Translations under genes and position numbers: made by a program
Shown: piece after piece, positions 1 to 38,900 of the stretch
Position numbering within the stretch: the stretch's first letter is position 1
Layout: every line of letters starts with the position of its first letter
NCBI GenBank assembly: GCA_021773245.1
Contig: JAJFKK010000127.1
Span: 1 to 38,900 of the forward strand
Direction: 5' to 3'
DNA from: Gammaproteobacteria bacterium
GTDB taxonomy: Bacteria; Pseudomonadota; Gammaproteobacteria; Eutrophobiales; Eutrophobiaceae
Length of the DNA: 38,900 bases
The notes under the pieces: model-generated
The model's database searches: none
What the model saw: only the letters and a program-made list of their open reading frames with translations
Told to the model about the DNA's origin: nothing

Positions 1-141
1 GAAATGGTAATGCCTGGCGACAACATAAAAGTAACGGTGAAATTGATTGCACCGATTGCGATGGAAGAAGGCTTACGTTTTGCAATACGAGAAGGCGGCC
101 GTACTGTAGGTGCGGGTGTTGTTTCTAAAATTATTGAGTAA
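1..141 (+). CDS. tuf: Elongation factor Tu, C-terminal fragment
   Basis: Only the last 46 codons are inside the window; the gene begins upstream. EF-Tu carries aminoacyl-tRNA to the ribosomal A site as a GTP complex. The visible part is the end of beta-barrel domain III, with MVMPGDN, the run [16 protein letters not shown] and the terminal SKIIE, all typical of bacterial EF-Tu. The TAA stop lies 7 bases before rpsJ, so the str operon seems to run straight into the S10 operon. Confidence 0.97.
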
Positions 142-148
142 ATAAAAA

Positions 149-463
149 ATGTCTGAACAACAAGTAATTAGAATTCGCCTTAAAGCATTTGATCATCGTT
201 TGATCGATCAATCTACAAAAGAGATTGTCGAAACAGCGAGACGTACAGGTGCTCAGATCAAAGGTCCTATTCCTTTGCCAACGAAAAAAGAACGTTTCAC
301 CGTTTTGATTTCGCCGCATGTGAATAAGGATGCTCGTGATCAATATGAAATTCGTACTCATAAACGTTTAATGGATATCGTTAACCCAACTGATAAGACA
401 GTTGATGCGTTAATGAAACTTGATCTGGCGGCGGGTGTCGACGTTCAGATTAAACTTCAATAA
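149..463 (+). CDS. rpsJ: 30S ribosomal protein S10 / NusJ
   Basis: A 104-residue S10 (E. coli 103). It sits in the head of the 30S subunit and, as NusE, also joins NusB in the antitermination complex. Recognisable stretches are [29 protein letters not shown] and the C-terminal [10 protein letters not shown]. It is the first gene of the S10 operon, 7 bases after tuf. No strong ribosome binding site is seen before ATG 149, so it may depend partly on translation of tuf. Confidence 0.98.
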
Positions 464-486
464 GAATAATTGGTGGATTTAAAACA

Positions 487-1131
487 ATGACGATTGGAAT
501 AATAGGTCGAAAACGAGGCATGACTCGAGTCTTCACTGAAGAAGGTGCATCTGTGCCAGTGACCGTAGTAGAGGCGACCCCTAATCACATTACAAATTTG
601 ATTACGACAGAAACAAAAGGTTACAACGCAGTACAGGTTTCTTGGGGTTCAAAAAAGTCATCGTCGTTGACTAAGTCGGAAGCGGGTAACTATGCCAAGG
701 CAAACCTTGAAACAGGTGAAGGTCTTTTAGAGCATAGAGTAACTAACGAAGAACTTGAGCAGTTTGCTGCTGGCTCTGAAATTAAAGTAGATATGTTTGA
801 AGCAGGCCAAAAAGTAGATGTTACCGGAACAACAAATGGTAAAGGTTTTGCTGGTGCAATTAAACGACATAATTTCAGTCACCAACGTAATTCACACGGT
901 AACTCAATATCGCATCGTGCTCCTGGTTCTATCGGCCAATGCCAGACACCGGGACGAGTTTTCAAAGGTAAAAAAATGGCAGGTCATTTGGGTAATGTAC
1001 AACGCACAACTCAGAATCTTGAGGTTGTTCGTGTTGATACCGAACGAAATTTATTATTGATTAAAGGTTCAGTTCCTGCGGTTAAAGGTGGCAGGGTTGT
1101 TATTAAACCTTCAGTAAAGGCACGTAAATAA
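487..1131 (+). CDS. rplC: 50S ribosomal protein L3
   Basis: A 214-residue L3 (E. coli 209), an early-binding 50S protein whose long central loop reaches towards the peptidyl transferase centre. The N-terminus [18 protein letters not shown] is typical. The loop [20 protein letters not shown] contains the glutamine that PrmB methylates in enteric bacteria. The gene lies 23 bases after rpsJ and 9 before rplD, in the S10 operon. Confidence 0.98.
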
Positions 1132-1140
1132 GGTAAACAC

Positions 1141-1758
1141 ATGGAACTTACAATTCAAACAGCAGATAAGAAAAAATCAGGCAGCATGACTGTTGCTGAT
1201 AGTGTTTTTTCTGTCGAATTTAATGAGCCGTTGATACATCAGGTTTTGACCTCGTATCTGGCAGGTGCACGATCTGGCACTAGAGCACAAAAAACTCGTT
1301 CTGAAGTGAGAGGTGGCGGTAAAAAACCATGGGCACAAAAAGGAACTGGTCGTGCACGAGCGGGTACTATCCGTAGCCCAATTTGGCGCGGCGGCGGCGT
1401 TACATTTGCTGCAAAGACCCAAGATCACAGTAAAAAATTGAATAAGAAAATGTATCGTGGTGCGATGCGTTCAATTCTTTCTGAGCTTGTACGACAAGAG
1501 CGTTTTGTCTGTGTTGATGAATTCGACGTAGCTGAGTCAAAAACAAAATTAGTTAAAGAGAAGTTAGATAGCTTAGGTCTTGAAGATGTTTTAGTCATTA
1601 CTGAAGAGTTAACTGAAAACCTATATTTTGGTATTAGAAACTTACCAAAGGCAGATGTTATTGACACTAATGAAATTGATCCTTATTCACTGGTTGGTTT
1701 TGAAAAAGTATTAATGACTAAAGGTGCCGTTGAAAAAGTCGAGGCATGGTTATCATGA
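1141..1758 (+). CDS. rplD: 50S ribosomal protein L4
   Basis: A 205-residue L4 (E. coli 201). L4 binds 23S rRNA and lines the exit tunnel; in enteric bacteria it also represses its own operon. The extended tunnel loop is clear: [20 protein letters not shown] followed by [16 protein letters not shown]. The stop codon overlaps the rplW start as ATGA, which suggests translational coupling. The S10 leader lies before the window or within tuf, so L4 autoregulation cannot be judged here. Confidence 0.98.
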
Positions 1759-2051
1759 ATCAAGAAAAATTAATGACAGTTTTGCTTGAACCAAGAGTGA
1801 CTGAAAAGTCGACTATGGTTGGTGAAGCTCATAACCAATACGTATTTAAAGTTGCAAATAGTGCAACTAAACCTGAAATCAAGAAAGCCGTTGAGTTAAT
1901 GTTTGATGGTGCAGAAGTTGAGTCAGTTCAGGTGACTAACGTAAAGGGTAAAAAGAAAATATTTGCGCGTAGACCTGGTCAACGCGTTAACTGGAAGAAA
2001 GCCTATGTCAAGCTGAAGCCTGGTTTTGACATTGATTTCATGGGGGCTTGA
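1755..2051 (+). CDS. rplW: 50S ribosomal protein L23
   Basis: A 98-residue L23 (E. coli 100), the tunnel-exit protein that docks trigger factor and SRP. It begins [20 protein letters not shown], which aligns with the usual L23 N-terminus. I chose ATG 1755 over an in-frame ATG at 1746. The later one overlaps the rplD stop by four bases and has GAGG (1741-1744) at a workable distance, while 1746 is almost on top of GAGG. The loop [20 protein letters not shown] is conserved. Confidence 0.97.
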
Positions 2052-2064
2052 TAGGTAACTAATT

Positions 2065-2886
2065 ATGGCATTAATTAATGTAAAACCAACATCTGCCGGC
2101 CGACGTTCTATGGTCAAGGTTGTTAGTCCTGAGTTACACAAGGGCAAACCTTATGAGCCATTGTTGGAAAAACAAAACAAATTTTCAGGTCGTAACAATA
2201 ATGGACGCATTACTGTTCGTCATCGTGGCGGTGGTTCGAAACAACGATATCGTATTATTGATTTCAAGCGTAATAAAGATGGAATCGCAGCGAAAGTAGA
2301 ACGAATTGAATACGATCCAAACAGAACAGCGCATATCGCATTATTGTTATATGTTGATGGCGAAAGACGTTACATCATTGCTCCTGCCGGTATTAAGGAA
2401 GGCGATCAAGTGATGTCTGGTTTAGAAGCAGGCATTAAAACTGGTAACTGTATGGCGTTGAGAAACATTCCATTAGGTTCGAACGTACATTGTATTGAAT
2501 TAAAACCAGGTAAGGGTGCGCAGTTGACGCGTAGTGCTGGAGCATCTGCTCAATTAGTTGCAAAAGAAGGTCAGCATGCAACGTTGAGATTACGCTCAGG
2601 TGAAATGCGTAAAGTTTTATCTGATTGTCGAGCGACGATTGGTGAGGTCAGTAATGGTGAGCATCAATTACGATCTTTAGGTAAAGCAGGTGCCAAGCGT
2701 TGGCGTGGTGTTAGACCTACGGTTCGTGGTGTTGCGATGAACCCAGTTGATCACCCACATGGTGGTGGTGAAGGTCGTACTTCTGGTGGTCGTCATCCTG
2801 TTAGTCCATGGGGAACACCAACCAAGGGTTATAAAACCAGAAAGAACAAACGAACTGATAAATTAATCGTTCGTAAACGTAAGTAA
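2065..2886 (+). CDS. rplB: 50S ribosomal protein L2
   Basis: A 273-residue L2, the same length as in E. coli. It is a primary 23S rRNA binder needed for subunit joining and peptidyl transferase assembly. Conserved blocks include [16 protein letters not shown] near the N-terminus and [15 protein letters not shown] near the C-terminus, which holds the well-known conserved histidine. It lies 13 bases after rplW and 16 before rpsS. Confidence 0.99.
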
Positions 2887-2902
2887 TTAAGAGGAATAAA
2901 TA

Positions 2903-3172
2903 GTGCCACGTTCAGTAAAAAAAGGTCCGTTTATTGACCATCACCTAGTTAAAAAGGTGCAAGCAGCAAAGGAAAATAATGATAAGCGTCCAATTAAAAC
3001 TTGGTCTCGACGCTCTATGGTTATGCCTGAGATGGTTGGTTTAACGATTGCTGTACACAATGGTCGTGATCATATGCCTGTTTATATCTCAGAAAATATG
3101 GTTGGTCATAAATTAGGCGAGTTTGTTTTGACTCGTACTTTTCGTGGTCATCTTGCAGATAGAAAATCTTAA
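2903..3172 (+). CDS. rpsS: 30S ribosomal protein S19
   Basis: An 89-residue S19 (E. coli 92), a 30S head protein that contacts S13 and the A-site finger. It starts with GTG at 2903, preceded by AGAGGA about 8 bases upstream, and reads [18 protein letters not shown]. The C-terminal [16 protein letters not shown] is diagnostic of the family. Confidence 0.98.
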
Positions 3173-3192
3173 ATTAGTAGAAGAATATAAAT

Positions 3193-3531
3193 ATGGCAAC
3201 TTCAGCAACTTTAAAATATACACATTTGTCACCGCAAAAAATGCGTTTAGTGGCAGATCAAATTCGTGGATTGGCAGTTGATCGAGCAATTAACTTACTT
3301 GCCTTTAGTAATAAAAAAGGTGCAGACATTATTAAAAAAGTACTCGAATCTGCAATTGCCAATGCTGAAAATAATGATGGTGCTGATATTGATGAATTAA
3401 AAGTTAGCGCTATACAAGTTAACCAAGGGCCAACAATGAAGCGCTTACGTCCTCGCGCTAGAGGCCGTGCCGATAGAATTATTAAAAGAACCAGTCACCT
3501 TATTGTGACGGTCTCTGAAAACGGAGAGTAA
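3193..3531 (+). CDS. rplV: 50S ribosomal protein L22
   Basis: A 112-residue L22 (E. coli 110). Its beta-hairpin lines the exit tunnel next to L4 and is a known site of macrolide-resistance changes. The hairpin is seen as [20 protein letters not shown], followed by [13 protein letters not shown]. The N-terminal [18 protein letters not shown] is typical. Spacing is 20 bases after rpsS and 8 before rpsC. Confidence 0.98.
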
Positions 3532-3539
3532 TAAATAGC

Positions 3540-4220
3540 ATGGGTCAAAAAGTACATCCAACGGGGATACGCCTCGGCATTATTAAAGACTGGACCTCCA
3601 CCTGGTATGCGGACAGTAAAGACTATGCCGGTTTTTTGCATGCAGATATCAAGGTCAGAGAATATATTAGAAAAAAATTAGCCAATGCATCTGTAAGTCG
3701 AGTTCAGATTGAAAGACCAGCGGGTAATGCACGCGTCATTATTCATACTGCTCGACCTGGAATAGTTATTGGAAAAAAAGGCGAAGATATAGAACGTCTT
3801 CGACATGAAGTTTCACAAATGATGGGTGTGCCAGCACATGTGAGTGTTGAAGAAATACGTAAGCCTGAATTGGATGCGTATCTTGTAGCTGAAAGTGTCG
3901 CGCAACAAATTGAAAGACGTATTATGTTCCGCCGTGCAATGAAACGTGCTGTAACAAATACCATGCGTCTTGGTGCACAGGGCATCAAAATCACAGTTGC
4001 TGGTCGATTGAATGGTGCTGAAATTGCGCGTAGTGAATGGTATCGCGAAGGTCGTGTGCCGCTACATACGTTAAGAGCTGATATTGATTATGGTACAGCT
4101 GAAGCAGCTACCACATATGGAATTATTGGAATTAAGGTCTGGATCTTTAAAGGTGAAGTTTTTCCTCAAGACCAGAAAAAAATAGAAGAAGAAACCCCAA
4201 AAGAAGAAGCTCAGGCGTAA
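3540..4220 (+). CDS. rpsC: 30S ribosomal protein S3
   Basis: A 226-residue S3 (E. coli 233), forming the mRNA entry channel and ribosomal helicase with S4 and S5. It begins [13 protein letters not shown]. The KH domain is visible around [17 protein letters not shown], and the C-terminal domain has [20 protein letters not shown]. The short acidic tail, rich in Glu and ending EEAQA, differs from E. coli, as S3 tails often do. Confidence 0.98.
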
Positions 4221-4252
4221 GTTAAGAGCTAGCAACTAACAGGATTAAAGAC

Positions 4253-4666
4253 GTGTTACAGCCTAAAAGAACGAAGTATAGAAAACAAAGTAAGCTACGA
4301 AATCGTGGTCTTGCAACGGTTGGTAATAAAGTAAGCTTTGGTGAATTTGGTTTAAAAGCTGTAGGCCGCGGTCGTATTACAGCTCGTCAAATTGAAGCAG
4401 CTCGTCGTGCGTTAACACGAAAAGTGAAACGTGGCGCAAAAGTTTGGATACGTATTTTTCCTGACAAGCCGATCACAAAGAAGCCTTTGGAAGTTCGTCA
4501 AGGTAAAGGTAAAGGTAATGTTGAATATTGGGTTGCTCAGATTCAACCAGGTAGAATGCTTTATGAAATGGAAGGCGTGACAGAAGAATTAGCACGTGAA
4601 GCGTTTGATTTGGCAGCAGCGAAATTGCCAATTAAAACAACATTTGTAGCGAGGACGATATTGTAA
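4253..4666 (+). CDS. rplP: 50S ribosomal protein L16
   Basis: A 137-residue L16 (E. coli 136), which helps position A-site tRNA. It starts with GTG at 4253 and reads [12 protein letters not shown]. The conserved [20 protein letters not shown] follows, then the [10 protein letters not shown] region. Its TAA stop shares one base with the rpmC start (TAATG). Confidence 0.98.
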
Positions 4667-4872
4667 TGAAAGCAGCAGAACTTAGAGAGAAAACACCTGA
4701 AGAATTACAGGCTCTGTTGTTAGAAGAGTTACGTGCTCAGTTTAACTTGCGCATGAGAAAAGGTACTGGGCAGTTAGATAAGCCTAGCGAAGTAAAAAAG
4801 ACGCGACGTAATATTGCACGAATTAATACGCTTATTAACGAAAAGAAAACGGCATCAGGTAAAGACGCATGA
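4666..4872 (+). CDS. rpmC: 50S ribosomal protein L29
   Basis: A 68-residue, mostly helical L29 (E. coli 63) at the tunnel exit beside L23. It begins [14 protein letters not shown], has the typical [13 protein letters not shown], and then [16 protein letters not shown]. It overlaps rplP by one base and rpsQ by four bases (ATGA), so the three genes are probably translationally coupled. Confidence 0.97.
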
Positions 4873-5135
4873 GTACAGAAGAAACACAAGCAAAAACAGT
4901 TAGCGGTACTGTAGTCAGTAATAAAATGGATAAAACCATTTCCGTTATGATTGAACGTAAAGTGAAACATCCTTTGTACGGAAAGTTTATGCGTCGTTCG
5001 ACCAAAATGATGGCGCATGACGAAGCCAATGAATGTAATGAAGGTGATGTTGTGATTATTGAAGCATCACGTCCGTTATCAAAGAATAAGACCTGGCGCT
5101 TACAAAAAGTTGTCAGTAAAGCTCAAATAGTTTAA
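4869..5135 (+). CDS. rpsQ: 30S ribosomal protein S17
   Basis: An 88-residue S17 (E. coli 84), an OB-fold protein that binds 16S rRNA early in 30S assembly. Diagnostic parts are [31 protein letters not shown], and [14 protein letters not shown] near the end. It is the last gene of the classical S10 operon. Only 16 bases separate it from rplN and no terminator is visible. Confidence 0.98.
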
Positions 5136-5151
5136 TCGGAGATAGATCGCA

Positions 5152-5520
5152 ATGATTCAAATGCAATCAGTACTTGATGCCGCAGATAATAGTGGTGCTA
5201 AGCGAGTAATGTGTATAAAAGTGCTGGGCGGTTCTAAACGTCGATACGCTAATATTGGTGATGTTATTAAAGTCAGTATTAAAGAGGCAATTCCTCGCGG
5301 TAAAGTTAAGAAGGGTGAAGTTCATAATGCTGTTGTTGTGCGAACTCGTAAGGGCGTACGTAGACCTGATGGTTCTTTAATCCGCTTTGATGGTAATGCT
5401 GCTGTGTTATTGAATGGTCAGTTACAACCTCTTGGTACACGTATCTTTGGCCCTGTTACACGAGAGTTACGTGGAGAAAAATTTATGAAGATTGTTTCTC
5501 TGGCGCCGGAGGTACTTTAA
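5152..5520 (+). CDS. rplN: 50S ribosomal protein L14
   Basis: A 122-residue L14 (E. coli 123), at the subunit interface and the docking site of the silencing factor RsfS. It starts [20 protein letters not shown] and has the conserved [18 protein letters not shown] and [12 protein letters not shown]. It opens the spc gene order. The end of the gene carries GGAGG (5508-5512), which serves as the ribosome binding site of rplX. Confidence 0.98.
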
Positions 5521-5521
5521 A

Positions 5522-5842
5522 GTGAGTCGTATTAAAAAAGGTGACGAAGTCGTCATGATCGCAGGTAAAGACAAAGGTAAACGTGGTGTTGTTTTGTCTA
5601 TTGTCAGCGATATGGACAAAGTATTTGTTGAAAATATCAACATGATTAAAAAGCATACCAAAGGTAATCCTCAGGCAGGAACACCAGGCGGTATCATTGA
5701 GAAAGAAGCTGCGGTTCATATATCAAATGTTGCTATATGGAATCCTGTGACTAATAAAGGTGATCGAGTTGGTTATCGTAATCTTAAAGATGGTCAGAAA
5801 GTACGTTTCTTCAAATCAAATAATGAAGTAGTGGACGTTTAA
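5522..5842 (+). CDS. rplX: 50S ribosomal protein L24
   Basis: A 106-residue L24 (E. coli 104), one of the two assembly-initiating 50S proteins. I place the start at GTG 5522, one base after the rplN stop and 9 bases after GGAGG. A longer frame begins at ATG 5492 inside rplN but has no matching family sequence. The KOW motif region reads [20 protein letters not shown], and the C-terminal half has [15 protein letters not shown]. Confidence 0.97.
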
Positions 5843-5853
5843 GGTTTAAATTC

Positions 5854-6393
5854 ATGGTCAGATTACAAGAACATTATAAGAACACAGTATTTCAGCAACT
5901 AACCGAACAGTTTGGTTATAAGTCTGCAATGCAGGTGCCAAAGATTACCAAGATCACGCTTAACATGGGTCTGGGTGAAGCCGTTGCGGATAAAAAGATT
6001 GTTGAGCATGCGTTAGAAGATATGACCAAGATTGCCGGTCAAAAACCGATTGTATGTAATGCTAAAAAATCAGTAGCGAATTTTAAAGTGCGTGAAGGTT
6101 GGCCTGTAGGTTGTAAAGTGACCTTACGTCGTGATCGCATGTATGAATTTTTAGATCGTTTGGTTTCTATTGCAATACCACGTATTCGAGATTTTCGTGG
6201 TTTGAATGCAAAGTCATTTGATGGTCGTGGTAATTACAATATGGGTATCAAGGAACAAATTATATTTCCTGAAATTGATTACGATAAAATTGATACCTTA
6301 CGTGGAATGGATATAACCATTACCACTACTGCACGTACTGATGAAGAAGGCCGTGCACTTATGAAAGCATTTAATCTTCCATTAAGGTCTTGA
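5854..6393 (+). CDS. rplE: 50S ribosomal protein L5
   Basis: A 179-residue L5, the same length as in E. coli. It binds 5S rRNA with L18 and forms part of the central protuberance. Conserved blocks are [35 protein letters not shown] and [16 protein letters not shown]. It lies 11 bases after rplX and 12 before rpsN. In E. coli the S8 repressor site is near this start; I did not resolve an equivalent structure here. Confidence 0.98.
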
Positions 6394-6405
6394 GGTCTAT
6401 TTAAA

Positions 6406-6711
6406 ATGGCAAAGTCATGCATGGTGAACCGTGAAGTTAAACGAACTCGATTGGTTCAGAAGTTTGCTGCTAAAAGAGCAGAATTAAAAGCAGCAATTAA
6501 AGATACATCACTGAGCGATGAAGAAAGAAGTGCTGCTCGTGATAAGTTTAATAAAATGCCTCGGGATGCGAGTCCTGTACGTATGCGTAATCGATGTAGC
6601 ATTACAGGTCGTCCACACGGATATTATCGAAAGTTTGGATTGGGACGGAATAAATTACGTGAAGCAGCTATGCGTGGCGATGTGCCAGGTTTGGTTAAAG
6701 CTAGCTGGTAA
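6406..6711 (+). CDS. rpsN: 30S ribosomal protein S14 (zinc-independent form)
   Basis: A 101-residue S14, the long form without a zinc ribbon found in most Gammaproteobacteria. The C-terminal core [20 protein letters not shown] is conserved, and the paired CxxC motifs of the short zinc form are absent. S14 is a late-assembling protein of the 30S head, next to S3 and S10. Confidence 0.98.
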
Positions 6712-6728
6712 TAGAGAGAGAATATTTT

Positions 6729-7124
6729 ATGAGTATGTCAGACCCAGTTTCAGATATGTTGACGAGAATTCGTAATTCACTACAACGAAATAAATTCGAT
6801 GTGAAAATGCCTTCGTCAAAATTAAAAGTAGCTATCGCGAATATTATGAAGGAAGAAGGTTACATCACAGGTTTTAGTGTTGAAGAAAAAGATAAAAAAG
6901 CGACCTTAGTGATTGAGCTTAAATATTTTGATGGTAAGCCCGTTATAGAATCGATTGATCGAATTAGTAAGCCTAGTCTTCGTAGCTATAAAGCAGCGAA
7001 TGACTTGCCGAAAGTAATGGGCGGTTTAGGTGTGGCAATTATTTCTACAGCTAAAGGTGTCATGACAGATAAATCAGCACGCGAGCATGGTATTGGTGGT
7101 GAAGTGCTGTGCTACGTTTCATAA
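6729..7124 (+). CDS. rpsH: 30S ribosomal protein S8
   Basis: A 131-residue S8 (E. coli 130), a primary 16S rRNA binder and, in enteric bacteria, the repressor of the spc operon. It starts [16 protein letters not shown] at ATG 6729, which matches the usual MSMQDP start better than the internal ATG at 6735. The C-terminal [19 protein letters not shown] and GGEVLCYVS are diagnostic. Confidence 0.98.
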
Positions 7125-7140
7125 TTGATTGGATTGAATA

Positions 7141-7674
7141 ATGTCTAGAATAGCAAATAACCCTGTAACGATTCCAAGCGGTGTTGATGTCAACATTGTT
7201 GGTAGTTTGATTACAATTAAAGGTAGCAAAGGTGAGTTGTCACATGATATTCATCCTTTGGTTAAAGTTGAGCAGGAAGATAACGAATTAAAGACGACTG
7301 TTAACAATAACAGTAAGACTGCTAACGCACTTTCCGGAACAACACGTTCGTTGATGCAAAATATAGTGACCGGAGTTACTGATGGTTTTGAGCGTAAGCT
7401 TGAAATCGTAGGTGTTGGTTATCGTGCAGCAGTGGCTGGCAAAGTGTTGAATCTGAGCTTAGGTTTTTCTCATCCGGTAGCTTTCGAAATTCCAGAAGGC
7501 ATTACGATTGAAACACCAAGTCAAACAGAAGTTGTTATTAAGGGCATTGATAAGCAACAAGTCGGTCAAGTGGCTGCAAATATTCGTGCTTATCGTCCAC
7601 CTGAACCTTATAAGGGTAAAGGGGTTCGTTATTCGGATGAACGCATCATTCGCAAAGAAGCTAAAAAGAGCTAA
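7141..7674 (+). CDS. rplF: 50S ribosomal protein L6
   Basis: A 177-residue L6, the same length as in E. coli, near the sarcin-ricin loop and the factor-binding site. It begins [19 protein letters not shown]. The second domain has the family signature [15 protein letters not shown] followed by IIRKEAKKS. It is 5 bases before rplR. Confidence 0.98.
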
Positions 7675-7679
7675 TTGAT

Positions 7680-8033
7680 ATGAGTAAAAAAACAGATAGA
7701 TTGCGTCGCGCCAAAAAGGCACGAGCCAGAATAAAAGAACAAGGTATTAACCGTTTGAGTGTTCATAAAACCTCACGCCATGTATATGCGCAGGTTATCG
7801 CGCCAAATGGTTCAGAAGTTCTTGCTAGCGCTTCTAGTTTAGATAAAGAAATAAAAGGTCAGATTAAATACAGTGGCAACGTTGAAGCTGCTGTCGTTGT
7901 TGGTAAAGCATTGGCTGAGCGAGCGAAGAAAGCAGGTGTCTCTAATGTTGCTTTTGACCGTTCAGGTTTTAAATATCATGGTCGTATTAAAGCGTTAGCT
8001 GACGCGGCTCGTGAACAAGGTATGGAATTCTAA
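7680..8033 (+). CDS. rplR: 50S ribosomal protein L18
   Basis: A 117-residue L18, the same length as in E. coli. It binds 5S rRNA together with L5. Conserved parts are [16 protein letters not shown] at the basic N-terminus, [16 protein letters not shown], and [20 protein letters not shown] at the end. Confidence 0.98.
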
Positions 8034-8045
8034 AGGAAGACTTTT

Positions 8046-8552
8046 ATGGCATTAGCAAATTCAATAACCGGTAACGAAGATCTTCAAGAAAAACTTGTCA
8101 CGGTCAATCGTGTTGCCAAAGTAGTTAAAGGTGGTCGTCAATTTCGTTTTGGCGCAGTAACCGTTGTTGGCGATGGCAATGGCCGAGTCGGACTTGGTTT
8201 AGGTAAGTCACGTGAAGTGCCTCTTGCGATTCAAAAAGCAATGGAAGACGCTCGTCGTAACATGATTTCAGTACCGCTTAATGAAGGTACTTTGCAATAT
8301 CCTATCGTTGCTGAATTTGGCGCAGCTAAGGTCTATATGCAACCAGCATCTGAAGGTACCGGTATTATTGCTGGTGGCCCAATGCGAGCAGTTTTTGAAG
8401 TAGTTGGTGTACATAATGTATTAGCTAAATCAAACGGCTCAACAAATCCTATTAATGTTATCCGTGCAACGATTAAAGGTTTGGCCTCAATGGCTTCGCC
8501 TGAACAAATTGCAGCTAAACGCGGTAAATCAGTCGAAGAAGTGGTTAGCTAA
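8046..8552 (+). CDS. rpsE: 30S ribosomal protein S5
   Basis: A 168-residue S5 (E. coli 167), at the mRNA entry channel with S3 and S4 and important for decoding accuracy. The double-stranded-RNA-binding-like N-terminal domain has [20 protein letters not shown] followed by [16 protein letters not shown]. The C-terminal domain has [15 protein letters not shown]. It ends one base before rpmD. Confidence 0.98.
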
Positions 8553-8553
8553 G

Positions 8554-8745
8554 ATGGTTAAAAAATCAAACAAATTAAAGGTTACGTTGGTTAAAAGTAC
8601 TAACCGACGTATTGAAAAACATAAAGCTTGTGTTATGGGTTTAGGTTTGCGTCGTATTCGTCACAGTGTGACATTGGATGATACGCCTGAGATTCGCGGC
8701 ATGATTAATAAAGTAAGTTACTTACTTAACGTTGAAGAGGTATAA
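8554..8745 (+). CDS. rpmD: 50S ribosomal protein L30
   Basis: A 63-residue L30 (E. coli 59). It starts at ATG 8554, one base after the rpsE stop, and reads [15 protein letters not shown]. It continues with [20 protein letters not shown] and [15 protein letters not shown] longer frame reaching back into rpsE to 8455 is an overrun without family similarity. It ends two bases before rplO. Confidence 0.96.
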
Positions 8746-8747
8746 CG

Positions 8748-9182
8748 ATGCGTTTAAATACACTTAAACCCCATCCCGATTCTACGTCGAATGCAAAACG
8801 ACCAGGACGAGGCATTGGTTCTGGTATTGGTAAAACTGGTGGTCGTGGTCATAAAGGTCAAAAGTCACGTTCCGGTGGTTACATCAAAGTTGGTTTCGAA
8901 GGTGGGCAAATGCCTCTTCAACGACGTTTGCCAAAAATCGGTTTTAGTTCACGCATTGGTCGTGTCACTGATGAAATTCGATTAAATGAATTAGCGAACC
9001 TTGATGTTGACGTAATTGATATCGAAGCACTTAAAGCAGCACGTTTGATTAACAAAAGTGTATTGCGAGTAAAGGTGATTCTTTCTGGTAAGTTAGAAAA
9101 GGCCGTTACAGTTAAAGGACTAATGCTGACAAAAGGTGCTAGAAGTGCAATTGAAGCAGCTGGCGGAAAGATAGAAGAATAA
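8748..9182 (+). CDS. rplO: 50S ribosomal protein L15
   Basis: A 144-residue L15, the same length as in E. coli, a late-assembly 50S protein. The glycine- and arginine-rich N-terminal arm is clear: [20 protein letters not shown], then [18 protein letters not shown]. It directly abuts secY with no spacer. Confidence 0.98.
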
Positions 9183-10526
9183 ATGTCTGTATCTAATCCA
9201 GCAATACCAGGAGGCGCTTCGGGCCTAGGAAAGTTAAAAGAACTGCGTCAACGTTTGTTGTTTGTGTTGATTGCGTTATTCGTTTATCGAATTTCGTCGC
9301 ATATTCCAGTACCGGGTATTAACCCAGTGGCATTGGCCGATTTGTTTGAACAACAAAAAGGCACCATTCTGGATATGTTTAATATGTTTTCGGGTGGCGC
9401 ATTAAGTCGCTTCTCGGTCGTTGCATTAGGAATTATGCCGTATATATCGGCGTCAATTATTATGCAGCTACTTTCGGTTGTTGAGCCAAAGCTGAAACAA
9501 CTGAAAAAAGAGGGTGAAGCAGGCCGACGTAAGATCACGCAATACACGCGTTATGGCACCGTGGTATTAGCAACGTTTCAGGCTTTTGGTGTTGCTGTTG
9601 CATTAGAAGGGCAGCAGGCTGCTGGCTTAGCCGTTGTAATGGACCCAGGTGTAGGATTTAGAGTTGTTGCAGTTAGTTCACTGGTTACTGGCACTATGTT
9701 TTTAATGTGGTTAGGTGAACAAATTACAGAACGTGGTATTGGTAATGGTATTTCGATGATTATATTTGCCAGTATTGTTGCAGGTTTACCCTCAGCAGTT
9801 GGTGGCACAATTGAATTATCAAGAACCGGTGAAATGCATTTGTTGGCTGTTGTTGGTCTGTTTGCATTGGCTCTTGCGGTAACCGCGTTTGTTGTTTTTG
9901 TAGAACGAGGCCAACGTCGAATTACGGTTAATTATGCGAAACGACAAGTAGGTAGAAAAATGTATGGTGGCCAAGCGAGTCATTTGCCACTGAAGTTAAA
10001 TATGGCTGGTGTAATACCGCCTATATTTGCATCAAGTTTGATTTTGTTTCCAGCGACAATAGCTGGTTGGTTTGGCCAAACTGAAGGAATGGGTTGGTTG
10101 CAAGATATTGCAACAACGCTTTCACCGGGCCAGCCTATATATGTACTTTGTTATGCAGCAGGAATTATTTTCTTCTGTTTCTTTTATACGGCGATGGTTT
10201 TTGATCCGCGTGAAACAGCAGATAATTTAAAGAAGTCAGGCGCGTTTATTCCTGGTATGCGTCCAGGTGAACAAACAGCAGCATACCTTGATAAGGTTTT
10301 GACTAAGTTAACTTTGGCAGGTGCGGTTTATATTACGTTTGTTTGTTTATTGCCTGAGTTTTTGATACTGAAATTTAATGTGCCGTTTTATTTTGGTGGC
10401 ACATCGTTGTTGATTATTGTTGTGGTTGTCATGGACTTTATGTCTCAGGTGCAAGCGCATTTAATGTCTCATCAATATGATGGGCTTATGAAAAAAGCCA
10501 ATCTAAAGGGACAAGGGCGACGTTAA
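9183..10526 (+). CDS. secY: Protein translocase subunit SecY
   Basis: A 447-residue SecY (E. coli 443), the ten-helix channel of the SecYEG translocon in the inner membrane. Visible signatures are [14 protein letters not shown] in the first helix region, [13 protein letters not shown], and [12 protein letters not shown]-type sequence ([19 protein letters not shown]). The cytoplasmic loops contain [20 protein letters not shown] and [19 protein letters not shown], which contact SecA or the ribosome. It starts right after the rplO stop, so translation is probably coupled. Confidence 0.98.
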
Positions 10527-10531
10527 TACGT

Positions 10532-10546
10532 CAAGCGATTTGCTTG
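10532..10546 (+). promoter_or_regulatory. Small hairpin next to the rpmJ ribosome binding site
   Basis: CAAGC (10532-10536) and GCTTG (10542-10546) can pair across a five-base loop. The right arm touches GGAG (10546-10549), the likely Shine-Dalgarno sequence of rpmJ. The stem is only five base pairs, so a regulatory role is a guess. Confidence 0.25.
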
Positions 10547-10556
10547 GAGAAAGAAG

Positions 10557-10670
10557 ATGAAAGTTAGAGCATCAGTAAAAAGAATTTGTCGGAATTGCAG
10601 AATTATCCGACGTAATAGAGTTGTACGTGTTATCTGTACCGATCCGCGCCATAAACAGCGCCAAGGATAG
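10557..10670 (+). CDS. rpmJ: 50S ribosomal protein L36 (zinc-ribbon form)
   Basis: A 37-residue L36, one residue shorter than E. coli's 38. It reads [20 protein letters not shown] and ends PRHKQRQG. The zinc ligands are all present: C11, C14, C27 and H32. This is the zinc-binding paralogue usually encoded just after secY. It lies 30 bases after secY and 43 before rpsM, with GGAG 7 bases before ATG 10557. Confidence 0.97.
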
Positions 10671-10713
10671 ATTGCCAGGTGATAGATAGAAATAATATTG
10701 GAGAGATTGAGTA

Positions 10714-11070
10714 ATGGCTCGTATTGCAGGCGTTAACATACCAGACAATAAGCATCTTATTATTGCTTTGACCTATATCTATGGTATTGGAAGTACTCGT
10801 GCACAAACTATTTGTGAAACATTGAGTTTAGTAGGAACAACTAAAGTTAGAGAGTTGTCCGAAGCCGATCTAGATAGAGTTCGAGCTGAAATTACTAAAT
10901 TTGATCTTGAAGGTGATTTACGTCGCGAAGTTTCAATGAACATTAAAAGATTGATGGATCTCGGTACTAATAGAGGCATTCGTCATCGTCGAGGACTACC
11001 AGTGAGAGGGCAGCGTACAAAAACAAATGCTCGTACTCGTAAGGGTCCAAAGAAAATGATTAAAAAATAA
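10714..11070 (+). CDS. rpsM: 30S ribosomal protein S13
   Basis: A 118-residue S13, the same length as in E. coli, which contacts the P-site tRNA and bridges to L5. Conserved parts are [24 protein letters not shown], and the basic tail [20 protein letters not shown]. It is the first gene of the classical alpha operon. The 43-base leader has GGAGAG before the start. I could not recognise an E. coli-like S4-binding pseudoknot in it. Confidence 0.98.
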
Positions 11071-11090
11071 AATATAACTAGGTTTTAAAT

Positions 11091-11480
11091 ATGGCCAAAA
11101 CAGCACCTAAGAGTCGCAAGCGTGTAAAGAAAACCGTCGTAGATGGTATTGCACATATACATGCTTCATTTAATAACACGATTATTACGATTACAGATCG
11201 TCAAGGAAACACGCTTTCATGGGCAACCTCAGGCGGTAGTGGTTTTCGTGGTTCTCGTAAAAGTACGCCATTTGCTGCTCAAATTGCGTCTCAAAAAGCA
11301 GGTGAAGTTGCTAAAGAGTTTGGCATGCAAAGCCTGGAAGTATTTATTAAAGGCCCAGGGCCTGGTCGTGAATCAGCTGTTCGCGCACTTAATTCAATCG
11401 GACTTAAAATCACTAATATTACTGATGTTACACCGATTCCATTCAATGGGTGTCGCCCACCCAAGAAACGTCGGGTTTAA
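11091..11480 (+). CDS. rpsK: 30S ribosomal protein S11
   Basis: A 129-residue S11, the same length as in E. coli, on the 30S platform near the anti-Shine-Dalgarno region. It has [38 protein letters not shown], and the highly conserved end [15 protein letters not shown]. It lies 20 bases after rpsM. Confidence 0.98.
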
Positions 11481-11496
11481 TTCAGGAGCTTTATAA

Positions 11497-12117
11497 ATGG
11501 CACGTTATTTAGGACCAAAATGTAAACTTAGTCGTCGCGAAGGCACCGACTTATTTTTAAAGAGCCGCGCTAGACCGCTCGAATCAAAATGTCAGATGGA
11601 TAAATTACCCGGCATCCAAGGCTCTCGTCCAAAGAGATTGTCTGACTACGCTCTACAGCTACGTGAAAAACAAAAGTTACGTCGTATCTATTGCGTGCTA
11701 GAAAAACAATTTCGTAAATATTACAAAGAAGCTGCGCGCCGTAAAGGTGCTACAGGTGAAAACCTATTACAGATTCTTGAATGTCGACTTGATAATGTAG
11801 TTTACCGAATGGGTTTTGGTGCAACTCGTAATGAAGCACGTCAATTGGTAAGTCATAAATCTATTTTAGTTAATGGTAAGTCAGTTAACATCCCTTCATA
11901 TCAAGTACAACCAAGTGATACTGTTGCAATTCGTGAAAAAAGTAAAAAACAATTGCGTATCCAAAGTTCATTAGAACTCGCGGAACAATATGGTTTACCT
12001 GATTGGGTTGATGTAAATAGTAAAAGTATGGAAGGTGTGTTCAAGTCAGTTCCGGAAAGAAGTGAGTTGCCATCTGAAATCAATGAACAACTCGTTGTAG
12101 AACTTTACTCCAAGTAA
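11497..12117 (+). CDS. rpsD: 30S ribosomal protein S4
   Basis: A 206-residue S4, the same length as in E. coli. It nucleates 30S assembly, affects decoding fidelity, and in enteric bacteria represses the alpha operon. It starts [19 protein letters not shown]. The S4 RNA-binding domain lies about residues 95-160, with [20 protein letters not shown] and [19 protein letters not shown] good AGGAG site precedes the start. Confidence 0.98.
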
Positions 12118-12139
12118 TTAACGTAGAGGATTATCAGGC

Positions 12140-13159
12140 ATGCCATCAACATTTTATGAATTGTTAAAGCCACGGTTAGTTGACGTAACTACGGTTAGCA
12201 AAACTTCTGCAAAGATTACCATTGAACCTTTAGATAGAGGTTTTGGACATACTTTAGGAAACGCATTACGTCGTGTATTACTATCTTCAATGCAAGGCTG
12301 CGCTGTAGTCGAAGCAGAAATCGAAGGTGTATTACATGAATACACAACTATCGAAGGTGTACAGGAAGACGTTACTGATGTGCTTCTAAACCTTAAAGGC
12401 CTTGCTATTATGATGCATGCCAAAGATGAAGCGACACTCACATTGAAGAAGAGTGGCCCTGGTCCAGTCTATGCGAGTGACATTACGCTTGATCATGATG
12501 TTGAAATAGCAAACCCTGAACATCTAATTGCTAACCTGACTAAAGCGGGTGAACTGAACATTGTCATGAAGGTAGTTCGTGGTCGCGGTTATAAGCCAGT
12601 TATCATTGGTGGTACCGATGAAGTTGAACAAACAATTGGACAGTTAAAACTGGATGCATCATTTAGCCCGGTGACTCGTATTGCTTACGAAGTTCAAAAT
12701 GCTCGTGTTGAACAGCGAACAAACTTGGATAAGCTTGTTTTAGAAATTGAAACAAACGGTACGATTGATCCTGAAGATGCCGTTCGTGAAGCAGCAACAA
12801 TTCTGCGTTCACAATTTTCAGTCTTTGTTGATTTGGAAGCGGAAGAAGCGATTGAAGCAAGCCAAAATAAAGAACCAGAAGTAGATCCTATTTTGTTACG
12901 TCCAGTTGATGATCTTGAATTAACTGTTCGTTCAGCAAACTGTTTAAAAGCAGAAAGTATTTATTACATTGGTGATTTGATTCAACGCACAGAAGTTGAA
13001 TTGTTAAAAACACCAAACTTGGGTAAAAAGTCTTTGACTGAAATAAAAGATGTCCTTGCTTCACGCGGTCTGTCATTAGGTATGCGCCTTGAAAACTGGC
13101 CACCTGCTGGACTTGAAGAAAAAGAAACACCTTTAATACCTGTACCTACATCATTTTAA
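12140..13159 (+). CDS. rpoA: DNA-directed RNA polymerase subunit alpha
   Basis: A 339-residue alpha subunit (E. coli 329). The N-terminal dimerisation domain is clear from [20 protein letters not shown]. The C-terminal domain, which binds UP elements and activators, is seen from [20 protein letters not shown] to [20 protein letters not shown]. About ten residues of extra tail, ending LIPVPTSF, follow the usual [12 protein letters not shown] end. It lies 22 bases after rpsD with GAGGA before the start. Confidence 0.98.
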
Positions 13160-13171
13160 GAGAGAAGAATA

Positions 13172-13567
13172 ATGCGTCATCGTAAAAGTGGACGACAACT
13201 GAACCGTAATAGTTCGCATCGCACAGCGATGTTTCGAAATATGGCAGTATCGCTTATGGATCATGAAATAATCAGAACGACATTGCCAAAGGCAAAAGAA
13301 TTACGTCGTGTTGCGGAGCCATTAATTACAATGGCAAAAGTTGATAGCGTATCTAAACGTCGTTTAGCATTTTCGCGTCTACGTGACCGCGAAGTTGTGA
13401 CCAAGCTATTTAATGAATTAGGTCCACGTTATAAAGAACGCCCAGGTGGTTATGTGCGAATTTTGAAATGTGGTGCTCGTACCGGTGATAAAGCACCGAT
13501 GGCATATGTTGAATTAGTAGATCGTCCTGAAACAGCGGAAGCTGTTGACGTAGAAGAACAAGCATAA
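13172..13567 (+). CDS. rplQ: 50S ribosomal protein L17
   Basis: A 131-residue L17 (E. coli 127). It begins [20 protein letters not shown] and has the family motifs [20 protein letters not shown] and [20 protein letters not shown]. The acidic tail EAVDVEEQA is variable in the family. It is the last gene of the ribosomal block, and a strong terminator follows 30 bases later. Confidence 0.98.
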
Positions 13568-13597
13568 GAATACTAATAATAAAGCTTGTAACATTTG

Positions 13598-13627
13598 AAA
13601 CCGGGTTTATCCCGGTTTTTCTTTTTT
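13598..13627 (+). terminator. Rho-independent terminator after rplQ
   Basis: AAACCGGG (13598-13605) pairs with CCCGGTTT (13611-13618) across a five-base loop. T-rich sequence, interrupted by one C, runs to 13629. This is a classical intrinsic terminator and the only strong one seen between tuf and rplQ. Confidence 0.9.
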
Positions 13628-13658
13628 TGTGGTAATGAATGCGACAACTCGTTCCCGA

Positions 13659-13711
13659 CGTCGCCTAGAGCGCCTACTTTTGGTGTCTACCACCTACATC
13701 CCTGTAGGCGG
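13659..13711. repeat. Degenerate palindromic repeat, related to the one at the window end
   Basis: This 53-base stretch has two parts. The first (13659-13687), read on the minus strand, matches 24 of 29 bases of 38845-38873, sharing AGTAGGCGCT and TAGGCG. The second is a near-perfect hairpin: CCACCTACA (13690-13698) against TGTAGGCGG (13703-13711) across TCCC. The second copy also has a short GC-rich palindrome beside the shared core. Two copies in different intergenic spaces suggest a dispersed REP- or MITE-like family. Two overlapping short reading frames here (13595-13789 and 13629-13817) look like noise. Confidence 0.6.
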
Positions 13712-13857
13712 TATTGTTGCTGCCATTTTCTGCGGTACTCATTTATTACATATAATCTCTGTTCCTCGAAAATGTTGCGCCTCACGTAAAAGAAAAATCT
13801 ATACTTCAAAACCATAGAAAATATTGATCTTTAACCAATTAGTTTTAGACTATTCCA

Positions 13858-14583
13858 ATGATATTTCTATTTACTGATTATGGTTTACAAGGTCCGTACA
13901 TAGGGCAGGTTGAAACGGTGTTGCATCAATTTGTGTCGAATGAAAAAATTATCCATTTGATGCCTGACGCGCCACGTAATAAACCAAAAGAAAGTGCCTA
14001 TTTGCTTGCTTCTTTAGTTTCAAGAATTCCGGAAGGATCTATTTTATTTTGTGTAGTTGATCCAGGTGTTGGCTCGGATGAAGATAAACCTGTGATGTTG
14101 AATTTAGATGGACGCTGGTTTGTTGGTGCAGATAACGGTTTATTCGATATTGTTGCAAGAAAAGTAAAAGAAATAGAAGCATTTGAAATAACATGGAAGC
14201 CAGAATCATTATCGAATAGTTTTCATGGACGCGATTTATATGCGCCAGTATGTGCAATGATTGCAAATAATGATGAGATTCCTTCGATTGCTTTTGATTG
14301 GAAAGATAAGCATCAATGGCCGGATGATCTAAATGAAATCATTTATATTGATCATTTTGGTAATTGTATGACAGGTATACGTGCGACGTCTTTAGATAAA
14401 CAGTTAGTATTACGCATTGATCATCAGGATATTATTAATGCAGATACTTTTTCAGATGTTAAAGAAGGGAAAGCATTATGGTATGAAAATTCAAATGGAA
14501 TGATAGAAATTGCCGTTAATCAAGGGACTGCAGAAGATGTTCTTCAATTAAAAATTGGGAGTCATATACTGCTTTCAACCTAG
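13858..14583 (+). CDS. SAM hydroxide adenosyltransferase family protein (DUF62)
   Basis: A 241-residue protein of the family that cleaves S-adenosylmethionine with water or hydroxide to adenosine and methionine, related to SAM-dependent fluorinase and chlorinase. Motifs in order are FTDYG (5-9), VVDPGVG (66-72, with D68), ADNGL (91-95), FHGRD (122-126, with H123) and YIDHFGN (163-169). From memory, the family's Asp-Arg-His triad has its Arg soon after DPGVG. Here that stretch is SDEDKPV with no Arg, so activity may be altered. It stands alone between the ribosomal terminator and a pseudogene; its physiological role in bacteria is poorly defined. No clear promoter was found. Confidence 0.85.
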   Translation: MIFLFTDYGLQGPYIGQVETVLHQFVSNEKIIHLMPDAPRNKPKESAYLLASLVSRIPEGSILFCVVDPGVGSDEDKPVMLNLDGRWFVGADNGLFDIVARKVKEIEAFEITWKPESLSNSFHGRDLYAPVCAMIANNDEIPSIAFDWKDKHQWPDDLNEIIYIDHFGNCMTGIRATSLDKQLVLRIDHQDIINADTFSDVKEGKALWYENSNGMIEIAVNQGTAEDVLQLKIGSHILLST

Positions 14584-14608
14584 TCGTTTTTCCATAAAGA
14601 AATAATTG

Positions 14609-14630
14609 CTTTCGGCCCGAAGCGGACATT
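14609..14630. repeat. Short imperfect palindrome beyond the regulator pseudogene
   Basis: GCTTTCGGCCCGAAGC (14609-14624) agrees with its own reverse complement at 12 of 16 positions. GGACATT follows. It lies 4 bases past the stop of the minus-strand pseudogene and 26 bases past the plus-strand DUF62 gene. It could be a weak bidirectional terminator hairpin or part of a dispersed repeat; no T-run follows it on the plus strand. Confidence 0.3.
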
Positions 14631-14633
14631 AAC

Positions 14634-15098
14634 TTATTTTATCGGCAAAGCTAATTCCTTGAGAAAAAAAGCTGTTAAATCATAGCAACCATTTAATTCT
14701 ACTTCTTTATATTTGAACATGCCAGCTGCCTTGCCTCACTTACTCCGCGAATATAAGCAACTTATTTATGACTTAGAGTATTCAATAAAAACAAGCATAT
14801 TTCCTTATATGATGGTGTTATTACTCATCGGTTAAATTGTTTATTAATTGAATTATCGAATTTTTGTAATAACTCTCGGGATTCATTTTTTGATTCTTTT
14901 TATTTCTTCCCTATTTTTCTGTAATTCCAGCGACATTTCGTTCACTAAGAGCCGAGAATTTTTGGTTTCTCTGTGTAAACATAGTGAAATCGCTAAAGAA
15001 CTAAAAATGGCAATTATAAATACAACGCCTTCTATTAAAATGTATATTAATTCGGTTCCATCTCGAATATCTGCAAGGATATCTATTGCAGCTAAATC
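14634..15098 (-). pseudogene. Decayed LuxR/GerE-type membrane-anchored transcription regulator
   Basis: Read on the minus strand across frames, this gives about 155 residues of one family. That family has one N-terminal membrane helix, a coiled coil and a C-terminal LuxR-type helix-turn-helix. Frame 1 gives ILADIRDGTELIYILIEGVV, then a hydrophobic run and ELQKNREEIKRIK. An extra A in the poly-A tract (14886-14891) shifts to frame 2: NESRELLQKFDNSINKQFNR, then EICLFLL, LSHK and VAYIRGVSEA. A one-base loss near 14688-14692 shifts to frame 3: YKEVELNG, then DLTAFFLKELALPIK and TAA (14634-14636). Two in-frame stops also occur: TGA (14825-14827) where the family has Trp, and TAA (14762-14764) where Glu is expected in LSHKE. 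The usual Thr-Val before RQ seems lost, and TAG (15099-15101) precedes the first recognisable residue, so the start is gone. The plus-strand frame 14848-15102 is its shadow. Confidence 0.87.
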
Positions 15099-15101
15099 CT
15101 A

Positions 15102-15287
15102 ATAAAAACAAAAGCCGTTAGCAATATTACTCTGAAACGACTTCCAAACAACATTTCATTGCATTCTAACATATTGATTTAATTAGTTTTCACAAATGGC
15201 GGATGGTGATATTTCAAACTAGAGCGCATATTTATTAAACGTTATAAAAGTTGATTTAACTAAATTAAATAATATTGGCCTTTGAGT
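15102..15287. other. AT-rich spacer upstream of the cytochrome pair
   Basis: This stretch between the pseudogene and the b561 gene holds no convincing reading frame. It presumably contains the promoter of the cytochrome pair, but I found no -35/-10 pair good enough to call. TTGATT at 15251-15256 is followed by AT-rich sequence without a well-spaced TATAAT. Confidence 0.4.
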
Positions 15288-16031
15288 ATGACGACAAAAT
15301 TACAACGATACAAAGTTTGGGATTTAACAACAAGAATATTTCACTGGATTAATGCGGCATCTGTTTTGTCGCTAATAATAGTTGGTATTCTTATTTTAAA
15401 TACAAAGCATCTTGGTATTGAAGGAGAGGCTAAGGTTTTGCTAAAGATAATTCATGCCTACATAGGTTATATCTTCGTTATCAATCTTGGCTGGCGATTT
15501 ATATGGGCATTTATTGGTAACCATTATGCTAAATGGCGACAATTTCTGCCTACAGGAAATAACTACTTACATTCGTTAAAAACATACAGCAGAAATTTAT
15601 ATTCGGGTGTACGCCAACAATATTTAGGCCACAATCCGATTGCCAGATTAGTGATCAGCATCTTTTTTATACTACTGAGCATTCAGGCAACAACCGGACT
15701 TATCATTGCGGGTACTGATTTATATTACCCACCCTTTGGTAATTATTTTGCAGAATGGGTGACTGAAGGAAATCAAGACCTTTTAAATGAATTAAAACCG
15801 GGTGATAAAAGTCATGTCATTGAAAGCGCATATGAAGAAATGCGCATATTTAGAAAACCAATCATAACCATTCACGTGTACGGATTTTATACGATATGCG
15901 TTTTAATTCTTCTTCACATCATTGGTGTCATTGTGACAGAAGTTAAAGAAAAAAATGGACTAATTTCAGCAATGTTTACAGGTGAAAAAGTACTGGATGA
16001 ATCTCCTGTGGATGAAAAAAAACACCGCTAA
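15288..16031 (+). CDS. Cytochrome b561-family membrane protein
   Basis: A 247-residue inner-membrane diheme b-type cytochrome, the kind that exchanges electrons between quinones and a periplasmic redox partner. Four candidate heme-ligand histidines lie in or beside hydrophobic segments: H19 (RIFHW), H56 (IIHAY), H196 (TIHVYGF) and H210 (LLHIIG). Membrane helices are expected near 23-39, 56-77, 120-141 and 195-217. The loop 85-120 and the 145-190 stretch are probably outside the bilayer. I chose ATG 15288; TTG at 15282 in the same frame is possible, and no good Shine-Dalgarno decides it. The next gene starts 16 bases later, so the two probably form an operon in which this protein feeds or drains the cytochrome c. 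Confidence 0.85.
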   Translation: MTTKLQRYKVWDLTTRIFHWINAASVLSLIIVGILILNTKHLGIEGEAKVLLKIIHAYIGYIFVINLGWRFIWAFIGNHYAKWRQFLPTGNNYLHSLKTYSRNLYSGVRQQYLGHNPIARLVISIFFILLSIQATTGLIIAGTDLYYPPFGNYFAEWVTEGNQDLLNELKPGDKSHVIESAYEEMRIFRKPIITIHVYGFYTICVLILLHIIGVIVTEVKEKNGLISAMFTGEKVLDESPVDEKKHR

Positions 16032-16047
16032 TTTTAAAGGAAAAAAC

Positions 16048-17160
16048 ATGAACATAAGTGTAAAGGTTATTCATATTATTTTTTACTTGATGATGGGATT
16101 CAATATAAGTGCAGTACAGGCTGCAGAAAAAGTGTTAGCCAAACAAATTTATCAAAATAACTGCGCGTCATGTCATGGTGCTGCAGGCAAACCTGATCCA
16201 GAAAACCCAATGTTTAAACAATTAGGAATATTGCCAGCCAATTTTACAGACTCACTATTTAGTAGTCGTGAACCAGCAAAAGACTGGTTTTTAGTCGTTA
16301 AAGAAGGTGGTGCTGCTAAAGGCTTTTCAAACATGATGCCTGCCTTTAAAGAGGTATTGAGCGACATTCAAATAAAGAAAGTTATCAGTTATATAAAAAC
16401 ACTAGCGGGTAAGCATGAATATCCATCCGGAGATATGAATTTTATATTACCCATACGAACCAAAAAGGCTTTTCCAGAAGATGAAGTAGTATGGAAACTT
16501 CGATTCCAAGATGATGCTAACAATAGTAATCGCGATCAAATTCGCAACGTAATTGAAATTGAAAAACGTATTTTTAAACGTACCCAATTGTCGCTTGAAT
16601 TAAGCCATAAAATTGATGATGGTGTTGATAATGGGCATGGTAATTTTGACCAGATTGAACCTGGTATAAAACACGTTATCTATGAGAACCCATCCCAACA
16701 AGTCATAACATCTGTTGGAGCATTGTTGGCAATAAAAACAGAGGAAAGTAATTCATCAAATGAGTTTATTCCATATATTGCAGCTGCTAAGCGCCTAACA
16801 GACACACTAACAGTTCAAGGTACAGCACGTTCAACTTTACCATTAGAAAAATTTAGTGATGGAAACGTAGAACTATCTAGTGTGATCCATTGGTCGCCAA
16901 GTCCTTGGCCTCGTAGTTTGCATCCCGGGATGGAAGTGGTTGCATCATTTCCAATAGACAGAGGTACAGGCATAACTCGCAAATCTTTTTCGCAATTAAG
17001 CTTGATACCTCAAGCGCAAATCAGTCTTAATAAACGAGGTAATATATTGCTTAATTTTGGCACAGAAATACCTTTAAACGATACCAATCGCTATGACTAT
17101 CGCGGATATGTTTATCTAGTATGGGATTTTGCTGATGGTGGATTATTAGATGGTTGGTGA
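16048..17160 (+). CDS. Secreted monoheme cytochrome c with beta-rich, barrel-like C-terminal domain
   Basis: A 370-residue protein starting at ATG 16048 behind AAAGG; a longer frame from 15982 overlaps the b561 gene and has no support. Residues 1-25 look like a signal peptide, with likely cleavage after VQA. Residues 28-121 form a class I cytochrome c with heme motif CASCH (C39, C42, H43) and a probable axial methionine in SNMMPAF (96 or 97). Residues 130-370 show short alternating polar/hydrophobic stretches with turns rich in Asn, Asp and Gly, such as GNILLNFGTEIPL and YRGYVYLVWDF, and the final residue is Trp. This resembles an outer-membrane beta-barrel of perhaps 10-12 strands. The layout recalls the fused cytochrome-porin Cyc2 of iron oxidisers, but here the cytochrome domain is larger and the barrel smaller. 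Direct homology to Cyc2 is not claimed. Confidence 0.75.
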   Translation: MNISVKVIHIIFYLMMGFNISAVQAAEKVLAKQIYQNNCASCHGAAGKPDPENPMFKQLGILPANFTDSLFSSREPAKDWFLVVKEGGAAKGFSNMMPAFKEVLSDIQIKKVISYIKTLAGKHEYPSGDMNFILPIRTKKAFPEDEVVWKLRFQDDANNSNRDQIRNVIEIEKRIFKRTQLSLELSHKIDDGVDNGHGNFDQIEPGIKHVIYENPSQQVITSVGALLAIKTEESNSSNEFIPYIAAAKRLTDTLTVQGTARSTLPLEKFSDGNVELSSVIHWSPSPWPRSLHPGMEVVASFPIDRGTGITRKSFSQLSLIPQAQISLNKRGNILLNFGTEIPLNDTNRYDYRGYVYLVWDFADGGLLDGW

Positions 17161-17239
17161 TCGACTAGTAGTATTGATGCCCACTTAAAGCAGATTGTTT
17201 ATATGATTTATATAAGTTCCGCTTTGGGTTGTTAGTACT

Positions 17240-18688
17240 CTAACTCTTAAGCTTTACATTCAACAATTCATTAACTTGTTTCGGGTTCGCTTTACCTTGA
17301 GATTGCTTCATTATTTGACCGACAAAGTAGCCAATTAATTTGCCTTGTTTCTCTTCTGGCGCAGCTTGATATTGTGCAACTTGGTCTGGACTATTAGCAA
17401 TCACGTCATCAACTAGTTTTTCTATCTCACCTGTATCAGTGACTTGTTTTAAGCCTTTGCTTTCTATGATTGCATCAGTATCGCCTTCGCCATTCCACAT
17501 AGCTTCGAAGACTTGCTTGGCTATCTTTCCTGAGATGGTGTCATCTTTAATACGTTTGACCATGCCGCCTAACATTTCAGCGCTAACAGGGCTTTCAGTA
17601 ATATCTTTATTTTCTTTATTGAGTGCAGCAGCAAGTTGACCTGTTATCCAGTTACTGCTTAGTTTGGCTTCACCATCTGCTGAATTAACACAGGCTTCAA
17701 AAAAATCCGACATTTCTTTTTGTGCTGTTAAGACACCACTGTCATATTCGGATAATTTAAATTCATTTATGAAGCGTTGTTTTTTTGCATCCGGTAGCTC
17801 TGGTAATTGACCACGTATATCTTCTATAAAACTATTTTCAATTTCTACCGGTAATAGATCTGGATCGGGGAAGTAACGATAGTCGTTAGCTTCTTCTTTG
17901 CTACGCATAGAACGCGTTTCGTTTTTGTTTGGATCATATAAACGAGTTTCTTGTAATATTTTACCACCGTCTTCAAGTATATCGATTTGTCTTTCAACTT
18001 CGATATTGATTGCTTGTTCGACAAAACGGAATGAGTTGATGTTTTTTAATTCAGCACGTGTACCAAATTCTTCCTGGCCTTTCGGACGTATAGAGACATT
18101 CGCATCGCAACGAAATGATCCTTCCTGCATATTGCCATCACAGATTTCTAGATAACGAACTATTGAATGAATCTTTTTCATATAAGCGACAGCTTCTTTA
18201 GCATTACGCATATCTGGCTCAGATACAATTTCCAAAAGAGGTGTACCGGCACGATTAAGATCAATGCCAGTATAATTGCCAAAACCCTCGTGCATTGATT
18301 TGCCGGCATCTTCTTCAAGATGCGCTCGTGTGACACCAACTCGTTTTGTCGAGCCGTCTTCAAGTTGAATATCAATATGTCCTGTACTGACGATTGGCAA
18401 TTCAAATTGACTAATTTGATAACCTTTTGGTAAATCAGGATAGAAGTAATTTTTTCTCGCAAAAACTGATTTTGGTGGAATTTCGGCTTCTATGGCAACA
18501 CCAAACTTTACTGCCATAGTGACTACTTTCTTATTAATGACGGGTAATACGCCAGGAAGGCCTAAATCAACGGCACAAGCCTGACTATTTGGTTCAGCGC
18601 CGTAAGCGGTTGCTGCACCTGAGAAAATCTTACTTTTAGTAGCGAGTTGGGCATGTATTTCTAAGCCTATAACGGTTTCCCATTCCAT
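17240..18688 (-). CDS. gatB: Asp-tRNA(Asn)/Glu-tRNA(Gln) amidotransferase subunit B
   Basis: A 482-residue GatB, which phosphorylates the mischarged aminoacyl end of tRNA and receives ammonia from GatA. It begins [15 protein letters not shown] and has the family signature region [20 protein letters not shown] and [18 protein letters not shown]. The C-terminal YqeY-like tRNA-binding tail ends with [18 protein letters not shown]. Its start shares one base with the gatA stop (TAATG). It converges with the cytochrome c gene across about 80 bases that hold only a weak imperfect hairpin. Confidence 0.97.
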
Positions 18689-20142
18689 TATTCAAATCCC
18701 CCCGGTATTGCCTTGTGGTGATCTGTTGCTTGCTGGAATTGATGAGCAATATTCAGTAAACGAGATTCTTCAAAATAATTTCCAATTAACTGCATACCGA
18801 CAGGCAGATTATTCACAAAACCAGCGGGTACTGAAATGGCAGGTAGGCCGGCAAGATTAACTGAGACAGTATAGAGATCGGAGAGATACATACTGACAGG
18901 GTCATCGATCATTTCGTTTAATTTAAATGCAGTTCCTGTTGCTGTTGGTCCAGCAATCACGTCAATATCTTTAAAAGCATTCTGAAAGTCATCACGAATC
19001 AGATGTCTTATTTGTTGTGCTTTTAAATAATATGCATCGTAGTAACCAGCTGATAAAACATAAGCGCCGATCATAATTCTGCGTTTTACTTCTTTACCAA
19101 AACCTTCTCCACGACTACGACAATATAAATCTGATAAATCTGTTGGTTCTTCACAACGATGACCAAAACGAACGCCGTCAAAACGAGACAGGTTTGATGA
19201 ACATTCAGCTGGTGCGACAACATAGTATGCAGGAATCGATAATTCGGTATTGGGCAATTCTATTTCTTTACAAACAGCACCGAGTTTTTCTAATTCCTTA
19301 ATACCTTCTTCAACAATCTTAGCAATGTTGCTATCAAGCCCTTCGCCAAAATATTCTTTTGGTAAGCCGATTTTTAATCCTTCAATTGAATCGTTTAATT
19401 TTTCTGTATAGTCATCGACTGTTTGTTCAGCTGATGTTGAATCACGTTCATCAAAACCAGCAATGACATTCATCATTAATGCAGCATCTTCTGCTGTTAA
19501 TGCCATAGGTCCGCCTTGATCAAGACTGGATGCAAAGGCAATCATGCCATAGCGGGAAACCCTGCCATAGGTGGGTTTCAGGCCTGTTATGCCACAAAGA
19601 GAAGCAGGTTGTCTTATTGAACCACCGGTATCTGTACCGGTTGCAATTGGAGCGAGACGTGCAGCAACAGCACTTGCTGAACCACCTGAAGAACCACCAG
19701 GTACATATTCTGTATTCCAAGGATTTTTTACAGCACCATAAAAACTAGTTTCGTTTGATGAGCCCATAGCAAACTCATCCATATTTGTTTTACCTAAGGT
19801 CACAAAACCAGCGTTATTCATTTTTTCAACGATAGTTGCATCATACGGTGCGATAAAGTTATCTAACATTTTAGAACCGCACGATGTTTTAATTCCATTC
19901 GTACAAAATATATCTTTTTGTGCGACAGGGATTCCTGTTAATGCAGTATGTTTATTATCTGCACGTTGTTGATCTGCAAACTTTGCTTTTTCTATTGCTT
20001 CATCTTCATTTATCGTAATAAAACAATTCAGTGAGTCATTATATTTTTTACAACGATCAAGATACAAACGAGTAAGTTCTTCACTACTGATCTGTTTAGA
20101 TTCAAGTGCGACGGATAATTGTGCCAAGGTAGACTGGTGCAT
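18688..20142 (-). CDS. gatA: Asp-tRNA(Asn)/Glu-tRNA(Gln) amidotransferase subunit A
   Basis: A 484-residue amidase-signature enzyme that releases ammonia from glutamine for GatB. The catalytic Ser-cisSer-Lys triad is readable: K76 (VAQKDIFC), S151 and S175 within [17 protein letters not shown] and [13 protein letters not shown]. It lies in the gatC-gatA-gatB order on the minus strand, 28 bases after gatC. The trimer lets cells make Asn-tRNA or Gln-tRNA indirectly; which tRNA it serves here cannot be told from this window. Confidence 0.97.
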
Positions 20143-20170
20143 GATAATTATTTTTTAAAAGAATTAATTT

Positions 20171-20458
20171 TTATTCAATGACTTTTGGAACGAGGTAACA
20201 GCCATCATCAGTCAGCGGTGCATCTTTTTGAAAGTGGTCACGCTGATTTTCTTCTGTTACTTCGTCTGCCCGTAAGCGAGCAGATAATTCTAAGGGGTGT
20301 GCAATAGGTGTTATTCCATCCGTATCGACAGAATTCATCCGTTCAACCATGCTCAGAATATTGGATAACTCATCACTGTAATTTGGAATATCTTGTTCAT
20401 CGATTGCTAATCTGGCTAACCAGGCAATTTTTTGCACTTCTGATTTATCGAGGGACAT
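20171..20458 (-). CDS. gatC: Asp-tRNA(Asn)/Glu-tRNA(Gln) amidotransferase subunit C
   Basis: A 95-residue GatC, the small helical subunit that clamps GatA and GatB together. It begins MSLDKSEVQKIAWLARLAID. It has the typical LSNILSMVERMNSVDTDGI and IAHPLELSARLRADEV, and ends CYLVPKVIE. It is the first gene of the minus-strand gatCAB operon and diverges from mreB across 248 bases. Confidence 0.96.
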   Translation of the reverse strand: MSLDKSEVQKIAWLARLAIDEQDIPNYSDELSNILSMVERMNSVDTDGITPIAHPLELSARLRADEVTEENQRDHFQKDAPLTDDGCYLVPKVIE

Positions 20459-20490
20459 AAACTAGCCGTTCTTATTTGTTGAAAAATAGG

Positions 20491-20518
20491 AATTTATCAC
20501 ATTCCTTTGCTTGCCCAA
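20491..20518 (-). promoter_or_regulatory. Possible gatCAB promoter
   Basis: Read on the minus strand, TTGGGC (20513-20518) and TAAATT (20491-20496) are 16 bases apart. TG lies one base before the -10, which gives an extended -10 (TGATAAATT). The site is about 35 bases before the gatC start. The -35 is weak, so the call rests mainly on the extended -10 and the position. Confidence 0.35.
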
Positions 20519-20691
20519 AGCCTCGCCCATTGTTAAAGTTACACCCTTATTGTTCAAGGCGATCTTAGTGCGGTTTCAGACAGCTAAAGTATCGTGAAAA
20601 TAGATGATTTGAGGATCCAGCGTAGACAGTGCTAACTAAATCCTTCCTAATATAGCCATCTGGCAAGACTATATCATAATGTTTATATTAA

Positions 20692-21753
<1,062 letters not shown>

Positions 21754-21764
21754 TCGCTAAGAGC

Positions 21765-21770
21765 GGAGGT
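21765..21770 (+). promoter_or_regulatory. Strong ribosome binding site that sets an ATT start for mreC
   Basis: GGAGGT at 21765-21770 lies in the mreB-mreC gap, 5 bases before the in-frame ATT at 21776. An in-frame TAA at 21770-21772 closes the frame upstream. No ATG, GTG or TTG occurs in frame between that stop and TTG 21848, about 75 bases too far downstream for this site. Confidence 0.75.
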
Positions 21771-21775
21771 AACAT

Positions 21776-22642
21776 ATTAACACCCTGTTTCAAACAAGTT
21801 CTTCTGTTAACGTTCGTTTTGCAGTATTTGTTATACTCTCGATTATATTGATGGTGGTTGACCACCATCAAAGTCATTTAAAAATTATACGCTCAGGGCT
21901 ATCTACACTAGTTTATCCACTTCAATATGTTGTTAATCTACCTATTGAAGCAGCTGAATGGGTTACTGTTTCATTAGTCACACATAATAAGTTATTAGAA
22001 GAAAATGATCGTTTAAAACACGAACATCTATTGCTTAGTTCAAAACTGCAACGTTATGAAATTCTTGAAGTAGAAAATCATCGCTTACGAAATTTATTAG
22101 AATCTTCATTTCGACTTAATGAAAAAGTTCTGGTCGCCGAATTAATAGCGGTAGAATTGCAATCATTCCGAAGACAAATCGTTATTAATAAGGGGCAACG
22201 CGAAGGTGCATATGATGGGCAGCCGATTGTTGATGCTGCCGGTATTATGGGGCAGATTGTTCATGTTGGGCCTTTTTCAAGTACCGTCTTATTAATTACC
22301 GATCCGAATCATGCTTTGCCAGTACAAGTAAATAGAAATGGATTACGTGCTATTGCCGTTGGTACGGGTCAGAGTGATAAGCTTATATTAGAGAACTTAC
22401 CTAATAATGCTGATATACATGTTGGCGATCTTATTATTTCATCCGGTCTCGGACGTCGATTCCCGTCAGGTTATCCTGTAGGGCAAATAGAAAAAATTTC
22501 ACGTGATCCTGGTGAAGCATTTGCAAAAGTTATTATTAAACCAAGTGCACAATTAAGTAAGAGTCGAGAAGTATTAATGGTCTGGCCGTTTGAAAATACG
22601 GAAGAAGTGAAGAGTGAGTCTGCGGAGGTCGCAACTAAATGA
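21776..22642 (+). CDS. mreC: Rod-shape-determining protein MreC, probable ATT start
   Basis: A 288-residue MreC if started at ATT 21776. MreC is the bitopic inner-membrane protein that links MreB to PBP2 in the periplasm. The upstream part reads NTLFQTSSSVNVRFAVFVIL followed by SIILMMVVDHH. This supplies the short cytoplasmic segment, the single membrane helix (about 11-29) and the post-helix acidic residue seen in other MreC proteins. Starting at TTG 21848 or ATG 21851 would cut the helix. A coiled coil follows (about 70-110, KLLEENDRLKHEHLLLSSKL). The beta-rich MreC domain then has GAYDGQPIVDAAGIMGQIV and DLIISSGLGRRFPSGYPVG. It overlaps mreD by four bases (ATGA). Confidence 0.9.
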   Translation: MNTLFQTSSSVNVRFAVFVILSIILMVVDHHQSHLKIIRSGLSTLVYPLQYVVNLPIEAAEWVTVSLVTHNKLLEENDRLKHEHLLLSSKLQRYEILEVENHRLRNLLESSFRLNEKVLVAELIAVELQSFRRQIVINKGQREGAYDGQPIVDAAGIMGQIVHVGPFSSTVLLITDPNHALPVQVNRNGLRAIAVGTGQSDKLILENLPNNADIHVGDLIISSGLGRRFPSGYPVGQIEKISRDPGEAFAKVIIKPSAQLSKSREVLMVWPFENTEEVKSESAEVATK

Positions 22643-23133
22643 TTCCACTTGAAGAAGCTAAGCAAGGTAATTGGCTTATTGTTATGAGTTTTGTCGTAGC
22701 GGTTATGTTAACAGCTTTACCGCTGCCCGATTGGGCTGTTAATTGGAGACCCGCTTGGGTCGCATTAGTATTAATCTATTGGTGTATGGCGGTGCCTGAT
22801 CGAGTTGGTATTGCTATTGGTTGGTTTATGGGGCTTCTCTTGGATGTGCAACAAAGTACGATACTAGGTCAAAATGCATTAGGTTTAGCCTTACTCGCTT
22901 TTCTGACAATTAAATCTTATCAACGTATGCGCGTCTATCCATTGGCACAGCAAGCAGTATTAATTTGTTTTTATCTTTTATCTTATAAGCTCATCATGTT
23001 ATTGATTACAGGATATATAGGTATGGGTACGCGTGATTGGACTTATTGGATGCCTGCGATAACAAGTATGTTGTTATGGCCTTGGTTATTTATTATTTTA
23101 AGAGACTTACGTCGTAAGTATCATATCTCTTGA
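22639..23133 (+). CDS. mreD: Rod-shape-determining protein MreD
   Basis: A 164-residue inner-membrane protein of the elongasome with about five membrane segments. The family motif region is seen in PDRVGIAIGWFMGLLLDVQQ, followed by STILGQNALGLALLAFL. It overlaps mreC by four bases and is 18 bases before mrdA. Its exact biochemical role is not known; it binds MreC and modulates PBP2-RodA. Confidence 0.95.
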   Translation: MIPLEEAKQGNWLIVMSFVVAVMLTALPLPDWAVNWRPAWVALVLIYWCMAVPDRVGIAIGWFMGLLLDVQQSTILGQNALGLALLAFLTIKSYQRMRVYPLAQQAVLICFYLLSYKLIMLLITGYIGMGTRDWTYWMPAITSMLLWPWLFIILRDLRRKYHIS

Positions 23134-23151
23134 GACTATTTATAAAATCAA

Positions 23152-25020
23152 ATGGTTAACGAGATCACCCTCAAAGATAGTGGTCATGAATCTGATTTAG
23201 TAGCCAAACGCGTCTATTTCTCTGGTTTTATCATCCTCCTTTTAGTCATTATGATTGTCCTAAGAGTTTTTTATTTGACGGTATTGCAGCATGAACACTT
23301 TACAACTTTATCTAAATCAAACCGAGTAAAAATCACACCAATTCCACCTATTAGAGGTCTTATTTATAGTCGCGATGGTGAAGTATTAGCAGAAAATAAA
23401 CCTACATTCAGTTTAGAAGTCATTCCTGAAAAAATCGATGACGTTGATATGTTAATTGGTGATTTAAAAAAAATCGTTAGTATTGAGAAAAAAGATATTG
23501 AACGATTTAAAAAATCGCTTAAGAAAAAACGACGATTTGAAAATGTCGCATTACGATTAAATTTGAATGAGGAAGAAGTTGCTTTATTTGCTGTAAATCG
23601 GCATCGATTTCCTGGTGTTGATGTTGTTGCTGGTTTAAACAGGTTTTATCCGCTAGGAGAAGAGTTAGTTCATACCATTGGTTACGTTGCTCGAATAGAT
23701 GAAGAGGATGTAAAGCAACTTAATGCCTCTAATTACAGTGGTACAACCCATATCGGAAAGTTGGGAATAGAAAAATCTTATGAATCTTTATTGCATGGTG
23801 ATGTTGGCTATCAACAAGTTGAAGTAAATGCACAGGGTAGAGTAATACGTGTACTGGATCGAAAAGCACCGAGTCCTGGAGAGAATCTTCATTTAACAAT
23901 TGATCTTTCTTTGCAGCGCATTGCAATAGAGGCTTTAAAAGATAAACGAGGTGCTATTGTTGCAATAGATCCGGTAAATGGGGACGTTTTAACTTTTGTT
24001 AGTTCACCCGGTTATGATCCAAATAAATTTGTAAATGGTATCGATAGCAAATCCTACAAAGCATTATTGTCTTCAAAAGATAAACCATTAATAAATCGTG
24101 TTACACGAGGAAAGTATCCGCCTGGTTCAACAATAAAACCATTTCTCGGTCTAGTTGGTTTAGATAATGGAGTAAGAGTATTAAATGATGAATCATGGTG
24201 TCCAGGTTGGTATTCCTTAAAAGGTCATGAACATCGTTATCGCGACTGGAAGAAACAAGGACATGGTCATACTGATTTACATAAAGCAATCATGCAATCA
24301 TGTGATGTCTATTTTTATATTCTTGCCTATGAGTTGGGAATTAATCGTATTTATGAAGGTCTATCGAAATTTGGTTTTGGCAAAGAAACTGGAATAGATA
24401 TAGGCGGTGAAGCGACGGGTTTATTACCTTCGAGAGAATGGAAGCGTGAAGCATTAGGTCAGGTATGGTTTCCAGGAGAAACATTAATTATGGGTATTGG
24501 ACAAGGCTATGCGCTATCAACGCCTCTACAATTAGCGAAAGCAACAGCGTCTCTTGCTAATAGAGGTAATGTTGTTAGACCTCGTTTGGTAACTAATTCC
24601 AGCAACCCTATTACTGCCGAGATTAAAAAGTTCCCCGTTCACTTTGAAGACAAAGTAACAGTGAAAAATAAACTACATTGGGATCAGATTATCCAATCTA
24701 TGCGAGATGTTGTTCATGGTGTTGGTGGAACAGCATGGCGTAGTGGATTGAATGCAGCTTATGAATTTGCAGGTAAGACGGGCACGGCACAAGTAATTGG
24801 TATTGCTCAGGATAAAGAATATAAAAAAGAAGAAATTGCAGAAGAATTTCAGGATCATGCACTGTTTATTGCTTTTGCTCCGGTGGAAGAGCCTCGTATT
24901 GCAATTGCAGTGATTGTCGAAAATGGTGGAGGTGGTTCAAAAACAGCTGCGCCGATTGCCCGTAAAATGCTGGATCGCTTTATGAATGATAAAACTTTAA
25001 CTAAAGGAACCTCTGGTTAA
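23152..25020 (+). CDS. mrdA: Penicillin-binding protein 2, elongation transpeptidase
   Basis: A 622-residue class B PBP that cross-links peptidoglycan during lateral growth. One membrane anchor lies at 22-43, after a short cytoplasmic tail. The pedestal domain begins with IPPIRGLIYSRDGEVLAENK (65-84). The transpeptidase domain has the active-site serine S326 in GSTIKP (S326, K329), the second motif SCD (383-385) and KTGTAQ (542-547). The spacing is normal for PBP2 and all catalytic residues are present. It lies 18 bases after mreD and 3 before rodA, its glycosyltransferase partner. Confidence 0.97.
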   Translation: MVNEITLKDSGHESDLVAKRVYFSGFIILLLVIMIVLRVFYLTVLQHEHFTTLSKSNRVKITPIPPIRGLIYSRDGEVLAENKPTFSLEVIPEKIDDVDMLIGDLKKIVSIEKKDIERFKKSLKKKRRFENVALRLNLNEEEVALFAVNRHRFPGVDVVAGLNRFYPLGEELVHTIGYVARIDEEDVKQLNASNYSGTTHIGKLGIEKSYESLLHGDVGYQQVEVNAQGRVIRVLDRKAPSPGENLHLTIDLSLQRIAIEALKDKRGAIVAIDPVNGDVLTFVSSPGYDPNKFVNGIDSKSYKALLSSKDKPLINRVTRGKYPPGSTIKPFLGLVGLDNGVRVLNDESWCPGWYSLKGHEHRYRDWKKQGHGHTDLHKAIMQSCDVYFYILAYELGINRIYEGLSKFGFGKETGIDIGGEATGLLPSREWKREALGQVWFPGETLIMGIGQGYALSTPLQLAKATASLANRGNVVRPRLVTNSSNPITAEIKKFPVHFEDKVTVKNKLHWDQIIQSMRDVVHGVGGTAWRSGLNAAYEFAGKTGTAQVIGIAQDKEYKKEEIAEEFQDHALFIAFAPVEEPRIAIAVIVENGGGGSKTAAPIARKMLDRFMNDKTLTKGTSG

Positions 25021-25023
25021 TTT

Positions 25024-26115
25024 ATGGAGGAACAAGGCCTATCATATCGCGTGCATATAGATTTTCCTCTTTTGTTAGGAATCTTCATATTGTGTCTTAT
25101 CGGTTTGGTAGTTTTATATAGTGCTGGTGGACAGGATGTGGATCTGGTTTATAAGCAAGCTATTAAACTCGCCATAGCTTTTGTTGGAATGATAATTGTT
25201 GCTCAATTACCTCCCGCCGAAATTGAACGCTGGTCAGTATGGTTATTTGTTTTTGGAATAATTTTATTGGTATTGGTTATATTCTTTGGTGATGTTGGTA
25301 AAGGTGCACAGCGATGGTTGGATTTGAAAGTATTTCGTTTTCAGCCTTCAGAATTAATGAAATTAACAGTACCGATGATGGTAGCTTCATATTTAGCTGA
25401 TAAATCTTTACCACCAAAATTTTCATGGGTTGTTATCGCCTGTACCTTGATCATCATACCTGTGTTATTAATTGCCAAGCAGCCTGATTTGGGAACCTCA
25501 TTATTAGTAGCGACGGCTGGATTTTCTGTGCTTTTTATCGCCGGTATATCTTGGCGTTTGTTAGCATCTATGGGCGTATTGGCCGCAGCATGCTTACCAG
25601 CACTTTGGTATTTTATGCGTGACTATCAAAAACAGCGAGTATTAACATTATTAAATCCGGAACAAGACCCATTAGGTTCTGGTTATCACATCATACAATC
25701 GAAAATTGCCATAGGCTCTGGTGGTTTCTATGGAAAAGGTTGGTTAAATGGTACGCAATCACATCTTGAGTTTTTACCGGAAAGGTCAACAGACTTTATC
25801 TTTGCTGTTTATTGTGAAGAGTTCGGTATGTTAGGTGTTTTATTATTATTATTTGTTTATCTATTTATAATTTCTCGCGGATTGTATATAGCAATTAATG
25901 CTCAAAGCACCTATGGAAGATTATTGGCAAGTAGCCTAACTCTTACATTTTTTGTTTATATTTTTGTTAATATGGGAATGGTGACTGGGCAACTACCCGT
26001 TGTCGGTGTGCCATTGCCTTTAATCAGTCATGGTGGTACTTCTATGGTAACATTGATGGCAGGTTTTGGTATTTTAATGGCGATACAAACTCATAGACGT
26101 TTTCTCTCATTTTAA
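25024..26115 (+). CDS. mrdB: Peptidoglycan glycosyltransferase RodA
   Basis: A 363-residue SEDS-family polymerase with ten membrane segments, which polymerises lipid II for the elongasome. Signatures are FQPSELMKLTVPMM, LLIAKQPDLGTSLLVA, FLPERSTDFIFAVYCEEFG and PLPLISHGGTSMV. The conserved catalytic Asp region after WLNGTQSHLEFLPE is intact. It starts 3 bases after mrdA, the usual PBP2-RodA pairing. Confidence 0.97.
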   Translation: MEEQGLSYRVHIDFPLLLGIFILCLIGLVVLYSAGGQDVDLVYKQAIKLAIAFVGMIIVAQLPPAEIERWSVWLFVFGIILLVLVIFFGDVGKGAQRWLDLKVFRFQPSELMKLTVPMMVASYLADKSLPPKFSWVVIACTLIIIPVLLIAKQPDLGTSLLVATAGFSVLFIAGISWRLLASMGVLAAACLPALWYFMRDYQKQRVLTLLNPEQDPLGSGYHIIQSKIAIGSGGFYGKGWLNGTQSHLEFLPERSTDFIFAVYCEEFGMLGVLLLLFVYLFIISRGLYIAINAQSTYGRLLASSLTLTFFVYIFVNMGMVTGQLPVVGVPLPLISHGGTSMVTLMAGFGILMAIQTHRRFLSF

Positions 26116-26120
26116 ATGAT

Positions 26121-27125
26121 ATGAATAAATTAAATATTATATTTTCTACCGTTTCTTTTTTTGCTTTTATATTTACGTTTCATAATGCTTTGGCGGAAAC
26201 TAGTCCAAAAAAAGAAATATCAGTTTCTCAAGATGAGTTTATTACTCAAATGGTAAACCAGCATAACTTTAATCAAAAAAAGTTATCACGAGTGATGAGC
26301 GACACTATCGTTTCTCAAACTATTCTAGATGCAATATCAAGACCGGCAGAAAAAAAGCTAACATGGCATAAATATCGAAAAATATTTTTACAGGAAAAAA
26401 GAATTCATCAAGGCGTTGAGTTTATAAAAAATAATAAAATTAAGTTAGAAGAAGCAGAAAGTAAATTTGGTGTGCCAGCTGAAATTATCACAGCAATTAT
26501 TGGTGTCGAAACATTTTATGGGCGCATAGCCGGTAGTTATCGCGTTGTTGATGCACTTAATACACTTGCGTTTCATTACCCAAAGCGATCTGATTTTTTT
26601 CGTTCTGAATTCGAGCAGTTTTTACTTTTGGCTCGCGAACAAAAATTTGACCCTCTGTCTTTAAAAGGATCTTATGCTGGTGCTATGGGTATGCCGCAGT
26701 TTATTTCCAGTAGCTACCGTCATTATGCAATTGATTTTGATGACGATGGCGTTGTTGATATTTGGGATAATGCGGATGATGCAATTGGTAGTGTTGCCAA
26801 TTACTTTGCAGAGCACGGCTGGCAAAAAGGAAAAGCGGTTACTGCTAAAGTTAGTGTTGAAGGCGATAATTACAAAGATGCACTTAAAAAAGGTTTAGCA
26901 TTAGATATAAACGAAGCTGATTTAGAAAAATTTGGAATTAAAACCAAATCGTCTTTTGAGAAAAATGAAAAGCTAAAATTATTTGAGTATGAGTTAGAGA
27001 ATGATAACGAGTATTGGTTAGCACATAAAAACTTTTATGTGATTACGCGTTATAATCATAGTCATTTATATGCAATGGCTGTTTATCAATTAGCCATGGA
27101 AATAAAAAAGAGAAGTACTAAATAA
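26121..27125 (+). CDS. mltB: Membrane-bound lytic murein transglycosylase B
   Basis: A 334-residue GH103 enzyme that cuts glycan strands to 1,6-anhydro-MurNAc ends. The signal peptide is residues 1-25 (cleavage likely after NALA). There is no cysteine for lipidation, so this form may be soluble, unlike E. coli MltB. The catalytic glutamate is E130 in AIIGVETFYGRIAGSYRV. The fold continues with GSYAGAMGMPQFISSSYRHY and DFDDDGVVDIW. The gene starts 5 bases after rodA. Confidence 0.94.
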   Translation: MNKLNIIFSTVSFFAFIFTFHNALAETSPKKEISVSQDEFITQMVNQHNFNQKKLSRVMSDTIVSQTILDAISRPAEKKLTWHKYRKIFLQEKRIHQGVEFIKNNKIKLEEAESKFGVPAEIITAIIGVETFYGRIAGSYRVVDALNTLAFHYPKRSDFFRSEFEQFLLLAREQKFDPLSLKGSYAGAMGMPQFISSSYRHYAIDFDDDGVVDIWDNADDAIGSVANYFAEHGWQKGKAVTAKVSVEGDNYKDALKKGLALDINEADLEKFGIKTKSSFEKNEKLKLFEYELENDNEYWLAHKNFYVITRYNHSHLYAMAVYQLAMEIKKRSTK

Positions 27126-27136
27126 TTATTCCTATA

Positions 27137-27982
27137 GTGAAAACTTACTCATCAATGAATGTCAAAAGAGCTCTGATCTTAATATCCGTACTTTCTAGTT
27201 TAATAATATCTGCATGTAGTACGACAAAGGTTGTTCCGACATCAGGGGATGCGGCACCTAATAAACAGGTTGATGTGTCCAGCGTTCCAAATGCAGTACC
27301 AAAAAGTGAACCAAAAAGCCGTTATGGTAACCCAAAGTCATATGTCGTATTTGATAAGCGATACTATGTTATGGAAAGTAGTCAGGGCTTTGTCGAGAAG
27401 GGAATTGCTTCATGGTATGGCACTAAGTTTCATGGCCGACGTACTTCTAGTGGTGAGACGTACGATATGTACGCGATGACGGCAGCACATAAAAACTTAC
27501 CGTTACCGACGTATGTCAAAGTAACTAACTTGAATAATGGTAAACATGTCATTGTTAAGGTAAATGATCGAGGGCCATTCCACGAGAATAGAATCATTGA
27601 CCTTTCTTATACGGCTGCAATTAAGCTTGATATAATCAAGAAAGGAACTGGCTTGGTTGAAGTCAGAGCAATACAACCAGGAGAAGTGATTCCATCTTCT
27701 TCTAACGAAGGCGCTCCTGTGGCAACAGTACCAAGTTCCAACAATAATGAAGGTTTTTATATTCAAGTCGGCTCTTTTGGTCAACTGGCTAATGCAGAAA
27801 ATTTACGTCGTAAGTTAGAGCCATTGGGGGAACACTTAATTAAAATTAGTCAAACAATCGTTACTGGAAGAACCTTATATAGAGTACGTATTGGTCCGTT
27901 AACAGATATCGATCTATCAGATTCGATAACAAGTAAATTACAGAATTATGGTGTTTCTGAACACCGTATTGTCGTTAACTAG
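27137..27982 (+). CDS. rlpA: RlpA-family septal ring lipoprotein
   Basis: A 281-residue lipoprotein with lipobox SLIISAC (Cys27 from the GTG start). The start may instead be ATG 27155; neither has a good ribosome binding site. A double-psi beta-barrel domain spans about 87-180: GIASWYGTKFHGRRTSSGE, then HVIVKVNDRGPFHENRIIDL, with the catalytic-type Asp in NDRGPF. A SPOR domain (about 207-281) begins GFYIQVGSFGQLANAENLRR and binds denuded glycan at division sites. In Pseudomonas, RlpA cleaves glycan lacking stem peptides. It sits between mltB and dacA, as in many Gammaproteobacteria. Confidence 0.94.
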   Translation: MKTYSSMNVKRALILISVLSSLIISACSTTKVVPTSGDAAPNKQVDVSSVPNAVPKSEPKSRYGNPKSYVVFDKRYYVMESSQGFVEKGIASWYGTKFHGRRTSSGETYDMYAMTAAHKNLPLPTYVKVTNLNNGKHVIVKVNDRGPFHENRIIDLSYTAAIKLDIIKKGTGLVEVRAIQPGEVIPSSSNEGAPVATVPSSNNNEGFYIQVGSFGQLANAENLRRKLEPLGEHLIKISQTIVTGRTLYRVRIGPLTDIDLSDSITSKLQNYGVSEHRIVVN

Positions 27983-27998
27983 AATATATAAAAATATC

Positions 27999-29141
27999 AT
28001 GAGATTTATTAATATTACTTTTGTTATTTTACTTTTTTTTATAAAAAGTAGTTTGTCCTATGCAGACACAATGATTGTGCCTGCTGCCCCTAAAATAAAA
28101 GCTTCTTCTTATTTAGTTATGGATTTTAATAGTGGGAAGTTACTCGTCGAGGAAAATAGCGAACAACGGTTGCCGCCAGCAAGCTTAACTAAAATGATGA
28201 CGATTTATGTTGTTTCAAGTGAATTGGCAAATGGTAAAATATCTCTTGAAGATGAAGTTCTAGTAAGTGAGAAAGCATGGCGAACACCAGGCTCAAGAAT
28301 GTTCATTGAGGTAGGTAAAAAAGTGAAACTCGATGATCTCTTGCATGGTGTTATTATTCAATCTGGTAATGATGCGAGTGTAGCTTTAGCTGAATATATT
28401 TCAGGTGCGGAAGATGTTTTTGCAGATTTAATGAATCAGCATGCAAAACGTTTAGGGATGGACAACACACATTTTGTAAACAGTACCGGTTTACCTGATG
28501 AAAATCATTATACGACGGCTAGTGACTTAGCAAAATTAGCAAGAGCAATGATAAATGATTTTCCGGCCGAATATGAATTACATAAAGTAAAAGAATTTAC
28601 GTTTAATAAAATCAAGCAACATAATCGTAATAAATTACTTTGGCGTGATCGTAGTGTCGATGGTATAAAAACCGGACATACAGAAGAAGCCGGGTATTGT
28701 CTTGTTGCTTCAGCAGCAAGAGATGGTATGAGATTGATTTCAGTTGTTATGGGGACTGACGGTGTTAATGCCAGAGCTAAAGCCAGTCAGGCTTTATTGA
28801 ATTATGGTTTTCGGTTTTACGAAACACATAAGCTTTATAATTCAGGGGAATTAATCACCAGCGTAAAAATATGGAAAGCAGATGTTGAAGCTTTAAATCT
28901 GGGTGTAGAAAATGATATCTACGTGACAGTACCTCGTGGACAGTATGATAAATTAGAGCCGGTTGTTGAATTAGATAATCAGATTATTGCTCCGGTAAAT
29001 AATGGAGATCAGAAAGGAATCTTAAATGTCATGCTTAATAAAGAAAGTGTTGTTTCCGTACCTTTATTAGCTTTAGAGTCGGTTTCTGAAGGAAGTATTT
29101 TAAATAAATTAAAAGATGAAGTTCGTCTTTTGTTCGAATAG
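27999..29141 (+). CDS. dacA: D-alanyl-D-alanine carboxypeptidase (PBP5/6 type)
   Basis: A 380-residue penicillin-binding protein that removes the last D-Ala from stem peptides. I chose ATG 27999, which begins a good signal peptide (MRFINITFVILLFFIKSSLS, cleavage near YA). The upstream ATG 27948 lies inside rlpA. Catalytic motifs are S62-L-T-K65, SGN (122-124) and KTG (224-226). The beta-rich C-terminal domain follows, and the end (SILNKLKDEVRLLFE) fits the amphipathic membrane-anchoring helix of PBP5. Confidence 0.97.
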   Translation: MRFINITFVILLFFIKSSLSYADTMIVPAAPKIKASSYLVMDFNSGKLLVEENSEQRLPPASLTKMMTIYVVSSELANGKISLEDEVLVSEKAWRTPGSRMFIEVGKKVKLDDLLHGVIIQSGNDASVALAEYISGAEDVFADLMNQHAKRLGMDNTHFVNSTGLPDENHYTTASDLAKLARAMINDFPAEYELHKVKEFTFNKIKQHNRNKLLWRDRSVDGIKTGHTEEAGYCLVASAARDGMRLISVVMGTDGVNARAKASQALLNYGFRFYETHKLYNSGELITSVKIWKADVEALNLGVENDIYVTVPRGQYDKLEPVVELDNQIIAPVNNGDQKGILNVMLNKESVVSVPLLALESVSEGSILNKLKDEVRLLFE

Positions 29142-29150
29142 TTTTTAATC

Positions 29151-29984
29151 ATGACTACTGTCTATCTTAACGGTGAATATAAACCGCTAGCCGAAGCATT
29201 TATAAATGTACTAGATAGGGGTTTTACCTTTGGAGATGGCGTTTATGAAGTTATTCCAGTCTTCAATAGAAAGGTTTTCAGGCTTGATGAGCATTTAGAG
29301 AGGCTTGATAATAGTTTGCAATCTATTTATATGGAAAACCCATTGTCAAAAGACGAATGGTTTACCATATTTAGCAAATTGGTTGATACAGAAAAACAAG
29401 TTAATCAATCAATATATTTACAAGTTACTCGAGGTGTCACTGAACGCGATCATGATATTTCATTAGCTGATAATCCGACCATCTTTGTTATGAGTCGGCC
29501 TATCGTTAAAAAAGATTTATTTTCCGGGATTAAAGCAATAACACATGATGATATTCGATGGAAACAATGTGATATTAAAGCAATCACTTTGTTACCAAGC
29601 GTCATATTACGACACAAAGCTAAAGAGCAAGACGCAAAAGAAGCTATCTTAATAAGAGATGGCATGGTTACGGAAGGCGCAGCAAGTAATGTCTTTATCG
29701 TGAAAGATAATATTATTTATACACCACCAAAAGATAATCATGTTTTACCTGGGATAACACGTGATTTAGTTTTGGAAATTCTTTCTCGAAAAAATATTAG
29801 TTACGTCGAAGCACCAATTGTAATTGAAGAATTATTGAATGCCGATGAAATATGGATTACTAGCTCAACGTGGGAAATAGTACCCATTGTAAAACTAGAT
29901 AATAATCCGGTAGGAAATGGTTGTGTAGGTAAAATGTGGAAAAAAACAAACCAGTTTTATCAGGAATTTAAAAAAGAACTATAA
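29151..29984 (+). CDS. dat: D-amino acid aminotransferase, PLP class IV
   Basis: A 277-residue fold-type IV PLP enzyme, most likely D-alanine aminotransferase, which makes D-Glu or D-Ala from keto acids. Signs are [16 protein letters not shown] near the N-terminus, the Schiff-base lysine K143 in [12 protein letters not shown], and E175 in [12 protein letters not shown]. The conserved [13 protein letters not shown] follows. Branched-chain aminotransferases and aminodeoxychorismate lyases share the fold. The position after dacA, within a peptidoglycan cluster, supports the D-amino acid role. Confidence 0.9.
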
Positions 29985-29992
29985 TTATTATT

Positions 29993-30349
29993 ATGGAAAT
30001 ATATAAAGCTTTTACAATCGAAGCAGCCCATCGGCTACCAAATTTACCTGATGACCATAAATGCAGTCGTTTGCACGGTCATTCATTTAGAATTGAAATA
30101 CATGTATCTGGTGATGTCGATGAAGCTACTGGCTGGGTTATGGATTTTTCAGAAATTAGTCGAGCATTTAAGCCTCTATTTGAAAGTTTAGATCATCATT
30201 ACCTTAATGATATTGAGGGTTTGGAAAATCCTACTAGCGAAAACCTGGCTAAATGGGTTTGGCAAAAACTAGAATCTTCTTTACCGCTATTAACGTCTGT
30301 CGTTATACAGGAAACATGTACCGCTGGTTGTATCTATACTGGTAGTTAG
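29993..30349 (+). CDS. queD: 6-carboxy-5,6,7,8-tetrahydropterin synthase
   Basis: A 118-residue QueD (E. coli 121), which turns dihydroneopterin triphosphate into carboxytetrahydropterin on the way to preQ0 and queuosine. Zinc ligands are H13 (AAHRL), H28 and H30 (RLHGHSF). The catalytic cysteine is C24 (HKCSRLHG), and the DHH (67-69) and E107 ([11 protein letters not shown]) are present. The [11 protein letters not shown] stretch matches E. coli QueD closely. No other queuosine gene is near. It lies 8 bases after dat, so it is probably cotranscribed with the wall cluster. Confidence 0.95.
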
Positions 30350-30362
30350 CAGGTTTACTAAA

Positions 30363-31136
30363 TTAATGTTTTATTCCAACTCCTTTATTCAAAAGATGTA
30401 ACGCTATAGTAAAAAGAACAGTTGTAAAGATTACTAACATCAAAAATGCATTAGTGATGTCAATATCCGACTCACCAAGCATGCCATAACGAAAAGCGTT
30501 TACCATGTATAAGATTGGATTAAAGCTAGATACTGTTTGCCACGTTTCAGGCAGCATATCGATAGAATAAAAAACACCTCCTAAATAAATTAATGGCGTT
30601 AATACAAAAGTTGGAATGATAGAAATATCATCAAATTTTTTCGCATAAATAGCATTAATTAATCCTGCCAATGAAAAGACAATGGAAGTCATAAACACAA
30701 CAGCTATAGTTATGGGAAAGCTATGTATGTTAAGTTCAGTAAAAAAAAGAGCGACTATGGTGACAACAATACCTACTAAAATACCTCTTGCGACGCCACC
30801 CGTAATAAAGCCAGCTAATATAATAAAATTTGGAATAGGGGCAACTAACATTTCCTCAATATGGTTTTGAAATTTAGCGCCGAAAAAAGAAGAGACAACA
30901 TTTGCGTACGAATTATTTATTATAGACATCATAATAATACCCGGAGCGATATACTCGATATAACTAAAGCCGTTCATTGTGCCTATTCGCGAACCTATTA
31001 AACTGCCGAAAATCACAAAGTACAATGTCATACTGATTGCAGGCGGCAATAATGTTTGCACCCATATTCGCATGAACCGACTGATTTCCTTTCTTACGAT
31101 AGTATAGAATGCAATTAATGTTGTTTGTTTATTCAT
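30363..31136 (-). CDS. yadH: ABC-2 type transporter permease, YadH family
   Basis: A 257-residue inner-membrane permease with about six helices, very like E. coli YadH (256). Shared stretches include RFMRIWVQTLLPPAISMTLY, FGSLIGSRIGTMNGFSYIEY, ASSFFGAKFQNHIEEMLVAP-type sequence and PTFVLTPLIYLGGVFYSI. It partners the ATPase encoded 9 bases upstream. The substrate is unknown. Its 3' end faces queD with 13 bases between and no clear terminator. Confidence 0.93.
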   Translation of the reverse strand: MNKQTTLIAFYTIVRKEISRFMRIWVQTLLPPAISMTLYFVIFGSLIGSRIGTMNGFSYIEYIAPGIIMMSIINNSYANVVSSFFGAKFQNHIEEMLVAPIPNFIILAGFITGGVARGILVGIVVTIVALFFTELNIHSFPITIAVVFMTSIVFSLAGLINAIYAKKFDDISIIPTFVLTPLIYLGGVFYSIDMLPETWQTVSSFNPILYMVNAFRYGMLGESDIDITNAFLMLVIFTTVLFTIALHLLNKGVGIKH

Positions 31137-31145
31137 TCATGCTAT

Positions 31146-32060
31146 CTAATTATTATTATCTAACAAATCGAGAAATAATTTTTCCAGGCGATTAGATTTG
31201 TTTCGCATACTGCATACTTTTATATTGCTAGCAGAAAATATCTCAAAGAGGTCGTTAATATTTTTCTCTCGGTCAACTTCTACTTCCATTGTTGAGCTGT
31301 CAATTAATGTCGCGGTATAGCCATTCAAATTGGGTAATGTCTCAATAGGGTTAATTAAATCGATAATGAAAGTTTCTTTATTTAAATTCGATAGCAATTT
31401 CTTCATTGACGTGTTTTTTATAATGCTACCCTGATCAATAATCGCAATATTTTTGCATAGTTTTTCTGCTTCCTCTAGATAATGCGTAGTAAGCATAATC
31501 GTGACACCTTGTTTATTAATATCAATAAGAAAGTCCCACATCGAACGTCTTAACTCAACATCAACTCCTGCTGTTGGTTCATCTAAAATCAACATCTTTG
31601 GTTCATGAACCAAGGCTCTAGCAATCATTAATCGGCGTTTCATGCCGCCAGATAAATTTCTTGCAGGTTCATGACATTTTTCTATGAGGCCGAGTTTATT
31701 CAGATACTTTTTAGCGCGTTGCAATGCGGTACTACGTTTAATGCCATAGTAACCGCCCTGATTAACTACGATATCAAGTGGCGTTTCGAATTGTGAAAAA
31801 TTAATTTCCTGTGGAACGATGCCTATACATGCTTTTGCCGCTTCATTCTCTTTATCTATATCGTGTCCAAAAATGCTGACGGAGCCCGAAGATTTATTAA
31901 CAAGGCCGCAAATAATACCAATGGTTGTTGATTTGCCCGCACCATTTGGACCTAGTAATGCGAAGAAATCCCCGCTGTTTACCTGAAGGTCGACATTTTT
32001 AAGTGCTACGAATTTGTTAGGATAAGTTTTATTTAAATTTTTTATTTCTAGCGCGGACAT
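31146..32060 (-). CDS. yadG: ABC transporter ATP-binding protein, YadG family
   Basis: A 304-residue ABC ATPase, closely similar to E. coli YadG (308). Walker A is GPNGAGKSTT (37-46), the signature is LSGGMKRRL (136-144), and Walker B ends LILDEP with D160 and E161. The H-loop is in TTHYLEEAE. The C-terminal third reads like YadG (VEVDREKNINDLFEIF, SMRNKSNRLEKLFLDLL). It forms a two-gene exporter operon with the permease. Substrate and regulation are not shown by the sequence. Confidence 0.95.
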   Translation of the reverse strand: MSALEIKNLNKTYPNKFVALKNVDLQVNSGDFFALLGPNGAGKSTTIGIICGLVNKSSGSVSIFGHDIDKENEAAKACIGIVPQEINFSQFETPLDIVVNQGGYYGIKRSTALQRAKKYLNKLGLIEKCHEPARNLSGGMKRRLMIARALVHEPKMLILDEPTAGVDVELRRSMWDFLIDINKQGVTIMLTTHYLEEAEKLCKNIAIIDQGSIIKNTSMKKLLSNLNKETFIIDLINPIETLPNLNGYTATLIDSSTMEVEVDREKNINDLFEIFSASNIKVCSMRNKSNRLEKLFLDLLDNNN

Positions 32061-32124
32061 TATAAAATAATAGAATAGTTATACTCAAAATCATGACTCA
32101 TATTTATTAGTATAAATTGAATCG

Positions 32125-32196
32125 ATGCTGTCTGATACAGAAAAGAAGGATGATTTATTGGAGAGTTTGACTAAACGAATTGAAGCACTTTCTTAA
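32125..32196 (+). CDS. Possible 23-residue small protein or gene remnant
   Basis: An ATG frame of 23 codons reads MLSDTEKKDDLLESLTKRIE and ends ALS. It is charged and helix-prone, and its TAA stop is directly next to the stop of the convergent cyclic-nucleotide-binding gene. No Shine-Dalgarno is seen. It may be chance, a small protein, or the head of a truncated gene. I do not recognise it. Confidence 0.2.
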   Translation: MLSDTEKKDDLLESLTKRIEALS

Positions 32197-33057
32197 CTAG
32201 CCCTCAAGTTTTTTAATTTCTTCCTTTTGTGCTGCACCTGTTTTGGTTAATGCTACAGCTAAAGCACTATCGCGTTTAAGCGCAAGTTTGAAATAATCTT
32301 TTGCGATTTTTATTAAACGGGTTTCGTCATCTGTTCTAACGTAGGCATTTCTTTCTCCATCGCTATTTTCCATTAGCGCTTGTTCTCCGAAATAATCACC
32401 GGGTTTCAGTTTTGCCAGAATGTTCACTTTACCACCTTCATCGATAATAAATACTTCAACGAAGCCATCGAGAATTACATATAAATGATCTCCATGTTCA
32501 GATTCTTTTACAACAAAATCACCTGGGCCAACAGTGATAACTTCTGTCCAGGTAGGATAGGAATCAAGTTCAATATCTGCGAGAGACTTAAATAGTCGTA
32601 AATTCCGCAGTATGTCGCGAACTTCTTGTTCTTCTTTTTTAAATTTTGGAATAGCAGTGACATCTTCTGATTCTCCAATTCCATCTATATGCAGTAACAC
32701 GTGTTTTTTATCAATTCGAAAAAGTTTGCTTGGCTGAAATGCACGTACACTCGCATTCCTTCTGCCTTCTCCACCCGGAAGTAGAGACTGTTCACCAAAA
32801 AAATCACCTGCACGTAATGTAGCTATTGTTATTTCGCGACCACTTCCACCGCCTTTGATTGAAACTTCAACAGTTCCTTCCAAAATGACATACATGCAAT
32901 CACCAATCTCTGCCTCACGTATAATACCTTGCTTCATCCCGTATTCTTCATAGCCGTTATCGGGAGAGTTAATTATCTCCGTTAATTCAGCATCACTAAG
33001 AGAAGCAAATAAAGGTACTTTTCTAAGGTGGCTTGGATTTATAATATTATCGGTCAT
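32197..33057 (-). CDS. Tandem cyclic nucleotide-binding domain protein
   Basis: A 286-residue soluble protein made of two CNB domains (about 12-120 and 153-262) and a short charged tail. I chose the ATG at 33057, which has AGGA suitably placed upstream; a longer frame starts at 33087. Domain 1 has the phosphate-binding cassette FGEQSLLPGGEGRRNASV (87-104, with E89 and R99/R100). Domain 2 has FGEQALMENSDGERNAYVRT (223-242, with E225 and R236). Both keep the Glu and Arg that bind cyclic nucleotide phosphate and ribose in active domains. No DNA-binding, kinase or cyclase domain is present. The layout resembles the regulatory half of a protein kinase A-type regulator, so it probably acts through a partner protein. 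Confidence 0.88.
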   Translation of the reverse strand: MTDNIINPSHLRKVPLFASLSDAELTEIINSPDNGYEEYGMKQGIIREAEIGDCMYVILEGTVEVSIKGGGSGREITIATLRAGDFFGEQSLLPGGEGRRNASVRAFQPSKLFRIDKKHVLLHIDGIGESEDVTAIPKFKKEEQEVRDILRNLRLFKSLADIELDSYPTWTEVITVGPGDFVVKESEHGDHLYVILDGFVEVFIIDEGGKVNILAKLKPGDYFGEQALMENSDGERNAYVRTDDETRLIKIAKDYFKLALKRDSALAVALTKTGAAQKEEIKKLEG

Positions 33058-33132
33058 TTCGTTTCCTATGAACGCTGAAAGGATCAAAATCGTAAAATTA
33101 AATTTTACATCCTTAATTCGGTATTTCTCAAT

Positions 33133-33162
33133 ATGACTACACTATAAGAAAATAGTGTCATA
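33133..33162. promoter_or_regulatory. Inverted repeat upstream of the CNB-domain gene
   Basis: TATGAC then ACACTAT (33133-33145, sharing the central TAC) faces ATAGTGTCATA (33152-33162) across a loop of about six bases. The arms match over eleven bases with a three-base bulge. It sits 76-105 bases before the CNB-protein start (minus strand), a fitting place for an operator or a leader hairpin. There is no T-run, so a terminator is less likely. Confidence 0.35.
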
Positions 33163-33263
33163 AATTATATTGGGTTTGTCTTGTTCTGTTATCCTTATCA
33201 CAGGTTTTCAACATCCGGTTAAGGAAACAGAGAACCGTGTCACATTAACTTTCAGAGTTTTAA

Positions 33264-33608
33264 TTATTTAGTTTCTTCGTCAGCTTCTTTTTTAGTCACT
33301 TTCTTCTTTGTTGTTTTTTTTGTGGCTGGTTTTTTCTCGTTACTGCCAGGCCAAGGACTGAAAGGGAAAGGTCGTTCCTCAGACTTAAAGGTAATGTAGA
33401 GTAAAATTTGTGATACATATTGATTTAATGAATCGCTAAAATTGAGTAATTGTTCATTTAACTCGGTAGTAATGAGTTTCATAATAAATTGGAAAATCAC
33501 AACCAACCAAATCAGGGCGAATAGAAAATAAAATATTACACCATAGATAAGTATAAAGAGGCCTCGTGTCCATACGTCTTTATCCTTAGCGTTTTCTTTT
33601 ATATCCAT
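33264..33608 (-). CDS. DUF4389 family membrane protein
   Basis: A 114-residue protein of unknown function. I chose ATG 33608 (MDIKENAKDKDVWTRGLFIL) with TTGGAG six bases upstream, over a start at 33623. One or two hydrophobic segments lie at about 14-45 (FILIYGVIFYFLFALIWLVV). Then come the DUF4389-type stretch NFSDSLNQYVSQILLYITFK and a proline-rich RPFPFSPWPG. The last 25 residues are almost all Lys, Thr and Glu (KKPATKKTTKKKVTKKEADE), a low-complexity cytoplasmic tail. It is 206 bases upstream of the CNB gene on the same strand and may be part of the same unit. Confidence 0.8.
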   Translation of the reverse strand: MDIKENAKDKDVWTRGLFILIYGVIFYFLFALIWLVVIFQFIMKLITTELNEQLLNFSDSLNQYVSQILLYITFKSEERPFPFSPWPGSNEKKPATKKTTKKKVTKKEADEETK

Positions 33609-33709
33609 GTTTTTCTCCAACAATAATGAGTTTATAAAACAAATAGTTGACCTATTTTACTATAATTGCAATGACTAAATACACGATTACTTCCTAAGCC
33701 TCTTTAATG

Positions 33710-33744
33710 TGCCAATATTTGCCAATAAAACAGGTTTTTTGGCA
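33710..33744. promoter_or_regulatory. Phased TGCCAATA repeats with inverted TTGGCA
   Basis: TGCCAATA occurs at 33710-33717 and again at 33720-33727, exactly ten bases apart. An inverted TTGGCA follows at 33739-33744. Ten-base spacing puts both copies on the same face of the helix, which suits a protein-binding site. It lies between the divergent DUF4389 and ybeD genes. No T-run makes it a terminator. Confidence 0.3.
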
Positions 33745-33775
33745 TGATCATCGCTATGTGTATAAAGGCTAGTTT

Positions 33776-33886
33776 ATGATGAAAAAAATTAATTTGATTA
33801 TCTACCGAGTCCAATCTAGCAATGGCAGTGGATTTAAGGTGTTTTACGACGTTCAGATAGCTAAAACTATGATAATCTTTGAATAA
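33776..33886 (+). CDS. Possible 36-residue small protein before ybeD
   Basis: An ATG frame reading MMKKINLIIYRVQSSNGSGF and ending FYDVQIAKTMIIFE. AAGG (33766-33769) is seven bases before the ATG, a usable ribosome binding site, and the stop is 3 bases before the ybeD start. It could be a leader peptide coupled to ybeD, or chance. I see no family match. Confidence 0.25.
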   Translation: MMKKINLIIYRVQSSNGSGFKVFYDVQIAKTMIIFE

Positions 33887-33889
33887 TTA

Positions 33890-34183
33890 GTGAATAAGAA
33901 TTCAGAAAGTATGCAAGAAATTGATGAAGATACAATTATGGAGTTTCCTTGCCAGTTTCCCATTAAAGCAATGGGTAAGGTTGAGGAAAATTTCGATATT
34001 TTAGTGGTGAGTATTGTCAGAAACCATGTGTCAGATATATCTGAAAATGCGGTAAAAAGCCGTCTTAGCAAGGAAGGCAAATTTGTTTCCATAACGGTCA
34101 CAGTGGAGGCTGAGAGTAAGCAGCAATTGGATAATATTTATCGCGAGCTAACTGCCCATGAAAAAGTGTTGTGGGCACTATGA
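33890..34183 (+). CDS. ybeD: YbeD/DUF493 family protein
   Basis: A 97-residue protein of the small alpha/beta YbeD family; E. coli YbeD is 87 residues. The start is GTG 33890, or possibly ATG 33911. The conserved core reads MEFPCQFPIKAMGKVEENFD and SKEGKFVSITVTVEAESKQQ, ending HEKVLWAL. YbeD has an ACT-like fold and is nearly always next to lipB. A regulatory role in lipoate metabolism has been suggested but not proven. Its stop overlaps the lipB start by four bases (ATGA). Confidence 0.92.
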   Translation: MNKNSESMQEIDEDTIMEFPCQFPIKAMGKVEENFDILVVSIVRNHVSDISENAVKSRLSKEGKFVSITVTVEAESKQQLDNIYRELTAHEKVLWAL

Positions 34184-34815
34184 GCATTGAGGTTAAAGAT
34201 CTTGGTGTACGTGATTACGCAGAAACATACCAAGCGATGCGCGAGTTTAATGATCAACGAGACAAGAGCACGGAAGATCAAATCTGGTTACTCGAACATC
34301 AGCCCGTTTATACCTTAGGGCTTTCAGATAAAACAGAACATCTTTTAAATACTGAAAATATTCCAGTTATAAAAACGGATCGTGGTGGTCAAGTGACTTA
34401 TCATGGCCCTGGGCAGTTGGTGGCATATTTATTAATTGATCTAAAGCGACGACCTTACTCCATTAAGAAATTAGTTTCGCTAATTGAAGAATCAATAATT
34501 GAGTATCTTGATGATTACGACATAGTGGCAAAACGTAAAGCGGGTGCGCCAGGTGTTTATGTCAACGAAGAAAAAATCGCTGCTTTGGGTATTCGCGTTA
34601 GGAAAGGCTGTTCTTATCATGGTTTGGCATTAAATATAAACATGGATCTAAAACCATTTGAAGGTATAAACCCCTGTGGCTACGAAGGCCTTATTTGCAC
34701 ACAATTAGTAAATTTTAAAAAAGATATTTCAGTTTCTGAAGTGAAAAAAAATATAGCAAAATATCTACTTAAACATCTGGATAAGTCCGATGGTCTTCTG
34801 TCCGACGTTGCTTGA
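34180..34815 (+). CDS. lipB: Octanoyl-[acyl carrier protein]:protein octanoyltransferase
   Basis: A 211-residue LipB, which moves octanoate from ACP to the lipoyl domains of 2-oxoacid dehydrogenases. I chose ATG 34180 (overlap with the ybeD stop) over GTG 34171. Signatures are the RGGQVTYHGPGQLVAYLLID block (68-87), AGAPGVYV and the catalytic pair K132 (EKIAALGIRV) and C166 (INPCGYEGL). It lies 15 bases before lipA. Confidence 0.97.
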   Translation: MSIEVKDLGVRDYAETYQAMREFNDQRDKSTEDQIWLLEHQPVYTLGLSDKTEHLLNTENIPVIKTDRGGQVTYHGPGQLVAYLLIDLKRRPYSIKKLVSLIEESIIEYLDDYDIVAKRKAGAPGVYVNEEKIAALGIRVRKGCSYHGLALNINMDLKPFEGINPCGYEGLICTQLVNFKKDISVSEVKKNIAKYLLKHLDKSDGLLSDVA

Positions 34816-34830
34816 AAATAAGGAAAGTTA

Positions 34831-35793
34831 ATGTACCAAGATAATATTCATAAACAGCCAGAGCAGGATAAACGTGGCAAGCTCAAGACAGATAAAATTC
34901 CAATAAAAGTAATTCCCGTTGAAGGTAAACTTGCAAGAAAACCGAGTTGGATAAAAGCGAAAGCACCGACAGATGAAAAAGTATTAAATCTTAAAAAGGT
35001 TATTCGCGAGAATAAATTGCATACAGTCTGTGAAGAAGCCTCCTGTCCAAATATAGGTGAGTGTTTTAGTCATGGAACGGCAACGTTTATGATCATGGGC
35101 GATATATGTACACGCAGATGTCCTTTTTGTGATGTTGCGCATGGAAAGCCTCAAGCGCTAGATCCTGAAGAGCCAGTAAATCTAGCAAATGCAATCAAGA
35201 TAATGAATTTAAAATATGTAGTAGTCACATCAGTAGATCGAGACGATCAACTAGATAGAGGAGCCAGTCATTTTGTTGCATGTATACAAGAAATACGAAA
35301 AGAATGTCCAACAACTCAAATTGAAATACTTGTTCCAGATTTTCGTTCTAAAATCGATATCGCATTAGATATATTAAAAAAAGCACCACCTGATGTCTTT
35401 AATCATAACCTTGAATCAATACCACGCTTATATGAAAAAATAAGGCCCGGTGCAAATTATGTTGCATCATTAACATTAATTGAAAAATTCAAAAAACAAA
35501 ATAATTCGGTAATGACTAAATCAGGATTGATGTTAGGTCTGGGTGAAACAATAGAAGAAGTTAAAGAAGTATTAAAAGACTTAAAAAAACATGGTTGCGA
35601 TATGATAACGATAGGTCAGTACCTGCAACCTAGCCGATATCATTTGCCAGTTGAGCGTTTTGTTCATCCTGATGAATTTGAAGAATTGGGGAAATATGCC
35701 GATAGCCTTGGTTTTATCAATGTTGCCAGTGCGCCAATGGTGCGTTCTTCATATCATGCTGATCTACAAGCATCAGGGAAAACGATTAGTTAA
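34831..35793 (+). CDS. lipA: Lipoyl synthase
   Basis: A 320-residue radical-SAM enzyme that inserts two sulfurs into the bound octanoyl chain. The auxiliary iron-sulfur cluster cysteines are C67, C72 and C78 ([13 protein letters not shown]). The radical-SAM cluster cysteines are C93, C97 and C100 (CTRRCPFC). The C-terminal RSSYHAD supplies the serine ligand to the auxiliary cluster. AAGGAAAG precedes the start. It completes the lipoate-synthesis pair with lipB. Confidence 0.98.
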
Positions 35794-35806
35794 GTATTAA
35801 GTTAAT

Positions 35807-36562
35807 ATGAGTTTATCCTTAATTGCTTTTATAAAAGCAATCATTCATCCTCCGACAATAAATTTTGTCTTTATTTTAGTCGGTTTATTGATACAGAAAA
35901 AATATAAAACTATTTCACGAGTGTTTTTATATATTGGCTCAACCACATTACTTCTATTTTGTTTTTCCCCATTCTCAAATTTTCTTTTAAATAAACTTGA
36001 AAAATATCCCGCGCTAGAATTACCTGTAATTGTAAATAGTGAACAGGCTATTGTTGTACTTTCTGCAGGAATTCAACCATTCAGAAAAGAGTTTGGTAGA
36101 GAAATTGGTGGGGCAGCGACTATACAACGCAATCTTTACGCCGCTTTTTTATACAAGCAAGTTAATCTCCCTGTATTGGTAACGGGTGGTTTATTCAAAC
36201 ATAGTGAACTTTCTGAAGCCGCTGCTATGGCTGCCACATTGACTAATTTTTTCAATGTAAAAGTAACATGGCAGGAACGGCAGTCAAAAAATACGGCTGA
36301 GAATGCAATATATTCTGCTGCTATTTTGAAAGAGAACGGTATTGGTTCAATTTATCTTGTTACACACGCTTGGCATATGCCAAGGGCAGTTATGATGTTT
36401 GAAGAACAAGGAATTAAAGTAACACCAGCACCGACACTGTTTAATGCTGAAGTTATTAATCCTGATTGGAAATACTACATTCCTAATTTACCCGCACTAT
36501 CAAAAACTAAAATAGCCTTGCACGAATATATTGGGATAATTTGGTATAAATTCAGATATTAG
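35807..36562 (+). CDS. DUF218 (YdcF/ElyC-like) membrane protein
   Basis: A 251-residue inner-membrane protein with two N-terminal helices (about 15-28 and 36-52). Its DUF218 domain starts near residue 80: AIVVLSAGIQ, then LPVLVTGG, TWQERQSKNTAENAIYSA and YLVTHAWHMPRAVMMFEEQG. The two-helix form matches ElyC, which affects peptidoglycan and enterobacterial common antigen precursor use in E. coli. The exact role here is unproven. It lies 13 bases after lipA and converges with the M23 peptidase gene. Confidence 0.88.
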   Translation: MSLSLIAFIKAIIHPPTINFVFILVGLLIQKKYKTISRVFLYIGSTTLLLFCFSPFSNFLLNKLEKYPALELPVIVNSEQAIVVLSAGIQPFRKEFGREIGGAATIQRNLYAAFLYKQVNLPVLVTGGLFKHSELSEAAAMAATLTNFFNVKVTWQERQSKNTAENAIYSAAILKENGIGSIYLVTHAWHMPRAVMMFEEQGIKVTPAPTLFNAEVINPDWKYYIPNLPALSKTKIALHEYIGIIWYKFRY

Positions 36563-36568
36563 AACTTA

Positions 36569-37396
36569 CTAGTCTTGAGCTAAGAAAAGAAGTGGATCTA
36601 CCGTTACATTATTCAACATCACACTCCAATGTAGATGTGCGCCAGTGACACGACCGGTTAGTCCAACGTTACCAATAATATCACCGGTTTTTACTTGAAT
36701 CCCTTCTTCAATGTTGATGCTATCCATATGGCAGTACATGGTGATTAACCCTTGACCATGATCTAAAAAAACAGTGTTTCCATTAAAGAAGTAATTGCCA
36801 GTATTAATAACAGTACCGTTAGCTGGCGCCACGATAGGTGCGCCTTTCGGTGCGGCAATATCTAATCCGCTATGAGGTTTTCTTGGTTGTTCATTAAAAT
36901 AACGACGTAGACCAAAAGGGCTACTATAAGGGCCTTCTGCAGGTTGTATAAATTTTAAAGAGATAGCTTCATTGTTGCTCCAATGAGATTTTGCTTTTGA
37001 AATTAATTTCTTTTCTTTAATAATACGCGTCATATCTTGTTCGTTAGGATTAACTTTGCGTTTATTCTTGATAGTTAAGTATTGTGTTTCGTAGTCTTTG
37101 TTAGCTACTTCAAATTTATAATTTGTTTCAATACCCTCACTTTTAACCTGTAAATTGTGTATGCCCGGTTTTGCAGATAAGGGAATACCTACAATCGCTT
37201 TCCAATTATTACTTGAACCTAATACCATGACCTTTTTTTCATAGAAAAAAGCATTAGGTTTATCTAATGTTTGAATTGAGATAATGGCAACACCACCTGG
37301 CACGGTGGATTCGGCAGGAAGGTCAAGAGCAAAACCAGTAACAGCACTTGTTAATATAAAAATATAAAGAGATAGTGTTAGTAAGTTATTTTTCAT
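36569..37396 (-). CDS. M23 family peptidoglycan endopeptidase
   Basis: A 275-residue exported LytM-type metallopeptidase that cuts stem-peptide crosslinks. The signal peptide covers about 1-23. A beta-sandwich N-terminal domain (about 24-100, VPGGVAIISIQTL) resembles the M23 N-terminal family. The catalytic domain (about 150-272) has the zinc ligands H175 and D179 in HSGLDIA, and H254/H256 in AHLHWSV. PFGLRRYFNE before the first ligand is typical. Unlike EnvC or NlpD, an active site is kept. It overlaps the xseA end by 11 bases and is probably cotranscribed. Confidence 0.9.
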   Translation of the reverse strand: MKNNLLTLSLYIFILTSAVTGFALDLPAESTVPGGVAIISIQTLDKPNAFFYEKKVMVLGSSNNWKAIVGIPLSAKPGIHNLQVKSEGIETNYKFEVANKDYETQYLTIKNKRKVNPNEQDMTRIIKEKKLISKAKSHWSNNEAISLKFIQPAEGPYSSPFGLRRYFNEQPRKPHSGLDIAAPKGAPIVAPANGTVINTGNYFFNGNTVFLDHGQGLITMYCHMDSINIEEGIQVKTGDIIGNVGLTGRVTGAHLHWSVMLNNVTVDPLLFLAQD

Positions 37397-38756
37397 GAAT
37401 TTTGTCTACTGTCGATTCGATTTCAGATGCAGCCAATCTAATACGAAGTTGATCTCCAGATTTAAGTTTTTTTGAATTAGTGACAATATTATTAGTTTTC
37501 TGATCAGTGACGATCGCATAACCTCGTTCGAGTGTTGAAATTGGACTGACTGTATTCAACATATGTCCGAGACTTGAAATTTCGTCATTTGCTTTTTCAA
37601 GTGTTCGATTAATCGATCTTTTAAACTGCATTTGCAATACGTTAACCTTCTCAATTTGCCGAGCTATTTTATGTGCAGGATTTAGTTCATTAATTTTACC
37701 CGCTATTTCAGTAAGCGAAACTTTTTTATTAGATATTAGTTTTTCTGCATGGTGCTTTAGACGCATTGAATACTCGTCAGTTCGCTGAATCAATTCCATT
37801 AATCGCTGTTTTGGATGAGGTAGTCGCTTCGACAAAAACGCCACGTGATTTTGAAAGTTATTAATAGTTTGTTTTTGCGAACGAATTAATTGTTCTTCAC
37901 GATGTTTCAATATTTTTAATACATCACTGCTATCGGGACTAATTAATTCTGCAGCAGCAGAGGGTGTAGGAGCTCTTTGATCAGCAACAAAATCTGCGAT
38001 AGTAAAATCGATTTCATGTCCAACGCCGCTAACAATAGGAGTTGTGACCTCAAAAATGCTTCGTGCAACGACTTCTTCATTAAAGGCCCATAAATCTTCA
38101 ATCGAGCCCCCGCCGCGTGCAAGAATGAATACGTCACATTCATTTCGTTGCTCAGCTAGTTTGATTGTATTTGATATTTCTAAACCCGCACCTTCTCCTT
38201 GAACCAACGTTGGATAGACAATGATCTTTCCTGAAGGGTATCGGCGTTTTAGTATGCTAAGAATATCGCGAAGAGCTGCTCCCGTAGCCGAAGTGATAAT
38301 CCCAATATTTTTTGGAAAGGGGGGCAATGGTTTTTTATGTTCCTCATCGAACAAACCTTCAGCTGCTAGCTTTTGTTTTAAAGCTTCAAAGGCAAGTTGC
38401 AGTGCCCCAGCACCAGCCGGTTCCAATGATTGTATAATGAGTTGGAATTCTCCGCGACCCTCGTATAAACCGACATTCGCACGAGCCATAATTTGCATGC
38501 CATTTTCAGGTTCAAAGCGTAATCCTGACTGACGGTTTTTGAACATGGCACATCTAACCTGGGCGGCATTATCTTTTAAGCTAAAATAGAGGTGACCGGA
38601 TGCGGGTTTGGCAAGATTAGAGATTTCGCCCTGTACCCAAACAGTAGGAAATACATCCTCCAAAACGGTACGAACTTCGCGGTTTAAACGACTAATCGTA
38701 TAGATATCGTTTGCAGAAGGTGAATTATTGTTTGCTATAGGCATATTGATACCCAT
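37386..38756 (-). CDS. xseA: Exodeoxyribonuclease VII large subunit
   Basis: A 456-residue XseA (E. coli 456), the catalytic subunit of a single-strand-specific exonuclease. The N-terminal OB domain has VFPTVWVQGEISNLAKPASG and HLYFSLKDNAAQVRC. The catalytic core has GIITSATGAALRDILSILKR, then ARGGGSIEDLWAFNEE and SGVGHEIDFTIADFVADQRA. A long helical coiled-coil region follows. The start is ATG 38756; ATG 38744 is also possible, and neither has a good ribosome binding site. The small subunit xseB is not in the window. Confidence 0.96.
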   Translation of the reverse strand: MGINMPIANNNSPSANDIYTISRLNREVRTVLEDVFPTVWVQGEISNLAKPASGHLYFSLKDNAAQVRCAMFKNRQSGLRFEPENGMQIMARANVGLYEGRGEFQLIIQSLEPAGAGALQLAFEALKQKLAAEGLFDEEHKKPLPPFPKNIGIITSATGAALRDILSILKRRYPSGKIIVYPTLVQGEGAGLEISNTIKLAEQRNECDVFILARGGGSIEDLWAFNEEVVARSIFEVTTPIVSGVGHEIDFTIADFVADQRAPTPSAAAELISPDSSDVLKILKHREEQLIRSQKQTINNFQNHVAFLSKRLPHPKQRLMELIQRTDEYSMRLKHHAEKLISNKKVSLTEIAGKINELNPAHKIARQIEKVNVLQMQFKRSINRTLEKANDEISSLGHMLNTVSPISTLERGYAIVTDQKTNNIVTNSKKLKSGDQLRIRLAASEIESTVDKIHEK

Positions 38757-38780
38757 GATATTTGGAAATGCTGGATATAA

Positions 38781-38900
38781 GAGTGCCTCTGTTTTTATTC
38801 AGAGCAAGGCGCAACGACGCGCATGGCCGCCCCCTGCAAGGAGGAGCACCAACAGTAGGCGCTTTAGGCGTCGAAGCTCTGGATGAAAACAGGGGTGCTA
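38781..38900. repeat. Long imperfect inverted repeat (MITE/REP-like), cut by the window end
   Basis: The left arm GAGTGCCTCTGTTTTTATTC plus AGAGC (38781-38805) matches the reverse complement of the right arm (38876-38900) at about 18 of 25 positions. Pairing extends inward, with CGACGC at 38815-38820 against GCGTCG near 38868-38873. The centre holds a GC-rich mini-palindrome (CCCCCTGCAAGGAGG, 38830-38844) and a 29-base core shared with 13659-13687. There is no reading frame. The form suggests a non-coding mobile or extragenic palindromic element upstream of xseA. Confidence 0.6.

Follow-up and report, generated by a model that had tools for sequence, protein, structure and literature searches.

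A gene that joins a c-type cytochrome to a beta-rich region, placed directly downstream of a gene for a b561-type cytochrome, raises the question of what kind of barrel, if any, the cytochrome is fused to and what a single haem could do in such a place. The two genes lie in the window, by which we mean the whole stretch of 38,900 nucleotides analysed here (contig JAJFKK010000127.1 of a gammaproteobacterium of the Eutrophobiaceae). Fused cytochrome-porins are, to our knowledge, known mainly from Cyc2 and the similar Cyc572. Among the titles and beginnings of abstracts listed in our searches of the open-licence literature, we found no report of a c-type cytochrome fused to a COG4313/PF13557 channel or to a 12-stranded barrel. 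The window protein is very probably such a case, a single-haem c-type cytochrome fused N-terminally to a 12-stranded outer-membrane channel related to COG4313/PF13557. The design has been little studied, and it may let some bacteria exchange electrons with substances that reach the cell surface.

The locus and its two genes

Both genes lie on the forward strand, adjacent and exactly where the preliminary description had placed them (Table 1), and each open reading frame runs from an ATG at its first position to a stop at its last. The fused gene starts 16 bp past the stop of the b561 gene, with AAAGGA ahead of its start. Five His residues of the b561 protein, a member of the prokaryotic cytochrome b561 family, are invariant among four relatives of the same subtype. 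The fused cytochrome is the sole match to itself in its own genome at E ≤ 0.001 (a 2.7-Mb assembly of 183 contigs).

Table 1. Features of the window locus (positions in the window) and cytochrome-free barrel proteins of other loci
Feature	Position	Strand	Basis
b561-type inner-membrane cytochrome, 247 aa	15288..16031	+	PF01292, 89.7 bits (curated cut-off 30.1)
Cytochrome c fused to outer-membrane-type barrel, 370 aa	16048..17160	+	Open reading frame, Pfam, structure model
Signal peptide	16048..16119	+	Judged by eye; structure model begins after it
Class I cytochrome c domain	16120..16410	+	PF00034; solved cytochrome 7o38, Z 12.7
Conserved linker with KAFPEDE, proposed lumen plug	16411..16482	+	7/24 positions invariant in 40 rows
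12-stranded barrel, modelled	16483..17127	+	AlphaFold2 model and fold matches
C-terminal tail past the last strand	17128..17157	+	6/12 positions invariant, mature residues 335 to 346
Decayed copy of membrane-anchored regulator gene	14637..15172	-	tblastn pieces in two frames; three-frame reading with stops
Cytochrome-free barrel proteins	L103 6581-7399, L104 595-1350, L105 6281-7198		Found with the barrel profile of the fusion

Distribution of the fusion

The fusion family is uncommon in samples of wide taxonomic scope but occurs often in parts of the Gammaproteobacteria. The phylum sample contained one matching genome among 398, the window's own, and the class sample three among 369, again with the window's own included. 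Within the window's order (53 genomes, all of one family), 15 genomes match the window protein: five with a full-length protein (the window included), one with a remnant only, and nine over the cytochrome domain alone. The four full-length relatives of the same order are 65-77% identical to the window protein, and the protein of Wenzhouxiangella sp. XN79A, from a scan of named genomes that gave five loci, is 42% identical. In the family and the order of G382, G382 is the only match (1/3 each). In the order of G218, 13 of 147 genomes matched at first and 40 of 396 once the profile had been improved. Three of the latter (G986, G1027, and G1104) hold barrels without a cytochrome, which leaves 37 fusion genomes, four of them with fragments. 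The alignment of 40 diverse members on which the following analyses are based leaves out the fragments in G936, G996, G1118, and G1170, a second-copy fragment in G1178, the decayed remnant in G031, and the three barrel-only proteins.

Cytochrome domain, linker, and tail

A complete class I cytochrome c domain had been described from the sequence, and this assignment is sound: PF00034 matches residues 31-119 of the window protein (E 2.8e-11), the codons of CASCH (16162-16176) and Met-Pro (16336-16341) can be read directly in the sequence, and both Cys residues as well as the His, Met, and Pro of the haem domain are invariant across the 40 rows. The match of the N-terminal model domain to the solved cytochrome 7o38 extends over model residues 5-96.

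The most conserved parts of the protein are the linker and the tail. Their shares of invariant positions exceed those of the cytochrome domain (10/97), the strands (6/138), and the loops (1/77). The tail carries the motif WDxxDGxxxGW. It had been suggested that the chain ends in Trp in the manner of a barrel. Trp is indeed the last residue, but the strand that comes last in the model stops at mature residue 336 of 346, 10 residues short of it, and the final Trp is therefore part of the conserved tail and not a strand end.

Structure of the C-terminal part

The mature window protein (346 aa) was modelled with AlphaFold2 from the alignment of 40 members. This model (pLDDT 90.3, pTM 0.86) supersedes an earlier one made from five close relatives (pLDDT 33.2) and consists of an N-terminal helical domain followed by 12 strands. 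Its best solved fold matches are outer-membrane barrels, namely FapF (Z 22.0), the COG4313 channel 4rl8 (Z 20.3, 3.2 Å over 219 residues), KdgM (Z 19.3), and NanC (Z 18.1). Foldseek places FapF, KdgM, and NanC within its first six rows, and lower Z scores were obtained for autotransporter and FadL-type barrels. The C-terminal part is thus modelled as an outer-membrane-type barrel, its closure being deduced from the fold matches. This is in agreement with the barrel anticipated in the preliminary description; a soluble beta-sandwich, which that description had named as the contrary outcome, does not appear in the model. The beta-rich character of the region, also claimed there, is borne out by the alternation of family-average hydrophobicity along the 12 modelled strands, which has a mean of 2.30 compared with 1.22 ± 0.26 after shuffling and is reached by none of 5000 within-strand shuffles, so that the beta-rich part is more than a product of chance. 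We do not take the FapF match as a clue to function.

Relation to the COG4313/PF13557 channels

The window protein itself has no match to PF13557 at E ≤ 1, but four of its relatives pass the cut-off of 22 bits (L056 with 31.0, L029 with 30.5, L098 with 25.2, and L061 with 22.3). L055 lies narrowly under the cut-off (20.0), and nine of the 40 members match PF13557 at E ≤ 0.1. Among the relatives scanned, PF13557 was absent in L026 and L028 (both at E ≤ 5) and in L059, L099, and L102. Two of the three cytochrome-free barrel proteins, L103 and L104, pass PF13557, and L105 does not. A profile comparison of the fusion with L103 and L104 gave a probability of 96.3% over 196 columns, in which the KAFPEDE segment of the fusion aligns with the segment before strand 1 of these two proteins. 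The barrel profile of the fusion found no relevant sequence among those of the PDB, and the relation to the channels therefore rests on Pfam, the profile comparison, and the fold.

The crystal structure of a COG4313 channel is described as having 12 strands and an N-terminal segment that occludes the lumen from the periplasmic side, and the mature proteins are given as 270-320 residues long (PMC4493636). The fusion resembles these channels, of which Pput2725 is an example, in its 12 strands, its fold match to 4rl8, and a similar segment before strand 1. It differs from them in the added N-terminal cytochrome c and in the conserved tail past the last strand, and the window protein lies below HMM detection. 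Considering that some relatives pass the PF13557 cut-off, we regard the barrel as a diverged relative of the COG4313/PF13557 channels. The window protein itself is not filed as a member, because it has no HMM match and its linker plus barrel, with 249 residues, is shorter than the range stated for these channels. We infer that the cytochrome c was added ahead of a COG4313-type N-terminal plug segment.

Comparison with known cytochrome-porin systems

Like Cyc2, the window protein has a signal peptide and one N-terminal single-haem CXXCH cytochrome domain fused to an outer-membrane-type barrel. Cyc2 is described as having 16 predicted strands and, upstream of CXXCH, the motif AXPXFAR[QK][TY]; its haem is argued to sit at the periplasmic opening of a barrel in the usual porin orientation (PMC8406198). 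The fusion has a full class I cytochrome domain and 12 modelled strands rather than the 16 predicted for Cyc2, and the motif occurs in none of the 40 members. Since both the strand number and the motif differ, the window protein is not a Cyc2, as the preliminary description had already supposed.

A relation to MtrB/PioB, which had also been put forward for comparison, found no support: neither is among the seven Pfam families matched by any of the 40 members at E ≤ 0.1, and we reject this identity. MtrAB and PioAB likewise combine an outer-membrane barrel with a c-type cytochrome. According to the account in PMC8406198, however, barrel and cytochrome are separate proteins there, with 26 strands and a decahaem cytochrome, whereas the fusion is a single chain with 12 strands and one haem.

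The Geobacter ExtI-ExtKL cluster is described as encoding a porin-like protein, a five-haem cytochrome, and a b-type cytochrome (PMC5877670). It would be the nearest parallel for clade B of the fusion family (see below), a parallel that does not imply homology. The two share an outer-membrane barrel gene near a five-haem cytochrome gene, and the cluster has a b-type cytochrome. In contrast to the fusion, ExtI as described there carries no haem, the pentahaem protein of clade B matches ExtKL far below the cut-off, and b561 and pentahaem genes never occur together in the 40 fusion loci.

Two clades and the pentahaem partner

The tree of the 40 members consists of clade A with 25 members, the window protein among them, and clade B with 15, both branches being supported at 100/100 (midpoint root; long branches at L098, L026, and L102 are flagged by the program). 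In 14 of the 15 loci of clade B a multihaem cytochrome gene adjoins the fused gene, and L032 has none. Thirteen of these genes follow the fused gene in the same orientation and, with the longest open reading frame taken, abut or overlap its end; one is divergent. Five CXXCH motifs are present in 13 of the 14 partners; that of L102, cut by the contig end, shows three. The family (L055 5388-7013 and 13 further clade B loci) is about 540 aa long and has a conserved C-terminal part without haem motifs. In clade A the pentahaem gene was found in none of the stretches fetched. One clade A locus, L033, has a different open reading frame with three motifs 5.8 kb away.

The co-occurrence of the two genes extends to whole genomes. 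Among 396 genomes, 17 hold a pentahaem gene at E ≤ 1e-20, and 16 of these are fusion genomes, of which there are 37 in this set (one-sided Fisher p 1.6e-17, a value that is too small given the relatedness of the genomes). As counter-cases, G905 has a weaker pentahaem match and no fusion, and G978 a distant match on another contig. In G997 (L098 4662-7569) the pentahaem gene is divergent from the fused gene and not downstream of it, which suggests that the pairing survives rearrangement.

The pentahaem protein of L055, the only one scanned with Pfam, passes PF22113 (MtrC/MtrF) with 35.1 bits against a cut-off of 30. At E ≤ 0.01 the OmcA/MtrC model is matched by 10 of 10 members and ExtKL by 8 of 10, and L055 is far below the cut-offs of both; for ExtKL (NF040886) it reaches 37 bits compared with a curated cut-off of 250. 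By eye, no lipobox was seen in the N-termini of the pentahaem proteins.

The b561 neighbour and metal-related genes

The preliminary description had paired the fused cytochrome with b561. The pairing holds in the window's order, where b561 is directly upstream in four of the five full-length loci and absent in G030, but it does not hold for the family, in which b561 is next door or near in only five of the 40 loci, all among the 25 of clade A; no b561 was found in the stretches fetched for the other 35. The upstream gene encodes a long b561 in the window, G042, and G051 (67-70% identity) and another subtype in G023 (29%). In G998, which belongs to another order, a long b561 (47%) is found upstream in the same orientation, separated from the fused gene by two genes. 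These intervening genes (L087 7838-10312) have no NCBIfam match at E ≤ 1e-5, and the one next to the cytochrome has no Pfam match at E ≤ 1e-4.

The long b561 was found at E ≤ 1e-25 in 15 of the 80 chosen genomes. Five of these genomes also contain the fusion, which in G1010 is on a different contig, and 10 do not, G797 among the latter being a partial match. Conservation of the pair, which had been proposed as a check, is seen in a few loci but is offset by these 10 genomes, and the idea of a dedicated b561-cytochrome module is weakened by them.

In G042, G051, and G023, b561 is accompanied by an intact, divergently oriented gene whose product, a putative membrane-anchored regulator of the LuxR type, scores 20.9 bits for GerE, below the cut-off of 23.5; in the window this gene is decayed. 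In the same-genus genomes G044, G045, and G047 (L139, L140, and L141), which have no fusion, the regulator, likewise intact, and b561 precede an RND operon of outer-membrane efflux protein, adaptor, and RND pump. The RND set of G044 is confirmed by HMM, and its pump belongs to the CusA/CzcA family (1031.7 bits vs. 701). Further neighbours confirmed by HMM are VIT1 (G045), Nramp and a chromate transporter (G011), and a multicopper oxidase (G007), and a plastocyanin-type gene precedes the cassette in G023. By association, these neighbours hint at metal handling. Among the neighbours listed for clade A, most have no metal link when judged by eye.

Proposed working and alternative explanations

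We suggest that the fused protein would be located in the outer membrane with its haem on the periplasmic side. The KAFPEDE linker may act as a lumen plug, as in the COG4313 channel, and keep the haem at the periplasmic end of the pore. Small solutes, which might be metal ions or redox-active compounds of another kind, could reach the haem by passing through the pore. In clade B the haem would exchange electrons with the pentahaem cytochrome; in the window's clade it might do so with the quinone pool via b561, with or without a soluble carrier in between. A single haem would not by itself take electrons across the outer membrane, and a barrel of 12 strands probably lacks the width to enclose the cytochrome domain; the haem is therefore more likely to sit at the periplasmic mouth. 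We infer the positions of plug and haem, the AlphaFold2 model being one of the protein without haem. The explanation as a whole, a haem placed where a small outer-membrane pore opens to the periplasm, working as Cyc2 does with a different barrel, appears to us evenly balanced between right and wrong. Redox chemistry at the mouth of the pore, taken by itself, falls just short of that balance, and a metal as the substrate is rather unlikely. We propose only tentatively that the family is a second, independently evolved class of cytochrome-porin, in which a COG4313-type channel with a class I cytochrome c before its plug forms a minimal redox port, with the pentahaem protein or b561 and the quinone pool as partners according to clade and with metal handling as its setting.

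The main rival, which we consider somewhat unlikely, is that the barrel is a mere anchor that pins an ordinary periplasmic shuttle cytochrome c, nothing redox-active passing through the pore. There is only one haem, the PDB matches of the domain are common class I cytochromes (CcoP and c6, for example), and the partners differ between the clades, with 20 of the 25 clade A loci having no b561 in the stretch fetched. However, the barrel family includes uptake channels according to the description in PMC4493636, and a linker conserved above the level of the cytochrome domain would be needless in a plain tether. At the other extreme, the protein could be a true electron conduit, in which the haem together with aromatic residues, or a pentahaem protein inserted into the pore, passes electrons to the cell surface as MtrCAB does. 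The PF22113 match of the L055 pentahaem protein, and the weak OmcA/MtrC matches of all 10 aligned members, are in line with this reading. It is nevertheless highly improbable in our view, given one haem only, 12 strands compared with the 26 described for MtrB-type barrels, and pentahaem N-termini in which no lipobox was seen by eye.

The regulator and b561 may form a mobile metal-stress unit that lies before varied genes, the b561 neighbour then being incidental and the fused cytochrome using other partners. The RND efflux operons that follow the same two genes in G044, G045, and G047, and the 10 of 15 genomes with the long b561 but no fusion, fit such a unit. Against it, gaps of -8 to 17 bp are kept in the window, G042, G051, and G023 despite differing flanking genes. 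In G023 this position is taken by another subtype, and G998, a member of another order, has the long subtype upstream of the fused gene in the same orientation. We consider an incidental neighbour improbable.

A further fusion, based on another family of channels with 12 strands in which the structure of a relative is known, would mean that fused cytochrome-porins arose more than once. The protein is small and tractable (346 aa when mature, one haem) for testing a haem at a pore mouth against outside substrates, and the clade B operon offers a defined two-protein system. The fusion family could also mark possible surface redox activity in uncultured Gammaproteobacteria.

Mobile elements and decayed copies

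Three pattern matches were obtained from viral contigs, none of them confirmed as relatives, and the L029 barrel had no match on plasmids. Among the plasmid matches listed for the whole protein, coverage was at most 41% and lay mainly in the cytochrome domain. A match in G063 (E 2.6e-10) was rejected, its frame being broken by stops and a longer open reading frame running opposite. In G031 (L006 1501-1755, at the same place in L037) a decayed remnant of the fused gene has the C-terminal 85 residues recognisable, with a stop inside, and it adjoins a multicopper oxidase gene that is CopA-like at 410 bits, below the cut-off of 479.
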